Shown: positions 1-64,000 of the stretch, piece by piece
How the letters are laid out: each line of letters opens with the position of its first letter
Position numbering within the stretch: the first letter of the stretch is position 1
IMG/VR virus record: IMGVR_UViG_3300035145_003993
Location: 62,001 to 126,000 of that record
Origin: a virus
Direction: 5' to 3' (one strand)
DNA length: 64,000 nt
The notes under the pieces: model-generated
The model's input: only the letters and a program-made list of their open reading frames with translations
Told to the model about the DNA's origin: nothing
The model's database searches: none
Translations under genes and position numbers: made by a program

Positions 1-3000
1 AAAGAATTGCCTAATGTTGTATACTTTCTTAAGATAAAATTTCAGTGTAATGCTACTTGGGGGATTATTTATGTTCGAACTGACTTCATCGTTATAAAAA
101 TAAGCGTTTAAATCTTGCGCGTTATATATACCACCATCACCACTCGTATTATTGTTATAATAGATACCAGTTGAAGAAGAATACAAAATTCCACCTTCAT
201 TGAATGGTAAAAGACCATAATCTCGGCCATCAACGTGTCTCTCTGAATTTAAAGAATGAGGATTTACGTATGTAGGTATTCTTCCTGCTGGAAGTGTATT
301 TAATTGAACACTATTTTGAGTAGCTGTATACGGGTTAAGTCTACACATACTATTAATATCATTAGGATTAGGCTTAAAAGAAACAGTAAACACTTTATAG
401 TTGGTCCTGAAAACTCCTTGTGCATCTAAAGTATTAAAATTAACTTTTAATGTTAACGGTGTATTTGGACCGTATAAGCTATACCATAATTCTGATTCAG
501 GCAAACAAACATGAGAATTTCCATATCTATTAGGAAGAAAACCAGATAAATTATTTCCTGTTAAAGGGTCCCGGTCTCTGCCTATTTTGTTTGGATCATC
601 CCAATGATCATTTATTTTTTTTCCATTTCTCCACTCTATTTCTCCAAGATAATTTTCATCTCGGATTAAGTCTATTCCTCCATCATATTTTAATCCATAC
701 AACATTGTGTTTTGATCATAATTTGATTTTGAATAATTCTTTGCATAACCAGAGTAGTTGCACTGCAGGGTAACAAAATTTACATTAACGACATTATTTA
801 TATTACTCGGGAATATAGAAACTGATTGTGGCTTATTACCATTATCAAATGTATCGTCAACATTATTCATATAAACATCGTAACTTGTAGGCTCGCTACT
901 TAAAGTCTGTGAAGAATTTTCTAAAACAAATGCTCTAACAGCTTGCGCTGTAACTAGATTATTATGTTTGTTGTCAGCAGCAATTTCTTCATCTAAACTT
1001 TGCAACACGTTAACTTCTGTTACAGAATTATTCGGGTCGTCATTATCAGCATTTGCATCGTTTGTAACACTACCTAAGACTTTGTAGTTATTCATTGTCT
1101 TAAGTTTGTCATTTGTAATTGTATCATTGGCGATATTACCGCCAACAATTGATGTTGCTGCGATTGAACCGGTTGCTGTGCCTTGAGCATCAACACCACC
1201 AGTAACTGCTCCATTTTCTATGTTTAAAGTCTGTACTTTACCAGCTTCAGCTGTGTTTGCTTCTGTATATCTTAAAACATCACCTGTTGCTCCAGTCGGA
1301 AGAGAAAATGCTGCTTCTTGCCCTTCAACATTGTAAGGTGAAGAAATAATCCAACCAGAGAATTCTGATCCTCGGCCGCTTACAGGATTACTCCAGATCT
1401 TTTTCCAAGTAATATCAATGTAAGGAATATCAGAAGTATTAAATTGAATGACTTTTTGATTAACTAGGAATTCTGATGTATTTGAACTGTTTGTGGTGCC
1501 AATTAATTTTTTGTAGATACTACCTTGTGAATTAATTGTTACTTTTTTAATTGTGCCACTAGCTAGAAAATAAATTCTAGTAGAATCGTTGTGTGACAAG
1601 TTATCCCAAGCATTAATTTGATTATTTATCGGCAAATTCAGAGTAACTTGTTGTTCTGAATTTGTAAATACGTAATAATCTTTGAATTTGAAAAATCTTT
1701 CCTCTAATGCAATTACTTGGCCCCAATTATAAGTATTATTTGTATTAACTGGTCTAACAAGTTGAGTGTAGCTATGAAGTCTTTTTTTCTTTTCGTCTTT
1801 TGCTCTCCACGAGCCATTATGGTAAACAAATATTAACTTACTAGTTTCTTGCAAGTCAGTCCAAGAATATGTGCATGTTTTAGAGGTAGAAAGTACTATA
1901 TTAACTTTTGCAGAACCTAAATTACTATCATTAACATTATTAACATGTGTAACTGGAATAATTTCTATTGTTTTAAGTTCATCAGCCGTATTTGGTAGAG
2001 TAAACGTATATTCTATAGTATCATTATTTCTAGAACTAAAAATGTAAGTATAATCTGATTCTAGCGTTATATTATTTCTAACACTAGTGCCCGCACCAGT
2101 GCCAGACACACCAATCCAATCATGTTTTCTTGCAACTCTAGAAAAAGGTATTGTATTAACTTTGTCACTATTACTACTATCTAAAACCAAAACTTTATCA
2201 TCAAGAGCAAGTTCTTCCTCAGTTAATACTGGCGCTGAACTGAAGTCTGGGGTTACAGTTAAATCACTTAAGAAATTTGAATACGAAACTCTTTTAAGCT
2301 CATTACTATCATTAGAATCTGAAATAAGGACGAAGTCACCTGGATCAGGCTTAAAAATGCTTACACCGTCAACAACTTTAACTTTAATAGTTTGCATTGA
2401 AATTACAGATTTGTCAAGATGTCTGGCTAAAACAGAATCATCTTTGTATTTAGCTTGCCATGGATTGGTTCTTGCACTATCGTAAGTAAACGATATATCT
2501 GAGTCGTCAAAAGTCAAAAGCACGTGTTCTTTAATTTTTTGTGCAGTTACATTCTTTTTTGCACCTGGGTTTTCTGAAACGTCTAGCATGACAAATTGGT
2601 CTGTCGAAGCAATGTCTCCACTTAAAGCTGTTGATGGCCATGTAAAGTCTGCTGCAGCTGAAGCAGTAATGCCTCCATTGTCATTTAGCGCTGCTACGAG
2701 GTTTGAAATACTTACGTCTAAGTTGTCTTCATTATCAATATAAACAAATCTATCAGGATTTGCAATTAGTTGACCGGGATTTGCAGGATCATCGATTTGA
2801 TCAGGCTTGACATTGATATTTAAAGTATTACCAGTAAGTGTTAAACCAGCGCCTCCTTGGATTTCACCTGCACCAGAAAACTTAACAAACGTGATATCAT
2901 CTGTGTTTACTGTGTCACTATTTGAATCGCTCGTGCAGATAAATCCGTTACCTTTATTTGTATCACCATGTTCTACATAAATAAAACTACCACTTGCTTG

Positions 3001-4911
3001 GAAACCTGATGCAAAATCTGATGTTCTTTCAAAAGACCAAGGACTACCTACACTGCCTTTAGAAATAAGCTCATAAATTCCGTTATGAATTGCACTCGTT
3101 TGATTTTTAACTAAAATTCTAGAGCCAATAATAATATTATTAGGGTCAGATTCGTCTCTTTCAACAAGACTATTTACAGGATATCCGTCGATAGAACCGA
3201 GTTCACCATTAAGATTTGCTATAAGTGTTGATACATTTAATGTTGCATCCAAATTTTCTGTTGTTGCAACAATACAAGTATCTAAAACAGATGCAACTGA
3301 TTGAATTGTATTGTCAACGTATTGTTTAGTTGCTGCATCTGTATTCTCAATAGGCGCTGCAAGACCTCTTATGTTCTTGCTACCCATAGAAATACCAACT
3401 ACATCGGTACCGCCAACATTTATCGTGAGTTTATTTAAAGAATCAGAGGTGTCGCTTACAACATATCCACTAAGATCTGGAGATGCAGGTAAGTCTGCAT
3501 TTGTCAAAAATGATTGAGAATCAACCCACCCTTTCGTTGCAAAAATAGCTTGACCTGCAGTTTTTTCTGTATCTGTTAAAAGTGTTGAATCAAATGTGTA
3601 TGTAAAACTATTACTAGCACTTAGCGTTCCTGTAAAGAAAGATGAAGATGCAACTGATGCAATGTTAATTTCTTTATCAGCAGAGGATGCTAAACTTAAA
3701 GTCGGAATAGTAAATTCAGGGTCAGTTGCAGAGGCAAAATTAACTTTTAAATTATTTTTACTTAATTCAATTCCTTCACCTTCAGCAACACTGTCAGGCA
3801 AAAGTTGAATTGATTGGTTATCAAACAAATTAAAAGTGTTAAGATCAAGATGCGCACCTAAATGTGGGTCTGAGTCTTCAATTATAGCTGTTAGACCCGT
3901 AGAATTAAAGTCATTCCAAACAAGAGGACTTGTACCTAAAATAGAACCTGTTGTTGTTGACGAAGAAAAGAAAATCTTTCCTGCATTATCTGTTCCTTCA
4001 ATAACTGATACAGATAGCCCAGAGAAATCAATATCACCACTTAAGTCATCTGCTCTTGTTAAAACAAATTCTGTAGAACCATCTCCTGCAGCTGTTACAA
4101 TATAGATGCCGTTTTGAGTTTTGTCTGTTTGATCTTTGACTAATAATCTATCTTCAACTTGAAAAGCATTTACACCATCAATTAATAATGCACCTGGATT
4201 ATTAGCTGTAAGTGTAAAAGATAAACCATCATATGCTGCATCTAAGTTTTCTGTTGTTGCAACTTTTACAGGTGATTTAACAAGTAATAAATTATCATAT
4301 TTAGTATTACCATCTATTGTTAATGAAGGTGATGAAGAAACAGCAAATCTACTATCTTTTACGCTTAAAGATAACTGATTTCCACTTTGAGAAACTAATC
4401 TAATGCCTTGACCACTTTGTTTTGCGCTTCCTACATAAAGATTTCTAACAGCATCAACTGAGTTTCCTAAATCATATGTAACATCACTTGCAGGAACATA
4501 GTGACCATTACTATCAATATACCAACGATCTGCTTCATTGGTTTTAAATATTAACTTGTTATTTGTAGAATCGCTAGCGTCATAATTTGCTATAACTGCT
4601 TGTTGTTGTGTTGTTACATCTTCAGAATTAGTTGGACCTGCAAATATTCTATCAACTTCTGCATTAGAACTACCTGTATCAGATGCAGATATTGTGTATT
4701 GCGCACCTTCGCCTTCATCAGCAGCACTTGGTCCTTCAATTGTTATACCTGTGCCTGCTTTAAGCAATTGATTCCCTACTAAGTTTTTAAGTTCATTTGA
4801 CTTGAAATTACCAAAAGAACCACTTACTGCATTAACCTCTAACCACCTTCTATCAGATAAGCCTAACTTTCCTTCTTCATCTGCTCTAGGAACTAAGTTC
4901 TTTGTTGCCAT
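1..4911 (-). CDS. Large tail-fibre-like virion protein, C-terminus beyond the window
   Basis: The frame is open from an ATG at 4911 to base 1, giving at least 1637 residues with no stop, so the C-terminus lies outside the window. Two copies of a module built on ATTENLDA...LLVKDQT...NGIYIV lie near residues 217 and 548; I know this module from fibre-like proteins of marine phages. A DAATKQYVD motif near residue 530 is typical of T4-like fibres, and a LGNSVDAVRNLYVG unit near 150 matches repeats in the next gene. It is Ser/Thr/Asn-rich with no catalytic motif, as expected of an extended beta-rich trimer. The N-terminus (MATKNLVPRADEEGKLG) would be the virion-attachment end. The exact role (long fibre, side fibre or whisker) is not resolved. 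Confidence 0.75.
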   Translation of the reverse strand, partial: MATKNLVPRADEEGKLGLSDRRWLEVNAVSGSFGNFKSNELKNLVGNQLLKAGTGITIEGPSAADEGEGAQYTISASDTGSSNAEVDRIFAGPTNSEDVTTQQQAVIANYDASDSTNNKLIFKTNEADRWYIDSNGHYVPASDVTYDLGNSVDAVRNLYVGSAKQSGQGIRLVSQSGNQLSLSVKDSRFAVSSSPSLTIDGNTKYDNLLLVKSPVKVATTENLDAAYDGLSFTLTANNPGALLIDGVNAFQVEDRLLVKDQTDKTQNGIYIVTAAGDGSTEFVLTRADDLSGDIDFSGLSVSVIEGTDNAGKIFFSSSTTTGSILGTSPLVWNDFNSTGLTAIIEDSDPHLGAHLDLNTFNLFDNQSIQLLPDSVAEGEGIELSKNNLKVNFASATDPEFTIPTLSLASSADKEINIASVASSSFFTGTLSASNSFTYTFDSTLLTDTEKTAGQAIFATKGWVDSQSFLTNADLPASPDLSGYVVSDTSDSLNKLTINVGGTDVVGISMGSKNIRGLAAPIENTDAATKQYVDNTIQSVASVLDTCIVATTENLDATLNVSTLIANLNGELGSIDGYPVNSLVERDESDPNNIIIGSRILVKNQTSAIHNGIYELISKGSVGSPWSFERTSDFASGFQASGSFIYVEHGDTNKGNGFICTSDSNSDTVNTDDITFVKFSGAGEIQGGAGLTLTGNTLNINVKPDQIDDPANPGQLIANPDRFVYIDNEDNLDVSISNLVAALNDNGGITASAAADFTWPSTALSGDIASTDQFVMLDVSENPGAKKNVTAQKIKEHVLLTFDDSDISFTYDSARTNPWQAKYKDDSVLARHLDKSVISMQTIKVKVVDGVSIFKPDPGDFVLISDSNDSNELKRVSYSNFLSDLTVTPDFSSAPVLTEEELALDDKVLVLDSSNSDKVNTIPFSRVARKHDWIGVSGTGAGTSVRNNITLESDYTYIFSSRNNDTIEYTFTLPNTADELKTIEIIPVTHVNNVNDSNLGSAKVNIVLSTSKTCTYSWTDLQETSKLIFVYHNGSWRAKDEKKKRLHSYTQLVRPVNTNNTYNWGQVIALEERFFKFKDYYVFTNSEQQVTLNLPINNQINAWDNLSHNDSTRIYFLASGTIKKVTINSQGSIYKKLIGTTNSSNTSEFLVNQKVIQFNTSDIPYIDITWKKIWSNPVSGRGSEFSGWIISSPYNVEGQEAAFSLPTGATGDVLRYTEANTAEAGKVQTLNIENGAVTGGVDAQGTATGSIAATSIVGGNIANDTITNDKLKTMNNYKVLGSVTNDANADNDDPNNSVTEVNVLQSLDEEIAADNKHNNLVTAQAVRAFVLENSSQTLSSEPTSYDVYMNNVDDTFDNGNKPQSVSIFPSNINNVVNVNFVTLQCNYSGYAKNYSKSNYDQNTMLYGLKYDGGIDLIRDENYLGEIEWRNGKKINDHWDDPNKIGRDRDPLTGNNLSGFLPNRYGNSHVCLPESELWYSLYGPNTPLTLKVNFNTLDAQGVFRTNYKVFTVSFKPNPNDINSMCRLNPYTATQNSVQLNTLPAGRIPTYVNPHSLNSERHVDGRDYGLLPFNEGGILYSSSTGIYYNNNTSGDGGIYNAQDLNAYFYNDEVSSNINNPPSSITLKFYLKKVYNIRQFF

Positions 4912-5001
4912 TTTAATTTGACTCCTAATAATTTATTTCTAATCTAATTATGCAATCAATTTTGTTTAATCTTATATTGATTAATTAATTATTATGTATT
5001 G

Positions 5002-8000
5002 TTAAGTTCCTTCAACATATTCCTCAAAGAAAGATTCACCAGTAATTTCTTCGAGTCGTCTTATCATTTTCTCCATGTTTACTTTTACTTTTTTACCTGT
5101 CTTTTTATTTTCAGACCAATAAACCCAATCACCTTCTTCATTGTGAGGAGATATCTGTGTAACATTTCCTGCTTCATCTTGAACAAACATTTCTGCAGAG
5201 CCACTAACATCTTTTGAATAAATATGTGCATGATTTCCTCTAACAGATGGATCAGAAGCAGTTACTTTTGTTGCAATAGGACCAGCGTTAACAATTTCTG
5301 TGGTTGATGATGCACTATCACCAATAATGTCAATTGCAACTGTTTCAACATTTCCTGAAAGAACTGATAGTTGTAGATTTCCGTGAGTTTGTGCAGGTGC
5401 TCTAACTTTAATTCTGCCGTATACGTCATATACTGATGAGTAGTAACCTTGGAAGTATATGTCTCCAACAATATCACCAGGATCTGTATACATTTTTTGT
5501 AATTTTATTTGTGGGCCAATTCCACTAGTATTACTGGTGTTTGACTGAATTGTAAATGTTGGGTCGTACGCATTCTGCGAAGAACCCATGCTAAGAGTCA
5601 ATCCTGAGTCGGCGATATGTTGCAAAGTTACATCTTGATCATTCCCAAAATAAATTCTAGAAGAATCTCCAAGATATAGATTTGCCCATTCTCCAGATGT
5701 CGAACCTAGATTATATGTATCTGCTGTTGAAGGTACAACGTTAGAAGATACACTTGTTAAATCTACACTACTAGGAGTCCAATGTAGACCGTTTGCCGCT
5801 GTGTATGTCAAGACATCATTGTCAGATGGATTTTCTGTAGAAGTGTCTAAAACATTCAACTCAGCTGCAGTTGACTTAACTAATGTTCCACCTAAAGAAA
5901 GACCCGAGTCTGTAGCGTTATGTAATGGAATATCTACTAATAAATGACCACTGATATTTCCTTCAATAGACAAGCCTTCAGTCGATGCGTTTCCTGCAAA
6001 TAATCCTCCTGTGGCTGTGTAAAAATATAATCCTGCAGATTCTATATTGTTTGTAGGACTTACAATTTTAGATCTGACTGCTGTATATTCATGTAAAGTA
6101 GACACTGAATTTTTAGCAGTAGAAGTTATTGTTCCAATTATATCATTTCCTGCAGGAGAAGATGTTTCAGAAAGAAATTCTATTTCACCTCCAGTTGCGA
6201 TGCCTGTGTTGGCATTTTTTATTGTAAGACGAGGAGTCAATGCTGGATCTAAAGACATGTCTAAAATCAATCCTGCATCTGGATCATGTTCTAAATAAAC
6301 ATCTTGATCATTCCCGAAATAAATTCTAGAAGAATCACCTAAGTATAAATCTGACCATTCAGCAGCTGTAGAACCTAGTGATCTCGTATTCGAACCATCA
6401 GGTAAAACGTTAGATGAAATGTTTGTTAAGTCTGTGCTACCTCCAGATACTGATGCAAATGTTAATACGCCTGAGCCATTTGTTTGTAATACTTGTCCAG
6501 AAGTTCCGTCTGACGTTGGAAACGAGTAAGCATTATTAAATGTAATAGTGCCAGTTTCATCAATTTTAAGTCTGTTAGAAGTTGTACCTCCTGTGCCTGT
6601 ATTAAATTCTAAAGTTCCGCCATATGTTGAACCATCAACTGTTGCACTAGATCTAATAATAGCACTTTCTAAGAAAGATGTACCATTATGTCCGTACATT
6701 ACAAATTTACCGAGTTCATCTGCTGCAACAACTGCTGTAGGCGTAGCAGGTGTTCCTCTTGCTTTTTGTAATAAAACATCCGGACCATCTGCAGAAGTAT
6801 GATATTGGTCTATTCTCATTGAACCTTCGTATTGTACGTCTCCTACAAGATGTAGTGTTCTTGCAGGAGAACTAGTTCCAATACCTATACGATCATTTGA
6901 TGTATCTATAGTTAACAAGTTTGTAGATAATACACTAGAACCATCACTATTAGCAACCAATATAGCGTTATTAGTTAAAGTAGAAGGCATTGAGTAACCA
7001 TCACTAACCAAAAAAGTTCCTGATGCGTCTGGTAGAGTTAAAGTTCTGTTTGATGCAAGAGAGCTTTGACCTTGAATTTGTATGTAGTTTGTTCCGTGTT
7101 TTTCACCTGTTCCATCTTCATGTATTCTTAAGGGGTTATCATAATGAAAACCAACAGAGTTAACGTCAATCCACATACGTGCATTTTCTGGATGAGCTCC
7201 AGTTCCTCCAGATGCATCTGACGCGCCTTTGTCTGGGAGTTCCAGGTAAAAACCAACTCTTCTATTTGCAGCACCTGCTTGATCATCAATTGCCCCAAAC
7301 CATTGTTCATACCATAATTGGCCTTGCCCGTACTGTCTCGTGTTAGAAGAATACCAGTTGGCAAACTTTACCTTTACAGTATCTTCATTATAAGCAAAAA
7401 ATTGTGATCCTGATCCTCCGAGAGATAGTCTGTTAGTTACAGAAATATTTTGTGATGTTAACAAACCATTACTATCAGCACCACCTGTATTGTTCCAAGT
7501 TAGATTTGAACTTAAAGCCACACTAGAACTGTCACTATTAGATGTCAAGACAGCGTTATTAGTAAGTGTTGTAGGTAATTGATAGTTACTCTGTGTAGAC
7601 TGATTTGATGCATTTCCAATAAAAAACTTTCCTTCATTTAAGTTAGGAGTAGCATTTGTTCTTCCTGCACCACCAACTAAAACTTCACCATTGCTTGCAT
7701 CAGACTTGACAATTTTACCAATGTTTTGAATTAAATTGCTTCCAGTAGGAGGAGTATTCTGAAATTCTCCTGCAGTTGTAGAACTTACATAAAGAGTATC
7801 TCCTTCACTATACTCAGCATTAGTATCAATCCCTTTAAATAGCCCACTATAAACAACATACCCTTCAGCTTCTGCTGCAATGTCACTTTGCACAAATCCA
7901 AAAGCAGGCATTGTAGCAGAAGAATTAGATTGAGCCAAAGAAACTTCTGGTTTGTTTCCACTATGACCAGAAATATAGACTAATTGTCCTTTAGTTAATG

Positions 8001-8265
8001 CTGTTGTCGTAGAAGGATTTTTAACTGGGAATGATAAAGCTTTTGGTAAAGAATCACCTTGTAAAAGAGCAATATCACCATCTTCATCAGGAAAATTAAT
8101 TGTTCTATCATCTGTAGGGTCTGTAACTGTTAGTTGTAATTCGAAATCGTCAGCTGTGTCGCCTTCAAACGCTAATCCACCTGAACCTATTACTATTCTA
8201 TCTGTTGGTTTTAGAACTTTCTTTGATCCGTTATTATAATATACAAACTTTTCTATATCAGCCAT
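5002..8265 (-). CDS. Repeat-rich tail-fibre-like structural protein (1087 aa)
   Basis: Two near-identical modules (LGSTAAEWSDLYLGDSSRI followed by YFGNDQDV) lie near residues 625-655 and 850-880. A second repeat pair (LTNNAVL/LTNNAIL plus SNSDSSSV/ANSDGSSV) lies near 225 and 430. Such modules are common in large virion proteins of marine T4-like phages. The N-terminus (MADIEKFVYYNNGSKKVLK) resembles an attachment segment. The C-terminus ends in a basic then acidic helix (KVNMEKMIRRLEEITGESFF), plausibly a trimerisation or capping element. It lies 91 bp downstream of the larger fibre gene on the same strand and precedes three small genes, so they probably form one late structural block. The structural role is well supported; the exact organelle is inferred. 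Confidence 0.75.
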   Translation of the reverse strand: MADIEKFVYYNNGSKKVLKPTDRIVIGSGGLAFEGDTADDFELQLTVTDPTDDRTINFPDEDGDIALLQGDSLPKALSFPVKNPSTTTALTKGQLVYISGHSGNKPEVSLAQSNSSATMPAFGFVQSDIAAEAEGYVVYSGLFKGIDTNAEYSEGDTLYVSSTTAGEFQNTPPTGSNLIQNIGKIVKSDASNGEVLVGGAGRTNATPNLNEGKFFIGNASNQSTQSNYQLPTTLTNNAVLTSNSDSSSVALSSNLTWNNTGGADSNGLLTSQNISVTNRLSLGGSGSQFFAYNEDTVKVKFANWYSSNTRQYGQGQLWYEQWFGAIDDQAGAANRRVGFYLELPDKGASDASGGTGAHPENARMWIDVNSVGFHYDNPLRIHEDGTGEKHGTNYIQIQGQSSLASNRTLTLPDASGTFLVSDGYSMPSTLTNNAILVANSDGSSVLSTNLLTIDTSNDRIGIGTSSPARTLHLVGDVQYEGSMRIDQYHTSADGPDVLLQKARGTPATPTAVVAADELGKFVMYGHNGTSFLESAIIRSSATVDGSTYGGTLEFNTGTGGTTSNRLKIDETGTITFNNAYSFPTSDGTSGQVLQTNGSGVLTFASVSGGSTDLTNISSNVLPDGSNTRSLGSTAAEWSDLYLGDSSRIYFGNDQDVYLEHDPDAGLILDMSLDPALTPRLTIKNANTGIATGGEIEFLSETSSPAGNDIIGTITSTAKNSVSTLHEYTAVRSKIVSPTNNIESAGLYFYTATGGLFAGNASTEGLSIEGNISGHLLVDIPLHNATDSGLSLGGTLVKSTAAELNVLDTSTENPSDNDVLTYTAANGLHWTPSSVDLTSVSSNVVPSTADTYNLGSTSGEWANLYLGDSSRIYFGNDQDVTLQHIADSGLTLSMGSSQNAYDPTFTIQSNTSNTSGIGPQIKLQKMYTDPGDIVGDIYFQGYYSSVYDVYGRIKVRAPAQTHGNLQLSVLSGNVETVAIDIIGDSASSTTEIVNAGPIATKVTASDPSVRGNHAHIYSKDVSGSAEMFVQDEAGNVTQISPHNEEGDWVYWSENKKTGKKVKVNMEKMIRRLEEITGESFFEEYVEGT

Positions 8266-8279
8266 TTTTTAACCTTTTC

Positions 8280-8813
8280 TTAATTGTTTAGTGCATCTAA
8301 TTCTGCTTGACATTCTGCCATTTCAGCATCAATGTCTCTTGGCATAACATTACCTTCAGAGTCAAACTCAAAATATTTGTCTACTGCACTGTCTCTATTT
8401 GTCATTGTGTATTGTGATGTTTGTAAAGTACTTCCATCAAGCATTAAGTTTAAATCTAAACCAAAAAGACCTGTGTCACCATCTAATATATTAGTAGGAA
8501 CTAAATTGTCGTTATCATCTATATCTAAAGACCAAAGACTTGAATCACTTTTCTCTGCGTAAAGTTTTCCTTTGATAACAACGTCACCGCCAAATACTGC
8601 AACTGAGTTAGGAATACTATGCTCAACGCCGCATTTAGAACCATGAACATATAGAAATGTTTCTTCTCCTAAACCTGTGAGCATTGTTTCAGGGATCCCG
8701 CCTACGTTATCTAATGCATTATTATCTGGGTATATAATTAGCTTAGGGCTTGACGAGCCAGATCCAATAATCTTATTTGTTCTTATCTGTCCACTTAAAA
8801 AGTCTTTTGCCAT
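8280..8813 (-). CDS. Probable structural protein upstream of fibre gene (177 aa)
   Basis: This 177-residue protein ends 14 bp before the 1087-residue fibre protein and is probably cotranscribed with it. It begins MAKDFLSGQIRTNKIIGSG, which recalls the N-terminal tags of the two large fibre-like proteins, and contains PDNNALDNVGG and VFGGDVVIKGKLYAEKSD, a pattern like the beta-rich display segments of marine phage fibres. The C-terminal 20 residues are acidic and helical. No enzymatic motif is visible. A fibre-associated or adaptor role is inferred from position and composition. Confidence 0.55.
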   Translation of the reverse strand: MAKDFLSGQIRTNKIIGSGSSSPKLIIYPDNNALDNVGGIPETMLTGLGEETFLYVHGSKCGVEHSIPNSVAVFGGDVVIKGKLYAEKSDSSLWSLDIDDNDNLVPTNILDGDTGLFGLDLNLMLDGSTLQTSQYTMTNRDSAVDKYFEFDSEGNVMPRDIDAEMAECQAELDALNN

Positions 8814-8815
8814 TT

Positions 8816-9034
8816 TTATCTCTCAATCACAATATAATGAATATTCATTTCAACGTCTTCACTTTTAGTTATTACTAAATAAGTATTTGTTAGTTCAGAT
8901 ATATAAATATTAACATTCGTATTAGATGTTATTTTAACAATAGGGCTTTGTGAATATGTTTCAACAAAATTAATTGTTATTTCTTCTTCACCTAATGCGC
9001 TATTTACTATTCCTTTTTCATAATTTGTAGACAT
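8816..9034 (-). CDS. Small beta-rich protein, paralogue of the next gene (72 aa)
   Basis: The core reads NFVETYSQSPIVKITSN, then NVNIYISELTNTYLVI. It aligns with the C-terminal half of the 108-residue product encoded just upstream (NFTKTYTEIPVIGLT...NVNIFITSLTTTGLVI). The pattern F-x-x-T-[YF]-x-x-x-P followed by a strand ending LVI resembles the H-type lectin fold used in phage adhesins. It lies 2 bp from both neighbours in a tightly packed structural block. The lectin assignment is inference; the paralogy is visible. Confidence 0.5.
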   Translation of the reverse strand: MSTNYEKGIVNSALGEEEITINFVETYSQSPIVKITSNTNVNIYISELTNTYLVITKSEDVEMNIHYIVIER

Positions 9035-9036
9035 TT

Positions 9037-9363
9037 TTAACTCGCATCATACACTTGAACGTGAACTTTTCCTGTGAAGTTGTTTGAGCTTTCTATTACT
9101 AAACCTGTTGTTGTTAAGCTCGTAATAAATATATTAACATTTTCTGCTTCAGGTGTCAAACCAATTACAGGAATTTCTGTGTAAGTCTTTGTAAAGTTAT
9201 AAGTTTCTTGGTAAGAGTCAACAAAATCTACAATTGCAACTTCTGCATCAACTCCTAACAAATCATCAGCAATATCTGTTTCTAGATACTGTTTATAAAC
9301 AGGTTTAATTCTTATAAGAGGATAACTTTTTCTTAATCTATTTGCGTCATATATCTTAGGCAT
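9037..9363 (-). CDS. Small beta-rich protein with H-lectin-like module (108 aa)
   Basis: About 50 basic N-terminal residues (MPKIYDANRLRKSYPLIRIK) precede a C-terminal module FTKTYTEIPVIGL...NVNIFITSLTTTGLVIESS...GKVHVQVY. The module is shared with the adjacent 72-residue protein, so the pair arose by duplication with gain or loss of the N-terminal part. It lies 10 bp from phoH and 2 bp from its paralogue. Likely a small virion or fibre-tip component; no catalytic residues are visible. Confidence 0.5.
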   Translation of the reverse strand: MPKIYDANRLRKSYPLIRIKPVYKQYLETDIADDLLGVDAEVAIVDFVDSYQETYNFTKTYTEIPVIGLTPEAENVNIFITSLTTTGLVIESSNNFTGKVHVQVYDAS

Positions 9364-9373
9364 AAACTATTCC

Positions 9374-10714
9374 TTAAAGTTTTTCTGCGACTATATTAGC
9401 TAACTCTGACCTATAGCCTCGAGTAAAATTAACATGACCTGTTAAACTTTCATCCTTTAACTTTTCGGTCACAATTGTTAAACCATTAGAAAATTTATTA
9501 ACATAAGGTAAATCAACTTGCTCTATATCACCTAAAAGTATTACTTTAGAATTTCTTCCAGTTCTTGTAATTACTGTTTTAAGCTCATGAACAGTAGCAT
9601 TTTGTGCTTCGTCTACAATTATTATAGAATCATTAAAACTTCTACCACGAATATGTGATAATGGTGCTACGTCTATTTGTCCTTTTTCCATCATCATTTC
9701 AAAATAAGTCAAGTCTCCAAATTGATTTCTAAAATTGTCAACAATAGGTGCAAGCCACGGTGACATTTTTTCGTTTAAGTCACCAGGCAAAAAACCAATA
9801 TCTTTCCCTACAGTTTGTATAGGTCTAGTAAAAATAATTCTCTTTTTAGTATTTTTTTCAATAAACTTAAGTGCTGTCATTAAAGCTAGATAAGTTTTGC
9901 CGCTGCCAGGTATTCCTGTAAGTGTTACAAGTGGAATTTCTTCATTTAATAATAATTCTAATGCAAAAATCTGTTCTTTATTTTTAGGCTCAATACCACT
10001 TTGTTTTTGTAGCTCTTGTTTTGTTTCTAATATAACTAAGTTTTTAGTATTTCTCATCATCAAACAAGATTGATTACTTCCGTTGTTAGCCTTTAAAATA
10101 ACAAATTCATTTTCACTTATATTTAGGTTATAACCGTTGTCAATAAGATCTTCTTTTATTTTTAAATGATTACCAGAATATGCTCTGTTAATAATATCTG
10201 AATCGACTAATAGTTCAACGTGTCCTTGGTATAAATTGTCTGCCTCAACAAATTCATAATCTGCGTAGTAATCATTTGCTTCTATACCAACAGCGTCACT
10301 TTTAACTCTAAGATTGATGTCTTTAGTTATAACAATAACTTTGTTTTCTTCTTCATTTTTATTAATGACAAAATAATTTGCATTAGAAATTATGATATTA
10401 TCATTAGTGTTTTTATCTAATCCTTCTAAACCTTCCCATGAAGATAAAGAACTTACTTTTAGATTTATATTATGTTTTTCAATAAAAACTCCAGTATTTA
10501 AACTGCCTTTTTCTCTTAACTCATCTAGAAATCTGTTGTAAAATCTTGCATTTTCCCCTAATAAACCTTCTCTTGTTTTAAACCGATCCATTTCTTCTAG
10601 GACAACCATAGGAATAACAATATCATTCCCATGCATGTTAAACAATGCATGCTTATCATAAAGAAGTACACTTGTATCAACAATAAAAGTTTTTCTGTTC
10701 TGTTTTTTGTCCAT
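9374..10714 (-). CDS. phoH: PIN-PhoH fusion ATPase
   Basis: The N-terminal about 130 residues form a PIN domain: FIVDTSVLLYD supplies the first acidic site, MVVLEEMDRFK the second, and VIVITKDINLR and EANDYY late motifs. The C-terminal half is a PhoH-type P-loop ATPase with Walker A GIPGSGKT near residue 265, a Walker B/DEAQ-like VDEAQNAT, and a late TGRNSKVILLGD segment. At 446 residues it matches full-length PIN-PhoH (PhoH2-type) proteins, which unwind and cleave RNA in mycobacteria; many marine phages carry phoH. A role in RNA turnover during infection is plausible. It lies between structural genes and DNA/RNA-handling genes. Confidence 0.92.
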   Translation of the reverse strand: MDKKQNRKTFIVDTSVLLYDKHALFNMHGNDIVIPMVVLEEMDRFKTREGLLGENARFYNRFLDELREKGSLNTGVFIEKHNINLKVSSLSSWEGLEGLDKNTNDNIIISNANYFVINKNEEENKVIVITKDINLRVKSDAVGIEANDYYADYEFVEADNLYQGHVELLVDSDIINRAYSGNHLKIKEDLIDNGYNLNISENEFVILKANNGSNQSCLMMRNTKNLVILETKQELQKQSGIEPKNKEQIFALELLLNEEIPLVTLTGIPGSGKTYLALMTALKFIEKNTKKRIIFTRPIQTVGKDIGFLPGDLNEKMSPWLAPIVDNFRNQFGDLTYFEMMMEKGQIDVAPLSHIRGRSFNDSIIIVDEAQNATVHELKTVITRTGRNSKVILLGDIEQVDLPYVNKFSNGLTIVTEKLKDESLTGHVNFTRGYRSELANIVAEKL

Positions 10715-10781
10715 AATCTGATAAAATCTTTCTTTATAATCTATAATAATTATTAAATTTATTAGAAAGGTTTATTAAATT

Positions 10782-11045
10782 ATGAATAATTCGAAAAATA
10801 ATCTAGACAATATTACATGCTATAATGCACATAAAATTAAAAATAAGTCTTGTCAAAATAAATCGTGTAGATATTGGCACGATTTAAATAAACAAGATAG
10901 TAATTGTATTCTTAACAAAGTAAATTCTGATGAAGATTTTACTTTACAAGAAATAGGTGATCTATTTGGAATAACTAGAATGAGAGTCTGTCAAATAGAA
11001 AAAAATGTTTTAGAAAAAATTAAAAAAAATTTAGTCTTTGTTTAG
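10782..11045 (+). CDS. Mini sigma-70 region 4-like protein with Cys cluster (87 aa)
   Basis: Residues about 52-80 (FTLQEIGDLFGITRMRVCQIEK) match sigma-70 region 4.2, the helix-turn-helix that recognises -35 boxes; the family core is EIGxxxGVTRERVRQIE. The N-terminal half has Cys at KSCQNKSCRYW and a downstream NCIL, a possible metal-binding cluster. Regions 2 and 3 are absent, so it is not a full sigma factor. It could act as a -35-binding accessory protein or tether, attractive because the early region carries unusual GTGTAA -35 boxes. It is divergent from phoH and its last 15 bases overlap the 3' end of the next minus-strand gene. Confidence 0.7.
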   Translation: MNNSKNNLDNITCYNAHKIKNKSCQNKSCRYWHDLNKQDSNCILNKVNSDEDFTLQEIGDLFGITRMRVCQIEKNVLEKIKKNLVFV

Positions 11046-11249
11046 AGTAAACTTTACAAAGTCGCCTAAAAATCCTTTTAAGTGCCTTAAACTTTTTCTT
11101 AGCCTAACTCCTGCTGCTTTATTACCTTTATTTGCCTTTTGAGCATCTAGTTCAATTGAATCAACTAAAAGCCTAAGATGCCCATAATGATCTTCTACAG
11201 AGTCTAAAACAATATCTTGAACTTCTTCTGTTAATACTTCTTCTGTCAT
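11031..11249 (-). CDS. Histone H1-like (Hc1-type) small protein (72 aa)
   Basis: The segment NKGNKAAGVRLRKSLRHLKG matches the GNKAAGxRxRKAL signature of bacterial Hc1-like histones (PF07432) and related small phage proteins. The N-terminus is acidic (MTEEVLTEEVQDIVLDSVED), unusual for a DNA compactor and perhaps regulatory. Likely a nucleoid-associated or helical adaptor protein. It sits 11 bp downstream of the next minus-strand gene, in the same unit as the chaperonin-like gene, and converges on the sigma-like gene with a 15-bp overlap. Confidence 0.55.
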   Translation of the reverse strand: MTEEVLTEEVQDIVLDSVEDHYGHLRLLVDSIELDAQKANKGNKAAGVRLRKSLRHLKGFLGDFVKFTLNKD

Positions 11250-11260
11250 ATTAATTCTCC

Positions 11261-11482
11261 TTAAATAATTAAATTTTCTTTTTTATTTTCATTAGCTTCT
11301 TCATTAGGATTTAATAAAAAATGAATTTTTCTCATTAGGTCAGTATTTTCTAATTCAAGAGATAAAATAGATATAATTTTAATAATTTCACTATCATTTA
11401 CACCAAAATTAATTATTTCTTTTACTATATTTCTACTTTTTTCAATTGATTTTATATCATCTGCATTTTTAGCTTTAAGCAT
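11261..11482 (-). CDS. Uncharacterised helical protein (73 aa)
   Basis: A 73-residue, mostly helical, charged protein (LKAKNADDIKSIEKSRNIV at the start, NPNEEANENKKEN at the end). I do not recognise a family. Its ATG shares one base with the stop codon of the 155-residue gene upstream, so the two are translationally coupled. It belongs to the tight unit that also encodes the chaperonin-like and Hc1-like proteins. Confidence 0.6.
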   Translation of the reverse strand: MLKAKNADDIKSIEKSRNIVKEIINFGVNDSEIIKIISILSLELENTDLMRKIHFLLNPNEEANENKKENLII

Positions 11483-11949
11483 TATAAATACCTTTGAAAT
11501 ACTTCTTTTTTGAGTTTAAAATTACCATTATTAAATTCTAATAGATTAATTACTATATTACTATCAATTTCATTTTTGTTTAATATTATATTACCTTTTT
11601 CTTTACTTTCAATAAGGTATTCAGCTAATTCCCAATCTGAAATGTGACATTGATTTTTTTCAAGTAAGTCAACTAAATTATTAAAATTATTTGATATTAA
11701 ATTAAACTTAATATCATCTATTGTTGTTACTAATGCAGATAAACTTTCATTTCCCCATTTAATTTCGCTTTTTAAAACTTCTGTAACTCTGTGTATAATA
11801 TTACAATTTTCACACATTACATATTTTTCTTCACACTTATCTTTTATCAACTTTGAAAAAACAGGAAATTTATGATAGACAGGTTTTGTTTTGTTTTTAA
11901 AAATTGATAAAGTACATTGACATTCAATTAAGTGTTTAACATAATTCAT
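11482..11949 (-). CDS. Conserved phage protein with partial zinc-ribbon (155 aa)
   Basis: The N-terminal half contains HLIECQC and, about 38 residues later, MCENCNIIHRVTE, giving C-x-C and C-x2-C pairs that could bind one zinc. The rest is helical and acidic with WELAEYLIESKEKG. Proteins of this layout (HLIECxC...CxNC...H...TEI) are, from memory, conserved hypotheticals of marine T4-like phages. It overlaps the upstream chaperonin-like gene by 14 bp and the downstream gene by 1 bp. The function is unknown. Confidence 0.6.
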   Translation of the reverse strand: MNYVKHLIECQCTLSIFKNKTKPVYHKFPVFSKLIKDKCEEKYVMCENCNIIHRVTEVLKSEIKWGNESLSALVTTIDDIKFNLISNNFNNLVDLLEKNQCHISDWELAEYLIESKEKGNIILNKNEIDSNIVINLLEFNNGNFKLKKEVFQRYL

Positions 11950-13150
11950 TAGAATCCTCTTTATTTTGAAGAATAATATATCCTATAGAACTCAAGGTTT
12001 CAGCTAATTTATTTCCCAATATTTTAACTGACTCAATACATTTGTATGAATATAAATAATTATCTATTTCTTTTAATCCAAATATTGCTATATTATTATA
12101 ACATACTATTAAATATTTAACTTCAGATAACATTTCTATGTTAGACATAGGAATTAATATTTCAACTATATTCGTGTTAATCCTAGCCTTTCTCTTGAAC
12201 AAATATTTTTTTAGGCTACTATCATTACAATCTTTAAGTTTTTCATTAATAATTTCATTAATTTCATTATTTGGATTAAAAATTTCTATATTATGCCACT
12301 GGGCTTTTAACATTCCTATACTAGATTTTTCTACTGAATTTTTGTACATACTATCACCTAATTCAGCACTAACTAATTGACAATTTAATACTTTAGATAA
12401 ATCTTCTAACTTAAAAGGATCTTCATTATCAAATTTAACTATATAAGGTAAAATATGAACTTTATTTCTTAAAATAATATTTTTAATTGCTTTTACACAA
12501 TTATCTGTCATTCCTCTACAAAATATAATTAAAGGCAAATTATTATCTTTTGCTTTGTCAATCAAAGGAATAAGTTCAGATTCTCTTTCAATAAAGACAT
12601 CTAAAACAGATATCAAATAACTTTGAGTTTTAGACTTTGATTTACTAAAATATATATTTGAAAAATCTTTATGAATACTAACATTAAAAATAGGATTTTT
12701 TCTTTTTTTCACTAAAACTTCAGAAGAATTTGTAGGATTACAAATTATAGTTGCATTTGGTCCAGAAAATTCTAAAATATTTTTTATCAAATCAGAGTTT
12801 TTTTTGACTGTTAATTGATTAAAGTATTTTGTTATGTTATCTAAACTTTTTTCTACGTTTTTTTCGTTTTCAAAAATACTTTTATTTTTTAAAATTAAAT
12901 TTACAATATAACAAGATAAAAGATAAGAACTACCAGGATATATTTTTTCTGATTTGTGGAAATAATTTAAAAGTATATCTGCATATGGAGTTTCTCTGAA
13001 TTGTTCTGAAGAACATATGTATTTGAAAAAATTGAATTTTGACAAATATACTCTATTACTCGAGACAATTCTCAACCTAGAATTTTTAAATTTTTCATTT
13101 AATTTTGATAAACTTAAAACTGTGTTTAATAATGTACTATTCTTATTCAT
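11936..13150 (-). CDS. Divergent GroEL/Cpn60-like protein lacking the ATPase motif (404 aa)
   Basis: The middle aligns by eye with the GroEL apical domain: [20 protein letters not shown] resembles the GroEL stretch [39 protein letters not shown] resembles LQDIATLTGGTVISEEIG, and [20 protein letters not shown] resembles [20 protein letters not shown]. Before it, [16 protein letters not shown] lies where GroEL has GDGTTTATVLAQAII, so the ATP-binding GDGTT is replaced. At 404 residues it is shorter than the usual about 545. Likely an ATPase-dead chaperonin relative that might join host rings or act as a scaffold. The apical similarity is strong; function is inferred. Confidence 0.65.
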   Translation of the reverse strand: [404 protein letters not shown]

Positions 13151-13243
13151 AGATTAAATTATAAAAATATTTTATTTAATGTTAATTTTAACCCAATATA
13201 AAACTTTTTGTAAATATAATGGAAACTTATTTTTCATTTTGAT

Positions 13244-14878
13244 CTACATTTCTATATAACTTTCAATAAAATTTTTAGGAAGATGATGTTTATTTTTATT
13301 ATAAACTCTTTCCCAATCTCTATCAAGTATATATGTTATTGCTTCATCATTTTCTGATCTGATACTTCTTCCTACACTTTGTATAACTGTTCTTGTAGTT
13401 TGAAGATCATACCACCAATTCCATTTTTTAATTTTTTTACCTACAACTTTATCACCTAAATATGGAAACGGTATTTTACAAATTATTTGAAATTTAGATA
13501 ATTCTCCTTTTAAATTAACTCCTTCAGCCATTGAAGGAGAAATTAATATAGTAGGTTCTTTTGATTTAATGTGATTATCTAAAACTTTATCTCTATTTTC
13601 TCCGTAAGCAATTAATAGTCTTTTAGATCTTATAGATCTTTTTAAGAATTCAGCAATTTTTGTATTGTGTGTATGAATAATACCTTTTTCTTTAGGATGA
13701 TTTTTAATTATTTCTTTAACCATTGATAACATATTAGGTAAAGTTTTATCAATATTTTTCATAGACATGCTTCCCGCGGGAGAGTATACTATCGGACTTT
13801 TTTTAGGATCAAAAGGAGAGTCTTCTTTTACAGAAATAGTTTTATCAGATGGTAATCCTAACGTTAAAGAAAATCCTTCATGTGATAATATCGTTGCTGA
13901 CATGAATATTACAAAATCGGCATATTTTAGTAAATAATCATGAGCATATTCTGCAACTTCAATAGGTTTAAAAATAAATTTTTTATATGAATCATTTGAT
14001 TTTTCAATATCAAAAACCCAATTGTCTTTGTTGTATAAATTTATAAAGTTTAATATTTTTTTCTCGTGAGATACGAGCATATCAAGTCTTTTAGTTATTT
14101 TTGAAAATTCTTCTAGTTTTTGTGTTGTTAAACCAAATCTTTCCATTTGACTTGTGATATTTTTTATTTTACTAGATATTTTTGGATAATATACGTTTTT
14201 AATCCATAAAAAAGTTTGATACTGAGTTTTTAATGTTTTATCTAACTTTATTTTTAAAATCTTTTCAGCGAAATATTCAGAAATTGATATTTCTACAAAT
14301 CTAGATAATTCGTTTTCTAAATTATGAGCTTCATCTATTATAAGAACTCTTTTATTTGGAATTTTTTGACTAAATGATTTTTCTGTAAGGAAATAACTAA
14401 AATTTGTTATTCCTAAAGATTTCTCCATAAAATCTTTTTTCATTTTTTTATAACAACAATCATAACTACAACTACTATATTTTTTTGGAATACTTTTTGA
14501 TCTAAGACCAGTTTGTATATCTTTACAAGAAGTATTTTTATCTATAGAACATTTATAGTTTGAAGAAGAATATAAAGAGACTAAACCTGTTGATTTTGAA
14601 AAATCATCTTCGTATTGTTTTTGAAGTATTTTTTGAGTTGTTAAAAAATATGCTCCATTGTCATATTCTCTTTCGTATTCTGAATTGTTGATTAATGATT
14701 GAGCAATAGTTAGTCCTATTGCAGACTTTCCTACACCTGTCCCGCAATCAATAATTGCGTATTTTTTATTATTCTTGAATTCTTCTAGAACTTTGTTTAT
14801 TACGTTTTCTTGTTGTTTTCTTGGAGATTTATAAGGGAAAAATTTATCCCAATCATTTATATTAATAATATTATTCAA
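13244..14878 (-). CDS. XPD/DinG-like superfamily 2 DNA helicase (544 aa)
   Basis: Motif I is IDCGTGVGKSAIGL near residue 45, motif II is IIDEAHNLENEL near 178, and motif VI is QSVGRSIRSENDEA near 510, the classic XPD/DinG set. A Cys cluster between motifs Ia and II (YKCSIDKNTSC, SSCSYDCC) suits the 4Fe-4S domain of this family. The early KSPRKQQENVINKVLEEF is the Q-motif-like start. It would unwind DNA or remove R-loops during replication, recombination or repair. It stands alone between short intergenic spacers on the minus strand. Confidence 0.85.
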   Translation of the reverse strand: MNNIININDWDKFFPYKSPRKQQENVINKVLEEFKNNKKYAIIDCGTGVGKSAIGLTIAQSLINNSEYEREYDNGAYFLTTQKILQKQYEDDFSKSTGLVSLYSSSNYKCSIDKNTSCKDIQTGLRSKSIPKKYSSCSYDCCYKKMKKDFMEKSLGITNFSYFLTEKSFSQKIPNKRVLIIDEAHNLENELSRFVEISISEYFAEKILKIKLDKTLKTQYQTFLWIKNVYYPKISSKIKNITSQMERFGLTTQKLEEFSKITKRLDMLVSHEKKILNFINLYNKDNWVFDIEKSNDSYKKFIFKPIEVAEYAHDYLLKYADFVIFMSATILSHEGFSLTLGLPSDKTISVKEDSPFDPKKSPIVYSPAGSMSMKNIDKTLPNMLSMVKEIIKNHPKEKGIIHTHNTKIAEFLKRSIRSKRLLIAYGENRDKVLDNHIKSKEPTILISPSMAEGVNLKGELSKFQIICKIPFPYLGDKVVGKKIKKWNWWYDLQTTRTVIQSVGRSIRSENDEAITYILDRDWERVYNKNKHHLPKNFIESYIEM

Positions 14879-14931
14879 AGTTATTCCTTAAACTTTAGAG
14901 TTAAAACAATATTATTATATTAAAATAAATT

Positions 14932-15393
14932 TTATAAGTTTTTAAATAATATATTTTTTATAATAATATTAGCTTCGTCAGGAGAATCACAATAAATTAC
15001 TTCATTTTCTTTGTCATTAAAGTATAATGTAACAATATCTTTACCTTTTTCTGTATCAATACCAATTTCAGCATGAATTAAGTTTTTAAAATTTAAAACG
15101 TCACTAGCTGTATTTATTCCAGAATTATCTCCTGACAAGTTATCAGAATTAGATGACCTAAGATTTCTTCCAGGTGCTATATAATTCTCTTTTAATATAT
15201 AATCAGAATATAAGTTTAATGATATTTCTTTTATATGACTCTTTTTAAAGTATCTTTTATTAGAGTTATAGTATAAATTGCTTATAAGTGATTTTACATC
15301 TTTTAAAGAACTTTTTTCATTTATATTTTCTAAAATATAATTTGATTCAGCTCTTGATAACATAATGTAACAATTATCGTATTTTAAATACAT
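14932..15393 (-). CDS. Uncharacterised protein (153 aa)
   Basis: I do not recognise this protein. It starts MYLKYDNCYIMLSRAESNYI, has a low-complexity Ser/Asn stretch (RNLRSSNSDNLSGDNSGINT) in the middle, and ends in a beta-alpha segment (GKDIVTLYFNDKENEVIYCD then DEANIIIKNIL). It lies 2 bp after the small membrane protein gene and 53 bp before the helicase, so it is probably cotranscribed with both. Confidence 0.55.
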   Translation of the reverse strand: MYLKYDNCYIMLSRAESNYILENINEKSSLKDVKSLISNLYYNSNKRYFKKSHIKEISLNLYSDYILKENYIAPGRNLRSSNSDNLSGDNSGINTASDVLNFKNLIHAEIGIDTEKGKDIVTLYFNDKENEVIYCDSPDEANIIIKNILFKNL

Positions 15394-15395
15394 AT

Positions 15396-15653
15396 TTATT
15401 TCTCTTTTTTAACATCTTCTTCATCAAATATTTCAACAGCAGCTGAAATGTATTTATCTAATGCTGCTTGTCCTAAAACGTAACCAATAGTTAAACATGA
15501 TGATGAAACTACCATACCTAGTAAAAGTGTAGTTTCATAAATATCTAAAGTTCCTATATGAGTTATTAGATAACCCATTAAAAATTTTGTTGTAAGCTCT
15601 GAAATAATGTAGGCTAAAAATTTTTTACTTCTAATTGGATGTTTATCTATCAC
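15396..15653 (-). CDS. Small two-TM membrane protein, holin-like (85 aa)
   Basis: After a basic N-terminus (MIDKHPIRSKKFLAYIISEL) there are two hydrophobic segments, at about residues 11-35 and 42-64, the second containing TIGYVLGQAALDKYI, then an acidic/basic tail (DEEDVKKEK). The RSKKF...GQAALD layout resembles short phage membrane proteins sometimes labelled holins. It heads the minus-strand unit leading to the helicase and has a TATAAATA late-type box 91 bp upstream, consistent with late expression. Confidence 0.55.
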   Translation of the reverse strand: MIDKHPIRSKKFLAYIISELTTKFLMGYLITHIGTLDIYETTLLLGMVVSSSCLTIGYVLGQAALDKYISAAVEIFDEEDVKKEK

Positions 15654-15743
15654 TTTAATGTCCTTTTTAATTTTTTATAAATTATAAATATATTAAGTTT
15701 TACACAATATATAAGAAAGTTCTATTTAAATTAAATATTTTGA

Positions 15744-15751
15744 TATTTATA
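15744..15751 (-). promoter_or_regulatory. Candidate T4-type late promoter box TATAAATA
   Basis: Exact TATAAATA on the minus strand, 91 bp upstream of the holin-like gene. T4 late promoters consist essentially of this octamer. In such AT-rich DNA a chance match is possible. Confidence 0.35.
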
Positions 15752-15830
15752 TTACGTGACAATATTTTTGTGATTTATAATATTTAAATTAAACTAATAA
15801 AGAAAAACTAAAAAAAGAAAAGTAATCAAA

Positions 15831-16694
15831 ATGTCGATAAGATTAGATGAAAATACTGTTGAAGCTAATATTGCAATTGTTTTAACTGATATTATCGGAT
15901 CGACTAAGTTTGTTCAAAAAAATGGATCATATACAGCAGCAAAATGGTTTGGAGCACACGATAAAGCTGTTATGAATTTTATTGCAAGACATAACGGACA
16001 GCTTATAGATGCTTCTGATGGACATTTAATGATGTTTTCTACAGTTGTTGATGCAATTGGTTTTTCATTTGAATATAAAAAATATTTAAGAAAGAAAAAA
16101 TTCCCTTTCAGGAGTCGCGTTGGTATACACTGGGACAAGATGTTAATCGTAAAGTCTGAAGCACATATTGTAAGAGCTGGAGGAAAGCGAATAAATCTAG
16201 AAGGTATAGGCAAAAACATTGCAGCACGTACTATGTCAATATGTGGTGAAGAACAAATCCTTATGTCAAGCCAAGCTTATATGCAATACAAAAAATTTGG
16301 TCATAGGAGTAACTACATACCTCAAAAAGCACTATCAGCCTTAGTCGGACTCTATTCCTTTAAAGGGGTTTCAGAACCTGAAGCTATTTACGCGATTGGT
16401 TTGATTGAGGCACAGCTTCAACCACCACCTGACGGTGAAAAAGCAAAAAGAATTGGTGGAGCTAGAAAAATAAGAACGAGACTAAGAAACAAAAACCTGA
16501 AAGAATTAGTTTGGTGGATAACATTAAAAATTTTTTGGATTTCTTTGGTTTTTATTTTTGTTTTTTTGATAAAAACAGCAGATAATTTCCATACTAATAG
16601 TATGTTTTATACTCTAACTGGCATCGATTTAAATTATTATATTGGATGGATTATTCCATTGTTTAACCAAATAGTTGAGTTGTTAAAAACTTAA
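15831..16694 (+). CDS. Class III nucleotide cyclase with C-terminal membrane anchor (287 aa)
   Basis: Residues about 14-185 form a class III cyclase homology domain. Both metal-binding Asp are present: D20 in IVLTDIIGSTKF and D63 in LIDASDGHLMMF. SRVGIHWDKMLIV and GIGKNIAARTMSICGEEQI are the usual central and dimer-arm motifs, and YSFKGVSEPEAIYAI is the typical domain end. The usual Lys before the second Asp is not evident, so the base used (A, G, C or U) cannot be called. A basic linker leads to a TM segment at about 223-247 and a weaker one at about 268-285, so it would be membrane-tethered. It is a lone plus-strand gene whose 3' end overlaps the next minus-strand gene by 12 bp. It may be a cargo gene; the DNA seems slightly less AT-rich than neighbours. 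Confidence 0.82.
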   Translation: MSIRLDENTVEANIAIVLTDIIGSTKFVQKNGSYTAAKWFGAHDKAVMNFIARHNGQLIDASDGHLMMFSTVVDAIGFSFEYKKYLRKKKFPFRSRVGIHWDKMLIVKSEAHIVRAGGKRINLEGIGKNIAARTMSICGEEQILMSSQAYMQYKKFGHRSNYIPQKALSALVGLYSFKGVSEPEAIYAIGLIEAQLQPPPDGEKAKRIGGARKIRTRLRNKNLKELVWWITLKIFWISLVFIFVFLIKTADNFHTNSMFYTLTGIDLNYYIGWIIPLFNQIVELLKT

Positions 16695-17162
16695 TATTGA
16701 ATACCAAGGCGTTGGTCTACCGAAAACTATCGAGCCATTATATTCTTCATTTATAGCTGTACAGTTCAAAATAGATTTGATTCTAAGCTCAACAGTTGTC
16801 TGAGAGGTAGTAATAAGCACACATCTCGCAAAAGATTCAGATTTGTATCTATGTGTATTATCATTCCATGTTGCTGTACTAAGTTGGCAATCTTTACCAA
16901 GCCACACTGAGTTTGTAACGTCATACCATTGAAAGACCATATAACCTCCCGTATACGTTGTGCGTTTATCTATAAAAGCACTTGCTGTAAGTAATACAGA
17001 TAAACCGCTACTAATAACTAGTTGACCGTTTGAATTAGTTATACCTGTATGAGTAGCGCTAGTACATGGGATTCGTGTATTTACGTTTAAATCGGCTGGA
17101 ACACCAAGTGTGCTTTGTGTCTTATTAACATCAGGATTTGCTAAAAAAGGGGCATATGTCAT
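16683..17162 (-). CDS. Small beta-rich virion-type protein (159 aa)
   Basis: Sequence such as NSNGQLVISSGLSVLLTASA, GGYMVFQWYDVTNSVWLGKD and TTVELRIKSI suggests a beta-sandwich, possibly C1q/TNF-like, as found in phage fibre tips and decoration proteins. It is the last of four consecutive minus-strand genes of this style. No enzymatic motif is seen. Confidence 0.5.
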   Translation of the reverse strand: MTYAPFLANPDVNKTQSTLGVPADLNVNTRIPCTSATHTGITNSNGQLVISSGLSVLLTASAFIDKRTTYTGGYMVFQWYDVTNSVWLGKDCQLSTATWNDNTHRYKSESFARCVLITTSQTTVELRIKSILNCTAINEEYNGSIVFGRPTPWYSILSF

Positions 17163-17171
17163 CTTTAACTC

Positions 17172-17573
17172 CTATAGTACAACACAAATAGAACTATTTA
17201 ATGTGTGATTCTCATCATTAAACTCATAATAGTGAATAGCTAGTTCATCGTTTGTATATTTAGCACACCCTACTGAACCACCAGAAATACTATTTGAATA
17301 CCCGTCAGATGTATCAAAACCAAAACCTCCTGTAGGTGTCGGGCAGTGACCTGCATTAGACAACAAGTTTGGAGATCCTCCTCCTGTATCATAAGTGTAA
17401 AGGTCACTGAAAGCTAAACCATTTTCAACAAACATTTTAGTAGTATGAAATGCGCCTGCACTTGTTCGAACTTCATCAATAGTTAGTTTATTTAGTTGAC
17501 CTACTACTCCTGTATCTTGACCAGAGTTAATAATTCCTACTGCAAACATTCCTCTTGGTAATCTATAACTCAT
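17172..17573 (-). CDS. Small beta-rich virion-type protein (133 aa)
   Basis: Contains YRLPRGMFAVGIINSGQDTG at the start, a Gly/Ser-rich middle (DTGGGSPNLLSNAGHCPTPT), and a strand-rich end (ELAIHYYEFNDENHTLNSSI). It starts 4 bp inside the upstream gene (ATGA-type overlap) and lies 9 bp from the next. Probably a fibre or decoration subunit; the family is not recognised. Confidence 0.5.
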   Translation of the reverse strand: MSYRLPRGMFAVGIINSGQDTGVVGQLNKLTIDEVRTSAGAFHTTKMFVENGLAFSDLYTYDTGGGSPNLLSNAGHCPTPTGGFGFDTSDGYSNSISGGSVGCAKYTNDELAIHYYEFNDENHTLNSSICVVL

Positions 17574-18013
17574 GTTCGTACTCCATAAATAACTAAGTCT
17601 GAATTTCCGATTGTCGTGGTTGAAAAATATGAGTCTGTCACCCTTAATTCAACATCAACTCCACCTTCTAGGGTAATTGCACTCGTATACATATCTGTGT
17701 TGAAAACATACGATCCATTAATATTACTATCCCAATCATTATGAGTAATGTACGGAAAGTCTGTATTTAATACATTATCTACATGCCATTTTATTTCAAT
17801 AGATCTATTAACATCATCAGGTTCAACTGACGCGTAACAAATCCACTCACCAGCAGGCAGACTAACCACACCGTTAGACACAGAAACTCCATGTCCACTT
17901 GTTCCTGTTGATATACTATAATTAATAGTATCACCTACAGACACAGATGCAGAATTTGCTTCAAGGTAAACGAGATATGTGCCTAGAGTTGCTTTTTTGT
18001 TGTTAAAACTCAT
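17570..18013 (-). CDS. Small beta-sandwich virion-type protein (147 aa)
   Basis: The pattern SFNNKKATLGTYLVYLEANS, GTSGHGVSVSNGVVSLPAGE and WICYASVEPDD followed by GVDVELRVTDSYFS resembles C1q-like jelly-roll domains, in which VxLPAGxW marks a central strand. It lies between two other small fibre-like genes on the same strand. Likely a virion surface or receptor-binding component. Confidence 0.5.
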   Translation of the reverse strand: MSFNNKKATLGTYLVYLEANSASVSVGDTINYSISTGTSGHGVSVSNGVVSLPAGEWICYASVEPDDVNRSIEIKWHVDNVLNTDFPYITHNDWDSNINGSYVFNTDMYTSAITLEGGVDVELRVTDSYFSTTTIGNSDLVIYGVRT

Positions 18014-18022
18014 AATTCACTC

Positions 18023-18349
18023 CTAAACAATAAACCAATTTGCCCCATTACTTTGTAATGTAAGTGACTCGTAACGATTTATAATACTAACTGATGATTT
18101 GTTATCTATTAACTCTGTCCCACCAGAAATTCCTCCGTCACGGACGAGTCTTATTGTATAACCATTCGCATTGCTTTTAATATTATATTGATAACCATTA
18201 CCACACGTAACTGCTGAAGGGAGAAAAATGTCAATGTTTGCGCTTGCCGTTACTATATACGTCTCTCCATCACCTCTGTGATTAGTGATTGTATAATTAC
18301 TGCTTGGCGCAATACTGTTTGTATAAAAATTAGATTTTATATAAGTCAT
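18023..18349 (-). CDS. Short tail-fibre C-terminal-domain protein (108 aa)
   Basis: YIVTASANIDIFLPSAVTCG, then GYQYNIKSNANGYTIRL, then a C-terminal SLTLQSNGANWFIV reproduce a common phage fibre tip module (YxVxASxxIxxxLP...GxxYxIKxxxNG...ESLxLxSxGxNWxI). Here the module stands almost alone. It is the first gene of a four-gene minus-strand group and is divergent from the small plus-strand gene at 18413. Confidence 0.65.
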   Translation of the reverse strand: MTYIKSNFYTNSIAPSSNYTITNHRGDGETYIVTASANIDIFLPSAVTCGNGYQYNIKSNANGYTIRLVRDGGISGGTELIDNKSSVSIINRYESLTLQSNGANWFIV

Positions 18350-18412
18350 ACTTTTCCCTTAACACATTATATATCGTTATATATCTATATATAAAACTAG
18401 AAAGAGAAAATC

Positions 18413-18502
18413 ATGCAAAAAAATAATAAAAAGAAAAACACAAAATCAGACGACGCTTTACGACCATTTATATATTTCATTTGGGAGAAGAAGAATGTCT
18501 AA
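18413..18502 (+). CDS. Basic 29-aa leader peptide coupled to the holin-like gene
   Basis: Encodes MQKNNKKKNTKSDDALRPFI followed by YFIWEKKNV. Its stop codon lies within the first codons of the next gene (ATGTCTAA, 8-bp overlap), typical of translational coupling. It is preceded by AGAAAGAGAAA. A role in timing translation of the membrane protein is inferred. Confidence 0.5.
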   Translation: MQKNNKKKNTKSDDALRPFIYFIWEKKNV

Positions 18503-18965
18503 TAAAGAAGAAAAGACTCAAAAACAATTTACACAAACAGAAAAAGCAAAACGAGGTTGGTGGTTTAGCGTCGTTTTTATGATTCTTGTTATATGTTTAA
18601 TAATGTTCCTTGCTTTTATTCCTTTACAACAGGACAATCGAGATATCATTGTGGGTATGATTGGTATGATTACAGGAGCAATATCTTCAATGCTTTCAAT
18701 TGCTGCAGGACGAGACCCATCTGAAGTAGAGGAACTAAAGGATAAACTATCATCAGCAAATGCTGACCGTGCAGCTTTGATTGGACGTTTAAGAGATTCA
18801 CAAATTCAGATGCAGCTACTTAGAGAGCAAATATTTGAATTACAAAGTGCTGTAATTGACAAGTTGTCTTTGTTTAAAGGACAACATCCAATCAAAACTA
18901 AAAATATAAATCAAGTTGTTTTACATGATGAAGTTGAAGAGTGGCTTCCAAAATTAGAAAAATAA
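18495..18965 (+). CDS. Two-TM coiled-coil membrane protein, candidate holin (156 aa)
   Basis: A basic N-terminus leads to two hydrophobic segments, at about residues 24-42 (WFSVVFMILVICLIMFLAFI) and 53-72 (VGMIGMITGAISSMLSIAAG), then RDPSEVEELKDKL and a long heptad-type coiled coil to about 130. Layouts of this kind occur in phage lysis or membrane proteins. It is about 360 bp upstream of the lysozyme gene on the same strand with one minus-strand gene between, consistent with a lysis locus. Spanin or cytoskeletal roles are alternatives. Confidence 0.55.
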   Translation: MSNKEEKTQKQFTQTEKAKRGWWFSVVFMILVICLIMFLAFIPLQQDNRDIIVGMIGMITGAISSMLSIAAGRDPSEVEELKDKLSSANADRAALIGRLRDSQIQMQLLREQIFELQSAVIDKLSLFKGQHPIKTKNINQVVLHDEVEEWLPKLEK

Positions 18966-18982
18966 ATTTTTTTATATTTTAT

Positions 18983-19288
18983 TTAATTACACCACCAGTC
19001 ATCAAAAGAACCAAAATCTATTTGCTCATATAGACTATCAGGTATGCTTCCAACACAATCGTAACTAAACCATTCTCCTTCAAGTCTATACTTTCTTAAC
19101 TTCTCGTGTAATATTTTTTCTTTCCACCCAATATTTTTAAACTCTGCTATTAATTTCAGTCTATTAGGATTACCCGTTTGAAGCTGTTTTAATCTTTTTT
19201 GTGGGTCTTTAGATCTACCTATTTTTATCATTCCAGTTTTGTCTGATTGAATTAGATATAAACTGTCTTTGTTCATTTTAACACTCAT
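18983..19288 (-). CDS. GIY-YIG-like (T5orf172/Mug113) protein (101 aa)
   Basis: DSLYLIQSDKTGMIKIGRSK, then DPQKRLKQLQTGNP, then EKILHEKLRKYRLEGEWFSY match the T5orf172/Mug113 group of GIY-YIG domains: YLI for GIY, IKIGRS for the second strand, R in the helix, and E/H in LHxxLxxxRxxGEWF. At 101 residues it is essentially the bare catalytic domain with no DNA-binding extension. It may be a small nuclease or free-standing homing-type gene, inserted opposite to both neighbours in the lysis region. Confidence 0.75.
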   Translation of the reverse strand: MSVKMNKDSLYLIQSDKTGMIKIGRSKDPQKRLKQLQTGNPNRLKLIAEFKNIGWKEKILHEKLRKYRLEGEWFSYDCVGSIPDSLYEQIDFGSFDDWWCN

Positions 19289-19322
19289 AATTATAATTAT
19301 ATTTTATTAATAAAGGAATTAT

Positions 19323-20606
19323 ATGATTATTGTAACAGAAAATAAAAAAAATCACTATATGATTAAAAATTTTTTAATTGATTTTAAATCTTATCAAAAT
19401 ATAAATGAGAGTAGTAATGATAAAACTCATAAGTTCCACAAGGCATTTAATGATATGCCTGGACAAGACAATCCTGTTGGTTTTTATCCAAAAGTAAAAG
19501 ATAAAGAAAATGAGATAATCACAGACAAAGATATCACTAGGATTGCAACAGATGAGGAAATAGAATTTGTTGCTAATAAAAATAAAAAATATAAAAAATT
19601 TTTAAACAAATTTATCAATACAGCAAAAGTTTTACCATTTATGGCAGCTGTCTTATTATATAATTCAACACATATAGGATCTCCACAACATTATAAAGCT
19701 GTCGAGTTAATAAATGATGCAAATGAAAACGTTCAAGAAGAAGTTGATTTTAATGAAAAAAAATTATCATTGACAAAAAACGAAAAAGATATATTTATAG
19801 CTATAAAAAATAATCAATATGCATTTGATGGAGTTACTCAACAAAATGAAACTTCTTTGTATAATTTTGAAGGTTTTGCTTCAGAACCTTATAAAGATGC
19901 TGGAGGAATGTCGATAGGTTACGGAACTCAGCTTTTTTCAAAATGGAAAAATCCAAATAACTCAGGTTGGCAAAAAGTATTTTTTGAAAATATTCTAGGT
20001 AATCAAAAAACAAATAATCCAAAAACAGTTATAAGAAATGATATTGAAACAAAATTATCTGATATTACTAGTATTACTAAAAATGAAGCACGTAAAGCTA
20101 TAAATAAAATTCTTAAAAATAGAATAAAGTCTTTAGATTCTTACATTTTAGAACTACCAGGCACAGTACAGTTGGCTTATCTTGATATGACGATTAATAT
20201 GGGAGAAAATTTTAATATGCCAAAGTTTAAATCTCAATTGAAATACACATCAGATTTAATCAAAGAAGGAGAATTTGAAGTAGCAATTCAGGCTTTATCC
20301 GCTTCAATGAATCAAGCAGAGTTTAAAGTTGACCCTAATTATTTATCAATTATGCATTCTGATGATGAAAGTTATGATCCTTCAAAAGAAATTTATAGAT
20401 CTGCTTGGGCTACACAAAGTAAAAAAGCTTATTTAGCTAGTTCTGAAGAAGGAGAAATTCATAGGAGACCAAGATTCCTTTTAAGTTTAATGCAAGAAGG
20501 AGTTGACTTATTAAGAAGTAAATTAAATACTAAAAAAGAAAATACTAAAAAAGATGTTAACGAATCATATAGTATTAAAAGATTATACAAACATTTATTT
20601 GTATAA
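19323..20606 (+). CDS. GH24 (T4 lysozyme-like) endolysin with long N-terminus (427 aa)
   Basis: The catalytic domain starts near residue 180: NFEGFASEPYKDAGGMSIGY has E183 and D192 with the T4 Glu-x8-Asp spacing, but the loop is one residue shorter and Ser197 replaces the usual Thr. LPGTVQLAYLDMTINMGENF is the later conserved helix. The 180-residue N-terminal part is unusual, with a hydrophobic stretch (FINTAKVLPFMAAVLLYNST) near 100-118 that could be a signal-anchor. Its first 30 residues end SYQNINES, an I-N-E motif like those of the candidate head cargo. SD AAAGGA precedes the start. It either lyses cells or enters with the virion. Confidence 0.85.
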   Translation: MIIVTENKKNHYMIKNFLIDFKSYQNINESSNDKTHKFHKAFNDMPGQDNPVGFYPKVKDKENEIITDKDITRIATDEEIEFVANKNKKYKKFLNKFINTAKVLPFMAAVLLYNSTHIGSPQHYKAVELINDANENVQEEVDFNEKKLSLTKNEKDIFIAIKNNQYAFDGVTQQNETSLYNFEGFASEPYKDAGGMSIGYGTQLFSKWKNPNNSGWQKVFFENILGNQKTNNPKTVIRNDIETKLSDITSITKNEARKAINKILKNRIKSLDSYILELPGTVQLAYLDMTINMGENFNMPKFKSQLKYTSDLIKEGEFEVAIQALSASMNQAEFKVDPNYLSIMHSDDESYDPSKEIYRSAWATQSKKAYLASSEEGEIHRRPRFLLSLMQEGVDLLRSKLNTKKENTKKDVNESYSIKRLYKHLFV

Positions 20607-20617
20607 GAAAGAAAAAA

Positions 20618-21370
20618 ATGAAAAAATCACTATTATTGTTCACTTTATTTTTGACAAACTTTGCTTTTGGTCAAGTTAACATAGAATCTATTAGAAATAA
20701 TGATAAACAAAAACCTCTTTGGGGAGAAGTTAAAGGTGGTTTAGAACTCCAAAGAGGAAATGTAGATATTACTTCTTTTGATTTAGATATCTTAGTTCAT
20801 TATAAAAAAAAGAAACATCATATCTTTTTACAATCAAAAAACTCTCAAGGGCAACAGGATGATAAAAAGTTTAAAAATAATTCTTTTATACATCTTAGAT
20901 GGACTTGGATGACCTGGGATATAATAGGTTTAGAACTTTTTACACAACTTCAACAAGATGAATTTAAATCACTCAAAATAAGACAATTAAATGGCGGTGG
21001 CTTTAGAGCTGAAGTATTAAAAAGAAAAGATTTTTCTTTAAGTTTAGGAACAGGAGTAATGTTAGATTACGAAGAAGTAGCTGAAAAAGAAAAAAGTTCT
21101 TTTTTTCGTAGTACTTCTTACTTAACCCTTATAAAATATTTTGATAAAAAGAAAAATAATTTAACGCTGTTTACACTTTACTATCAACCTTTATTTATCA
21201 ATGTAAACGATTATAGGATTAATCTAGAAGCAAACGTCCGTACAATTTTAATATCTTCTTGGAATATCTTTGTGGACAATTCAATTAATTATCTTTATGA
21301 TACAAAACCGCCTGAAGGTATTAATACAAATGATTTAATCATAAAAACTAATATTACATACACTTGGTAA
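20618..21370 (+). CDS. DUF481-type outer-membrane beta-barrel protein (250 aa)
   Basis: A clear signal peptide (MKKSLLLFTLFLTNFAFGQ) precedes alternating strands: WGEVKGGLELQRGNVDITSF, KHHIFLQSKNSQGQ, FIHLRWTWMTWDIIGLELFT, FRAEVLKRKDFSLSLGTGVM. This is the layout of DUF481 (YdiY-like) barrels, and the chain ends in an aromatic residue (ITYTW), as barrel proteins do. It lies 11 bp after the lysozyme gene and is probably cotranscribed. An outer-membrane protein made by a phage could change receptor access or aid lysis; that role is inferred. Confidence 0.7.
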   Translation: MKKSLLLFTLFLTNFAFGQVNIESIRNNDKQKPLWGEVKGGLELQRGNVDITSFDLDILVHYKKKKHHIFLQSKNSQGQQDDKKFKNNSFIHLRWTWMTWDIIGLELFTQLQQDEFKSLKIRQLNGGGFRAEVLKRKDFSLSLGTGVMLDYEEVAEKEKSSFFRSTSYLTLIKYFDKKKNNLTLFTLYYQPLFINVNDYRINLEANVRTILISSWNIFVDNSINYLYDTKPPEGINTNDLIIKTNITYTW

Positions 21371-21373
21371 ATT

Positions 21374-21625
21374 TTAATTATTTTCTATATACTCGAATAT
21401 CTCTTCACAACTATTTATTTTTTTTATTTCTTCTAAACTTATATCACCACAACTTTTAACATAATGAATCGCTCCACGATGTAAACCTAAGCAATCTGTT
21501 ACAATATTTTTAATTTGATCACAGAGTGTAATTTTGTTACTTATATCTTCTTTATTATCAACTTCAGAACATGAAAGCGTAAAAGTAAAGAAAAACGCAA
21601 AACATATAATTATTTTTTTTAACAT
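21374..21625 (-). CDS. Small lipoprotein (83 aa)
   Basis: The N-terminus LKKIIICFAFFFTFTLSCSE carries a lipobox (TLSC), so the mature protein begins at Cys19. The mature part has four further Cys and a DCLGLHRGAIHYVK segment, suggesting a disulphide-stabilised periplasmic domain. It converges on the DUF481 gene with 3 bp between stop codons. Possible superinfection-exclusion lipoprotein; function inferred only from location type. Confidence 0.6.
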   Translation of the reverse strand: MLKKIIICFAFFFTFTLSCSEVDNKEDISNKITLCDQIKNIVTDCLGLHRGAIHYVKSCGDISLEEIKKINSCEEIFEYIENN

Positions 21626-21659
21626 TGTAAACTTCCTGTCAAATCCATATGATCTATAT

Positions 21660-21800
21660 ATGGACTATAAAATAACAAGTAAAGAACTTACATGCATAAA
21701 CATACTTATTAAAGTATTAGAAGAAGCAATAAATAGAAATTGCTTTACTGAAAAAGAAGTAAATAATATACTAAAAACAATCGATACATTAACTAAATGA
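21660..21800 (+). CDS. Small helical protein (46 aa)
   Basis: Encodes MDYKITSKELTCINILIKVL and then a second helix with FTEKEVNNILKTIDTL. The start is uncertain: the ATG at 21660 has no good SD, and the frame extends upstream to 21534 over the lipoprotein gene. The compact two-helix pattern supports a real gene; the family is unknown. Confidence 0.4.
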   Translation: MDYKITSKELTCINILIKVLEEAINRNCFTEKEVNNILKTIDTLTK

Positions 21801-21809
21801 TATATAATT

Positions 21810-22790
21810 TTAAATATTTACATCAAAATCTAAAATTCTTATCGACTCGGGAGAAGCATTTTCAATATTACTTAAAACAATTCCAATATTATCTTCATGT
21901 AAATCTGACGTTGTAATATAACCTAAAATTTTTTTAAAGAAAATTATATCTTTTCCAAAATCTACTTCACTAAAATCTTTAACCAAAGATAATTTAGACA
22001 TTTGTTCATAAATTGTTTGGTTACTTATATTAGGAAAAATTGAATCTAATTTTCCTGTTCTTTTTATTTTAGACACTTTTTCTTTAATCTCTTCCCCAAA
22101 TTCAGGAAATAGTTTTGTAAAAGATAAATAATCCCGGTGTAAATCATAATCACTTAAATCTAATTTTGATTTTTTTAATTTTCTTCTTTCAAAATGTACT
22201 AAACTCATCAACGTTTTTGTAATAAACTCTTTAAAATTTTTAGAGTCTTTTTTAAATTTATTATTTTCTCCTTCTAAACAATTCCAAAAAGTTGGAAAAA
22301 TTTTCTTTAATAAATTTAAATCTTGTATTTTATCTAATTGAACAACTTTTTCGCTAATTACCCACCAAGGATTTGAGTTAATTTTGTCCCAAGAATATAT
22401 TTGTACAAATCCTTCTTGAGCACCTGATCCATGTTTTCTATTAATTTGTATATCTAATTCTTTTTTATTATTTATTGCACCTGAAATGTTCATTGCAATT
22501 TTTAAAACCCATGGACTATTATTTAAAGAATAACCTTCTCTACTTAATCCTTGCCCTATTAAATTAATATTGTCTTTGTATAAAGTATTTTCTAACTTTT
22601 GATAAATCAAAGAAGTCTTGTCACGATAATAGTCATAATCATCTTCAGAGACAGATTCTTTAAATTTTAATATGACATTTTGCAGCATATCAGAATATTT
22701 TTTTATCTCTTTATCATCTGAAGATTTGAGGCTTTCATTTAAAAACTTGTTCCAGTCTTCGATTAATAAATTCCATTCTTTATTATTCAT
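21810..22790 (-). CDS. Candidate injected protein with kinase-like layout (326 aa)
   Basis: Residues 1-20 (MNNKEWNLLIEDWNKFLNES) contain L-N-E19 followed by S, fitting the T4 prohead-protease rule, and match the starts of neighbouring proteins. The body follows a protein/small-molecule kinase layout: glycine-rich loop NLIGQGLSREGY at 76-87, candidate Lys97 in WVLKIAM, Glu111, catalytic-loop-like DLHEDNIGI at 296-303 and metal-loop-like ILDFD at 319-323. The catalytic-loop order D-x-H-x-x-N differs slightly from HRD kinases but occurs in choline-kinase-like folds. It is the last gene of the minus-strand cargo cluster. Kinase activity is inferred. Confidence 0.55.
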   Translation of the reverse strand: MNNKEWNLLIEDWNKFLNESLKSSDDKEIKKYSDMLQNVILKFKESVSEDDYDYYRDKTSLIYQKLENTLYKDNINLIGQGLSREGYSLNNSPWVLKIAMNISGAINNKKELDIQINRKHGSGAQEGFVQIYSWDKINSNPWWVISEKVVQLDKIQDLNLLKKIFPTFWNCLEGENNKFKKDSKNFKEFITKTLMSLVHFERRKLKKSKLDLSDYDLHRDYLSFTKLFPEFGEEIKEKVSKIKRTGKLDSIFPNISNQTIYEQMSKLSLVKDFSEVDFGKDIIFFKKILGYITTSDLHEDNIGIVLSNIENASPESIRILDFDVNI

Positions 22791-22883
22791 AATTTTCTTT
22801 CTGATTTTTGAAATATTATATTATATATTTTACAATATAATTAAAAGAAAATTAAAATAACTTAAACGTAGTAATTTTAAATT

Positions 22884-23237
22884 TTAACCGTCAAATTCAT
22901 CATCGTCAGGAAAAGGATTCCCTTCAGTATCAAGTCCTATATTAAAGAGCATGTTTTCATTATATCTATTAAGAAAATCATTGATTTCTTCATTTGAAAT
23001 ATTTCTTCCCGTCAATTGTCTTCCAAATCTTCTTAAAAATTCTCGATTGTTATTTGCTCTTTCTTCATCTGATCGTTTAATATCTTCAATTTGGCTTTCA
23101 ACGTCTGAAAGAGCTAAACTTGTTGGATCTTGTCCATCATCTGGTAGAGGTGCAAAAATATCATCATCATCATTATAATTGTTTTCTGCAATAACTTTTC
23201 TTATAATACTTCTTAACTTACTCTCTGTTATTTTCAT
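22884..23237 (-). CDS. Candidate internal head protein with CTS-like peptide (117 aa)
   Basis: The first 18 residues (MKITESKLRSIIRKVIAE) are nearly the same as those of the products at 24883 and 25490, and I-A-E18 followed by N fits T4 gp21 cleavage. The remaining about 99 residues are acidic and low-complexity (DDDDIFAPLPDDGQDPT, then a RSDEERANNNREFLRRFGRQ helix, ending FPDDDEFDG). No enzyme motif is seen. A TATAAATA box lies 35 bp upstream, consistent with late expression. Confidence 0.6.
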   Translation of the reverse strand: MKITESKLRSIIRKVIAENNYNDDDDIFAPLPDDGQDPTSLALSDVESQIEDIKRSDEERANNNREFLRRFGRQLTGRNISNEEINDFLNRYNENMLFNIGLDTEGNPFPDDDEFDG

Positions 23238-23271
23238 ATAAACTCCTATTAAGTCTTATTTTATATATTAT

Positions 23272-23279
23272 TATTTATA
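23272..23279 (-). promoter_or_regulatory. T4-type late promoter box TATAAATA
   Basis: Exact TATAAATA on the minus strand 35 bp upstream of the CTS-type gene ending at 22884, a natural distance for a T4-like late promoter. Confidence 0.5.
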
Positions 23280-23371
23280 TATATTATTGTTTAAATAAAT
23301 ATCATATAAATTATGAATATAGATTAAGGTCATCCAGAAAATAGACACCTTATTCGAGAAATAATTTACTT

Positions 23372-23917
23372 TTATACTTCAATAAAGTCAATAAACGACG
23401 ATTCACGTAATTTTTTCAATACAATCAACTCGCCAACTTTATAATAACACTTAGATAAAGAACTATCAATATCTCCTGAAAGTTGATGATACTCAATATC
23501 AGGCCTCATCATATACTTATCCCACACACTTTTAGCATCATCAGACACTTTACCACGATCACTCATCAAACAAACACCCTCCTCCGACGCCTTTTCAATC
23601 AATATTTCATAAAGTAAAGGCCCAAAACCTTTAGTCACAGGAAAAGTCTCAAATATAAAAAAGTTTCCTGATGATCTTTCACTCAATTCTCTTTCAAAAT
23701 CAATCGCTCCACTCACCACATCATCCTTAACATCATACTCAACTCGACCATAGTCTCCATCCAGATCGTATACAATCTTAACCTTACTCCCGTTTCGAGA
23801 TATTTCTTCAAGATTGTTAACAATCCTTAATATACTCTCTACACTCGCTACTTCAAAGCTCTCACTTAAAGAAACACGCCATCCTTCAACTAACTCTCGA
23901 TACTCTTTTCGATTCAT
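23372..23917 (-). CDS. GNAT-like candidate injected protein (181 aa)
   Basis: The start MNRKEYRELVEGWRVSLSES is a CTS-like peptide with L-S-E19 followed by S. The C-terminal half contains FETFPVTKGFGPLLYEILIE, then GVCLMSDRGKVSDDAKSVWD, the pattern of phage proteins annotated as GNAT-like acetyltransferases (the G-x-G-P-L-L-Y turn replaces the acetyl-CoA loop). Its coding strand is very rich in G and poor in C, unlike neighbours; it resembles only the genes at 35568-36151 in this respect. Likely packaged and injected; catalytic activity unproven. Confidence 0.6.
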   Translation of the reverse strand: MNRKEYRELVEGWRVSLSESFEVASVESILRIVNNLEEISRNGSKVKIVYDLDGDYGRVEYDVKDDVVSGAIDFERELSERSSGNFFIFETFPVTKGFGPLLYEILIEKASEEGVCLMSDRGKVSDDAKSVWDKYMMRPDIEYHQLSGDIDSSLSKCYYKVGELIVLKKLRESSFIDFIEV

Positions 23918-24040
23918 AAGTTAAATCCTGTTTGATTTTTTTACTCTGTCTATATATTTAAAAAATAAAATTTTGAATATAATTTTCTAATAACTTCATA
24001 TAAAATTCCTTTAATTATATAGTAAATATTTATTAAAATT

Positions 24041-24886
24041 CTAAGTTAAACTATTTAAACAAACAACGTTGTTTTGAAAAAGACCAATTATTTTTTTCCA
24101 CACTTCTAAAGAATCACTGTGAAAATTTTGATAAAATTCATTAAAATCTTCATAATCTTCCATTTTATCTCTAAATATATTTTCATCAACTTGATTAATA
24201 TGTCTGTTTATAATAGTAAAAGCTCCTAAACTTGGAATAAAATCCATACCACCAACGCCTTCAGTAAAACCATAATGTTTTAAAAATATCAAAGCATCGT
24301 TCTGATATATTGTTGACAGTTCACGATATCCATTTACATCTTTTAACATTGAATACTTATTTATAATATCTTTAGTAGATCTTGACATTTTATAATCTTT
24401 ATAATCATACCACCCTACGAAATCGACAATTCTATGCCAAATATCATGTACCATCCAATCTAAATTATCTTGAACTAAATTAACTTTCCCTTTATCAAGG
24501 AAATTTCCAACATTAATACAGATAAATACGGGTAATTCATCTTCAAATTCTCCACCAACACTGTCAATATCTTTCTTAGGAATAAATGACTTAATATGAT
24601 CAATTATGTTTTCATTCTTTTCGAAAATATAACATTGTTTGTGTATAAATTCAAATTGTTCATCACTCAAATATACTCTTTTTGAACCATCATATTGATC
24701 AAACATATTCGAAAATAATTTCTGATCACAGTTTATACCTATTAGCCACGCATTAAGATCAAAATTTTCTTGAGAAACTTTTTCTTTCGATAGATTTTTG
24801 TTTAACTGAAATTTGCTAAAACGTCCTTTTTCAAGTAAAAGGTTTAAAATATAACTTTCTAACAATATTTTTTCTTTTTTATTCAT
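24041..24886 (-). CDS. Candidate injected protein with His/Trp-rich core (281 aa)
   Basis: The start MNKKEKILLESYILNLLLEK has L-L-E19 at the same position as its neighbours' cleavage motifs. The core has LDWMVHDIWHRIVDFVGWYD, where HDxxH could bind a metal, and FLKHYGFTEGVGGMDFIPSL. I do not recognise the family. Its ATG overlaps the stop of the upstream gene by 4 bp, so the two are coupled. Confidence 0.55.
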   Translation of the reverse strand: MNKKEKILLESYILNLLLEKGRFSKFQLNKNLSKEKVSQENFDLNAWLIGINCDQKLFSNMFDQYDGSKRVYLSDEQFEFIHKQCYIFEKNENIIDHIKSFIPKKDIDSVGGEFEDELPVFICINVGNFLDKGKVNLVQDNLDWMVHDIWHRIVDFVGWYDYKDYKMSRSTKDIINKYSMLKDVNGYRELSTIYQNDALIFLKHYGFTEGVGGMDFIPSLGAFTIINRHINQVDENIFRDKMEDYEDFNEFYQNFHSDSLEVWKKIIGLFQNNVVCLNSLT

Positions 24887-25380
24887 TTGTCAATTCTATT
24901 TCCAAATTTATTATATTTGTTACCAAAAAAAGCTTTTCTAAATGAATCAATTTTTTTCTTATTTTCAAGATCAATTATTTTTTTTGAACTTTCTCTTGCA
25001 TCATATAACGATTTTGTTTTTAAATCAAAACCTTCAAGATAACTTATTGCGTCATTCACACATTCTTTAAATTCTATAGGATTCTCACTTTTTGTATGTT
25101 CTTCATATAGAAAATTTATAAATTTATGAAAATGTCCAGGGTCATTATAAACTTCTTTTGTCAAATTACTTAGGTCTTCACCATTAATTTTTACAAAGAC
25201 ACCAGTGTTAGGTGACATATTAATATTAAAGTATTGATCATCTTTTATAGGAAAGTTATTTTTTAATTCTCTTTCCATTTCTTCGAAAAATTTTTCTTTT
25301 GTATTATATTTTGTTATAGAACTAGATTCTTTAATTATTTGTCTTATAAGACTTCTTAATTTGTTCTCTGTTATTCTCAC
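24883..25380 (-). CDS. Candidate internal head protein with CTS-like peptide (165 aa)
   Basis: It starts with GTG after a good GGAG SD. Residues 1-18 (MRITENKLRSLIRQIIKE) match the shared peptide, with I-K-E18 then S. The body contains INMSPNTGVFVKINGEDLSN and a charged helical tail (ESSKKIIDLENKKKID); no known domain. A TATAAATA box 20 bp upstream would give a very short leader. It is coupled to the next gene by a 4-bp overlap. Confidence 0.6.
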   Translation of the reverse strand: MRITENKLRSLIRQIIKESSSITKYNTKEKFFEEMERELKNNFPIKDDQYFNINMSPNTGVFVKINGEDLSNLTKEVYNDPGHFHKFINFLYEEHTKSENPIEFKECVNDAISYLEGFDLKTKSLYDARESSKKIIDLENKKKIDSFRKAFFGNKYNKFGNRIDK

Positions 25381-25399
25381 GTTAACTCCTAAATAACTT

Positions 25400-25407
25400 T
25401 ATTTATA
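25400..25407 (-). promoter_or_regulatory. T4-type late promoter box TATAAATA
   Basis: Exact TATAAATA on the minus strand 20 bp upstream of the GTG start at 25380; the SD GGAG lies between box and start. Confidence 0.5.
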
Positions 25408-25489
25408 AATCTATATATTATCTTATATTATAAATTAAAGTCTATTCGTGATAAACGTAAGACAATCTTTTTACTTAATACTGAATTTT

Positions 25490-25951
25490 TTAACTCATTA
25501 ATTTTTTAAACTCAACTAAAACTTCTTTAATGTTTTCACTCATTTTTACAATGTCATATAAAAATATATTATTATGATCAATTTCAACTCTTACTACAGC
25601 ATAATAATCAGGTTCTGGGAATTTAAGTTGATATGGTTCTGCTTTCACCAATAAATATCCACACTCGCCCATATTATCTCGACTCCAAATTGCATTATGT
25701 CTAACAAATTCATTTGTAAACAAAGCAGCCGTATATGCATCATGTCCTAAATCCAATCCTAAATCCAATCGATCAGAAATCTTGTGTCCAATAGTAACTA
25801 ATTCGTCTCTAAGCGTATCTTCATCTAATTTCTTTACAAACAAATCAGTAAAAATTTCTTTTTCATCACGATCATGTAGGTTTTCTTCACCATATGACTC
25901 TTTAATTACTTGACGAATAATATTTCTTAATCTACTCTCTGTTATTTTCAT
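25490..25951 (-). CDS. Candidate internal head protein with CTS-like peptide (153 aa)
   Basis: Residues 1-18 (MKITESRLRNIIRQVIKE) are the best match to the shared peptide, ending I-K-E18 then S. The body contains LDLGLDLGHDAYTAALFTNE and YYAVVRVEIDHNNIFLYDIV, a mixed alpha/beta domain I do not recognise. It is the first gene of the minus-strand cargo cluster, next to the large non-coding hub. An imperfect late box (TATAAGAT) lies just upstream. Confidence 0.6.
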   Translation of the reverse strand: MKITESRLRNIIRQVIKESYGEENLHDRDEKEIFTDLFVKKLDEDTLRDELVTIGHKISDRLDLGLDLGHDAYTAALFTNEFVRHNAIWSRDNMGECGYLLVKAEPYQLKFPEPDYYAVVRVEIDHNNIFLYDIVKMSENIKEVLVEFKKLMS

Positions 25952-26029
25952 TTTTTTCTCCTAATGAAATCTTATAACTTATAATATATATCTTTTATAA
26001 TATAAAAAAAATTTAATTTATATAAACGT

Positions 26030-26455
26030 TGTGACTCAAGAGCCACTCCTTCTACATCAAAACTCAAACAAAACAGTCATAACACACTTCAAACATTCTT
26101 AAAACTTCAAATATATACACTTTTAAAAATTTCATATAAACCTCTTCAATTCTTATTTAAAATTTGGATCCAAATTTATCTCTGTTAAATCTTTTAATCC
26201 ACTTCAATTAAAACACACATCAACTCAATCAAGTCTTTACTCACACAATTCTCAAATCAAATCACACATACCTCACACCTCCTTCAGCAAACTCAAAAAC
26301 TTTTCAAAATTTTTCTCCGGAAATTTTTCCCGAAAAACCACTTTTTACTTTTTACACTTCGCCACATTTTTTGCCCACATACACACACATATAACACGTC
26401 TTATCTAATACACACTTCTCTCACATTTACACTTTCTCACACTTTCTTTTATATG
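26030..26455. other. G-depleted non-coding tract
   Basis: For about 425 bp the plus strand is almost free of G and rich in A, C and T, with many CACA/ACTC/CTCAC runs. No frame is convincingly coding on either strand. It lies where transcription diverges, left of the GC-rich palindrome. Extreme strand asymmetry fits a replication origin flank, an RNA-templating stretch or a highly transcribed non-coding RNA on the minus strand; none can be chosen from sequence. Confidence 0.6.
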
Positions 26456-26543
26456 TGGTACAAGGTATTCACTTATACTACATCTCTCGAGTAAAAAATT
26501 TTCTCGGAAAAAAATTGGCTAGTCGGTTAGCGCTTTTTTCGCG

Positions 26544-26700
26544 GTTACACTTCAGAGAGTTAACGCTGGGGCCTCCCCCAGGGGGGCCTCAGAAGCGCCC
26601 AGTTACACCCCGGGGCATAGAGGGGCATCAAGTGTAACTCGAGCGATTGAAATACACAAGCTTTCGAGGCATGACCAAATTGATCGGTCAAGTGTAACTC
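26544..26700. repeat. Inverted and direct GTGTAAC sites around a GC-rich island
   Basis: GTTACACTT at 26544-26552 and AGTTACAC at 26601-26608 are the reverse complement of the AAGTGTAACTC copies at 26630-26640 and 26690-26700. Only the last has a -10 box 17 bp downstream, so the others are not ordinary promoters. The cluster surrounds the palindrome at 26570-26588. It looks like an iteron or operator array. Confidence 0.6.
26570..26588. repeat. GC-rich hairpin in AT-rich surroundings
   Basis: GGCCTCCCCCAGGGGGGCC can fold with GGCC/GGCC ends, a T-G pair and C/G runs around a 3-nt loop. The surrounding 60 bp is the most GC-rich part of the window. No T-run follows, so it is not a standard terminator. 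Confidence 0.6.
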
Positions 26701-26830
26701 ATCCCTGAAAATGGTATAATAAACCATAAGGGGGGAACAGGAACAACGGATTCCTAAAGGTTAAAATAAAAAAAACCTCAAGCCTTAAAAAACTTTTTGA
26801 AAACTAGGAATAAAAACTTCAGGCATTAAT
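26690..26830 (+). repeat. Tandem promoter-leader repeat, unit A
   Basis: 141-bp unit: promoter, CATAAGG, an AACAACGG...TTCC stretch, a hairpin-forming segment at 26776-26808 (CCT...TCAAG / TTTTTGA...AGG) and the end GCATTAATAA. It is repeated as unit B. It may encode a structured leader or small RNA. Confidence 0.6.
26692..26720 (+). promoter_or_regulatory. Early-type promoter 1
   Basis: GTGTAA, 17-bp spacer, TATAAT, then AAAC-CATAAGG. First of three tandem promoters before the gene at 27068. Confidence 0.8.
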
Positions 26831-26960
26831 AAGTGTAACCCTATAATAATAGGTTTATAATAAACCATAAGGAACAACGGTTCCAATAAGGACAAATTAA
26901 AAAAATCCTTCAAGTTTAAAAAACTCTTTGAAAATTAGGAAATAAAAACCCAGCATTAAT
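26831..26960 (+). repeat. Tandem promoter-leader repeat, unit B
   Basis: 130-bp diverged copy of unit A with the same order: promoter, CATAAGGAACAACGG, hairpin at 26906-26940 (TCCT-TCAAG / CTTTGA-AGGA) and GCATTAATAA. The hairpin arms have changed between copies while staying largely pairable, which suggests selection on RNA structure. Confidence 0.55.
26833..26861 (+). promoter_or_regulatory. Early-type promoter 2
   Basis: GTGTAA, 17 bp, TATAAT, AAAC-CATAAGG. Second tandem promoter, inside repeat unit B. Confidence 0.8.
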
Positions 26961-26962
26961 AA

Positions 26963-26991
26963 GTGTAACTTTTAAATATATAATTTATTAT
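26963..26991 (+). promoter_or_regulatory. Early-type promoter 3
   Basis: GTGTAA, 17 bp, TATTAT, AAAC-CATAAGG. The promoter nearest the gene at 27068. Confidence 0.75.
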
Positions 26992-27067
26992 AAACCATAA
27001 GGTATAAAGGCCTTATTAAATAATCTTTAACTTACCTACAACCCTATTATAAAAGGATTAAATTAAA

Positions 27068-27679
27068 ATGGAAAACTCAACACTAATGCAACAATTGTTT
27101 CAAGATTACATTCAAAACGGTGGTCAACCTAAAATTACCAGTTTCCGTTTGCATCTTGAAAAGCTAATGAAAACAGAAATCAAGCCCCTTTGCGGAGGTT
27201 CAAGAAGACTTGCCCCAGGAGCTCATGATTGGAGAAACGAATTAAAAGATCGATTTGGAGGTCGAGGTAATAAATGGATGAAAGTTTCCATTGAGGAAAT
27301 TAATCCATCTCTCGATAAATTTGATGCTGAAGGTTATGATACAGAAGATTACCGATCTCATATCGAACGAGCCGGTTTCGCTTGGATTCGATATTATGGA
27401 CCAAAGCTTAATAATGGAATTAAGGTCGCGGCATTTACTGTTCATACATTTGATGCAACAATTTATCAGCCTCAAACTCAGCACTATATACCGGTTGATC
27501 GTTTGGATGAAACAATTGAACCATTAAATGGAACTCCATTCAGCCTAAAGCTTGAAGAAGCTGGATCGATCGTTCAAAATGATACTGATGATGAAGTTAC
27601 TCCTTTAGATGAGGAATCCGCGAACTTAAACGATGAAATCCTAAGTCAAATCCAAGATTTGGAACTAGAGGACCTCTAA
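27068..27679 (+). CDS. GRG-x-KW family protein 1 (203 aa)
   Basis: Founder of a five-member paralogue family in this window (also 29816, 47077, 57025 and 59412). N-terminal module: LFQDYIQNGGQPKITSFRLH then EKLMKTEIKPL. Core: LKDRFGGRGNKWMKVSIEEI, GYDTEDYRSHIERAGFAWIR, FYGPKLNNGIKVAAFTVHTF and LNGTPFSLKLEEAG. The C-terminal 40 residues are acidic and end LELEDL. No catalytic triad is evident; the basic/aromatic core could bind nucleic acid and the acidic tail recruit partners or mimic DNA. With three promoters before it, this is probably among the most abundant early proteins. I do not recognise a named family. Confidence 0.75.
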   Translation: MENSTLMQQLFQDYIQNGGQPKITSFRLHLEKLMKTEIKPLCGGSRRLAPGAHDWRNELKDRFGGRGNKWMKVSIEEINPSLDKFDAEGYDTEDYRSHIERAGFAWIRYYGPKLNNGIKVAAFTVHTFDATIYQPQTQHYIPVDRLDETIEPLNGTPFSLKLEEAGSIVQNDTDDEVTPLDEESANLNDEILSQIQDLELEDL

Positions 27680-27714
27680 GATCACCGGGATAATATAAAC
27701 TCCCATGATGCCCG

Positions 27715-27773
27715 TATCGTTTGATTGAAGTCATAAATAAATCTGAACTGATAGTTTGGATGGTCAAACGATA
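27715..27773. repeat. 10-bp perfect inverted repeat
   Basis: TATCGTTTGA at 27715-27724 and TCAAACGATA at 27764-27773 with 39 bp between, just after the first early gene. The half-site TCAAACGA recurs at about 28010, 28230 and 28877, suggesting a protein-binding site or long-loop hairpin. Confidence 0.5.
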
Positions 27774-27868
27774 AAACTTTACTTTGATTATTTGCTTATA
27801 ATATAAGTGTAATGATAAATGAATCGTTCAACATTTAAAATGATTGTTCGATCGATTAAGAACTTTTA

Positions 27869-27897
27869 GTGTAATTGATCGTTTGATTAATTATAAT
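27869..27897 (+). promoter_or_regulatory. Early-type promoter
   Basis: GTGTAA, 17 bp, TATAAT, without the CATAAGG element. Drives the gene at 27936. An orphan GTGTAA at 27807 has no -10. Confidence 0.65.
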
Positions 27898-27935
27898 TTA
27901 TAATCTCAACTCATTCATTTAAGGAATCGTCGTTA

Positions 27936-28190
27936 ATGGAAGAATACTCAACCCCTCTATGTCTTATTACATCGTTCTTTTTGTCAATCTTCGCTTACAC
28001 TTCGTCTCAGTCAAACGAATTACCTATCCAGCATTTAGAGTTCGATGAAATGATCATTGAACCGAGTGAATCGATGAAACGATCAATACAGATAATCGAA
28101 TTCGACGATCATGTCATCGTTTCTAGGTCAATCGCTTTAGCTGACAAAAACGAAGATGACGATGAAGACGACGAAGATTATGGATGCTAA
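27936..28190 (+). CDS. Acidic-tailed small protein with hydrophobic N-terminus (84 aa)
   Basis: Residues 7-24 (LCLITSFFLSIFAYTSSQSN) are hydrophobic and could be a signal peptide or anchor. The body repeats an HLEFDEMIIEPSES / IIEFDDHVIVSRSI pattern, and the tail is almost pure Asp/Glu (EDDDEDDEDYGC). SD AAGGA lies upstream. Unknown; possibly a secreted or membrane-attached charge-mimic protein. Confidence 0.6.
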   Translation: MEEYSTPLCLITSFFLSIFAYTSSQSNELPIQHLEFDEMIIEPSESMKRSIQIIEFDDHVIVSRSIALADKNEDDDEDDEDYGC

Positions 28191-28260
28191 TATCTAGTCA
28201 ATCGTTATAAAAGTAATGCTTCAAGATTCAAACGACCAGCTTCATCACATTTTCTCTCAA

Positions 28261-28289
28261 GTGTAACTCATCGTTTTATGAAGTATAAT
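28261..28289 (+). promoter_or_regulatory. Early-type promoter
   Basis: GTGTAA, 17 bp, TATAAT, ATAT-CATAAGG, with CTTCATCACA about 22 bp upstream. Drives 28337 and 28509. Confidence 0.8.
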
Positions 28290-28336
28290 ATATCATAAGG
28301 TCCAACAAATTAATCAACCACCCAAAAGGATTTAAT

Positions 28337-28498
28337 ATGTACAAAGTAATTAATCAAGAACTAGAAAAGTTTGTTAAATCATTTAAAACTCGTCAAGAGG
28401 CTGAAGTTTATATCGCTCGACAAGGGAACAAGACTTACGAACTACTTGATCGTCAATACCCAGTTTATATCATCGCATCTTCATCACCTTCTAAATAA
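28337..28498 (+). CDS. Small early protein (53 aa)
   Basis: Encodes MYKVINQELEKFVKSFKTRQ, EAEVYIARQGNKTYELLDRQ and a short tail. AAAGGATTT SD. It loosely resembles the MYEVVRN family (40421, 42408) in its M-Y-x-V start and the R-x-x-AE helix; that link is tentative. Confidence 0.55.
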   Translation: MYKVINQELEKFVKSFKTRQEAEVYIARQGNKTYELLDRQYPVYIIASSSPSK

Positions 28499-28508
28499 GG
28501 ATAATGTC

Positions 28509-28766
28509 ATGGATTTTAATCAAGATACACTCAATGATCGTTTATATAAAGAACATCCAGAACTCAGCTCGAATTGGTCGTTTATGGATTGGGACGATGA
28601 CAAAGCAACGATAACATATCAATTCGATGATGGATCTGATGATGAGGTCTTCATTTATAAAGACGGATCGATTCATATTTCAGAAAAAACGATATACGAA
28701 ATGAATAAGATCTTAATGAATCAAGTTACATATCGATATTTCAATCATTCTGTATCATATCACTAG
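28509..28766 (+). CDS. Acidic small early protein (85 aa)
   Basis: Start chosen at the ATG of MDFNQDTLNDRLYKEHPELS, just after the AAGG overlapping the previous stop. The middle is acidic beta structure (MDWDDDKATITYQFDDGSDD, EVFIYKDGSIHISEK). No known family. Part of a two-gene unit with 28337. Confidence 0.6.
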   Translation: MDFNQDTLNDRLYKEHPELSSNWSFMDWDDDKATITYQFDDGSDDEVFIYKDGSIHISEKTIYEMNKILMNQVTYRYFNHSVSYH

Positions 28767-28903
28767 TCTGGCTCATATCTTAAGTGTCTAGGTGTTACAG
28801 CATCCTCGATCGTCGGCTCTAGGTTAGGTGGTATATCCATCTATCCTTCTTAGAAAAGACTCGAAGCCAGATCAAGCTTCAAACGATGAAGTTATTTAAT
28901 CAA

Positions 28904-28932
28904 GTGTAACTCTCATTCGTATAGAGTATAAT
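28904..28932 (+). promoter_or_regulatory. Early-type promoter
   Basis: GTGTAA, 17 bp, TATAAT, AAAC-CATAAGG. Drives 28985. Confidence 0.8.
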
Positions 28933-28984
28933 AAACCATAAGGCCGGCCTAATCAATCATCTATTCATCCAAAGGATTAACATC

Positions 28985-29251
28985 ATGAAAAAAATTACAA
29001 AAGATCAATTCTACAGACTAATCATGTCCTGTAACCCAGAACTTCATAAACTTCCTCAACACATCCAAGATGACATCTCCGATCTACGTAAAGTCACTAA
29101 GAATGGCAAAGCTCATCTACTTCTTACTCATCCAGAAGGCCAAGATAATTACTTCCTTGATTACGTCGAAGTAGATATGCTATGTGAAGAAGAAATTGAT
29201 GAAACTAGACTACATGCTAAAGAAAATAGAGGACGTCTTGTCGCCATTTAA
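28985..29251 (+). CDS. Small early protein (88 aa)
   Basis: MKKITKDQFYRLIMSCNPEL, a basic helix DISDLRKVTKNGKAH, then LLLTHPEGQDNYFLDYVEVD and an acidic end. A monocistronic unit with its own promoter and AAAGGA SD. No recognised domain; host-takeover role inferred only from location. Confidence 0.6.
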   Translation: MKKITKDQFYRLIMSCNPELHKLPQHIQDDISDLRKVTKNGKAHLLLTHPEGQDNYFLDYVEVDMLCEEEIDETRLHAKENRGRLVAI

Positions 29252-29359
29252 TAAGTTTAATTAAACTTAAGATCCTACAAGTTACTAGTATATCTTATAT
29301 CTACTTTAATATTACCTTTTGAGTACTTCAAGATTCAAACGGCCAGTTTCATCACATAA

Positions 29360-29388
29360 GTGTAACTCTTAAATCCGAATGGTATAAT
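29360..29388 (+). promoter_or_regulatory. Early-type promoter
   Basis: GTGTAA, 17 bp, TATAAT, ATAT-CATAAGG, with TTTCATCACA directly upstream. Drives 29443. Confidence 0.8.
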
Positions 29389-29442
29389 ATATCATAAGGT
29401 CCAATAAATCAATCAACCAATTAATCTACAAAGGATTTAAAT

Positions 29443-29637
29443 ATGAAAGTTCGAAAAAGAGCATCTCAAACAAATAATATCTCAGTTTGGGCAGAAGCTA
29501 ATAAAAAAGGTGGTTTCATTATTTACATGGGGATCAAAGGAACAGACGCTAAATCGATCGTTGGGGCCGCGGCATACAAAGAAACTCTCGAATATAATTT
29601 AAGAAAAGCTAAGTTCAAGCACGGAATCAAACTTTAA
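29443..29637 (+). CDS. Basic small early protein (64 aa)
   Basis: Strongly basic: MKVRKRASQTNNISVWAEAN, KKGGFIIYMGIKGTD, KAKFKHGIKL. Possibly nucleic-acid binding. Monocistronic, AAAGGATTT SD. Not recognised. Confidence 0.55.
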   Translation: MKVRKRASQTNNISVWAEANKKGGFIIYMGIKGTDAKSIVGAAAYKETLEYNLRKAKFKHGIKL

Positions 29638-29730
29638 GATAACAGATCGTTCGGTATACTTCTAACTTTAACCTCATCTTTAAAATGTCTAGATAAAACA
29701 TCGCTCGGCTTCATCACAAATTTCTCTTAA

Positions 29731-29759
29731 GTGTAACTCTTAAATCTGAATGGTATAAT
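29731..29759 (+). promoter_or_regulatory. Early-type promoter
   Basis: GTGTAA, 17 bp, TATAAT, ATAT-CATAAGG, nearly identical over 40 bp to the promoter at 29360. Drives 29816. Confidence 0.8.
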
Positions 29760-29815
29760 ATATCATAAGGTCCAATTAATCAAACAAACCAATCAAATCA
29801 AAAAGGATTTAAAAC

Positions 29816-30454
29816 ATGAATAACTCAAACCTACAAACCTCTGAACAGGAGAACAGCATGTCTACAATTCAAAAACTTTTCCAAGAATATCTCGAATCAG
29901 GCGGTCAACCAAAACTTACAAGCTTCAGATTTCATATCGAAAAACTAATGAAGACCGATATAAAACCTTTATGCGGTCGATCTGGAAAGTCTTCATCAGG
30001 TAATGATTGGAGAAAAGATCTTATGAATCGATTTAAAGGTCGCGGATCAAAATGGGTCTTTGTAAGTCTCGAAGAAATTAAAGATACTCTCGATCGTTTT
30101 GACCAAGAAGGAATTGATACAGAAGATTACAGATCTTGGACTGAAAAGAAACAAAAAGCTTGGATTAGATTTTATGGTCCAAGGCTCGATAATGGAATCA
30201 AAGTCGCGGCATTTACAGTTCATACCCTAGATTCAACAATCTATCAGCCTCATACATTACATTATATTCCAATCGATCGTCTAGATGAAACAATTACTCC
30301 ATTAAACGGGACTCCCTTCAGTCTCAAGCTTGAAGTTGATGATGTCCAACAGGAAAATGATACTGAATCAAACGAAGAAATTATCGAATATATCTCTAAA
30401 TTTGATGAAGATCTCTTACAAGGACTCGAAGATTTACAGAACGATGATCTATAA
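29816..30454 (+). CDS. GRG-x-KW family protein 2 (212 aa)
   Basis: Closest paralogue of the gene at 27068: LFQEYLESGGQPKLTSFRFH, MNRFKGRGSKWVFVSLEEI, KAWIRFYGPRLDNGIKVAAF, TVHTLDSTIYQPHTLHYIPI, LNGTPFSLKLE, and an acidic tail ending LQNDDL. An internal ATG at 29858 with a good AGGAGA SD would give a form aligned with the start of the first copy, so two starts are possible. The double copy just after the hub suggests strong need or divergence of roles. Confidence 0.75.
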   Translation: MNNSNLQTSEQENSMSTIQKLFQEYLESGGQPKLTSFRFHIEKLMKTDIKPLCGRSGKSSSGNDWRKDLMNRFKGRGSKWVFVSLEEIKDTLDRFDQEGIDTEDYRSWTEKKQKAWIRFYGPRLDNGIKVAAFTVHTLDSTIYQPHTLHYIPIDRLDETITPLNGTPFSLKLEVDDVQQENDTESNEEIIEYISKFDEDLLQGLEDLQNDDL

Positions 30455-30660
30455 ATCTAATTAAATCTTAATCCAGATCTTAGAAATCATTCCTCGTTAG
30501 ATGCTTCAATACTACAAGTAATCGCTGCATCACACTCAAGATGTATATTTTGTCGATTGATGAAATATACAAGACAAACATACGATTAAATCAGTTTATA
30601 ACTTTTTTGAATTGTTATATGAACAATCATATTTCTCATAAAGTAAAGTCTGGAGCCAAA

Positions 30661-30825
30661 ATGGATATTGTATCGTTATCATTTCTTACTAAATCTATTG
30701 TACCAGTGTGTCTAATGATGATTCCTATCATGACAATTTCTGGAACAGGGCCCGTAAGGTCTCTAATGACGGGTCTATCGATCTACTTTGGATTTATTAT
30801 CCTTAACTCTTTACACGTAATTTAA
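30661..30825 (+). CDS. Small two-TM membrane protein (54 aa)
   Basis: Start chosen at 30661 because GGAG lies 7 bp upstream; the frame also opens at 30541 without an SD. Hydrophobic stretches are SIVPVCLMMIPIMTISG and SLMTGLSIYFGFIILNSL. One of several about 50-residue two-TM proteins in the early region. Unknown function. Confidence 0.5.
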   Translation: MDIVSLSFLTKSIVPVCLMMIPIMTISGTGPVRSLMTGLSIYFGFIILNSLHVI

Positions 30826-30871
30826 ACTAAACGATCTACACTACAACATTATAATATTACAAGGAAAAAAC

Positions 30872-31102
30872 ATGTCTGAGACACCTTTAAAGTTTATTAA
30901 ATGCGCTACGATGAATTCTGGATCACCTGTCACTATTTCTTTTCAATCAGTTTCGCATGTCGTTAAAAACAAGTCTGCGCACGATGAAAATAGAAGTACA
31001 ACTTGGATAAACTTCCATTCAGGTAAATCAATTCATGTAGACACTCCGTACGAAAAAGCTGAGTTATTATTTACTAGATTTTTAAATGAGACTTCAATTT
31101 AA
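30872..31102 (+). CDS. SVSH-FHSGKS family protein 1 (76 aa)
   Basis: Paralogue of the product at 31820: both share VSHVVKNK / VSHIIENK, a following H-D, and TTWINFHSGKSIHV / TSWIHFHSGKSVHV. All-beta small domain; no enzyme motif. SD AAGGAAAA. Confidence 0.6.
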   Translation: MSETPLKFIKCATMNSGSPVTISFQSVSHVVKNKSAHDENRSTTWINFHSGKSIHVDTPYEKAELLFTRFLNETSI

Positions 31103-31170
31103 TTAACTTATCTAAATCAATCTGTGAAAGTGCCTTGCCCAGTTTATAACTCGCATCATCAAAAATGAAA

Positions 31171-31199
31171 GTGTAACTATTATTTATTTTGAGTATAAT
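31171..31199 (+). promoter_or_regulatory. Early-type promoter
   Basis: GTGTAA, 17 bp, TATAAT, ATAT-CATAATCC variant. Drives 31252 and 31416. Confidence 0.8.
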
Positions 31200-31251
31200 A
31201 TATCATAATCCAATTCAAATCAACCACTAACTAAAATAAAAAAGGATTAAA

Positions 31252-31416
31252 ATGAGTTCCAAACAAAAACAACAATTCCTAGATTCAATTAATGAACTTG
31301 TAAAACGATCAAACGAAGAGTATAAGAAAGGAAATATAAAAGAAGCCAAGCGTTTATCAAGGGACGCAAATCAATTAAACCTTCACTTTAAATCTATGCT
31401 TAATGAAATGATCTAA
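31252..31416 (+). CDS. Small helical early protein (54 aa)
   Basis: MSSKQKQQFLDSINELVKRS, NEEYKKGNIKEAKRLSRDAN and a short helical end. Tetratricopeptide-like helical hairpin character. Its stop overlaps the next start (TAATG). Confidence 0.55.
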   Translation: MSSKQKQQFLDSINELVKRSNEEYKKGNIKEAKRLSRDANQLNLHFKSMLNEMI

Positions 31417-31544
31417 TGACAAAACCCAATAAGAAATTAAAAGAATTAAACCACGAGATTCAATCTGAAAGAAGATTGAAAGGTTTAACTGGTAGGCTTG
31501 AAGATTTAATTAGACAAAGAAATCTTCTTCTTGCAAAGAAATAG
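31416..31544 (+). CDS. Small basic coiled-coil protein (42 aa)
   Basis: MTKPNKKLKELNHEIQSERR followed by LKGLTGRLEDLIRQRNLLLA. Start overlaps the preceding stop by one base (coupled translation). Likely a helical partner of the 54-residue protein. Confidence 0.5.
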   Translation: MTKPNKKLKELNHEIQSERRLKGLTGRLEDLIRQRNLLLAKK

Positions 31545-31580
31545 ATTTTATATTAATGAAAGTTTTAAAATATTATTTTT

Positions 31581-31609
31581 GTGTAATTAATTAAAACCAT
31601 TGTTATAAT
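31581..31609 (+). promoter_or_regulatory. Early-type promoter
   Basis: GTGTAA, 17 bp, TATAAT, ATAC-CATAATCC. Drives 31663-32538. Confidence 0.8.
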
Positions 31610-31662
31610 ATACCATAATCCAATTCAAATCAAACAACCACCAAAAAAAAGGATTTAAAATT

Positions 31663-31815
31663 ATGCCTCTATTATTATTATCTGCACTTATTATTTACGG
31701 ATTAATTTCTTTTGCAGTTGGTTTAATAATACTACATCCTGTTCCAACATTGTTCGCAACAGCTTTATTCATTACTTTTAACTTTATCAATACTTTAATC
31801 CTTAGAAAGGTCTAA
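31663..31815 (+). CDS. Two-TM microprotein (50 aa)
   Basis: Almost wholly hydrophobic: MPLLLLSALIIYGLISFAVG then TLFATALFITFNFINTLIL, with a basic RKV tail. Resembles those at 32060, 44527, 47883 and 57620: two TM segments, a short polar loop and a basic C-terminus. Probably an inner-membrane host modulator. AAAGGATTT SD. Confidence 0.6.
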   Translation: MPLLLLSALIIYGLISFAVGLIILHPVPTLFATALFITFNFINTLILRKV

Positions 31816-31819
31816 TCTT

Positions 31820-32047
31820 ATGACAACAACAGCACTCAGAACTTACACAACAGTTAATTCATCATCAGAAATCACAGTCGCTCTAAATTCAGTATCTCAT
31901 ATTATTGAAAATAAAAACCCTCATGATGATACTTCATTAGATCAAAGAACATCGTGGATTCATTTCCATTCAGGAAAGTCAGTTCATGTAAGTGAATCAT
32001 TCGAAAACGTCAATGATGACTTAGTAGAGTTTTATAAAACTCGCTAA
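31820..32047 (+). CDS. SVSH-FHSGKS family protein 2 (75 aa)
   Basis: Paralogue of 30872 (SVSHIIENKNPHDD, WIHFHSGKSVHVSES). It follows the microprotein gene by 4 bp, in the same unit, so the family pairs with membrane microproteins in both places. Confidence 0.6.
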   Translation: MTTTALRTYTTVNSSSEITVALNSVSHIIENKNPHDDTSLDQRTSWIHFHSGKSVHVSESFENVNDDLVEFYKTR

Positions 32048-32059
32048 CAAGGAATATTA

Positions 32060-32239
32060 ATGGTAAGAAAATTATTTGATGCTTCTCTCTTTTTTATAAT
32101 GTTTGCTTTAGCTTTTTTAGCTTTTATTAATCTTCTAGAGCAATATCCAACCTTTACGTATTCTGTAATTGCTATTTTTACTCTTGCAGAAGCTTATGAT
32201 CGATCTCTTCCAAAATACAAACAATACTTGAAACGTTAA
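32060..32239 (+). CDS. Two-TM microprotein (59 aa)
   Basis: ASLFFIMFALAFLAFINLLE is TM1; TYSVIAIFTLAEAY is a weaker TM2; the tail is basic (PKYKQYLKR). AAGGAATATT SD. Shares an LxxYPxFxxSVIxI pattern with the 44527 product (AVYPQVAFSIVTF), supporting common origin. Confidence 0.6.
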   Translation: MVRKLFDASLFFIMFALAFLAFINLLEQYPTFTYSVIAIFTLAEAYDRSLPKYKQYLKR

Positions 32240-32247
32240 GGAATAAA

Positions 32248-32538
32248 ATGACTGTATCTAATAGAATTAAAATCGAATGGGAATTTGATATATCAGTAAA
32301 TGAAGAATTACAAAATCGTCTAAACTTATCTGAAGGGCAGATATATGAAATGCTTGAAGACGAAGACGAAGAATCAAGACTACATAGTTTATGTTGTGGA
32401 GAAACAGGAACTCCAGAATGGATAGATCTAGATCTTTTCTTTGAAGACCCTCGAAGTATAAGTGAAGATGAAATTACAGAAACTTTATCTGATGATTATG
32501 GTTGGCTGATTAAATCATGGGAATGGCAATATGTGTAA
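32248..32538 (+). CDS. Acidic early protein whose stop codon is in a promoter (96 aa)
   Basis: Acidic, with IKIEWEFDISVNEELQNRLN, EMLEDEDEESRLHSLCCGET and DDYGWLIKSWEWQYV. The last codons GTG-TAA form the -35 box of the next promoter. The unusual charge suggests a protein-binding or DNA-mimic function. Not recognised. Confidence 0.6.
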   Translation: MTVSNRIKIEWEFDISVNEELQNRLNLSEGQIYEMLEDEDEESRLHSLCCGETGTPEWIDLDLFFEDPRSISEDEITETLSDDYGWLIKSWEWQYV

Positions 32539-32561
32539 CCTTAATTAATTTAGCGTATAAT
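32533..32561 (+). promoter_or_regulatory. Early-type promoter overlapping a stop codon
   Basis: GTGTAA (its TAA is the stop of 32248-32538), 17 bp, TATAAT, GTCT-CATAAGG. Drives 32583-33168. Confidence 0.8.
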
Positions 32562-32582
32562 GTCTCATAAGGGGAATTTAGA

Positions 32583-32654
32583 ATGAAACTTATTTTTATG
32601 TTACTACTACTTTATATTATCTTCCATGCCAACACACCAAGAAAAAGGAAATAA
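32583..32654 (+). CDS. Hydrophobic micropeptide (23 aa)
   Basis: MKLIFMLLLLYIIFHANTPR followed by KRK: a single TM and a basic end. It is the first reading frame after the promoter, with GGGGAATTTAGA upstream. It lies 2 bp before the next start, so it is likely a real or leader peptide. Confidence 0.45.
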   Translation: MKLIFMLLLLYIIFHANTPRKRK

Positions 32655-32656
32655 CA

Positions 32657-32896
32657 ATGAATATAATTAAATACTTGAAAGAATTCTTCTACGCATTTTC
32701 AGCAGGTTGCGTTTTATTTTCTTTTGTATCACTCATCATTTTAATTATCCTCGCTCCATTTGGATTATGTATTTATCTCGGAGATACTTTAGGATATCAC
32801 AGCGTAATTTCATTTAGTTCTGCTATTATGTGTTATGCAATATACTGGATAATCATCAGACACTTTAACTTAATTGATATCAAAGGTTTACAATGA
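32657..32896 (+). CDS. Small membrane protein (79 aa)
   Basis: Two TM segments: CVLFSFVSLIILIILAPFGL and FSSAIMCYAIYWIIIRHF. Coupled to the next gene by a 4-bp ATGA overlap. Function unknown. Confidence 0.55.
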   Translation: MNIIKYLKEFFYAFSAGCVLFSFVSLIILIILAPFGLCIYLGDTLGYHSVISFSSAIMCYAIYWIIIRHFNLIDIKGLQ

Positions 32897-33168
32897 ATGA
32901 TAATGAAAAGATCTCTTTTACAACAGGAGCTAATGGAGAAATCCTTGTATGGGAAACTCCAAAGGGTGAAGCAGCAAAAATTGAACGCAATCTTGCGGAA
33001 AGAATTGATTATTACGTCGCATTTCAGCCTCTCAAAGAAAACAATCTCGTCTTCATTCCCAAAAGAAAAACTGTTGAATCAATTATACAAGCTTGGGATC
33101 AATTCCAATCTCACTTAGCTATTCAATCTGATTCTTATATTTTATTCAACCCAAATGAAGATGTATAA
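32893..33168 (+). CDS. Small early protein (91 aa)
   Basis: MNDNEKISFTTGANGEILVW, LAERIDYYVAFQPLKENNLV, FIPKRKTVESIIQAWDQFQ. Soluble alpha/beta. It overlaps the membrane protein gene by 4 bp and may work with it. Not recognised. Confidence 0.55.
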   Translation: MNDNEKISFTTGANGEILVWETPKGEAAKIERNLAERIDYYVAFQPLKENNLVFIPKRKTVESIIQAWDQFQSHLAIQSDSYILFNPNEDV

Positions 33169-33257
33169 TACTCTTAACTACTTTTCCGTAGATCTTGTCG
33201 CTGTTTTTTATATCTTGAATAATGCTTGATATTTCAACACTTAGTATCATCACAAAA

Positions 33258-33286
33258 GTGTAACTTTAATTTTTTTTGAGTATAAT
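33258..33286 (+). promoter_or_regulatory. Early-type promoter
   Basis: GTGTAA, 17 bp, TATAAT, ACAC-CATAAGG, with ATCATCACA directly upstream. Drives 33349. A degenerate copy of the 34295 terminator (TTCCGTAGATCTTGTCGCTGTTTTTT region) lies just before it. Confidence 0.8.
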
Positions 33287-33348
33287 ACACCATAAGGCAA
33301 TTACCTTTAAAATTAATTACTCCCCCACCAAAAAAAGGAAAATACAGC

Positions 33349-33750
33349 ATGATTACTGATTATATTATTGCTTCAGTTATGATTAACAATGTTCCCCCAT
33401 CAGCTTATGAACAAGGCTTCGATGATTTTTTACAGGATATGGATGATCCAGTTCTTTTCTCACACTTTGTAAATAAATACAATGTTACTGAAGGCATAAT
33501 AATTAAAACTCATGAAAATAATTCCGGTTATAATGTACCCTGTATTACAGCCTATGTTGATTATAATACTTGGAATACTTGGTCTGAGGATATGAAAGAA
33601 TTTTGGAATATGATGTTCCACCCCGAAATTCAGAAAAAAGAAAAAAATGAATGGGGAATTGATTGTATACTACCAAAGCTATCAGATGAAGAAATTGATA
33701 ACATCATTATTCCGCTAGAAAAACTCAAATCAAGATTTCCTAATGTGTAA
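33349..33750 (+). CDS. Early protein (133 aa)
   Basis: MITDYIIASVMINNVPPSAY, EQGFDDFLQDMDDPVLFSHF, VDYNTWNTWSEDMKEFWNMM. Acidic and aromatic, no known family. It ends FPNV with the stop inside the next promoter's -35 box. Confidence 0.6.
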   Translation: MITDYIIASVMINNVPPSAYEQGFDDFLQDMDDPVLFSHFVNKYNVTEGIIIKTHENNSGYNVPCITAYVDYNTWNTWSEDMKEFWNMMFHPEIQKKEKNEWGIDCILPKLSDEEIDNIIIPLEKLKSRFPNV

Positions 33751-33774
33751 TTTAAATTAACCCTGTTTTATAAT
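33745..33774 (+). promoter_or_regulatory. Early-type promoter overlapping a stop codon
   Basis: GTGTAA (TAA is the stop of 33349-33750), 18 bp, TATAAT, AAAT-CATAATCC. Drives 33823. Confidence 0.75.
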
Positions 33775-33822
33775 AAATCATAATCCAATAAAAACCATCA
33801 TTTAATTCAAAAGGATAAAAAC

Positions 33823-34227
33823 ATGGAAAACAAAATCAATCTATCAAATGAAATCCGCTATGTTGTTGATTATAGATCTTGTCCAAGTGGCTTAGGCTCA
33901 ATCTTCTTAGATGAAGTTGGAGGGAATAAACAGATCCTCATTACTGATCAAGATACTGGTCCTAAGGATATGTCTGAAGCTAAAGAAACATTCAATCCGG
34001 ACTCGATGCCTGATTTCGTTGATCACATCCCGCTTGACTCCCAGTTCTGGGATATCATTAACCAATGCCTCGGAGCTATCCTCGTATCACATCATGTTAA
34101 ATACGTTATCGATTCAGAACTAGCTTATGATTGTCCAGATCTTACTGATCCCGATGGTGGTGATAATAAAACAATCTTTACAATTCAAAATTGGCTAAAA
34201 GCTCGTGATATCAAAGGTATTTTATAA
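33823..34227 (+). CDS. Acidic early protein (134 aa)
   Basis: Contains NEIRYVVDYRSCPSGLGSIF, TDQDTGPKDMSEAKETFNPD and DCPDLTDPDGGDNKTIFTIQ. Acidic, three Cys, no family recognised. It is followed by a strong terminator, so this is a monocistronic unit. Confidence 0.6.
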   Translation: MENKINLSNEIRYVVDYRSCPSGLGSIFLDEVGGNKQILITDQDTGPKDMSEAKETFNPDSMPDFVDHIPLDSQFWDIINQCLGAILVSHHVKYVIDSELAYDCPDLTDPDGGDNKTIFTIQNWLKARDIKGIL

Positions 34228-34294
34228 ATTAGATTCGAATATGTAAAAAACATACTTCAGGTATATTACCCTATCTAATCGTAATAATCACTAA

Positions 34295-34342
34295 AACAGA
34301 CGATTTTATCTACTCTTCCGTAGATCTTATCGCTGTTTTTTT
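34295..34342 (+). terminator. Rho-independent terminator
   Basis: AACAG-A-CGAT...ATCTAC, loop TCTTCC, GTAGAT...ATCG-CTGTT pairs in nested fashion and runs into seven T. It ends the 33823 transcript. Confidence 0.75.
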
Positions 34343-34387
34343 GTATCTAAAAAATGCTCAGTATTATATCACACTGTTTCATCACAA

Positions 34388-34416
34388 GTGTAACTTTAAT
34401 TTTTTTTGAGTATAAT
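34388..34416 (+). promoter_or_regulatory. Early-type promoter
   Basis: GTGTAA, 17 bp, TATAAT, ATAT-CATAAGG, TTTCATCACAA directly upstream. The spacer is identical to the promoter at 33258. Drives 34465. Confidence 0.8.
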
Positions 34417-34464
34417 ATATCATAAGGTAATTCAATCAACCATTCAATCAAAAAGGAAACAAAC

Positions 34465-34755
34465 ATGACTTCAATAAGAACAACTCAAATCGGTGATACT
34501 CTCGAAATCAAAAAGATTACACAAATATCTGGTCATCATAAAGATTATCTGTTCTTAACTAATCATTCAGATAATCCTAATTGTCCATATCCAAAAACAA
34601 CAAACATCTCTCGTATAGTTCACCCGGGAACAAAGGTTGCAGTTATCGCTAAAGGCAGACCACAAGATAAATACAACGAAAGCTTTATTACTGTAGTTCA
34701 TAATAATTTAATTTTCGATATTCGTTCATCAGATCTAAGAAGATTCTGTAAGTAA
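34465..34755 (+). CDS. Small early protein (96 aa)
   Basis: MTSIRTTQIGDTLEIKKITQ, ISGHHKDYLFLTNHSDNPNC, HPGTKVAVIAKGRPQDKYNE, ending DIRSSDLRRFCK. Beta-rich with a KOW/SH3-like GDTLEI start. Not recognised. Confidence 0.55.
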   Translation: MTSIRTTQIGDTLEIKKITQISGHHKDYLFLTNHSDNPNCPYPKTTNISRIVHPGTKVAVIAKGRPQDKYNESFITVVHNNLIFDIRSSDLRRFCK

Positions 34756-34765
34756 CTCTTAAGGT

Positions 34766-34795
34766 GTGTAACTCTGCTCTCTCTCCTATTATAAT
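34766..34795 (+). promoter_or_regulatory. Early-type promoter
   Basis: GTGTAA, 18 bp, TATAAT, no CATAAGG. Drives 34827. Confidence 0.65.
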
Positions 34796-34826
34796 ATATT
34801 ATACCAACAATACAAAGGATTCTACA

Positions 34827-35195
34827 ATGAATAATCAAATCTCCCTCCAACAATGGAATGAACTCATGTCTCTCGTCAAAACAAGCGCTGCAACTGAAAA
34901 ACAAATCAAAGGTGCTATCTACTCCGGAACAGATGAACTTAAGAACGGCAACCAACGACACTACTGCTACGATAACCTCGATCGGTATGATGTCCCCGGT
35001 CTAGATCTTACAATCAAAAAAGATTCAGACGTTGGAACTCTCACAGTCTACAACGGCTCAGAACAAGCAAGAGCTCCTATTACATTTGAACAAGGCCTCT
35101 TCATCGCTACTAACTTCTTCAAATACGAAGGATACGATATGTCAGAACAAATCGTTTGTGATTGGGTTATGGATGGCAATAAGAGTGTCTTTTAA
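34827..35195 (+). CDS. Early protein (122 aa)
   Basis: Start set at 34827, after AAAGGA and downstream of the promoter; the frame is open further upstream, but that would overlap the promoter. MNNQISLQQWNELMSLVKTS, AIYSGTDELKNGNQRHYCYD, EQGLFIATNFFKYEGYDMSE. Not recognised. Confidence 0.6.
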   Translation: MNNQISLQQWNELMSLVKTSAATEKQIKGAIYSGTDELKNGNQRHYCYDNLDRYDVPGLDLTIKKDSDVGTLTVYNGSEQARAPITFEQGLFIATNFFKYEGYDMSEQIVCDWVMDGNKSVF

Positions 35196-35209
35196 GAAAT
35201 TAAACAAAA

Positions 35210-35359
35210 ATGAATTTCGAAAAAGAAAAGCAAGCATTAAGAACCCTATACGCTTCTAAGAAGCAATGGTTTCAGTCGACTCCGACATACGGATGTTGGA
35301 TTTATCCGGACATTTATTACATTAAATTAAAAGATCTAGAGAATAAATACTCTAATTGA
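35210..35359 (+). CDS. Small early protein (49 aa)
   Basis: MNFEKEKQALRTLYASKKQW followed by FQSTPTYGCWIYPDIYYIKL. Cotranscribed with 34827. A weak hairpin (CTCGA at 35386, TCGAG at 35399) follows and may end the unit. Confidence 0.5.
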   Translation: MNFEKEKQALRTLYASKKQWFQSTPTYGCWIYPDIYYIKLKDLENKYSN

Positions 35360-35505
35360 TAATGATTGTCAAAATCAGTACGAGTCTCGAGCTAAGAGTC
35401 GAGTTCTTTGGCAGTTTATTAAAAAAGAATTATCTGTTTAGCTCTGTTAATGATTTTAAATTAAGTTAATAGGTTTTATCGTATAAGTAAAAAAGATTAA
35501 AACAG

Positions 35506-35534
35506 GTGTATTTAAGTCCATTTGAGACTATAAT
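35506..35534 (+). promoter_or_regulatory. Early-type promoter
   Basis: GTGTAT, 17 bp, TATAAT. Drives the G-rich pair 35568 and 35825. Confidence 0.65.
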
Positions 35535-35567
35535 AAATATATAATGTTTTATAGAGGAAAAGAGAAG

Positions 35568-35828
35568 ATGAAAAGATTGTTATTTTTGGTGTTGATTTTG
35601 TTTAGTGTGTGTTGTAGTGAAGAGGCATTGGGAGAAGACGAGTTGAGGGTTGAGTGTAAGAGACCGGGAGGAAGGGTGGAGGTATATCGAGTGAAGATAA
35701 AGAGTTTGTTTGATTTGACTCGGTCGAGGAGTGCCTTTTGGCATTTTGTGGGTGTGAGGAAGAGTGATGGAAAGAGAGTGGAGGTTGTATCGAACGAGTG
35801 TTATGTAGAGAGGGAGTTGAAGAGATGA
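35568..35828 (+). CDS. Lipoprotein with G-skewed codons (86 aa)
   Basis: Start set at the ATG of MKRLLFLVLILFSVCCSEEA: signal peptide with lipobox FSVC, followed by an acidic/basic soluble domain with KRPGGRVEVYRVKIKSL and KSDGKRVEVVSNECY. Alternative start at 35544. The coding strand is G-rich and C-poor with many G-ending codons, unlike nearly all neighbours. Possible envelope-located exclusion protein. Confidence 0.6.
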   Translation: MKRLLFLVLILFSVCCSEEALGEDELRVECKRPGGRVEVYRVKIKSLFDLTRSRSAFWHFVGVRKSDGKRVEVVSNECYVERELKR

Positions 35829-36151
35829 GTGTTATATTGGAGATAAGGGATTTAGAAAGAGGAAGACGTTTATTTAAGATGCAGCATGAAAGTGTTGATT
35901 GTAGTTTTGTTGAGTGGAAGAGGGAAGAGACTTTAGCAAGGGAGTTGGGATATGAAGATTCATTAGAAGAGATTCATAGTGATTGGGAGCTTGATGCAGG
36001 AATGATGATATCGATGTTGAAGAGATATAGGGATAGGGGAGTTGAGAGAGTAGATTGGAAGTGTAAAGGTGAGGGATTATCTATTGGAGAGATTATAGAG
36101 GATTTAACGTATGAGTTAGAATGTAGTTGGGATTCTTGGATTGATGATTAA
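35825..36151 (+). CDS. G-skewed early protein (108 aa)
   Basis: ATGA-type overlap with the lipoprotein gene. MSVILEIRDLERGRRLFKMQ, EETLARELGYEDSLEEIHSD, ELDAGMMISMLKRYRDRGVE. Acidic, helical. Same extreme G bias as the previous gene, so the two have shared history. Unknown function. Confidence 0.6.
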   Translation: MSVILEIRDLERGRRLFKMQHESVDCSFVEWKREETLARELGYEDSLEEIHSDWELDAGMMISMLKRYRDRGVERVDWKCKGEGLSIGEIIEDLTYELECSWDSWIDD

Positions 36152-36285
36152 AGAGATGTTTGGATATTCTATTGTATAAGAGATATATTATGTGTAGAGT
36201 TAGATTTTTACAATAGAGGTTATAAAAAGATTTTTTATTATAGTCTGAATAGATTAGAGATTTAATTTTGTGTTATATGATTTGA

Positions 36286-36314
36286 GTGTAATTAAAATAA
36301 AAAGTGATTATAAT
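36286..36314 (+). promoter_or_regulatory. Early-type promoter
   Basis: GTGTAA, 17 bp, TATAAT, GAAT-TATAAGG. Drives 36362-37330. Just upstream, CTATTGTA (36169) and TACAATAG (36209) form an 8-bp inverted repeat. Confidence 0.75.
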
Positions 36315-36361
36315 GAATTATAAGGTTTAATAAACAGCCCAACCAAAAAAGGAAGCTTAAA

Positions 36362-36583
36362 ATGGTCGAAAACAATGAGGAAAATAGATTAAGACTTGTA
36401 AACGAGTTAATGGAAAATATTGATTATGATCTGCTCTGGCATTTTGCTAAAGAAAAAATGTTAGATGATTATAAAACTAATGATGACTGCTTCCAAGAAG
36501 ATTGGTATCATAAAATTGTTTTGGATCTTGGAGAACAAGAATTAAATAAAAATATAAGTGATCGAGAATTCAATGAACAATAA
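36362..36583 (+). CDS. Family F small protein 1 (73 aa)
   Basis: NEENRLRLVNELMENIDYDL then KEKMLDDYKTNDDCFQEDWY aligns with the start of the 207-residue protein at 40714 (EENRNKLIDKIL; GLIERYIDNDQAFIEDYYEI). Helical, acidic. First gene of a four-gene unit. Confidence 0.6.
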   Translation: MVENNEENRLRLVNELMENIDYDLLWHFAKEKMLDDYKTNDDCFQEDWYHKIVLDLGEQELNKNISDREFNEQ

Positions 36584-36782
36584 TCTTCATACAAGTTTGT
36601 TAAGTTTAGATAAAGACAATAGTGATTTTAACTATAGAGATAGTAATACTTCTATTGAGTATTCAAAGAAAGTTCTTGGTCTAAGATATTTTATTTTTAA
36701 TCCTGTTTCAAATGATAGAAAGGACAAATTATGTTTCATTTCTCAGAGCAATGGAGAATCCCAACAGAACAGCAAGCTTTAA
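36573..36782 (+). CDS. Family E small protein 1 (69 aa)
   Basis: Start at the ATG overlapping the previous stop by 11 bp. DSNTSIEYSKKVLGLRYFIF and DRKDKLCFI align with the 41341 product (NTNEDAIKHVEKTLGNRYMIF). Overlaps the next gene by about 52 bp, which is unusual but both have SD sites. Confidence 0.5.
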   Translation: MNNNLHTSLLSLDKDNSDFNYRDSNTSIEYSKKVLGLRYFIFNPVSNDRKDKLCFISQSNGESQQNSKL

Positions 36783-37024
36783 TTAATCCTGCTTCTGAGT
36801 TTGTTGGAGAAACGAAGATTTTTAGAAAGCCTTCATTTAAAGATTTAATTGATAAGGGTGTTAAGATAAGAAGGACTAGATGGTGTCGTGGTGTAGCTAA
36901 TATTGAAAACTATGCTAATTCCTTAGAAGATGTAAGTGGTTGTAATGAATATCGAGCATATCATTATTTTGATAGTGAATATAAGATATGGTGTACTGAA
37001 TGGTATGAACTTTCTCATCCGTAA
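36731..37024 (+). CDS. Early protein (97 aa)
   Basis: AAAGGA lies 8 bp before the ATG. MFHFSEQWRIPTEQQALINP, FKDLIDKGVKIRRTRWCRGV, YHYFDSEYKIWCTEWYELSH. The KIRRxxW segment recalls phage proteins of the DUF2829 type (thoeris anti-defence-like, MxxGxxxxRxxW); that similarity is weak. Confidence 0.55.
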   Translation: MFHFSEQWRIPTEQQALINPASEFVGETKIFRKPSFKDLIDKGVKIRRTRWCRGVANIENYANSLEDVSGCNEYRAYHYFDSEYKIWCTEWYELSHP

Positions 37025-37033
37025 AGGATAAAG

Positions 37034-37330
37034 ATGAAACATATAAAAAGATTAAAGAAAATTCAGATTATTGATAAATGGTTATCTATGATTGGTGGTG
37101 AAAGAGAAGTTGAAGGTGAATTGATATGTTATAGTAATCATACAGGAAACTTTAAGCTTTATAATGACGGAAGTTTATATTATTATGATCTTTTGCTAGC
37201 AGAAATAATTGATGGAGTACATACAGTATATGATCATACAGCATCTGGTGGAAGTTTTATTTCGAAATCTACAAGTTATCATGTTAACTACTTAAAAGAA
37301 TTTGCGTTAAACGTAGTAAGTTATAATTAA
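37034..37330 (+). CDS. Small early protein (98 aa)
   Basis: MKHIKRLKKIQIIDKWLSMI, GELICYSNHTGNFKLYNDGS, LYYYDLLLAEIIDGVHTVYD. Last gene of the 36362 unit. Not recognised. Confidence 0.55.
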   Translation: MKHIKRLKKIQIIDKWLSMIGGEREVEGELICYSNHTGNFKLYNDGSLYYYDLLLAEIIDGVHTVYDHTASGGSFISKSTSYHVNYLKEFALNVVSYN

Positions 37331-37347
37331 GAGTTTATATTATTTGA

Positions 37348-37376
37348 GTGTAATTAAAATAAATTATAGGTATAAT
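37348..37376 (+). promoter_or_regulatory. Early-type promoter
   Basis: GTGTAA, 17 bp, TATAAT, AAAC-CATAAGG. Drives 37432-39164. Confidence 0.8.
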
Positions 37377-37431
37377 AAACCATAAGGTTCAATTAATCAA
37401 ACAAACATTCATTCAAAAAAGGAAATAAAAA

Positions 37432-37884
37432 ATGGATCCAGCAATTACAAGACTTAATGAAAAAATCTGTGAAGAGTATGAAATAAGGATTACCTGTGAC
37501 CAAAGTCATATTATTGATAGATATGAAGAAGGTGAAATAGAAGAAGTTTCATTTATTGAAGGTTTCTATAACAGTAAAAGAGAATCAACCGTTGAAAATA
37601 TCGGATTAAATGTTAAAGAAATTGTTGAACATGTTCTTAAGTCATATACACAATTTAATTCATTCGAAGAGTATTTTAATGATAACTTCAACTATTCAGA
37701 TGATTATTTTATTGTACGTAGGCAAGTTAATAAAGACCGAAATGAACCAACTATAGGTGATGTCGAAATGTGGAAAATTGGTGAAGAAGATTTGTATGCG
37801 CAATATACGCATATAAAGCTTACAATTAATTCAGCACTATTAAGTGTCGATATGATTAGATCTTTAATTGAAATGGAAGGTTAA
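37432..37884 (+). CDS. Family B early protein 1 (150 aa)
   Basis: Paralogue of the 159-residue product at 43016. Shared features: NEKICEEYEIRI / NELINEEYSIEI, YEEGEIEE / YDEGELEE, FEEYFNDNFNYSDD / LEKYYQECFNYTDD, EPTIGDVEMWKIGEEDLYAQY / KPSEEEVELWKSGEYSLYHEY. Acidic, soluble. Heads a block (families B, A, C) that recurs near 42.8-43.7 kb. Confidence 0.65.
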   Translation: MDPAITRLNEKICEEYEIRITCDQSHIIDRYEEGEIEEVSFIEGFYNSKRESTVENIGLNVKEIVEHVLKSYTQFNSFEEYFNDNFNYSDDYFIVRRQVNKDRNEPTIGDVEMWKIGEEDLYAQYTHIKLTINSALLSVDMIRSLIEMEG

Positions 37885-37909
37885 GTAATCATTTAAAAGG
37901 ATATAAAAA

Positions 37910-38176
37910 ATGAATTCCGATCTAATCGAAATCACAACAACTAGACAACATAAAAACGGTACTCGAATGTTTAAGTGCAATCGAACTGGAGCATTATATG
38001 GAAGTTATACTTCAGGTTACGCAAGAAGAAAAGTTAAACCAAATTCCACGTTTTATCAACTCAACAAGAAAGTTTTTTACAGTGCGGAAAAGAAAGCTGT
38101 AGTACGTGTTATGATAAAATCAGAAGCTGATCGACTCGAGCTTATTAACCAACGCAGTTTAAAATTTAGAAGATAG
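37910..38176 (+). CDS. Basic early protein (88 aa)
   Basis: RQHKNGTRMFKCNRTGALYG, SYTSGYARRKVKPNSTFYQL. The NGTRMF...YGSYTSGYARR pattern resembles NGTMMF...YYTANRNGNVNR of the product at 50975, so the two may be related. Likely nucleic-acid binding by charge. Confidence 0.55.
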   Translation: MNSDLIEITTTRQHKNGTRMFKCNRTGALYGSYTSGYARRKVKPNSTFYQLNKKVFYSAEKKAVVRVMIKSEADRLELINQRSLKFRR

Positions 38177-38186
38177 GAAAATAATA

Positions 38187-38447
38187 GTGAGTGACAAGCA
38201 TAGATTCGAAGAGATTATTGGTAAAATTAAAGTGCTACTTGATGAAGCTTTAGAGCTCGTACCTGAAGGTATTTCTAAATCTCGAGCTAAGTCTTATTGG
38301 TATGCTCATATGGTTGTAAATATAGACGAAGACCATGAATATATGAGTGGTAGTATGTGTTCTATGCAAGATACATTGGAAGAATTCGATGAAATCGATG
38401 AAGTAGATGAAGAAGAAGAAAATGAACCAAGATATTGGATGTCGTAG
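38187..38447 (+). CDS. Family A acidic protein, intact copy (86 aa)
   Basis: GTG start 8 bp after AGGA. MSDKHRFEEIIGKIKVLLDE, LVPEGISKSRAKSYWYAHMV, DHEYMSGSMCSMQDTLEEFD, acidic tail EIDEVDEEEENEP. The second copy at 43470-43705 is broken by a 1-bp deletion, which confirms that this frame is the true one. Confidence 0.65.
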   Translation: MSDKHRFEEIIGKIKVLLDEALELVPEGISKSRAKSYWYAHMVVNIDEDHEYMSGSMCSMQDTLEEFDEIDEVDEEEENEPRYWMS

Positions 38448-38563
38448 GAGGAAGAAGACGATTACATTGCTACTAATCCTTTTCACACAAGGTCAGGAGT
38501 TTAGAGATTTACTACTATTGAAGAGAAAAGGATTAAATCAACTATTGTCATTTGGAGATGTGA

Positions 38564-38779
38564 AAAATACTATATACAGTTTGGGTAGGTGGAATAGAGG
38601 TTAATGATGACTACTTCGATAACATTCACGAAGCTCGCTTATTAGCAAGAGAATATGTTAATGAAGGTTACACAGACGTTTTTATAGAAGCAAGAAAATG
38701 GTCTGAGATTTTTCAAGATGATTTAAACAAAATTAAAAGAAACAGAAATAAAAAGGAAAAACAAGATGCCAATGCCTAG
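38564..38779 (+). pseudogene. Family C copy lacking an ATG start
   Basis: The frame open from 38564 to the TAG at 38779 reads YTVWVGGIEVNDDYF, then ARLLAREYVNEGYTDVFIEA, matching the intact family C product at 42776 (YTVWAGGTEVCDEY...IADEYRKKGYDDVII). Where that gene has its second ATG, this copy has ATA at 38567, 9 bp after a GGAG. Either the start codon decayed or AUA initiates. Confidence 0.5.
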
Positions 38780-38969
38780 AGAATATACTATTTTGATGAG
38801 AGATTTAGTTGAAGACGAAATGTTAGATGCTAAAGAAGTTCTGTTCAATCTTTTAAACTGGTTGCCTGAAGATGATGTATATGAGTTCAGTCAAGATGAA
38901 TATGATGTTGCAATAAACTCAGCATATAAATCAAAGTATGATTCTTTGGATGTAAGTAATGAGGAATAA
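38766..38969 (+). CDS. Acidic small early protein (67 aa)
   Basis: MPMPREYTILMRDLVEDEML, DAKEVLFNLLNWLPEDDVYE. AAAGGAAAAACAAG precedes the start, which overlaps the end of the family C copy. Unknown. Confidence 0.5.
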   Translation: MPMPREYTILMRDLVEDEMLDAKEVLFNLLNWLPEDDVYEFSQDEYDVAINSAYKSKYDSLDVSNEE

Positions 38970-39164
38970 ATGGAGAACAAATATCCTTTTAAAACTGGTG
39001 ATATTATTAATTTTAGAAGCAATTATTATGGTTTAATAGTTAGTGCAAAATACCGTAATAGTTATATTTGGCTTGAAGTTTTAAATACCAACTCTGATGT
39101 TAGACAGCTTAACTTAACTTTTTTAGAAAATCATAGTTACGCTTATAAAGTTATTAACGTATAA
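38970..39164 (+). CDS. SH3-like small early protein (64 aa)
   Basis: MENKYPFKTGDIINFRSNYY then GLIVSAKYRNSYIWLEVLN: the FKxGDIINF...GLIV pattern of small SH3-like barrels. It abuts the previous stop and ends VINV with the TAA inside the next -35 box. Confidence 0.55.
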   Translation: MENKYPFKTGDIINFRSNYYGLIVSAKYRNSYIWLEVLNTNSDVRQLNLTFLENHSYAYKVINV

Positions 39165-39188
39165 GTTAGATTAATTGTTTGTTATAAT
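39159..39188 (+). promoter_or_regulatory. Early-type promoter overlapping a stop codon
   Basis: GTATAA (includes the stop of 38970-39164), 18 bp, TATAAT. Weaker match. Drives 39231. Confidence 0.55.
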
Positions 39189-39230
39189 ATATTATAAAAT
39201 AACAGCAATCATTCTCTCAAAAGGAAAAAA

Positions 39231-39509
39231 ATGCTTAAAAACGTTTCTTATAAAAACAAGTTTTCTTTAACTTTTTTTATCATGGCAAAGTTAATTTCAC
39301 TACCTACAGCTTTTTCAATAGTTAATGGCGACTTAGATAAAGCTTTTATTCTATTATCAGTCTATAGTTTTTTAATATTTATAACAATTGTTTTATCAAT
39401 AATTCCTGATAAGAAGAAAGAAATAAAAATCCCAGATGGAGAATTCTATTCAGACGGTATGGTATTAAAAATAGTTAACGGAAAGATTCAAGATTTTAAA
39501 AATTTGTAA
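39231..39509 (+). CDS. Small membrane protein (92 aa)
   Basis: Two TM segments in the N-terminal 60 residues (LTFFIMAKLISLPTAFSIV; FILLSVYSFLIFITIVLSII), then a cytosolic DGEFYSDGMVLKIVNGKIQD tail. AAAGGAAAAAA SD. Unknown. Confidence 0.55.
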   Translation: MLKNVSYKNKFSLTFFIMAKLISLPTAFSIVNGDLDKAFILLSVYSFLIFITIVLSIIPDKKKEIKIPDGEFYSDGMVLKIVNGKIQDFKNL

Positions 39510-39538
39510 GTGCAATTTAAATAAATTATAAGTATAAT
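39510..39538 (+). promoter_or_regulatory. Early-type promoter
   Basis: GTGCAA, 17 bp, TATAAT, ATAC-CATAAGG. Drives 39583-40612. Confidence 0.75.
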
Positions 39539-39582
39539 ATACCATAAGGCATTAACAATCAATCATTCAAAAGGAAAAAAAC

Positions 39583-40035
39583 ATGTCTAACTTAAATTAT
39601 AAACCAGCACATAATGTAACTCGAATCAGAAGAATAACTTGTATGAGTCACGATATTGAAGGTATATGTCATTTTGAAGTGGATGGTGCTGATTACTCTT
39701 CAGATATTAAATTTTTTGAAATGGCATATATAGCTCAACGTAAACAGTTGTTTAAAGATATGGGATGGGGCAAATGGACTAAAATGGGAGACTTGGGGTT
39801 TCAAAACTATCTTCTTGTAAAAGAAAAAAATAATTATAGTTTAAGTTATTATGAAAACAAATTTACATACAGAGTATCAGCTCAAATAAAATGTTGTGGT
39901 AAATGGTTAGGATTAGGAAAGTTTACTAATACTTGTAATAAATGTGGTGCAGATTATAATGGTAGTGGACAGCTCTTAGCTCCTCGACATTATTGGGGAG
40001 AAGATACAGGCGAGCACTGGACTGATTGTATTTAA
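39583..40035 (+). CDS. Zinc-ribbon early protein (150 aa)
   Basis: The C-terminal third holds CCGKWLGLGKFTNTCNKCGA, a plausible four-Cys zinc ribbon, followed by DYNGSGQLLAPRHYWGEDTG and a DC pair. I recall this FTN-x-C-x-x-C...LAPRxxWGEETGE end from conserved phage and bacterial hypotheticals. The N-terminal half has a beta-rich HFEVDGADYSSDIKFF segment. Confidence 0.65.
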   Translation: MSNLNYKPAHNVTRIRRITCMSHDIEGICHFEVDGADYSSDIKFFEMAYIAQRKQLFKDMGWGKWTKMGDLGFQNYLLVKEKNNYSLSYYENKFTYRVSAQIKCCGKWLGLGKFTNTCNKCGADYNGSGQLLAPRHYWGEDTGEHWTDCI

Positions 40036-40062
40036 TTTAAACAAGAGAATTATAGAATTATT

Positions 40063-40416
40063 ATGTTAATATATCAAGAAAAAATGTTAAAAGAAAATTT
40101 GCCTTGGAAAAATAGCGAAGAAGTTTTAAGATTTAATATTGAAACATTTAATAAATACTTTTTGAAGGTAGGAAAATCTGATCGATATGGATCAGAAACT
40201 GCCCTAATAAGATTAGACGAAAGTTTGTCATCAATGAGAGAATTAGGAAGTCAATTTTTATTTCTCATTATTCTAAAGTTAATTAACATTGAAATTAAAA
40301 ACTTACAGTCAAGAAAAAATCAAAATTATTCAGATAAACAAATGACAAACAAAGCAATTGCTAACATGATTTTCCATTCAGATATGTTTAATCAAGCTAT
40401 TAGTATAAGGAATTAA
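40063..40416 (+). CDS. Helical early protein (117 aa)
   Basis: MLIYQEKMLKENLPWKNSEE, LDESLSSMRELGSQFLFLII, KLINIEIKNLQSRKNQNYSD. All-helical. No recognised family. Second gene of the 39583 unit; weak SD. Confidence 0.5.
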   Translation: MLIYQEKMLKENLPWKNSEEVLRFNIETFNKYFLKVGKSDRYGSETALIRLDESLSSMRELGSQFLFLIILKLINIEIKNLQSRKNQNYSDKQMTNKAIANMIFHSDMFNQAISIRN

Positions 40417-40420
40417 AATA

Positions 40421-40612
40421 ATGTATGAAGTTGTAAGAAATAATAAAGTAATTAGTAAGCATAAATCAAGAAAATTAGCTGAAAAGTCTATGCATAGAGC
40501 AATGAAAAAAGAATCAGAATTACTTTCACAAAAAAACAACATGTATTCTTTTATTGGTTGGAATGATAAAACTACTTATACAACAGGATTTTATTGTGTA
40601 AGACAAAGATAA
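40421..40612 (+). CDS. Family D small protein 1 (63 aa)
   Basis: MYEVVRNNKVISKHKSRKLA ... FIGWNDKTTYTTGFYCVRQR, paralogue of 42408 (MFEVVRNEIVISRHKTRSAA ... PTTGVYCVRER). Basic helix then beta end. Duplicated in two operons. Confidence 0.65.
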   Translation: MYEVVRNNKVISKHKSRKLAEKSMHRAMKKESELLSQKNNMYSFIGWNDKTTYTTGFYCVRQR

Positions 40613-40625
40613 TAGTTTAACAAAT

Positions 40626-40654
40626 GTGTATTTGTAATAAATTATTATTATAAT
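40626..40654 (+). promoter_or_regulatory. Early-type promoter
   Basis: GTGTAT, 17 bp, TATAAT, AAAA-CATAAGG. Drives 40714-42310. Confidence 0.75.
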
Positions 40655-40713
40655 AAAACATAAGGTAATTCATTTAAAAAAACTTTCAACCACTCAGTCA
40701 AAAAGGATATAAT

Positions 40714-41337
40714 ATGGCTCTTTCAAGAGATAAATATGTTAACAACACAGAAGAAAATCGAAATAAACTAATTGACAAGATCTTATGTGATGCAAAATTA
40801 GATAAGGTTTTAAATATAGCTTATCAAGGTCTAATAGAACGTTATATTGATAATGATCAAGCATTCATTGAAGATTACTATGAAATATTTCCAGACGAAG
40901 ATCCTGAACTAAATGGTGTTCAAGAAGAAGAAAAAAATAAAATTATTTATTATCATGGACATCACAGCAATCCGTGTGTAGTAGGAGAAATACACATACC
41001 TACTCTTATAAAAATGACTGATGGTTCACATCATACAGATATTGAAGTTATCATGATAACACATGACATTATATGTGAAGATTATAATGACAACCTTAGC
41101 GACATTACCAAAGTCTGGGATAGCCAAACGCAATCTGAAGTTTATAACAGTCGATATGATACTGACCCAGATACATGTATTCATATCCCCTTAAACATAG
41201 GAGAACACACATCCTTATCCAGTCAAGTCCTCAAGCAAATTTTATTAAAGAAAAACGTAGAGCTTGTCAAGATTCAATATGACGTCAACGGTCACTACAC
41301 TCTTGACGAGTTCCTAACAGAATGTTTAGGTGTATAA
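40714..41337 (+). CDS. Family F early protein 2 (207 aa)
   Basis: The N-terminal 60 residues (NTEENRNKLIDKILCDAKLD, GLIERYIDNDQAFIEDYYEI) match 36362. The C-terminal extension has IIYYHGHHSNPCVVGEIHIP and HHTDIEVIMITHDIICEDYN, His/Asp-rich strands that could bind metal. Unknown function. Confidence 0.6.
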   Translation: MALSRDKYVNNTEENRNKLIDKILCDAKLDKVLNIAYQGLIERYIDNDQAFIEDYYEIFPDEDPELNGVQEEEKNKIIYYHGHHSNPCVVGEIHIPTLIKMTDGSHHTDIEVIMITHDIICEDYNDNLSDITKVWDSQTQSEVYNSRYDTDPDTCIHIPLNIGEHTSLSSQVLKQILLKKNVELVKIQYDVNGHYTLDEFLTECLGV

Positions 41338-41340
41338 GAA

Positions 41341-41547
41341 ATGAAATACTATGCTTACATACCATCAGACTGTGGTCAAGAACCGATTGGTACAAATGGT
41401 AGAATACTATTTAAAAGTAACACGAATGAAGATGCAATTAAACATGTAGAGAAAACTCTTGGTAATAGATATATGATTTTCAGTTATACTAATCTTTATA
41501 ATAAAAGGAAAAAATATAAACTTGTAATGGCTAGTCATTATATTTAA
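41341..41547 (+). CDS. Family E small protein 2 (68 aa)
   Basis: MKYYAYIPSDCGQEPIGTNG, ILFKSNTNEDAIKHVEKTLG, NRYMIFSYTNLYNKRKKYKL. Aligns with 36573 and more weakly with 48988 (MKKFFAYKGN...SLDIAKKRCN...NLYIF). Confidence 0.6.
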   Translation: MKYYAYIPSDCGQEPIGTNGRILFKSNTNEDAIKHVEKTLGNRYMIFSYTNLYNKRKKYKLVMASHYI

Positions 41548-41592
41548 TTACTTCTCTAATTACTTCTAATTAAATCTTCAAGAGAAAATTTT

Positions 41593-41919
41593 ATGAAATT
41601 ACTAAATCCAGACGCAAAAATCGAAATCATTTGGGAGTTAGGTCATTATACTAGAGACAATGATTATATACCACCGAAAGATAATTTGTTTGATATATGT
41701 ATTGACATGGATAATGATCTAGGCATTGAACATGAAAATCTTTCTGATGATGTTCTATATGATTTATTAATAGATTATTTAAAACTCCCTAGAACTGTTG
41801 TTCTAAGTGGTTTAGAATCAGGGCATCCACGTATCGATGATTATCTCTACATTTATGATACTTACCTATCAAATATATCTAATGGCTTTGCTCCAAAATC
41901 TTTTAAAGAAATTAAATAA
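41593..41919 (+). CDS. Acidic early protein (108 aa)
   Basis: MKLLNPDAKIEIIWELGHYT, CIDMDNDLGIEHENLSDDVL, SGLESGHPRIDDYLYIYDTY. Acidic; the start resembles the KIEWEFDI pattern of the product at 32248. Unknown. Confidence 0.55.
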   Translation: MKLLNPDAKIEIIWELGHYTRDNDYIPPKDNLFDICIDMDNDLGIEHENLSDDVLYDLLIDYLKLPRTVVLSGLESGHPRIDDYLYIYDTYLSNISNGFAPKSFKEIK

Positions 41920-41932
41920 CAAAGGAAATTAT

Positions 41933-42310
41933 ATGAAAACTTTAGTTGTAAAATTTAATACTAGCGATAATCCTTGGATTCAAAAAATCGAAGAAGCAGA
42001 ATTCTCTAGAGAAAAAATTGAGTCCATTGCAAAAAGTTTAATTGTTGAATGTACAGGAAGAGATTATACATCTTCCTTTCAATATGGTAAACATGTCTCT
42101 TTTGTTATAGAAAAAGTTTGGGATAGTACATGTGGATCTATTATTCCTTTTTATAAAGCTTTACTTATAGTGTTAAGAGAAATGTATAATCCTGATGATG
42201 GTTGGAATGGAGGAGCAACAGCAGCAATAAGATGTATTGAAACACGTTTAGCTTATGCTTCACCAGGGTTTATTGAAGCTAAAAGATATAATGAATTATA
42301 TGGAAGTTAA
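41933..42310 (+). CDS. Early protein (125 aa)
   Basis: Start at the ATG after AAAGGAAATTAT. MKTLVVKFNTSDNPWIQKIE, SLIVECTGRDYTSSFQYGKH, REMYNPDDGWNGGATAAIRC. Soluble alpha/beta, not recognised. Confidence 0.55.
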   Translation: MKTLVVKFNTSDNPWIQKIEEAEFSREKIESIAKSLIVECTGRDYTSSFQYGKHVSFVIEKVWDSTCGSIIPFYKALLIVLREMYNPDDGWNGGATAAIRCIETRLAYASPGFIEAKRYNELYGS

Positions 42311-42330
42311 AATGATCAAGGTTTAATTAA

Positions 42331-42360
42331 GTGTAATTTAAATCAATTTGGTATTATAAT
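42331..42360 (+). promoter_or_regulatory. Early-type promoter
   Basis: GTGTAA, 18 bp, TATAAT, AAAC-CATAAGG. Drives 42408-42967. Confidence 0.75.
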
Positions 42361-42407
42361 AAACCATAAGGTAATTCAATCAACCATCCAACTAAAAAGG
42401 AAACATA

Positions 42408-42596
42408 ATGTTTGAAGTAGTAAGAAACGAAATAGTTATTAGCCGTCATAAAACAAGATCAGCAGCTGAAAAGAAAATGAATCAATTAATGAAGAAAGAG
42501 TCATCAGAACAGTCTGCTAAAAACAGTTTATATGCTTTCATTGGATGGGAATATAGAATACCAACAACTGGTGTTTATTGTGTAAGAGAAAGATAG
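42408..42596 (+). CDS. Family D small protein 2 (62 aa)
   Basis: Paralogue of 40421: VVRNEIVISRHKTRSAAEKK, NSLYAFIGWEYRIPTTGVYC. AAAGGAAACATA SD. Confidence 0.65.
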   Translation: MFEVVRNEIVISRHKTRSAAEKKMNQLMKKESSEQSAKNSLYAFIGWEYRIPTTGVYCVRER

Positions 42597-42605
42597 GAGT
42601 AACTA

Positions 42606-42776
42606 ATGAACTTTATAAGGTTTGAAGTAACAGGTATGTTGAGAGATGGTAGCAGATTTGAGAAAATGGTGTTCAGCTCCTTTAAAACAGCATCAATGAT
42701 CAATCTATACTCTGGTTCTGTTTGGGGGATTACTGAAGATGGTAAGCGTAAATTGTTAAGAAGGGTATATAACTAA
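42606..42776 (+). CDS. Small early protein (56 aa)
   Basis: MNFIRFEVTGMLRDGSRFEK, MVFSSFKTASMINLYSGSVW, then GITEDGKRKLL. Preceded by AGGAG. Stop overlaps the next start (TAATG). The pattern xEVxGxxRxGxRF is common in small phage proteins; the function is unknown. Confidence 0.55.
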   Translation: MNFIRFEVTGMLRDGSRFEKMVFSSFKTASMINLYSGSVWGITEDGKRKLLRRVYN

Positions 42777-42967
42777 TGATGAACTATACCGTGTGGGCTG
42801 GAGGAACAGAAGTTTGTGATGAATATCTCAACAGTTTGGAAGCTGCACAAAGAATTGCAGACGAGTATCGTAAAAAAGGATATGATGACGTTATTATAAT
42901 GTGGCAACCAGAAGAAATTACCGTGGATGATCTTGTAAGTGTAATTAAGAATCATCACCAATTATAA
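42776..42967 (+). CDS. Family C small protein, intact copy (63 aa)
   Basis: MMNYTVWAGGTEVCDEYLNS, AQRIADEYRKKGYDDVIIMW. The YTVWxGGxEV...A...A-x-EY...GYxDVxI pattern is shared with the decayed copy at 38564. Its end encodes a promoter -35 within coding sequence. Confidence 0.65.
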   Translation: MMNYTVWAGGTEVCDEYLNSLEAAQRIADEYRKKGYDDVIIMWQPEEITVDDLVSVIKNHHQL

Positions 42968-42968
42968 T
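42939..42968 (+). promoter_or_regulatory. Early-type promoter inside coding sequence
   Basis: GTGTAA (in frame as part of codons for VSVIK), 18 bp, TATAAT overlapping the stop of 42776-42967. Drives 43016. Confidence 0.65.
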
Positions 42969-43015
42969 AAATCACAAATCATATTCACTCAATCATTCAA
43001 AAAGGATTTAATTAT

Positions 43016-43495
43016 ATGAATCAATCAGCAATCAAAGAACTTAATGAGTTAATAAACGAAGAGTACTCAATTGAAATCAATCTATCACAATCTGTAATTT
43101 TGTGTGGTTATGACGAAGGCGAACTTGAGGAATCGTTTTACTACCCGTCAATCTACGACATTAAGCTTCACGCAAAACCAGAAAACATCAAAGAAGAATT
43201 AAGAAGTTCTTTAAACGTCTTAATGAAAGAAATTGTAGATTACGGAACACTTGAAAAATATTATCAGGAATGTTTTAATTATACAGATGATAGTATTGTT
43301 TCATTGAGACTAGTTAATGAAAATAGAACAAAACCCTCTGAAGAAGAAGTTGAATTATGGAAATCTGGAGAGTATAGTTTATATCATGAGTATACATACT
43401 TTGAGACTAAAATAAATGGCACAACAATTGGTGCAGAGTTAATCAGCAAGTTAATTGAAAGTGAGGAGTATGATGTCGAACAAGTTACGGTTTGA
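43016..43495 (+). CDS. Family B early protein 2 (159 aa)
   Basis: Paralogue of 37432 over its whole length, with a short C-terminal extension (EEYDVEQVTV) that overlaps the start of the broken family A copy by 26 bp. Confidence 0.65.
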   Translation: MNQSAIKELNELINEEYSIEINLSQSVILCGYDEGELEESFYYPSIYDIKLHAKPENIKEELRSSLNVLMKEIVDYGTLEKYYQECFNYTDDSIVSLRLVNENRTKPSEEEVELWKSGEYSLYHEYTYFETKINGTTIGAELISKLIESEEYDVEQVTV

Positions 43496-43705
43496 AAAAA
43501 TTAAAGATCAGATTAAAGAGTTAATTGATGAAGCAATTGATCTTGTACCTGAAGGTGGTGTTAAGGAACGTGCTCGATCTTACTGGTATCACACATCATT
43601 ATGGCATTAGACAATGATCACGGTTATATGGGTGGAAGTATGTGTACTATGGAGGATACTGCTAACGAGTTTGATGAAGACAATGAGGATGAATATGATC
43701 GATAA
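43470..43705 (+). pseudogene. Family A copy split by a 1-bp deletion
   Basis: Frame 1 (43470-43610) reads NKLRFEKIKDQIKELIDEAI, LVPEGGVKERARSYWY and then stops. The continuation HIIMALDNDHGYMGGSMCTM EDTANEFDEDNEDEYDR is in another frame to 43705. Against the intact 38187 product, the match resumes exactly if one base is missing after TGGTAT at 43584-43589. An ATG at 43601 could still start the second part (34 aa). No slippery heptamer is present. Confidence 0.65.
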
Positions 43706-43934
43706 AGAAACAGCAAAAAAGATCTCAGAAATTTCTTTAGTTCTTGGTAAAAGTAAAAAATTTAATATAGATTTAGAAATAAAAATAATTAATTATCTTG
43801 AAGGCGTTCAAGTTAACTGGTTTGGATCTGGTCATAGTTTTATGTGGAGATCTACTAATTGGAATCCAAATGAACTAGAACATTATTCTGGTAATAATGA
43901 GTGTAATATATATAAGTGGAAGTATATCATGTAA
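43695..43934 (+). CDS. Small early protein (79 aa)
   Basis: GAGG lies 6 bp before the ATG at 43695. MIDKETAKKISEISLVLGKS, INYLEGVQVNWFGSGHSFMW, then RSTNWNPNELEHY. Coupled to the next gene by TAATG. Unknown. Confidence 0.5.
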   Translation: MIDKETAKKISEISLVLGKSKKFNIDLEIKIINYLEGVQVNWFGSGHSFMWRSTNWNPNELEHYSGNNECNIYKWKYIM

Positions 43935-44143
43935 TGTCTGAAAGATATGTTTTATTGTTTTTAAGTTTTTGGTTTTCGACATTTTTCTTTTCAATGTCTA
44001 TTACAGATAGTTTATTATGTTTTGAATGTTTATCCTTAATTGATAAGTTTTTAGCAACTTTATTGTGTATTCTTTGTAGTTTCGAATTATCGAAAAAAAT
44101 AATTCTAAAATTATTAGAAAAAGAAAAAACATCTGAAAAGTGA
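43934..44143 (+). CDS. Small membrane protein (69 aa)
   Basis: MSERYVLLFLSFWFSTFFFS is a TM segment; FLATLLCILCSFELSKKIIL a second; basic tail. Start overlaps the previous stop by one base. Confidence 0.5.
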   Translation: MSERYVLLFLSFWFSTFFFSMSITDSLLCFECLSLIDKFLATLLCILCSFELSKKIILKLLEKEKTSEK

Positions 44144-44161
44144 TTTAAGAAAGAAGTTTAA

Positions 44162-44434
44162 ATGAATCCTGAATATGATAGAGGTGATATCCTAATAAAA
44201 AGAATTTCTAATGGGTGGTTAGTTGTTCAAGGAAGCGAGTATGATGAGGACCGTACTCAAATATTTGTGTATGAGGATAAAGAAAATCCTAACTATATAG
44301 CTGAATCATTGTATAATTTGTTATGCGATCAATTTGAATGTTATATGCAATCAAAAAATACTGCAGGCATTAATATGAGATTTTCACATAAATCATTAAG
44401 TGAAGAAGAAGAAGAGAAAGATAAAGATATTTAA
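44162..44434 (+). CDS. Acidic early protein (90 aa)
   Basis: MNPEYDRGDILIKRISNGWL, VVQGSEYDEDRTQIFVYEDK, SLYNLLCDQFECYMQSKN, acidic tail. The RGDILIKRISNGWLV start resembles small phage proteins with an SH3-like strand set. Unknown. Confidence 0.55.
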   Translation: MNPEYDRGDILIKRISNGWLVVQGSEYDEDRTQIFVYEDKENPNYIAESLYNLLCDQFECYMQSKNTAGINMRFSHKSLSEEEEEKDKDI

Positions 44435-44442
44435 TTTTTAAT

Positions 44443-44471
44443 GTGTATATTCATTTATTAATTGGTATAAT
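44443..44471 (+). promoter_or_regulatory. Early-type promoter
   Basis: GTGTAT, 17 bp, TATAAT, ATAC-CATAAGG. Drives 44527-44943. Confidence 0.75.
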
Positions 44472-44526
44472 ATACCATAAGGAATAAAACAAATTAATTA
44501 ACTTTTCTTTTAAATGGAGTTTTATT

Positions 44527-44694
44527 ATGGCAGCTAACGTATTCTTTTCTATTATTTTATTTATTTTAATTCTTTCTTTTTTTCAAATGTTTTTCTATTT
44601 ATTGGCAGTTTATCCTCAAGTTGCTTTTTCAATTGTAACATTTATCGTATTATTTAGTTTATACTATGATCTCTATCTTGTAAGAAAGAGTTAA
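44527..44694 (+). CDS. Two-TM microprotein (55 aa)
   Basis: MAANVFFSIILFILILSFFQ, then VAFSIVTFIVLFSLYYDLYL and RKS. Same plan as 31663, 32060 and 47883. AAATGGAG SD region. Confidence 0.6.
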   Translation: MAANVFFSIILFILILSFFQMFFYLLAVYPQVAFSIVTFIVLFSLYYDLYLVRKS

Positions 44695-44706
44695 ATAACA
44701 AAGTTT

Positions 44707-44943
44707 ATGAAAAAAAATAAAATCAAATTATCTTTTTCATCAAAAGAAAAAAGTATTTTAAAAGACTTAAGATCTTTAAAAGGGCACATTTATAGATTAC
44801 CTTCTTTTTTCAAATATAAAAACGAAAGATATATTTTCTGTGTTCAATCTAGCGGAAAACACTATATTGAGAAAATGGCGAAAGAAGGATCTTATTGGGA
44901 AATTCTATGGCTAAAAAATGAGAATATATATCTTTTGAAATAA
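44707..44943 (+). CDS. Basic small early protein (78 aa)
   Basis: MKKNKIKLSFSSKEKSILKD, LKGHIYRLPSFFKYKNERYI, FCVQSSGKHYIEKMAKEGSY. Strongly basic; unknown. No strong SD. Confidence 0.5.
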   Translation: MKKNKIKLSFSSKEKSILKDLRSLKGHIYRLPSFFKYKNERYIFCVQSSGKHYIEKMAKEGSYWEILWLKNENIYLLK

Positions 44944-44953
44944 GAAATTTTAT

Positions 44954-44982
44954 GTGTATAATTTATTTAATTAATGTATAAT
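44954..44982 (+). promoter_or_regulatory. Early-type promoter
   Basis: GTGTAT, 17 bp, TATAAT, AAAA-CATAAGG. Drives the RNA ligase gene. Confidence 0.75.
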
Positions 44983-45036
44983 AAAACATAAGGTTTATAA
45001 TTAAAAATTTCAATCATTCATTCATTAGGAAAAAAA

Positions 45037-46215
45037 ATGGATATTTCAAACTATCAATCAGAATATAATAATCTTGTAACTTTTGTTGATCTTATTGTTA
45101 ATAAAGGTAAAATAAAAAACAATAAAGATAAAAAAGAAAAATGGGCTTCGTTTAAAAAAGAAAACGAATCTGAAATTAGGGATCTCCTTAATATTCCTAA
45201 TGAATTAAAAGATAATCCTTGTAATCTTGTCAGTTTCGATATTGATGAAGAAAAAAACTTATTATTATTAAACTATACTTCACAAGCTCATAATGTTCTC
45301 CATGTTTATAAAAATGGATGGTCAAATGAACTTAAACTTTGTAGAGGGTTAGTTTTTTCTATTAAAAATAAAATTAAGTTAGTAAGTAGAGGATTTGAAA
45401 AATTCTTTAACGCTAACGAAACTAAAAAATCTCTTCAAGAAGAATTAACAAGAACTTACGATAAAGATCAATTATTCGATGCTTATGAAAAAATAGATGG
45501 TCACATGATAGAGTTTTTTGAACACGAAAATAAAATGTGTGCTACTACTCGAGGAAAATTTAATACTATATCTTCAAAAGAATCATTAAGTTTAATTTCG
45601 TATGAAGAATGGAATCAATGTAAAGATTATTTATTATCTAAGTATAATATAAACTTAATGACTATTGTAGCAGAATTAGTTACTCCATTTTCAAAAGTCT
45701 TAGTTGATTATTTCAATGATGAATGTGTTTACATATTAGCATCATACGACAATAAAGGAAATAAAATCAGTTATGACCTTTTAAAAGAAATATCAAGTTT
45801 TATTAATAAATCTAAATTACCAGAAAAGAGAAGATACACACTTTCAGAAATGTTTAAAGAAGTTACAAGAAGAGATATTAATAACCATGAAGGATGGGTT
45901 CTTAATCTCGATGGTGTCTTACTTAAATTCAAGTATAACAATTATATTGGAATGATGGTTAGTAATAAGATGTGTTATAAATATCTTATGCAAACTATGA
46001 TTAATAAAACAACTAATAAAATGGTTTCTACTTTAGACAAAGAATCTATAAAAGAAGTTGAATTACTTCTTAATAATATTGATCTTAAGATTACTGAATG
46101 TAAAACTATTTCTACTTATAAACCTTTATATGAATTATGGTCTGATGAGGAAGGAAGCTTAAACTACTTCAGATTGGTCTGTCGGAAATTTTACAAAAAC
46201 CTAATTAATGTGTAA
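45037..46215 (+). CDS. rnlA: T4 RNA ligase 1-like protein (392 aa)
   Basis: Nucleotidyltransferase motifs are in order: motif I YEKIDGHMIEF with Lys152 as the adenylation site, GFEKFFNANE just before it as in T4 Rnl1, motif III-like TIVAELVTPFSKVLVDY, motif IV HEGWVLNLDG and motif V LLKFKYNNYIG. Length (392) is close to T4 RnlA (374). T4 Rnl1 repairs tRNAs cut by host anticodon nucleases as an anti-defence measure; the same role is likely in a phage that carries tRNAs. It is monocistronic; its stop codon is part of the next promoter. Confidence 0.88.
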   Translation: MDISNYQSEYNNLVTFVDLIVNKGKIKNNKDKKEKWASFKKENESEIRDLLNIPNELKDNPCNLVSFDIDEEKNLLLLNYTSQAHNVLHVYKNGWSNELKLCRGLVFSIKNKIKLVSRGFEKFFNANETKKSLQEELTRTYDKDQLFDAYEKIDGHMIEFFEHENKMCATTRGKFNTISSKESLSLISYEEWNQCKDYLLSKYNINLMTIVAELVTPFSKVLVDYFNDECVYILASYDNKGNKISYDLLKEISSFINKSKLPEKRRYTLSEMFKEVTRRDINNHEGWVLNLDGVLLKFKYNNYIGMMVSNKMCYKYLMQTMINKTTNKMVSTLDKESIKEVELLLNNIDLKITECKTISTYKPLYELWSDEEGSLNYFRLVCRKFYKNLINV

Positions 46216-46238
46216 TTTACTATTTATAAAGTTATAAT
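46210..46238 (+). promoter_or_regulatory. Early-type promoter overlapping the ligase stop codon
   Basis: GTGTAA (TAA is the stop of 45037-46215), 17 bp, TATAAT, AAAA-CATAATC. Drives 46295. Confidence 0.75.
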
Positions 46239-46294
46239 AAAACATAATCTATATCCTTAATAAAAAATCAACTTTCTTTTAAAGGAAAATAAAA

Positions 46295-46990
46295 ATGAAT
46301 AAAGGCTTTCAATATGAAAAAACGATTTTATCGTTAATGAAAACAAACGGCTACGTTTCTGAAGAATTCTTGACTCAAGAATCAGCAGGAAGTGATAGTA
46401 CAAAACCTGATCTTGTTTTGAATTTAAACGGAAAAGATCTTAATATTGAACTTAAAGAAAGCATCAAATCACAAGCTGGTGGAACAAGTATTAGATATAC
46501 AAATGGTTTGTTTGAATTGGTAAAAGACATTGATGGTATAGATAAACAAGATATCTACGACTTACTTTGTAATAATAAAAATCACTTTGATAACATATTA
46601 GATTTTCATCAAGCTAATAATATACCTTTTTCAACTAGTAAGAAAAAATGGTTGGAATCTGTTGAAAGAGGTCTCTTAAAAAAGACAAATTTCAAAATCG
46701 ATTGTAAACCATCTTTTATAGAAAATCATTATACTAATAAAAATACTTATTACATCAATATAGGTAAAAAAGGTCTTTATTATATGAAAGAAGATATTGC
46801 AAATCTTGGAGTTCCAAGATTTAAAGCTAAAATTGACTTAGAAATAAGATTAACTAGAAACGGGTCTAAGTTAAACTCTAAAGGCGAAAGAGTATGTTCT
46901 TCATCATTAAGAATTCAATCAAGAATTAAAAAACTAGAAAAAAGCCCGTTTAGTCTTGAAAATATCGATTCAATGTTAAGATTTAAATAA
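46295..46990 (+). CDS. PD-(D/E)xK nuclease-like protein (231 aa)
   Basis: QESAGSDSTKPDLVLNLNGK followed by LNIELKES gives the D...E-x-K core of PD-(D/E)xK nucleases at residues about 35-55, early in the chain. NKGFQYEKTILSLMKTNGYV is the usual first helix. The C-terminal half (FKAKIDLEIRLTRNGSKLNS; SSSLRIQSRIKKLEKSP) is basic. It may degrade host DNA or act in recombination. Monocistronic, next to the RNA ligase gene. Confidence 0.7.
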   Translation: MNKGFQYEKTILSLMKTNGYVSEEFLTQESAGSDSTKPDLVLNLNGKDLNIELKESIKSQAGGTSIRYTNGLFELVKDIDGIDKQDIYDLLCNNKNHFDNILDFHQANNIPFSTSKKKWLESVERGLLKKTNFKIDCKPSFIENHYTNKNTYYINIGKKGLYYMKEDIANLGVPRFKAKIDLEIRLTRNGSKLNSKGERVCSSSLRIQSRIKKLEKSPFSLENIDSMLRFK

Positions 46991-47008
46991 ATGTTCAAAA
47001 AGTTTAAA

Positions 47009-47037
47009 GTGCATCTTTTCTTTTTAAATAATATAAT
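47009..47037 (+). promoter_or_regulatory. Early-type promoter
   Basis: GTGCAT, 17 bp, TATAAT, AAAT-CATAATTTC. Drives 47077. Confidence 0.65.
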
Positions 47038-47076
47038 AAATCATAATTTCAATCCTATCATTTAAAGGAATTTCTT

Positions 47077-47814
47077 ATGAATGACAATAATTTAAAATCA
47101 AATCTCATTTCAGCATTAACTGAATATTTTAATGAAAACAAACAAGGATATACTAGTTTTCGATTTCATATTGATTCAATTTTAAAAGAACACATTAAGC
47201 CATTAACTTCTAGATCTATGAACTCTTCTAAGTCAAAAAACAGTGGTTGGAGACAAGATCTTATGGATAGATTTAAAGGAAGAGGTTCTAAATGGGTTTT
47301 TGTTTCTCTTAAAGAAATTGAACCAACTTTAAAGAAATTAGAAGATCAAGGAATTAATTGTCAAGATTATAGAAAAAACATTGAGCGATTAAATAAAGCT
47401 TGGATTAGATTTATGGGTCCAAGAATTATTAATGGAACACCTCATGCATCTTTTGAAGTTCGAACTCAAGGCTCAACAATTTATCACCCTCATCAATTAC
47501 ATTATATTTCTTTAGAAAACATTAAAGTTGATTCTGAAGAGTCTTATATCACATTAATGAAATCTACACCAAAAGCTTTAAAATTAGAAGAAGATTTTAA
47601 ATCTAATCCTAAATCTTTAGAAGAAACAAAAGAAAAAGTTAAAAAAATGAGAAATAAAAAAGAAAAGAAAATTTCTCAAAAAGAAAATGTTGTTGTAGAC
47701 AATGAAAATGTAGAAATAAACCTATCTGATATTCCTAGTAGTAATAATCCCGATGATTGGGAAGCTTTCCTTTCTGCTGAAGGATTAGTTGATTTTGATG
47801 ATCTAGACTTATAA
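47077..47814 (+). CDS. GRG-x-KW family protein 3 (245 aa)
   Basis: Third full-length member: YTSFRFHIDSILKEHIKPL, LMDRFKGRGSKWVFVSLKEI, KAWIRFMGPRIINGTPHASF, GSTIYHPHQLHYISL. Here the LNGTPFSLKLE element reads LMKSTPKALKLEED. A Lys-rich linker (KKMRNKKEKKISQKENVVVD) separates the core from the acidic end DFDDLDL. The tail is conserved in character but not in sequence. Confidence 0.75.
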   Translation: MNDNNLKSNLISALTEYFNENKQGYTSFRFHIDSILKEHIKPLTSRSMNSSKSKNSGWRQDLMDRFKGRGSKWVFVSLKEIEPTLKKLEDQGINCQDYRKNIERLNKAWIRFMGPRIINGTPHASFEVRTQGSTIYHPHQLHYISLENIKVDSEESYITLMKSTPKALKLEEDFKSNPKSLEETKEKVKKMRNKKEKKISQKENVVVDNENVEINLSDIPSSNNPDDWEAFLSAEGLVDFDDLDL

Positions 47815-47882
47815 AATACTTTATGTATATAACAATCTGCTTCATCACATTTGTTCTTGTGTTTTAATAGAAAATAAATCTC

Positions 47883-48026
47883 ATGAATAGAAACTTTATT
47901 TTAAACTTTATTTTAATTTGTATATTTTTATATCTTTTAGTATATCAAACTTCGATAACTTTAATATTTTTTCTAGGAGCTTTTGTCTATTCTTTTATTG
48001 ATGCTATTATTAAAAAAGACTTGTAG
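47883..48026 (+). CDS. Two-TM microprotein (47 aa)
   Basis: MNRNFILNFILICIFLYLLV, then TLIFFLGAFVYSFIDAIIK and KDL. Belongs to the two-TM micro family. A CTTCATCACA element lies upstream, but no intact early promoter follows it. Confidence 0.5.
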   Translation: MNRNFILNFILICIFLYLLVYQTSITLIFFLGAFVYSFIDAIIKKDL

Positions 48027-48063
48027 AATATATTTACTAAACAACCTTATATAGAGTTAATAT

Positions 48064-48282
48064 ATGTTTAGTAAAAATGATCTGGTTAAATTATATAATG
48101 GAAATTCTTATGACATCGGTATAATAGTAGGATTAAAATCTTTAAATAGAAATTCTTTTTTTGGTTTAGAAGAAGATTATATACAGGATGGATGGGAAAT
48201 ATATTCTATACTAATCAATAGCAAAATAATAGAATGTGATGTTAATATAAAAAAAAATATAAACTACATTGTTAAAATATAG
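48064..48282 (+). CDS. SH3-like small protein (72 aa)
   Basis: MFSKNDLVKLYNGNSYDIGI, IVGLKSLNRNSFFGLEEDYI: F-x-x-x-D-L-V-K-L...GIIVG is a small-barrel start similar to 38970 and 58596. Function unknown. Confidence 0.5.
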   Translation: MFSKNDLVKLYNGNSYDIGIIVGLKSLNRNSFFGLEEDYIQDGWEIYSILINSKIIECDVNIKKNINYIVKI

Positions 48283-48314
48283 TTTATATACTAAAAGGAG
48301 TTTAGTTTTACTTT

Positions 48315-48632
48315 ATGATTAAAGAATTGTCTCTAATAGCATTAATGCTAATGACATTATTGTTATTTTTATTATCTTCGTGTCAGTTTGAAAAACCTAA
48401 TAAGAAAGGTCATCCAAGAAAAGATTTATATCAAATATATTGTATTCATCCGACTTTAGGGTATAAAAAATTTATTGTAAGTAAAAATACTTGGAATTAT
48501 CCCATTTATAATAATGGTAATACTTGGATTTTTATTGATATAAACGGAAATAAAGTTGTTTCTTCATTAGGATGTTATACAGATAAATCGATGAAATTTA
48601 AACAAGTAAGTAATAAAAGAAATGAAAAATAA
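48315..48632 (+). CDS. Lipoprotein (105 aa)
   Basis: ELSLIALMLMTLLLFLLSSC is a signal peptide with an LSSC lipobox. The mature part includes YCIHPTLGYKKFIVSKNTWN and SLGCYTDKSMKFKQVSNKRN. The mature end is like that of the 35568 lipoprotein (VSNECY), a possible distant relation. Overlaps the next gene by 11 bp. Confidence 0.6.
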   Translation: MIKELSLIALMLMTLLLFLLSSCQFEKPNKKGHPRKDLYQIYCIHPTLGYKKFIVSKNTWNYPIYNNGNTWIFIDINGNKVVSSLGCYTDKSMKFKQVSNKRNEK

Positions 48633-48912
48633 TAAAAACTCTAGTCTTATTACAAAGATTAAAGAAAATGATTTAATTTCTTTAAGAAAAGGAATACCAT
48701 CTTATCCTGTTTATTTCAATAGAAATAATGTTTTTTCATTAAATTTTGATAAATTTATATCTTGTGAAGAAATCTTAATTGTTTTAAAAAGTATTTGTTT
48801 AAAAGGAAAACACGCATATAAATGTCTTTTAGATAATGAACTAGTTTACATATCAGATTTAAACAAAGCTCATTTAAAACTTAACGTTAGATTTTGTTTT
48901 ATTAAAGCATAG
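48622..48912 (+). CDS. Small early protein (96 aa)
   Basis: MKNNKNSSLITKIKENDLIS, LRKGIPSYPVYFNRNNVFSL, LLDNELVYISDLNKAHLKLN. Beta-rich with a KENDLISL barrel-like start. Unknown. Confidence 0.5.
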   Translation: MKNNKNSSLITKIKENDLISLRKGIPSYPVYFNRNNVFSLNFDKFISCEEILIVLKSICLKGKHAYKCLLDNELVYISDLNKAHLKLNVRFCFIKA

Positions 48913-48928
48913 AATTTTATTTTTTTAT

Positions 48929-48957
48929 GTGTATTTATTAATTAATAATGGTATGAT
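48929..48957 (+). promoter_or_regulatory. Early-type promoter
   Basis: GTGTAT, 17 bp, TATGAT, ATAT-CATC. Weaker match. Drives 48988-49753. Confidence 0.6.
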
Positions 48958-48987
48958 ATATCATCAATCAATAAAAAGGAATTTATT

Positions 48988-49185
48988 ATGAAAAAATTTT
49001 TTGCTTATAAAGGTAATCTAGATTTAGATACAGCAAAGAGAAAAAAAATTGGCAATACAAAATTTCATTTAAATTCATTAGATATTGCAAAAAAAAGATG
49101 TAATAGAATTTGGGGTGAAGGTAATTATAATTTGTATATTTTCGAAAACTTTAATGATAATAAAACTTTTTTAAAAGTAGATTAG
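48988..49185 (+). CDS. Family E-like small protein (65 aa)
   Basis: MKKFFAYKGNLDLDTAKRKK, FHLNSLDIAKKRCNRIWGEG, NYNLYIFENFNDNKTF. Same plan as 41341 (F-AY...K...A-x-K...NxYxIF). AAAAGGAATTT SD. Confidence 0.55.
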   Translation: MKKFFAYKGNLDLDTAKRKKIGNTKFHLNSLDIAKKRCNRIWGEGNYNLYIFENFNDNKTFLKVD

Positions 49186-49192
49186 AGGTAAT

Positions 49193-49462
49193 ATGAAGAA
49201 TAGTCAAAAACAAGATTTAGCTCTTATGTGGATTGATATCATGGAAGAATATAGCATTTTTCTAGATGGAGATTTGATTATTGGTGACGAATTAAATAAT
49301 TATTTTAATTACAAATATAATAAAGACAAAGACGAGCTAACAGTTAATTTTGAAGTTAATGAAGGTTCTGCTTATTTTAAAGTTTTTAATGCTTCAAGTA
49401 TAAGTAAGTCAAAAGTATCTTTTAATAAAATTGCTTTACTTCACCAACAACAATCAAGTTGA
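49193..49462 (+). CDS. Acidic small early protein (89 aa)
   Basis: MKNSQKQDLALMWIDIMEEY, LDGDLIIGDELNNYFNYKYN, ELTVNFEVNEGSAYFKVFNA. Preceded by GAGG. Unknown. Confidence 0.5.
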   Translation: MKNSQKQDLALMWIDIMEEYSIFLDGDLIIGDELNNYFNYKYNKDKDELTVNFEVNEGSAYFKVFNASSISKSKVSFNKIALLHQQQSS

Positions 49463-49471
49463 TAGTAAAAA

Positions 49472-49753
49472 GTGATAAAAAATATAAAAATTAGAGTTAC
49501 AACAGATTGTTTTGAATGTGATGATCTAAAAGATTTAGATGAAATTAGTTTAACCAATTTTTTTGATTTAAATACAAATATTAATCATCTTAGAGAAATT
49601 TCTTCAATTAAAATAAAAGACAATATCCTAACAGCTGTTAATAATGGAAAATTAGTTTGTATTGAGAATTTAGATATGACTTGGGAAAATTATTTTAAAA
49701 TTCTAGATAGCATATCAGATTTAAAAATAAATAACAATTTAAGTGTAAATTAA
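49472..49753 (+). CDS. Acidic small early protein, GTG start (93 aa)
   Basis: MIKNIKIRVTTDCFECDDLK, FDLNTNINHLREISSIKIKD, NLDMTWENYFKILDSI. The GTG start lacks a strong SD. Its end overlaps the next promoter's -35. Confidence 0.45.
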   Translation: MIKNIKIRVTTDCFECDDLKDLDEISLTNFFDLNTNINHLREISSIKIKDNILTAVNNGKLVCIENLDMTWENYFKILDSISDLKINNNLSVN

Positions 49754-49771
49754 ATTATTACATAATATAAT
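49743..49771 (+). promoter_or_regulatory. Early-type promoter
   Basis: GTGTAA, 17 bp, TATAAT, AATA-ATATAAAGG. Drives 49791-50765. Confidence 0.65.
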
Positions 49772-49790
49772 AATAATATAAAGGATCAAT

Positions 49791-49895
49791 ATGGAATGTT
49801 ATTACGATTACATTATAAGAATGTGTATTTGTTACGAAGAAGAAATTATTAATACTTCTTACAAAATTTTTAACTTAGGATTTTATTTGGTTTAA
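49791..49895 (+). CDS. Cys/Tyr-rich micropeptide (34 aa)
   Basis: MECYYDYIIRMCICYEEEII then NTSYKIFNLGFYLV. AAAGGATCAAT SD and first after the promoter. May be a leader peptide. Unknown. Confidence 0.4.
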   Translation: MECYYDYIIRMCICYEEEIINTSYKIFNLGFYLV

Positions 49896-49922
49896 ACTTT
49901 ATTTGAAAGGCAAGTAATCTAT

Positions 49923-50213
49923 ATGAAAACTATATTTTGTTTTTCTGTGGTTATTTCTGTGTTATCTGGATGTACAGATGCAGAATTTTCTAAAATAACA
50001 ACAATTGGTCAAAGATCTGAAGCAGTTTGTTTGAGTGGAGGGATTTTATCATTTCATGGTATATCAACAGGAAAAGTTAGTAATGAACAAAATAGTGATG
50101 GATATTATGCAGTTTGGAATGTTATAGAAGCTCCTTATTTTAAACACATAAAAAAAGGTGATATTACACCTCTAACATTATCAAGTGATTGTAACATTGC
50201 TTATATTGATTAA
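49923..50213 (+). CDS. Lipoprotein (96 aa)
   Basis: MKTIFCFSVVISVLSGCTDA: signal peptide with LSGC lipobox. The mature domain is beta-rich (ICLSG-like VCLSGGILSFHGISTGKVSN; GYYAVWNVIEAPYFKHIKKG). Cotranscribed with a second lipoprotein gene 8 bp downstream. Confidence 0.65.
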   Translation: MKTIFCFSVVISVLSGCTDAEFSKITTIGQRSEAVCLSGGILSFHGISTGKVSNEQNSDGYYAVWNVIEAPYFKHIKKGDITPLTLSSDCNIAYID

Positions 50214-50221
50214 AGGAAAAA

Positions 50222-50581
50222 ATGAAAAAGATTTTCTTACTATTAAGTTTTTTAATTGCCTGTGAAGCAGAATCCAAACTATCAGAAGAAGAATACAGAA
50301 GAATTGGTTATAAAGAATTTTTATGTAATAAGATAGACTTTATTGATACTAAAAGTGATAGTAACCCTTATTACAAAATATACTCTGAAGTAGAAGTTAT
50401 TGACAACAAAAAGTCTGGTTTAATATTAAGATGTTTTGATACATATAACTGTATACCAGAAGTTGTTTCTTATCAAGAAGTTATTTGTCAAAAATTATTT
50501 ATTATCGATAATAAAAAACCACTTTATAAAGAGTGGGATAATCATACAATTCTAGTTAATAATATAAAAACTATAAAATAA
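50222..50581 (+). CDS. Lipoprotein (119 aa)
   Basis: MKKIFLLLSFLIACEAESKL: short signal peptide with LIAC lipobox. The mature part has KEFLCNKIDFIDTKSDSNPY and paired Cys (LRCFDTYNC, VICQKL). Follows the previous lipoprotein; the pair probably acts in the host envelope. Confidence 0.6.
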   Translation: MKKIFLLLSFLIACEAESKLSEEEYRRIGYKEFLCNKIDFIDTKSDSNPYYKIYSEVEVIDNKKSGLILRCFDTYNCIPEVVSYQEVICQKLFIIDNKKPLYKEWDNHTILVNNIKTIK

Positions 50582-50630
50582 AATTAAATTTAACGATATA
50601 TAGTAATTCTATAAATAGAAAGGATTATTT

Positions 50631-50765
50631 ATGAGATATTTTTACGTTATACTAACATCAGTTTCTTTAGTTTCTTTATTTACTTTTTTAAATGAAAGCG
50701 AAATAGAAACTCAGCATTATGACATGTCTGAATATGAAATTACAATTACTCCTAGTAAGAATTAA
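50631..50765 (+). CDS. Single-TM small protein (44 aa)
   Basis: MRYFYVILTSVSLVSLFTFL then an acidic exposed tail (NESEIETQHYDMSEYEITIT). AAAGGATTATTT SD. Possibly secreted or anchored. Confidence 0.5.
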   Translation: MRYFYVILTSVSLVSLFTFLNESEIETQHYDMSEYEITITPSKN

Positions 50766-50781
50766 AATTTTTATTTTTTAT

Positions 50782-50810
50782 GTGTAAATTTAATCTTAAT
50801 TTAATATAAT
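50782..50810 (+). promoter_or_regulatory. Early-type promoter
   Basis: GTGTAA, 17 bp, TATAAT, ATAC-TATAAAT. 165 bp upstream of 50975, an unusually long leader. Confidence 0.65.
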
Positions 50811-50974
50811 ATACTATAAATAATTTTAAGACACTTTAATTAAATTATTGGTCTTAATAAAACAGTTTTAATAATAAACCTTTATTTTTAAGTCTGTATA
50901 TGTTTAGATTTCTTATAATATTTGATTTCTAAACTGCCCAAAAAATTTTTAACACGTTCTCTGAAAGGAATACA

Positions 50975-51361
50975 ATGGGAAATATTAATTTTGATACTAA
51001 TCGCTTTGTTGAAACTTCTTCTACTACACAAATTTCAAATGGTACAATGATGTTTATGGACACTATGAATCCAGGTGTTTATTACACAGCTAATAGAAAC
51101 GGTAATGTTAATCGAATTATTAAGACAAACGAACAAGTTGTGTCTACAAAAGATAATCAAACTACATTAACAACTTCAAGAAAGCGAACTCGTTATAATA
51201 GAATTAATTATCGTCAACCTAACAATGGATCTTTTATTCCACTACACCGTTTAAATGATCAACTTCGCCGAATTCAACAAGTTGCTGAAAATTATAATTA
51301 TCATGTAACTTATACTTATACTGACAGTCGAAACAATCAGATTCTTGTTACACCTCGATAA
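50975..51361 (+). CDS. Basic early protein (128 aa)
   Basis: SNGTMMFMDTMNPGVYYTAN, TTSRKRTRYNRINYRQPNNG, LNDQLRRIQQVAENYNYHVT. Basic, Asn/Thr-rich, with a long 5' leader. Possible relative of 37910. AAAGGAATACA SD. Confidence 0.6.
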   Translation: MGNINFDTNRFVETSSTTQISNGTMMFMDTMNPGVYYTANRNGNVNRIIKTNEQVVSTKDNQTTLTTSRKRTRYNRINYRQPNNGSFIPLHRLNDQLRRIQQVAENYNYHVTYTYTDSRNNQILVTPR

Positions 51362-51443
51362 AATTTATTATACATAGTTTATTTCTTTGATAAAATAAAA
51401 TTAGAGCTTCTTATGATAAAAAAATATTTTAAGAAGTTCATTT

Positions 51444-51516
51444 GGGCTTTTAGTGTAATGGTTAGCACGTCACTCTCATAAAGTGTTTAGTCTGGGTTCA
51501 AATCCCAGGGAGCCTA
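51444..51516 (+). tRNA. tRNA with CAU anticodon (Met or Ile2)
   Basis: 73-nt cloverleaf: acceptor GGGCTTT/GGAGCCT (G-U end pair), T-arm CTGGG-TTCAAAT-CCCAG, anticodon loop CTCATAA. The G-U terminal pair leaves open initiator-like, elongator Met or lysidine-modified Ile. CCA is not encoded. Confidence 0.88.
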
Positions 51517-51542
51517 TTTATTAAATTTTTTAAGAGTTTAAA

Positions 51543-51908
51543 ATGAAAAATAATATATGGTCTAGAAATAGACATGTACTTAAAAAAATAAAAAACCCTT
51601 CTAAAAGAAAATATGAGATTGAAATAGTAATACCTGAATTGACTTTTGAAGGTGATAAGAAAAAGCCAGATTTTGGTAAGCTTTGTATAAATTTTTGTCC
51701 TAATGACTGTGTTATTGAACTTAAATCTTTAAAAGAATATATCTACGAATTTAGAAATCAACTTTACTCATATGAAAGAATAATAAATGTAATTTTTGAT
51801 GATATTATGGAAATATATAATCCGAAAAGTTTAAGTATAATTTTAAGTACAAATCCAAGAGGTGGTATATCATCAAAATTAAAAGTCGATTCTGAAAATA
51901 ATGTTTAA
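51543..51908 (+). CDS. Early protein before ahcY (121 aa)
   Basis: [60 protein letters not shown]. Basic start, beta strands then a helix. 23 bp before ahcY, so probably cotranscribed with it. Not recognised. Confidence 0.55.
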
Positions 51909-51931
51909 AATATATAGATAAAGGAAAACAG

Positions 51932-53230
51932 ATGTTAAATAAAAATAACTTAGACTTTAAGATCAAAAACATAGATTTAGCTTCTTGGGGAAGAAACGAA
52001 GTAATACTTGCAGAAAAAGATATGCCAGGATTAATGTCTTTAAGAGAAAGATATGGAAAAACAAAACCCTTAACAGGAGCAAGAATTACTGGGTGTCTTC
52101 ATATGACAATCCAGACTGCAGTATTAATTGATACACTAATTGAATTAGGTGCTCAAGTTAGATGGATGACTTGCAACATTTTCAGTACACAAGATCACGC
52201 TGCAGCTTATATTGCAAGTAAAGGTATTCCTGTTTTTGCTTGGAAAGGAATGACTGAAGATGAATATGAAGAATGTTTAAATGATGTTTTATGGTTTGAC
52301 GATCAAGGGCCAAATATGATTTTAGACGATGGAGGAGATCTTACTAAATTTATAATAGAAAATCATTCTGATCTAATACCTAACATTAGAGGGGTCTCAG
52401 AAGAAACAACTACAGGGGTACTTCGTCTTAGAGAATTTGAAGAACAATTAAAACTTCCTTTTCCTGCGATTAATGTTAATGATTCTGTTACAAAATCTAA
52501 ATTTGATAATAAGTACGGTTGCAAAGAAAGTTGTGTTGATGCAATTAGAAGAGCAACAGATACAATGATGGCAGGAAAAGTTGCAACAGTTGCTGGTTAT
52601 GGTGATGTTGGAAAAGGATCAGCAGCATCATTAGCAGCTGCTGGATGTAGAGTTATTGTAACTGAAATTGATCCTATTTGTGCTTTACAAGCTGTTATGG
52701 ATGGATTTAAGGTAACTACAATGGAAGAAGCTGTTGTTGAATCTGACATAATCGTAACAGCTACCGGTAACTATAACGTTGTTAATAGTCATCACTTTAA
52801 TCAAATGAAAGACAATGTGATTGTTTGTAATATTGGACACTTCGATAATGAAATTGACGTTAAATGGTTAATAGAAAATGCTGAAGAAACAAATATTAAA
52901 CCTCAAGTTGATCTTTATAATTTAGATGGAAAATCAGTTATATTATTAGCTAAAGGTAGACTTGTTAATTTAGGTTGTGCAACAGGACATCCAAGTTTTG
53001 TAATGTCAGCTTCATTTACAAATCAAGTCCTTGCTCAAATTGAACTTTGGACGAAATCTTCTTTTTACGAGAATAAAGTTTATGTTCTTCCTAAAATCTT
53101 AGATGAAGAAGTTGCTCGACTACATTTAGAAAAAGTTGGTGCAAAACTTGATATATTAAGTGAAAATCAAGCTGATTATATTAATGTAGAAATAGATGGT
53201 CCTTTTAAAAATAAAGATTATAGATATTAA
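51932..53230 (+). CDS. ahcY: S-adenosylhomocysteine hydrolase (adenosylhomocysteinase)
   Basis: Full-length (432 aa) enzyme cleaving SAH to adenosine and homocysteine with NAD. Signatures: [69 protein letters not shown]-binding [55 protein letters not shown], and C-terminal Lys/Tyr end KNKDYRY. All appear intact. Rare in phages; it would relieve SAH inhibition of methyltransferases or recycle adenosine. It follows the 121-residue gene and precedes tRNA-Thr. AAAGGAAAACAG SD. Confidence 0.97.
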
Positions 53231-53302
53231 ATAAAAAAATTATACAATTATTAATATAGTCATATAATAAAAATAGATTAATTAATTTTAATCTAAAAAC
53301 AA

Positions 53303-53375
53303 GCTGGTGTAGCTCAATTGGCAGAGCAGCTGATTTGTAATCAGCAGGTTAAGGGTTCAAATCCCCTCACCAGCT
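53303..53375 (+). tRNA. tRNA-Thr (UGU)
   Basis: 73-nt cloverleaf: acceptor GCTGGTG/CACCAGC, D-arm GCTC...GAGC, anticodon arm GCTGA-TTTGTAA-TCAGC, T-arm GGGG-type TTCAAAT loop. CCA not encoded. Confidence 0.95.
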
Positions 53376-53423
53376 TTCCCGTAATTAAACAATTACAGAC
53401 ACAGACACAGAAAGGAGTTTGAT

Positions 53424-53627
53424 ATGGGAGATTCAAATAAAAATGGTTACGAGATTCGTGAGAGTTTGCTTGGACTTGCAGTTGGAATTTTGGATACAAG
53501 AAATGCAACATTACGTGAAAACGAGTATATAAAGCCAGAAGGACAGCAACAAGAAATTCAACCTTACGATGTACAAGAAGTTTTACAAACTGCTGAAACA
53601 TTGTATCAATTCGTCTCCAAGAAGTAA
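53424..53627 (+). CDS. Conserved small phage protein (67 aa)
   Basis: NGYEIRESLLGLAVGILDTR, then NATLRENEYIKPEGQQQEIQ, helical. The YEIRESLLGLAxGIL pattern is familiar from small proteins of marine T4-like phages. AAAGGAG SD. Unknown function. Confidence 0.65.
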   Translation: MGDSNKNGYEIRESLLGLAVGILDTRNATLRENEYIKPEGQQQEIQPYDVQEVLQTAETLYQFVSKK

Positions 53628-53636
53628 TGAGTTTTT

Positions 53637-53804
53637 ATGCTGCATAAAGTAGTAAGATTATTATTGAGTTTACATGGAATTTTTCACGTTATTGAAACAG
53701 CGTTAAATCTATATGAAGGTGCTTATCTTAGTGCAGCATTAACTTTATTCTCTTCGATTATCATGTTACTTGGAGCTTATATTGATTATGATCATCACAA
53801 GTAA
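53637..53804 (+). CDS. Small membrane protein (55 aa)
   Basis: MLHKVVRLLLSLHGIFHVIE, TALNLYEGAYLSAALTLFSS, IIMLLGAYIDYDHHK. LHG...H-x-x-E...N-x-YE-x-AY and a C-terminal LGAxID...HH form a conserved pattern I associate with marine phage small proteins. Two TM segments. Confidence 0.6.
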   Translation: MLHKVVRLLLSLHGIFHVIETALNLYEGAYLSAALTLFSSIIMLLGAYIDYDHHK

Positions 53805-53810
53805 TTATGT

Positions 53811-53826
53811 CACCATGATCATGGTG
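53811..53826. repeat. Palindrome upstream of tRNA-Lys
   Basis: CACCAT-GATC-ATGGTG perfect inverted repeat just before the tRNA-Lys gene; may be an RNA-processing or weak termination signal. Confidence 0.45.
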
Positions 53827-53833
53827 TCACTTT

Positions 53834-53905
53834 GGGATATTAGCTCAATGGTAGAGCAGTGGACTTTTAATCCATTGGTTGTAGGTTCGAGTCCTACATG
53901 TCCCA
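53834..53905 (+). tRNA. tRNA-Lys (UUU)
   Basis: 72-nt cloverleaf: acceptor GGGATAT/ATGTCCC with one T-G pair, anticodon arm GTGGA-CTTTTAA-TCCAT, T-arm GTAGG-TTCGAGT-CCTAC. Confidence 0.94.
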
Positions 53906-53909
53906 TTCA

Positions 53910-53947
53910 GCATCCTTAGCTCAGTAGGAAGAGCAGTATACTTTACA
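53910..53947 (+). pseudogene. 5' half of a tRNA, interrupted in the anticodon loop
   Basis: GCATCCT acceptor, TA, D-arm GCTC-AGTAGGAA-GAGC, then GTATA-CTTTACA where the anticodon arm should close but does not. The stop codon of the endonuclease gene (53943-53945) lies in this loop. No matching AGGATGC 3' end is found nearby. Confidence 0.65.
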
Positions 53948-54785
53948 TATCAGAAAGATATTTTTTAACTAGTCTTCTTACATGAGTATGACTTATATCT
54001 AGATCTCTAGCAGCTTTAGAAACCCAACCCCAACACTTTTCAGTGTTTTTAATGTGATTTAATCTTGATTTAAGAAGGCTTTTAGCTTTTTCTTCTTTGA
54101 TTTTTAAATCATTTTTTCTTTTCGCTTTTCTTCTTTCAGACTTGTTTTTTCGCAATTCAAAGTCTATTTTAAAATTATCAAACTTATTCTTTCTTATTCT
54201 TTCAATTAAATTAGATAAAAAAGCATCATCGTAAACTTTTGAGTAATGAATCTCATACAACACCCAACCTTGTTCTTTAATTAAATCGTGCCTTTCTTGA
54301 TAATACTTTTTAAGAGACTTATCTTTATTGTAATGTTGCTCACCATTTACTTCTATTCCAAACATGACTTCAGGTATTGCAATATCAATAGAGAAAAATC
54401 TGTTTTCTAACGGCTGATATTCTTCAATGAAATCTATATTTTTTTTCTTAAGAAATTTCTTTAATTTTTCGCAAGGAATAGAATTAAATTTGTTTTTTGA
54501 ACGCCAAGGATGATTATCTGGATTTTCCTTAAGATACTTTTTTCTACTGTTAGATATTTTTTGTTTAAACTCTTTGGTATATACTCCTTTGTTAAAACAT
54601 TCTCGAGAGCAGTATTTTCTAACTGAGTTGGTTCTTGTATTTTTTATTGAAGTATTACAAGTCTTACAGAAAGAATCTTCAATGACTTTTTTATTTCCAC
54701 ACCATCTTTTATGATTGCCTGCTTCTTTTTTAGGTATCTCTTTTTCACATTTTTTACAATACATATTTATCCTTGGCTTGAACAT
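53943..54785 (-). CDS. Vsr-like (EDxHD/PD-(D/E)xK) homing-type endonuclease (280 aa)
   Basis: N-terminal Cys pairs (YCKKCEKEIPKK, WCGNKK; FCKTCNTSIKN, YCSRECF) form zinc fingers. The core FSIDIAIPEVMFGIEVNGEQ, HYNKD, KYYQERHDLIKEQGWVLYEI, HYSKVYDD matches the Vsr-like endonuclease fold used by phage free-standing and intron homing enzymes. The C-terminal AARDLDISHTHVRRLVKKYL is a helix-turn-helix for DNA recognition. It runs opposite to the tRNA cluster and ends in a tRNA anticodon loop, the sort of conserved target homing enzymes use. Confidence 0.8.
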   Translation of the reverse strand: MFKPRINMYCKKCEKEIPKKEAGNHKRWCGNKKVIEDSFCKTCNTSIKNTRTNSVRKYCSRECFNKGVYTKEFKQKISNSRKKYLKENPDNHPWRSKNKFNSIPCEKLKKFLKKKNIDFIEEYQPLENRFFSIDIAIPEVMFGIEVNGEQHYNKDKSLKKYYQERHDLIKEQGWVLYEIHYSKVYDDAFLSNLIERIRKNKFDNFKIDFELRKNKSERRKAKRKNDLKIKEEKAKSLLKSRLNHIKNTEKCWGWVSKAARDLDISHTHVRRLVKKYLSDM

Positions 54786-54861
54786 ATAATAAATATGATT
54801 AGATCAATGCTAATGCAAAATTAATTTAACAATAAATAAAAAAATAATAATATAATCGTAT

Positions 54862-54948
54862 GCCTTCTGCATCCCCACTGGTCTTCTAAGCCGGCCTCAT
54901 CAATCTAGGGGAATTGGAGAGTGTGAGGTTCGAATCCTCCAGGAGGTG
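54862..54948 (+). pseudogene. Degenerate tRNA-Arg(UCU)-like remnant
   Basis: GCCTTCT (54862) can pair with AGGAGGT (54941); a good Arg-type anticodon arm CTGGT-CTTCTAA-GCCGG is at 54878-54894 and a TTCGAAT T-loop at 54928-54934. The D-arm is missing and the variable region is about 30 nt. Looks like fused tRNA pieces. Confidence 0.5.
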
Positions 54949-54959
54949 CTTAAGCCCAA

Positions 54960-55020
54960 GAGTTCTGGTTCGAGTCCAGATAGGCGTATTGGTCGTAGGT
55001 TCAAATCCTACCGGGTGTAC
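54960..55020 (+). pseudogene. Two tandem tRNA 3'-end fragments
   Basis: T-arms TCTGG-TTCGAGT-CCAGA at 54964-54980 and GTAGG-TTCAAAT-CCTAC at 54995-55011 are perfect, each followed by about seven acceptor-strand bases (TAGGCGT, CGGGTGT), but no 5' halves precede them. Confidence 0.65.
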
Positions 55021-55096
55021 TACAAATACTTATATTCACGCAATCATATAAAAATTGGTGGCCTGATTTATTTAAATAGAAATTAAAATATTTTAA

Positions 55097-55125
55097 GTGT
55101 AATTCAAAATAAATTTTGATATAAA
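55097..55125 (+). promoter_or_regulatory. Early-type promoter
   Basis: GTGTAA, 17 bp, TATAAA. Drives 55168-55842. Confidence 0.6.
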
Positions 55126-55167
55126 TCTTATATACTTTAAAATAATTCAAAATAAATAGGATAAAAA

Positions 55168-55557
55168 ATGAAATTTTTAATTGACGAAGACGTATTATTT
55201 TCAACATCACCTCAAGAATTAAATGTAATTAAAAATAATCTAAGAAAAATTTTTTTAGAAATTCATGAAATAAAAAAGTGGAAATGGGAATTTTCTAAAG
55301 AAACAATTCAAGTTTGTATTAGAGATGGAAAATCATATCAAGACAATTCGGAACATTCAAAACCTACACTTTGGATTGCTTTAATTTGGGCTAATAGGAA
55401 AGGATCAACAAGATCTCCTGAAGAAGATAGAGAAATTTTTATTTCGAAAAGTACTATGTCTAAACCTTATTCTGAACAGAATGTATATACGTATCATTCT
55501 TATTCTGATTTGTTACAAAAATATAATTCAGGTAATTTAAATTTAATTATCAGATAA
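55168..55557 (+). CDS. Early protein (129 aa)
   Basis: MKFLIDEDVLFSTSPQELNV, WKWEFSKETIQVCIRDGKSY, ALIWANRKGSTRSPEEDREI. Soluble; an internal IWANRKGSTRSPEED loop looks functional. AGGATAAAAA SD. Not recognised. Confidence 0.55.
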   Translation: MKFLIDEDVLFSTSPQELNVIKNNLRKIFLEIHEIKKWKWEFSKETIQVCIRDGKSYQDNSEHSKPTLWIALIWANRKGSTRSPEEDREIFISKSTMSKPYSEQNVYTYHSYSDLLQKYNSGNLNLIIR

Positions 55558-55587
55558 ATATTTATCATATAAACAAGGAATATATTT

Positions 55588-55842
55588 ATGATAAATGAAG
55601 AACTAAATAAATCTGATCTTAGAAAAATAAAATCTTTAATTAGACAAGAAATTAAGGATTTCGAAAAAGAAACCTTAGAAAAAAAAGTAAAATATATAAT
55701 TAAAAAAGATTTTAAAAATATTGAAAATATAGATAAAGATTTTGATAAAAAAGTAGAAGAAATTACAAAAGACGTTATGCAAGCTTTTCATGATCTTCTT
55801 TACAAAGAAAAATATATTTTAAAAACAAAAGTTAAAAAATAA
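55588..55842 (+). CDS. Charged helical phage protein (84 aa)
   Basis: LRKIKSLIRQEIKDFEKETL, EKKVKYIIKKDFKNIENIDK, ITKDVMQAFHDLLYKEKYIL. Fits a family of small charged helical proteins I recall from marine phages (IKxEI...ITKxVxxxFxxLLW). Unknown function; AAGGAATATATTT SD. Confidence 0.6.
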   Translation: MINEELNKSDLRKIKSLIRQEIKDFEKETLEKKVKYIIKKDFKNIENIDKDFDKKVEEITKDVMQAFHDLLYKEKYILKTKVKK

Positions 55843-55846
55843 AAAA

Positions 55847-55875
55847 GTGTAATTAGATATAATTCATATTATAAT
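55847..55875 (+). promoter_or_regulatory. Early-type promoter
   Basis: GTGTAA, 17 bp, TATAAT, GACA-CATAATTT. Drives 56002-56934 after a 120-bp leader. Confidence 0.75.
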
Positions 55876-56001
55876 GACACATAATTTAACTCTGTTTATA
55901 ATTTATTAATTGATACATTGAAATCTATTAATTAAAATAAAAATCATTAACAGATCTTATTTAGATGTTATTTTGATTTTAAAAGTTAAAAGGAGTTTTT
56001 A

Positions 56002-56181
56002 ATGTCTAAAAGTAAAAAAACAGAAGAAAAATTATATAAATGCCTACATTGTAAAAAAAAATTAGTTTCTTTTCATTTTCATGTTTGTAGCAAATCCCAT
56101 CAAGAATATTTTGGTTGCAAATTTTGTGATGACTGGTGTATAAAGTGTAAAAAAGATTGGAATGACTGTAATGAAACTTAA
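56002..56181 (+). CDS. Cys-rich zinc-finger protein (59 aa)
   Basis: KCLHCKKKLVSFHFHVCSKS, HQEYFGCKFCDDWCIKCKKD, W-NDC: four C-x2-C-type pairs in 59 residues, so one or two zinc sites. AAAGGAG SD. Overlaps the next gene by 11 bp. Possibly a transcription or adaptor protein. Confidence 0.6.
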   Translation: MSKSKKTEEKLYKCLHCKKKLVSFHFHVCSKSHQEYFGCKFCDDWCIKCKKDWNDCNET

Positions 56182-56404
56182 TAAGATATTTTTTGACGGA
56201 AAAGGCTACTTAAGAAAATGTATAGAATTAGAAGAATATCTTGATGATGAATTATTTAAAATTTGTTCAAGATTTAATTTTATTCCAATTGATAGTATAT
56301 CATTTGAGAAATATCAACCACAAACTTATTGTGATATTGTAATAAATGGATATCACATTGAATCTGTAAGTATAGAGCATCTTTATACACAAATACCACA
56401 ATAA
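56171..56404 (+). CDS. Small early protein (77 aa)
   Basis: The ATG at 56171 is chosen because GGA lies 9 bp before it; an ATG at 56162 abuts the GGA. MKLNKIFFDGKGYLRKCIEL, FNFIPIDSISFEKYQPQTYC, DIVINGYHIESVSIEHLYTQ. Unknown. Confidence 0.5.
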   Translation: MKLNKIFFDGKGYLRKCIELEEYLDDELFKICSRFNFIPIDSISFEKYQPQTYCDIVINGYHIESVSIEHLYTQIPQ

Positions 56405-56430
56405 ACTCTTAAATAGTAAAGATTTTAAAA

Positions 56431-56670
56431 ATGAAAAATTCAGAAATTAAAAAGTTCTTCAAGAATATTAAAAACTTAAATTTAAGTAATATTGAAAAAA
56501 ACAAAATGATGGAAATGATGCAAGTTAGAGGTATAAATAAAATAAATAAAAAAATGTCTTATAGTAATTTAAAAAGTATCTTAAACAAAAAGAATGGAAA
56601 AATTACTAATTTAGTTTTAGGACCTGAATGGTCGAAATTAATTTTTGTAGATATAAACATAGAAATATAA
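56431..56670 (+). CDS. Basic helical small protein (79 aa)
   Basis: MKNSEIKKFFKNIKNLNLSN, KMMEMMQVRGINKINKKMSY, LVLGPEWSKLIFVDINIEI. Basic N-terminal two-thirds. Unknown. Confidence 0.5.
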   Translation: MKNSEIKKFFKNIKNLNLSNIEKNKMMEMMQVRGINKINKKMSYSNLKSILNKKNGKITNLVLGPEWSKLIFVDINIEI

Positions 56671-56673
56671 AAT

Positions 56674-56934
56674 ATGGATAATAAAGAAATAATAGAAGTC
56701 TTAAAAGAAGATATTCATAATAATGCTTTTGTAATTTTTTGTGTTAGTGAAGATGGATCTGTAACAATGATTACAACAGGTGATATAAGTAAAATACAAA
56801 AAGATATATGCTCTAATATGATAATTGTATCAGGTGATCACTCAATAATTTTATCTTCTGTTCTTTTCTTAGAAAGAACATTCGAAAATATCATGTATAA
56901 ATTTAAAGTATTTTTCGAAAGAATTTTCAAATGA
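56674..56934 (+). CDS. Small early protein (86 aa)
   Basis: MDNKEIIEVLKEDIHNNAFV, IFCVSEDGSVTMITTGDISK, SIILSSVLFLERTFENIMYK. Regulatory-type beta-hairpin (CVSEDGSVTMITTGD). Unknown; 3 bp after the previous gene. Confidence 0.5.
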   Translation: MDNKEIIEVLKEDIHNNAFVIFCVSEDGSVTMITTGDISKIQKDICSNMIIVSGDHSIILSSVLFLERTFENIMYKFKVFFERIFK

Positions 56935-56946
56935 AATACTTTAAAA

Positions 56947-56975
56947 GTGTAATTTTGTAATATAAGTTGTATAAT
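56947..56975 (+). promoter_or_regulatory. Early-type promoter
   Basis: GTGTAA, 17 bp, TATAAT, ATAT-CATACC. Drives 57025. Confidence 0.75.
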
Positions 56976-57024
56976 ATATCATACCAAAAAACAATAACCT
57001 TAATTATATTATTAGGAAATAAAT

Positions 57025-57591
57025 ATGGGTAATAAAGCTTTTAAAAGATACATTAGAGAAAGGTATCAAGGAAGAGGTAATTCTTGGGTAAGAATTGAAA
57101 AAGATAGTGAAACATATGAAAAAATTATTAATCATCTAAAAGATTTAAATTTAAACTTAGAAAACTGTGATTATATAAAACATATAACAAGAGAAGGTTT
57201 TGCTTGGATACGATTTTCAAAACCTGAAGGGACGCAAGAAGAACCTATTTCAAGATTTGAAGTTAGATATAAATCTTCAAAAATTGATCAACCAGAATCT
57301 TTTCTTTTAATCGATGATAATACAGCAAAGAATTTTAAACTATTAGGCAATACTCCTTTAAAGCTTCAACTAGAAATTGATCCTAAGAATAGAAAACAAA
57401 AAGATAATCTTGTAAATAGTATTAAAAATCTTAAAAAGAAATCTTCAAATAATATTAATCAAGATAATTTTGAATCTTATGAAGAAGTTAAAATTATTAA
57501 GGAAAGGCCTTTAACTAAACCTTCTAATAGAGAACTTGAAGAATGGTATGAATTCTTAAAGATAAATAATCTATATGAAGAAAATGTGTAA
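57025..57591 (+). CDS. GRG-x-KW family protein 4, short form (188 aa)
   Basis: Lacks the N-terminal GGQPK module and starts at the core: RYIRERYQGRGNSWVRIEKD, CDYIKHITREGFAWIRFSKP, SRFEVRYKSSKIDQPESFLL, LLGNTPLKLQLEIDPK. C-terminal Lys/Asn-rich linker then NRELEEWYEFLKINNLYEEN. Its stop lies in the next promoter's -35. Confidence 0.65.
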   Translation: MGNKAFKRYIRERYQGRGNSWVRIEKDSETYEKIINHLKDLNLNLENCDYIKHITREGFAWIRFSKPEGTQEEPISRFEVRYKSSKIDQPESFLLIDDNTAKNFKLLGNTPLKLQLEIDPKNRKQKDNLVNSIKNLKKKSSNNINQDNFESYEEVKIIKERPLTKPSNRELEEWYEFLKINNLYEENV

Positions 57592-57614
57592 CAAATAAAA
57601 ATTTAAAGTATAAT
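57586..57614 (+). promoter_or_regulatory. Early-type promoter overlapping a stop codon
   Basis: GTGTAA (TAA is the stop of 57025-57591), 17 bp, TATAAT. Drives 57620; the leader would be only a few bases long, so that gene may be near-leaderless or served by upstream transcripts. Confidence 0.6.
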
Positions 57615-57619
57615 CATTC

Positions 57620-57775
57620 ATGATAGATTTAATTTTAATATCTTTTTTCGTTTTAGTCTTTAGTTTTCTTCACAGTTTTTATAACAACAGAAAAAGATCA
57701 GACTTTTATTTTATTTTTGTTTTAACAGAAATATCAATTATATACAGTTACTTATACTATATTGGGAGGATTTAA
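57620..57775 (+). CDS. Two-TM microprotein (51 aa)
   Basis: MIDLILISFFVLVFSFLHSF, then NNRKRSDFYFIFVLTEISII. Basic loop between TM segments. TAATG coupling to the next gene. Confidence 0.5.
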   Translation: MIDLILISFFVLVFSFLHSFYNNRKRSDFYFIFVLTEISIIYSYLYYIGRI

Positions 57776-58110
57776 TGAGAATTAAATGGATTGAAGTTAA
57801 AAATGGAGATGCTGTTTATTTCAAAGAAAAAACAGGTTCTGGTTCTGTAGTAAAAACTAAAAATCATGGTAGATATTTTATGCCAGCAAAAATTGGAATG
57901 AGAATTAAAGGAGAAATTAATCCAATCGAAAAGCACGAAAGGTTTATTTTTCAAAATTCAAAAGTTCAAATGGTAGATGGATCTTCTCGCATAGTTAAAT
58001 GTTTTTTAATTAGAGTTTCTGATAATTCAAACTTAGCTATCAGTGAACAGCAACTAATGCAATATTTTTATAAAAAAGATGAAAGTAGTTTAAGTGGATA
58101 TGATTGTTAA
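57775..58110 (+). CDS. Early protein (111 aa)
   Basis: MRIKWIEVKNGDAVYFKEKT, GSGSVVKTKNHGRYFMPAKI, NLAISEQQLMQYFYKKDES. Beta-rich, preceded by GGGAGG. Unknown. Confidence 0.55.
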   Translation: MRIKWIEVKNGDAVYFKEKTGSGSVVKTKNHGRYFMPAKIGMRIKGEINPIEKHERFIFQNSKVQMVDGSSRIVKCFLIRVSDNSNLAISEQQLMQYFYKKDESSLSGYDC

Positions 58111-58327
58111 TAGTAGACCAAAAAAATCAAAAATAGAAATTGATTTAAAAGGACCAAATGGTAATGCTTTTATATTACTTGGATTAGTTGAATCTTTAGG
58201 GAAACAATTAAGTTTTCCAAAAGAAGTTATTAGTGATATAAAAAAAGTTATGATGATGGGATCGTATGAAGATTTAATTAAAACTTTTGATATTTGGTTT
58301 GGTGATCATGTCATACTCTATAGATGA
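58100..58327 (+). CDS. Conserved phage protein, GPNGNAF type (75 aa)
   Basis: SKIEIDLKGPNGNAFILLGL, VISDIKKVMMMGSYEDLIKT, FDIWFGDHVILYR. I recall KIEIDLxGPxGNAFxLIGxA...Y-x-x-L-I-x-x-FD-x-x-FGD-x-V as a conserved small protein of T4-like and other phages. Start at 58100; overlaps the previous stop. Confidence 0.65.
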   Translation: MIVNSRPKKSKIEIDLKGPNGNAFILLGLVESLGKQLSFPKEVISDIKKVMMMGSYEDLIKTFDIWFGDHVILYR

Positions 58328-58580
58328 TATTAAATTAGGTGATATGCTTTGGGTTGAGTTAAAAGGTCCAGACCAGAACTATGGTTATGGTGAAGTTATT
58401 AATATTTGGAAAGATTCAGACACAGGATATGAATTTTTTGATTTTCATTGTTTAATTAACGGAGGACAAAGGTCTGGTAGGATTGATTTAATAATAGAAA
58501 AACCGACTGCTAGAATGACATCTAAACTTTTGCAATCAAGAAAAGAATTTAACGAGATTATGAAAGAAAAAAATAGATAA
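58308..58580 (+). CDS. SH3-like small early protein (90 aa)
   Basis: MSYSIDDIKLGDMLWVELKG, YGYGEVINIWKDSDTGYEFF, DFHCLINGGQRSGRIDLIIE. KLGDMLWV...GYGEVINI is an SH3-like barrel pattern. Overlaps the previous gene by 20 bp. Confidence 0.55.
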   Translation: MSYSIDDIKLGDMLWVELKGPDQNYGYGEVINIWKDSDTGYEFFDFHCLINGGQRSGRIDLIIEKPTARMTSKLLQSRKEFNEIMKEKNR

Positions 58581-58595
58581 AGCGTTTAAATAAAA

Positions 58596-58811
58596 ATGAA
58601 TAATATATCTGTTGGTGATTTAATAAAATATAAATCTTATGTATATCCAAAAGGATTAATTTGTCTAGTTGTAAAATTAGATAGAATATATAATATCCCA
58701 ACAAAAAACTATTTCGAGCAATATACTCTTTATTGTTCAAATACTAAACATAAATTTAGAATATGGAATAGTACATGCAAAAATTCATCAAGTCTAGAAA
58801 AGGTAAATTAA
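58596..58811 (+). CDS. SH3-like small early protein (71 aa)
   Basis: MNNISVGDLIKYKSYVYPKG, LICLVVKLDRIYNIPTKNYF. VGDLIKYK...GLICLVVKL again gives the barrel plan of 38970 and 48064. Adjacent to the DUF3310 gene. Confidence 0.55.
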   Translation: MNNISVGDLIKYKSYVYPKGLICLVVKLDRIYNIPTKNYFEQYTLYCSNTKHKFRIWNSTCKNSSSLEKVN

Positions 58812-58812
58812 T

Positions 58813-59097
58813 ATGTCAAATAAATTAAATTGTTCTTCATGTAAAGCTGGAATTCTCTGTCAATGTAAAACTAAACAAAAGAAAAAAAGAGAAAACGTAA
58901 ATCATCCAGATCACTATTTGAGAAACAGTGGTCATGAGGTAATTGATGTAATAGGAGCTTGGAATTTAAATTTTGAATTAGGAAACGCTGTTAAGTATAT
59001 TGCAAGAGCAGGAAAAAAAGATTCTAATAAAGTAATTGAAGATTTAGAAAAATCAATTTGGTATATTAAAAGACAAATAGAAAATATTTCTAAATAA
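58813..59097 (+). CDS. DUF3310 family protein (94 aa)
   Basis: VNHPDHYLRNSGHEVIDVIG, AWNLNFELGNAVKYIARAGK, KVIEDLEKSIWYIKRQIENI match DUF3310 throughout. An N-terminal CSSCKAGILCQCKTK adds a Cys cluster. The family is common in phages and is sometimes annotated as a nucleotide kinase, without firm proof. Confidence 0.85.
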   Translation: MSNKLNCSSCKAGILCQCKTKQKKKRENVNHPDHYLRNSGHEVIDVIGAWNLNFELGNAVKYIARAGKKDSNKVIEDLEKSIWYIKRQIENISK

Positions 59098-59148
59098 TTT
59101 ATATTTTAATCATTAACGCTATATATAAAAAAAACATTAGGAGTATTA

Positions 59149-59364
59149 ATGATTAAAATTAGAAAAATAGTTTGGGACTTTAGTGATACTGAGTTTGAAG
59201 ATTGTGACTATGAAGAAGCAAGAAAAATTGCTGTTCTTCCTAAAAGTCTTAAAATAAACGAAGACGATCTTGACTCAGATGCGGAAGAAGAAGATATTAT
59301 CTTTTATCTTGAAGAAAATTATAATTTCTCTGTAAAGGAAATAAAAACTGATTTGGACGACTAA
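59149..59364 (+). CDS. Acidic small early protein (71 aa)
   Basis: MIKIRKIVWDFSDTEFEDCD, EARKIAVLPKSLKINEDDLD, then SDAEEEDIIFYLEENYNFSV. Acidic. TTAGGAG SD. Possibly a DNA-mimic or a structural small protein; unknown. Confidence 0.55.
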   Translation: MIKIRKIVWDFSDTEFEDCDYEEARKIAVLPKSLKINEDDLDSDAEEEDIIFYLEENYNFSVKEIKTDLDD

Positions 59365-59365
59365 A

Positions 59366-59394
59366 GTGTAATTAAAAAATTTATCGATTATAAT
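59366..59394 (+). promoter_or_regulatory. Early-type promoter
   Basis: GTGTAA, 17 bp, TATAAT, ATAT-TATAGGAG, so the initiation region is itself the SD for 59412. Confidence 0.7.
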
Positions 59395-59411
59395 ATATTA
59401 TAGGAGATAAA

Positions 59412-59954
59412 ATGAAAGATCAAATAAAATTAAAATTTTCTGGTGTAAAACATAAATGGATTTATTATCACACAGATTCTAAAACTTTTAATTTAATAGT
59501 CAACAAAATTTCAGATAAAGTTCATACTAACGAAATTGATAGTAAATCAGCTATTAATCTTGTAAAATGCTTTAAAAAACAAGAAAAAGTTTTTTTGAAA
59601 TTTATTAAAACTATTGGAAGAAAAAATTTTTCTTGTCTATGCTATTTAATAGACAAAGATAATAATAAAATTCATATTAATCTTGATCCAAAAACACTTC
59701 TTGACTCAAATATATTAAATGGGACTCCTAAATCTCTTAGACTTTATAAAGTTGAAAAGGATAAACATAAATGGAAAAAACCTAATGATGGATTTGATGA
59801 TCCTGTTTCATATCCTCCAGTTGAAGAAGAATTAACAGAATTAGGATATAGTATGTATAAAGATTGGTCTCAAGAAGTTGCATTATCTGGATTAACTTCA
59901 AAGCAATATTATAGAAAACTTTTAGGAATTGACAAATATTATAAGAAGGATTAA
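59412..59954 (+). CDS. GRG-x-KW family protein 5, divergent (180 aa)
   Basis: Most divergent member: KLKFSGVKHKWIYYHTDSKT aligns with RFKGRGSKWVFVSLEEI, VFLKFIKTIGRKNFSCLCYL with AWIRFYGP...FTV, and LNGTPKSLRLYKVEKD with LNGTPFSLKLE. The C-terminal 60 residues are different and include PPVEEELTELGYSMYKDWSQ. Membership rests on order and spacing of weak motifs. Confidence 0.5.
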   Translation: MKDQIKLKFSGVKHKWIYYHTDSKTFNLIVNKISDKVHTNEIDSKSAINLVKCFKKQEKVFLKFIKTIGRKNFSCLCYLIDKDNNKIHINLDPKTLLDSNILNGTPKSLRLYKVEKDKHKWKKPNDGFDDPVSYPPVEEELTELGYSMYKDWSQEVALSGLTSKQYYRKLLGIDKYYKKD

Positions 59955-59956
59955 AT

Positions 59957-60154
59957 ATGGCTACCTGTTTTGATTGTGGAGATAAATACCCTGATAAAAG
60001 AAAGTTTTTAGGTTATAATGTTTGTATTAAATGTGGAGACAAAATCGCATCAGATGAAGTAGTAAGAAAATCAAAATGTATTGCACCTCTTTTTAATAAA
60101 GGTGCCTATCAATATATAGGAAATATTAAAGAAGCTAAACATATTGGTAGATAA
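59957..60154 (+). CDS. Zinc-ribbon small protein (65 aa)
   Basis: MATCFDCGDKYPDKRKFLGY, NVCIKCGDKIASDEVVRKSK: C-x2-C twice, spaced about 17 residues, a compact zinc ribbon. Coupled closely (2 bp) to the previous gene. Confidence 0.6.
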   Translation: MATCFDCGDKYPDKRKFLGYNVCIKCGDKIASDEVVRKSKCIAPLFNKGAYQYIGNIKEAKHIGR

Positions 60155-60182
60155 TTATTTCTAAATTAATAAAGAGAATTTT

Positions 60183-60659
60183 ATGTCTGAAGTGTGGAAA
60201 AATGGTAAAAGAGAGATCGTAAGCTTTAATGATATCATGTCTATTTTAGAAGATGTATCTAAGTGCAAACAACACAAAATAATTATTGGATCTGATAGCA
60301 TTAAACTTGGACACAATTTTATTTTTACGAAAGCTATTTGTATTTTAAATAAAGATTATTATGATAAAAGATATTTTTATCTAAGAAAAAAAATCCAAGA
60401 TGACTTTTATTTAGATTTATCAAAAAGACTTTTAAAGGAAACATCAGACTCTATTTCATTAGCAATAAATATAAGAGATAAAGTAAATACTGCAAATATA
60501 GAAATTCATGCAGATATAAATCCCGATCAGAATCATATGTCTTCAAAATATAAAAATACTATTACAGGATATATTCAAGGATGTGGATTTAAAGTTAAAA
60601 TTAAACCTAATTCTTTTGTAGCTTCATCTATAGCAGACCAACATACTAGAAAAAAATAA
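60183..60659 (+). CDS. RNase H-like (YkuK/DUF458) protein (158 aa)
   Basis: IIIGSDSIKLGHNFIFTKAI begins the RNase H-like fold with Asp at the first catalytic strand. IEIHADINPDQNHMSSKYKN has the second Asp, and GYIQGCGFKVKIKPNSFVAS followed by SIADQHTRK has the late Asp. This order matches the YkuK/DUF458 family. A nuclease or nucleic-acid-binding role is likely; the specific substrate is unknown. Within a run of plus-strand genes. Confidence 0.75.
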   Translation: MSEVWKNGKREIVSFNDIMSILEDVSKCKQHKIIIGSDSIKLGHNFIFTKAICILNKDYYDKRYFYLRKKIQDDFYLDLSKRLLKETSDSISLAINIRDKVNTANIEIHADINPDQNHMSSKYKNTITGYIQGCGFKVKIKPNSFVASSIADQHTRKK

Positions 60660-60661
60660 TA

Positions 60662-60883
60662 ATGTATAGTTTTGTTTTTCATGTTAAAAAAGAAAACAAA
60701 ATTATTGGTCACGATTTTAGCAGCCAAACTAAAAACATAATAAATTATAATATAAAGCCAGGTATATATCTTGCGTTTTCTATTGAAGACAATGAAGAAA
60801 TAGATGATTATCTACTTTACTTTTTATACAATAACAAGATCTTATTAATTAAAAAAAAGATAGCCTTAGAATTAAAAATCTAA
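60662..60883 (+). CDS. Small early protein (73 aa)
   Basis: MYSFVFHVKKENKIIGHDFS, YNIKPGIYLAFSIEDNEEID. Beta-rich; follows the RNase H-like gene by 2 bp. Unknown. Confidence 0.5.
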   Translation: MYSFVFHVKKENKIIGHDFSSQTKNIINYNIKPGIYLAFSIEDNEEIDDYLLYFLYNNKILLIKKKIALELKI

Positions 60884-60927
60884 ACTAAATTTGTCCTATT
60901 TATATTATCTAATATAGGAGATTATTT

Positions 60928-61182
60928 ATGCCAAAATTAGTTTTTACTTTTTCTAATGACAATCAATTATTTGACGTGGGAAATAATAATAAAGTTATTG
61001 TTATAGAAAATATTTCAAGCGAGTATACTGAAGAAATTTGTGATATTATTGAAGAAAATAAACTTCCTTATGAAGAAATTAAAAATTTAGTCGAAAGTTT
61101 AGGAGGAACTATTGACATGTTTATTCTTAATCATCTTATAAATTTTTATAAAAAAAATTACTTAAAGGGGTATTCAATTTAA
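60928..61182 (+). CDS. Small acidic protein (84 aa)
   Basis: MPKLVFTFSNDNQLFDVGNN, NISSEYTEEICDIIEENKLP, NLVESLGGTIDMFILNHLIN. TAGGAGA SD. Unknown. Confidence 0.5.
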   Translation: MPKLVFTFSNDNQLFDVGNNNKVIVIENISSEYTEEICDIIEENKLPYEEIKNLVESLGGTIDMFILNHLINFYKKNYLKGYSI

Positions 61183-61227
61183 ATTTCGTGTCTAAATTAT
61201 AAAGGTTAAATCAAGAAAGGAAATTTT

Positions 61228-61593
61228 ATGACAATTGACACAATGATAAATTCAATTCTAAAGGAATACGACTATATGTCTTGCTATAATGGAACAAAAA
61301 GAAAATTAAACACTTATACACTAATGCAAGAAGATAATAATCTTATTTTTAAATGTCTTGCAACAGGTCTATCAGAAAATGATATTAAAATCTCTTTTGA
61401 TGATAAAAAACTTTATATAAAATCTTTAAATATCCAAGAAGAAAAAGATTTTGGGACTTCTTTTAATGACTCAGTTTATTTAAGTAAGAGAATTGATCCA
61501 AAAGAAAGTTATGCAAAACTATCAAAAGGAATTTTAACAATTAAAATGCCTTTACTAAACAAAGAAGGAAAACAAGAAATATCTTTTAAATAA
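61228..61593 (+). CDS. hsp20: Small heat-shock protein (Hsp20/alpha-crystallin)
   Basis: The 121-residue chain carries an alpha-crystallin domain: IFKCLATGLSENDIKISFDD, KKLYIKSLN, NDSVYLSKRIDPKESYAKLS, KGILTIKMPLLNKEG. The A-x-L-x-x-G-I-L-T-I-x-x-P signature is present. Hsp20 genes are typical of marine T4-like phages; the product probably keeps virion proteins soluble. AAAGGAAATTTT SD; a terminator follows. Confidence 0.85.
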   Translation: MTIDTMINSILKEYDYMSCYNGTKRKLNTYTLMQEDNNLIFKCLATGLSENDIKISFDDKKLYIKSLNIQEEKDFGTSFNDSVYLSKRIDPKESYAKLSKGILTIKMPLLNKEGKQEISFK

Positions 61594-61630
61594 TAATATC
61601 GATATAAAATTCATATTCTTTTATAATTTA

Positions 61631-61660
61631 AACCAAGTCTTAAAAAGCTTGGTTTTTTTG
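61631..61660 (+). terminator. Rho-independent terminator after hsp20
   Basis: AACCAAG...CTTGGTT stem with a 10-nt loop followed by seven T; lies between converging genes. Confidence 0.85.
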
Positions 61661-61663
61661 TAT

Positions 61664-61897
61664 TTATTTTAAAGATGAATATAAAACTTCATATCCGTCT
61701 GTTATTTCAACACAATCTATGTTATCTTCTAAAGATCCTACATATCCAATATTGTCTAAATACAATTCACAATCAGAAGAATATAATTTAGCTTTATGTT
61801 TATCTAGTAAATTTCTTAAGTCTTTTAAAAAATTATTAATCTTATCTTCAGGACTTGATTTCAAAACTATAGTTTCATTTTTAAAATCTTGTGACAT
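61664..61897 (-). CDS. Small protein (77 aa)
   Basis: SQDFKNETIVLKSSPEDKIN, NFLKDLRNLLDKHKAKLYSS, DNIDCVEITDGYEVLYSSL. Helix then strands. First minus-strand gene right of the early block. Unknown. Confidence 0.55.
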   Translation of the reverse strand: MSQDFKNETIVLKSSPEDKINNFLKDLRNLLDKHKAKLYSSDCELYLDNIGYVGSLEDNIDCVEITDGYEVLYSSLK

Positions 61898-61910
61898 TTA
61901 TACTTTCTTT

Positions 61911-62003
61911 CTATAAGTACTGGCAAAGTCCAGGGATTGAAAAAGCAATAAAGTAACCAATCGCTAAATATATAGGTGCGTCTTTTTGTTTTAATTTAAG
62001 CAT
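61911..62003 (-). CDS. Single-TM micropeptide (30 aa)
   Basis: MLKLKQKDAPIYLAIGYFIA then FSIPGLCQYL. AAGGA lies 9 bp before the ATG. A hydrophobic helix with a basic N-terminus. A likely real small gene, transcribed before 61664. Confidence 0.5.
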   Translation of the reverse strand: MLKLKQKDAPIYLAIGYFIAFSIPGLCQYL

Positions 62004-62056
62004 GATATTTTTCCTTAACTTATTTTTATGCTAATTATATCAAGTAAACTCATTTT

Positions 62057-62233
62057 TTATATAAAACTTAAATTTTCTTTTTGAATACTTAAAATATGTT
62101 TATTAACGTATATAGTACACCATTTAAGATTATCTGAGTTTATATAATCACTTTCAGAAAGAATTAAACAGATTTGACCTTTTAACTTTCCTTTTTTTAA
62201 AATTCCAAGTTTATTAAATGCTTTACTATTCAT
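62057..62233 (-). CDS. Small basic protein (58 aa)
   Basis: MNSKAFNKLGILKKGKLKGQ, ICLILSESDYINSDNLKWCT, IYVNKHILSIQ. Starts 24 bp after the TSP3 gene; no strong SD. The barrel-like pattern suggests a real gene. Unknown. Confidence 0.45.
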   Translation of the reverse strand: MNSKAFNKLGILKKGKLKGQICLILSESDYINSDNLKWCTIYVNKHILSIQKENLSFI

Positions 62234-62257
62234 ACATTCTGTTTCGTCAAATTTTCT

Positions 62258-62890
62258 CTATCTTTTATTTCCTATAAATAAAAAAGATATTAATAATATA
62301 AGTAAAGTCCAAATTGCATTTGGATTTTCTCTTTGATTACAACTATTATTATTTATTTCTTGAATATAATATTGATCTTTATCATAATTGTTTAATTCTT
62401 TTTCATTATTATGTGATTCTAAATTGTTTTCATGTAATTTTTCTTTATTAATTTGACAACTTTGGCCCCATAAAGTTATACACTCATCTTCAAAATTTAA
62501 AATTCCATCCCCATCAATATCATCATCACACATATCACCAAGTCCATCACCATCACTGTCTAATTGGTTTTCATTATAATCATATAGACAATTATCACAC
62601 ATGTCACCAACACTGTCACCATCTCTGTCAAACTGATCTGTATTAGAATATCTCATACAATTATCAGAAGAGTCTTCTATTCCATCATCATCATAATCAT
62701 CTGCATGTTGGTATGAGTCTCCTAAGTCTGTATTTGATATTAACACAGATCCTTTTCCGCCTCCACCTCCACCACTTTGCTCAGGTGTTCCACAGTCATT
62801 ATAATTGTTATCGCATTCATAACTTTGGCTATATGATACATTATTAATAAAAATTAAAAAAGTTAAACAGACATAATTTAAATGATTCAT
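62258..62890 (-). CDS. Thrombospondin type-3 repeat protein with C-terminal sorting-like tail (210 aa)
   Basis: An N-terminal signal peptide ends near TFLIFINNVSYSQS. A Gly run and then calcium-binding TSP3 repeats follow: DYDDDGIEDSSDNC, DRDGDSVGDMCDNC, DSDGDGLGDMCDDDIDGDGI. The C-terminus SCNQRENPNAIWTLLILLIS then FLFIGNKR has Cys, a Pro/Ala spacer, a TM helix and basic end, the layout of MYXO-CTERM-type sorting signals. Together this suggests a surface-anchored, calcium-stabilised protein of the host envelope. It follows the C39 lipoprotein gene by 1 bp. Confidence 0.7.
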   Translation of the reverse strand: MNHLNYVCLTFLIFINNVSYSQSYECDNNYNDCGTPEQSGGGGGGKGSVLISNTDLGDSYQHADDYDDDGIEDSSDNCMRYSNTDQFDRDGDSVGDMCDNCLYDYNENQLDSDGDGLGDMCDDDIDGDGILNFEDECITLWGQSCQINKEKLHENNLESHNNEKELNNYDKDQYYIQEINNNSCNQRENPNAIWTLLILLISFLFIGNKR

Positions 62891-62891
62891 T

Positions 62892-63719
62892 TTAATATCC
62901 TTTTATCAAGTGAATCCACCCAGGCAAATAAGAACTTCCATTTGAAGTAAATACTGCATTTTCGAATGCTTGTTTTGGATACTTCGTTACACCGTTATAA
63001 TCACCTGTACCATAGCCACATTTAAAACATCCACTCCATTTCCCTGCAGGATCATTGACATAATAGTTTTGACCATCAAATGATTTAACAACTAAAACAT
63101 GTCCTGAAGATGTGAAATAACCATGAACTATTGCGATATAGCCTTGAGACAAAGATATACGCAAATCTTCAGGAGAAGCATTTGTATATGTATTTATTGT
63201 ACTATTAGAAGCATAGTGTCTATAAATATAGTTTAAACCTGATGGTGATTGTGCCATATCTTTACCCCATCTAGAAAATATATCATCTGGATGAATATTA
63301 TATTGAAAGTAACTTAATACCATTGCAATTGAAGTATTTTGACATGTTGCATAAGGATAATGTTTATTGTTATATTGATTGTAATATGGAATAGAATTAT
63401 TATTTGAACTTTCTAATTGCTGTTGAGGTTGTTCTGACCAAAGTTGATGAGGCTTAGAATTTATATTACATAAAGTATATGCATCTCCTTCTTTAACACA
63501 CACACAAGGTCCTTCAACACAATCATATTGTTTTTCTTGAATATTGTATTCTACTGCATAATTTGAGTAAATACATTGATTATCGCATGAAGCTCCAACG
63601 TGTTTTGTTTCTGAATATGATTTATTTCTAAAATCAGTTTCATAACCTTGATAACTAGATAATTCATCTGAACAATTTAAAAGTAAAGATGAAAAAATTA
63701 ATAATAAAATATATTTCAT
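62892..63719 (-). CDS. C39-type peptidase lipoprotein (275 aa)
   Basis: Signal peptide with lipobox LLLNC (MKYILLLIFSSLLLNCSDEL). A Cys-rich spacer (GASCDNQC, CVEGPCVCVKEG) is followed by a papain-like C39_2 domain: IPYYNQYNN, catalytic Cys in YATCQNTSIAMVLSYFQ, His in GYFTSSGHVLVVKSFDG and Asp in YYVNDPAG. A secreted, membrane-anchored cysteine peptidase or isopeptidase. Rare in phages; pairs with the TSP3 protein, possibly as its processing partner. Confidence 0.75.
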   Translation of the reverse strand: MKYILLLIFSSLLLNCSDELSSYQGYETDFRNKSYSETKHVGASCDNQCIYSNYAVEYNIQEKQYDCVEGPCVCVKEGDAYTLCNINSKPHQLWSEQPQQQLESSNNNSIPYYNQYNNKHYPYATCQNTSIAMVLSYFQYNIHPDDIFSRWGKDMAQSPSGLNYIYRHYASNSTINTYTNASPEDLRISLSQGYIAIVHGYFTSSGHVLVVKSFDGQNYYVNDPAGKWSGCFKCGYGTGDYNGVTKYPKQAFENAVFTSNGSSYLPGWIHLIKGY

Positions 63720-63830
63720 GATATCTCCTATATAACTACAATATAAATATATTCTTTAGTTTATAAACGTATTCTGTTTTACTATGTATACGTCTTGTTT
63801 CGTCAAAATTCTGAGATCTTTTTTCGAATA

Positions 63831-63855
63831 CAAAAAAACCAGCAAAAAGCTGGCT
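63831..63855 (-). terminator. Rho-independent terminator on the minus strand
   Basis: On the minus strand CCAGC-TTTTT-GCTGG is followed by seven T; it lies just after the partial gene at the right edge. Confidence 0.8.
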
Positions 63856-63860
63856 TCTTA

Positions 63861-64000
63861 TTAAGTTGAAATTTTTTTTAAATTGTCTTTTAAAACAACA
63901 TCAATTCCTCCTGACGGGAAAAGTACAAAATATCTTTTTTGATTATTAACTATGTTTTTCTCAATTACTAATCTCTTAAACTCTGAAATGACTATGACTG
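63861..64000 (-). CDS. Partial gene at right edge (C-terminal 46 aa)
   Basis: Frame continuing off the edge; it ends RYFVLFPSGGIDVVLKDNLK then KIST and a TAA at 63861. A terminator follows. The start is outside the window and the family cannot be told from this tail. Confidence 0.5.
   Translation of the reverse strand, partial: VIVISEFKRLVIEKNIVNNQKRYFVLFPSGGIDVVLKDNLKKIST

Follow-up and report, generated by a model that had tools for sequence, protein, structure and literature searches.

Candidate capsid-targeting tags shared and exchanged among unrelated proteins of a large T4-type phage

The T4 internal head proteins IPII and IPIII begin with a common MKTYQEFIAE and then diverge, and their genes lie beside lysozyme gene e. 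Capsid-targeting sequences (CTS) of this kind, cleaved by gp21, are carried by IPI, IPII, IPIII and Alt, and the targeting mechanism is known mainly through mutagenesis of the ten-residue peptide. In IPIII, changing Glu to Asp blocks the cleavage. The CTS peptide of IPIII alone carries a foreign protein into the head, and T4 core proteins are S77 substrates as well (PMC9026906). The ejection proteins of phiKZ-like phages (SPN3US, 201phi2-1, phiKZ) offer a second comparison, in that head proteins there have N-terminal propeptides cut after Glu. SPN3US gp53 and gp54 have an identical N-terminus (PMC5694885).

The window analysed here is a 64,000-nucleotide stretch of viral DNA, positions 62001-126000 of the 211,364-base virus record IMGVR_UViG_3300035145_003993. 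Six neighbouring minus-strand ORFs in this window had been predicted, from the letters alone, to encode head-packaged proteins with gp21-type cleavable N-termini. Their resemblance to the T4 CTS is fourfold: a short N-terminal peptide ends in L/I-x-E, differing bodies stand behind one peptide, the genome encodes an S77 protease, and the genes lie near a lysozyme gene. The differences are that tags A and C (defined below) look unlike MKTYQEFIAE and that tags here span 14-20 residues rather than the 10 of IPII/IPIII. Moreover, a genome has three tag kinds and 13-14 tagged genes, and tag A resembles the N-termini of protease-adjacent genes. Compared by eye with MKTYQEFIAE, tag A differs and a short form of tag B in the relative G014 (MKTLLENWKKFINE) looks similar. 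SPN3US proteins are cut at A-x-E and several of their propeptides exceed 100 residues, in contrast to the short tags with an [IL]-x-E motif seen here.

The six ORFs were confirmed on the minus strand at the coordinates given. In 6/6 the N-terminal peptide closes with [IL]-x-E, its Glu being residue 18 or 19, and Ser follows the Glu in 4/6, in line with the original prediction that it mostly would. That prediction recognised two peptide kinds, of which the first stands as tag A (MKITE..LR.IIR..I.E) and the second, M-N-x-KE, splits into tag B (MNRKE..LVE.W..YLNE) and tag C (LLE.YI...LLE). Tag A, residues 1-18, begins putative cargo protein 1 (22884..23237; 117 aa, acidic; tag at 23184..23237), cargo protein 2 (24883..25380; 165 aa, with a GTG start and Arg2; tag at 25327..25380) and cargo protein 3 (25490..25951; 153 aa; tag at 25898..25951). 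The three tags read MKITESKLRSIIRKVIAE, MRITENKLRSLIRQIIKE and MKITESRLRNIIRQVIKE, with Glu at residue 18 in 3/3 and predicted cuts at IAE18 before Asn, IKE18 before Ser and IKE18 before Ser, respectively; no known domain was found in these proteins. Tag B, residues 1-19, begins cargo protein 4 (21810..22790; 326 aa; tag at 22734..22790, predicted cut LNE19 before Ser) and cargo protein 5 (23372..23917; 181 aa; tag at 23861..23917, predicted cut LSE19 before Ser). Cargo protein 6 (24041..24886; 281 aa, no known domain; residues 1-19 at 24830..24886), which had been grouped with these two, starts with MNKKEKILLESYILNLLLE, lacks the W..L core and fits tag C, also seen on other genes of the record; its possible cuts are LLE10 before Ser and LLE19 before Lys.

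The bodies behind the tags gave no convincing sign of relatedness, in line with the original claim: the best match past residue 24 has E=0.43, and full-length BLAST matches are mainly N-terminal. Searches of Pfam, PHROGs and PADLOC placed none of the six proteins in a family with confidence. The body of cargo protein 4 has kinase-like motifs (GxG..R, VLK97, DxHxxN301, ILD321), and its family keeps Gly81, Lys97, Asn301 and Asp321, invariance being limited to motif residues. These features fit a kinase or phosphotransferase; neither Pfam nor PHROG gave a match that would identify a protein kinase, the PDB gave nothing meaningful, and the AF2 model has pLDDT 42. Cargo protein 5 has a conserved GFGPLLYE...LMSDR core, both motifs being kept in its family, and by eye its body is a candidate acetyltransferase-like domain; as a GNAT acetyltransferase it matched no curated family (AF2 pLDDT 34). 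A fold search from the two AF2 models was abandoned, the models being too poor. Among 89 tagged proteins, Pfam matches are few: HAD_SAK_1 (3), AAA_33 (2), PAP2, DUF5824 and DUF5710.

The original prediction had invoked the T4 prohead-protease rule and named finding the protease gene as a check. Profile searches of the whole record located a T4-type head module at about 2.4-14.1 kb, with gp23-type capsid, S77 protease, portal and large terminase genes. The Peptidase_S77 gene, of gp21 type, lies at C1:9180-9623 of the record (E=1.5e-29, above the cut-off; also phrog_207); therefore the protease missing from the first view of this DNA exists in the phage, beyond the window. The capsid protein is gp23-type (PF07068, E=5.1e-80), and its co-occurrence with a gp20-type portal, S77 and large terminase indicates T4-like head morphogenesis. 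In the capsid protein, VLRE59 and a following SS immediately precede the mature-domain region, the same [IL]xE-Ser form as in the tags. A 505-residue protein encoded beside the capsid gene, in scaffold position, has 24 [IL]xE sites where 7.3 are expected. Elsewhere in the record, outside the window, we noted adjacent genes for purine synthesis (133815-137436, L006:8815-12436: Lyase_1, adenylosuccinate lyase-like; adenylosuccinate synthetase; IMP dehydrogenase), a phage-encoded Cpn60-family chaperonin of 543 aa (147897-149528, L007:3897-5528), and two N-terminal regions, with NNILVHNC and NNMLVHNC, that resemble intein C-terminal pieces (167349-170444, L008; 186866-187927, L009).

The T4 late-promoter octamer TATAAATA stands no more than 80 bp upstream of 4/14 tagged genes in the record as against 6/257 others (p=8e-4), and upstream of 0/75 genes in the plus-strand block at 88-124 kb. 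Within the cluster it lies on the minus strand at 23272..23279, 34 bp before the start of cargo 1, and at 25400..25407, 19 bp before that of cargo 2. The cluster is about 1.2 kb from a lysozyme-like gene (19323..20606, plus strand), and a gene of this kind is also near in the relatives L011, L012 and G022. The I-N-E-S reported at residue 29 of this lysozyme is indeed present, making it a possible though doubtful further substrate (INE29 before Ser); at residue 20, L011 and G022 have LIE20/LSE20 versus LID20 in the window. Relatives of this lysozyme keep MII[IV][TA]ENKKNHY[LM]IK.F, and PHROG links it weakly (E=0.0035) to an internal virion lysozyme motif. Adjoining it at 18983-19288 is a T5orf172/MUG113 (GIY-YIG-type) protein, kept in relatives. 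The protein at 15831-16694, also found in L011 and L012, has a start containing IAIVLTDIIGSTKFVQKNG, reminiscent of class III nucleotidyl cyclases, and no Pfam match.

Searching all genes of the record for the peptides extended the system across much of the genome: 14/271 genes match one of three tag regexes, compared with 0/889 internal start codons, and in the relative G022 the figures are 13/295 genes and 0/1066 internal starts. A UvdE-type UV endonuclease outside the window (137495-138466, L006:12495-13466) has an N-terminal extension, MYNIKKFKFLLNEG, ahead of its domain, and may be either tagged cargo or a protein whose true start is Met18. Because the regexes were partly shaped on these same two genomes, retrieval by residues 1-13 of tag A is the firmer test. 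A tblastn search of the phage collection with a 20-residue tag A query returned no match, so patterns were adopted instead. The pattern, limited to residues 1-13, was run on 2.9 million viral contigs and retrieved at least 80 viral stretches. Among 91 non-redundant tag A relatives, [IL]xE occurs at residues 14-27 in 74, compared with 14.1 ± 3.3 after shuffling (maximum 25 in 500 shuffles), and the control window 31-44 gives 9. Ser is the commonest residue after the Glu of these relatives. About 14% of tag A proteins are without [ILVM]xE at the expected place, which counts against the reading of targeting with cleavage. The alignment of the 89 tagged proteins is nearly invariant only at M1, L8 and E18. 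Many synonymous codons are used at conserved tag A positions; selection therefore acts on the peptide.

In 257 Gb of cellular genomes the tag A pattern was present in two stretches only, both phage-like. One belongs to a MAG that also holds S77, on a contig whose genes resemble those of the record's phage; the second is a 3.9-kb fragment bearing several tag A-type N-termini. As a side observation, the 305-kb contig NHDW01000006.1 of a Methylococcaceae MAG, which has genes resembling the record's and S77 in the same MAG (contig C5), is probably a misbinned phage. Among 30 tag A records, S77 was found in 10 and Gp23 in 10, both in nine, and S78 in 0/18. A portal search of tag A records gave no match anywhere, many of these records being fragments without detected S77 or portal, and a looser tag A pattern had no match in the phage isolates examined. 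Bare [IL]xE was rejected as a predictor: its enrichment near N-termini genome-wide is mild (2.4% versus 1.3% per position) and partly general to N-termini, since an [IL].K control rose too. An amphipathic-helix reading of the tags was dropped, hydrophobic moments not exceeding those of shuffles for most tags.

The genes beside the protease bear on how tag A might work. In relatives' loci, two short conserved genes (here the 7692 and 7320 families) adjoin S77, and their N-termini are tag A-like. A position matrix built from strict tag A proved too restrictive for scoring these genes, and profile-profile comparison with controls was used instead. By HHalign, tag A aligns in register with both families (Prob 72, E 3e-5; Prob 88, E 3e-6), E-values that represent single comparisons against N-termini picked after being seen; the protease, the capsid protein and the 9688 family, used as controls, all gave Prob <1. 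Profile comparison of tags B and C with the protease-adjacent families gave nothing significant. By eye, protease-adjacent genes in L094 (MKNEEFKIINERWDRYLKEE) and in Flavobacterium phage immuto (MENNFDIHKWQAKFLKES) are B-like. Judged by gene position, we infer that the 7692 and 7320 products are prohead core proteins, and tag A probably acts as a mimic of their N-termini. The same likeness suits a different reading, in which the tagged proteins belong to the core or scaffold itself and are degraded and lost in maturation instead of being delivered as cargo. The T4 core proteins, too, are S77 substrates (PMC9026906). We regard this as unlikely, since enzyme domains (HAD, AAA_33, PAP2) and kinase-like motifs occur among the bodies, body turnover between relatives is high, and the predicted cut site lies within the tag with unrelated bodies after it.

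Packaged cargo with a removable tag remains our preferred reading, and the exchange of tags between bodies points the same way. The 21810-type body has tag B in this record and in G022, tag C in L011, L012 and G023, and short B in G014. HAD_SAK_1 bodies have tag C in gene 163276 of this record and in L038 and L075 but tag B in L134, and DUF5824 bodies were found behind tag C and behind A-like tags. Conversely, the same peptide stands on unrelated bodies, as in T4-type CTS. In G022, the neighbouring genes 204612 and 205361 share exactly 43 identical nucleotides, from the ATG to one base past the Glu14 codon, with no match upstream and unrelated bodies downstream, a pattern suggestive of recent copying of the tag alone. 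That all these proteins are one paralogous family, its bodies diverged past recognition behind a retained N-terminus and without modular exchange, would suit the clustering of the genes and the occurrence of tag B in 5/5 members of the 23372 family, yet is most improbable given that homologous bodies differ in their tags, that one tag can precede unrelated domains, and that 43 nt are duplicated exactly.

DUF5824 (PF19141) provides a comparison between phages with and without S77. Gene 140736 of the record is an N-terminally tagged member (E=1.1e-13), and the domain is tagged in several large phages, one S77 isolate included; in the S77-positive Kyanoviridae phage C48C1 the member starts MITFKKYLEE. 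In contrast, [IL]xE is absent from the first 60 residues of the DUF5824 proteins in a small sample of small phages, three from Pelagibacter and a near-identical pair from Prochlorococcus, whose genomes have no detectable S77. Melnitz and HTVC008M were left out of this comparison, the domain sitting inside long proteins there. The absence of the tag from members in small S77-less phages bears on another reading, in which the peptide directs proteins elsewhere, be it to a membrane, a protein complex or a compartment built by the phage, and in which the Glu motif reflects helix chemistry and is no cut site. Localisation peptides, too, recur on unrelated bodies, and cleavage here is deduced from sequence. 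This reading is nevertheless very unlikely: besides the DUF5824 pattern, conservation ends near the Glu, the copied 43-nt module stops one base past its codon, and the motif agrees with the S77 rule and with the predicted capsid-protein site.

Taken together, the presence of S77, the tag swaps, the 43-nt copy, the viral specificity and the protease-adjacent likeness of tag A support the original reading of head-packaged proteins with gp21-type cleavable N-termini. The tags are very probably modular capsid-targeting sequences, analogous to those of T4 IPII/IPIII and removed by S77. Both packaging of the tagged proteins into the head and cleavage after the tag Glu by S77 are strongly indicated by the sequence comparisons, and injection and effector roles of the cargo less strongly. 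We propose that, during assembly, the N-terminal 14-20 residues would bind the prohead core and bring unrelated proteins into the prohead, where the phage's own gp21-type (S77) protease would cut after the Glu of [IL]-x-E. The mature cargo, thus freed, would remain inside the head, surrounding the DNA, and would probably be delivered to the next host cell. For tag A the probable mode of action is N-terminal mimicry of prohead core proteins whose genes adjoin that of the protease; tags B and C would do the same job with other sequences, and the tags would move among cargo genes as small DNA modules. The CTS principle is known from T4; new, within the literature covered, are these tags, their number, their exchange and the protease-adjacent likeness. 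No description of tags A, B or C was found in the open-access literature, subscription papers and bioRxiv being mostly outside this coverage.

Head-carried, injected proteins are normally learned only through virion proteomics of an isolate. Should these tags prove to be capsid-targeting sequences, one could list from sequence what many uncultured large phages package, proteins without a recognised domain included, and the likeness of tag A to protease-adjacent proteins offers a testable idea of the targeting mechanism. More tentatively, and somewhat less likely than not, large T4-type phages may use exchangeable, core-mimicking address peptides, spread as DNA modules, through which one phage would inject at least a dozen enzymes as a ready-made kit against host defences; kinase-like proteins, HAD and P-loop proteins reminiscent of RNA-repair parts, and DUF5824 would be among them.
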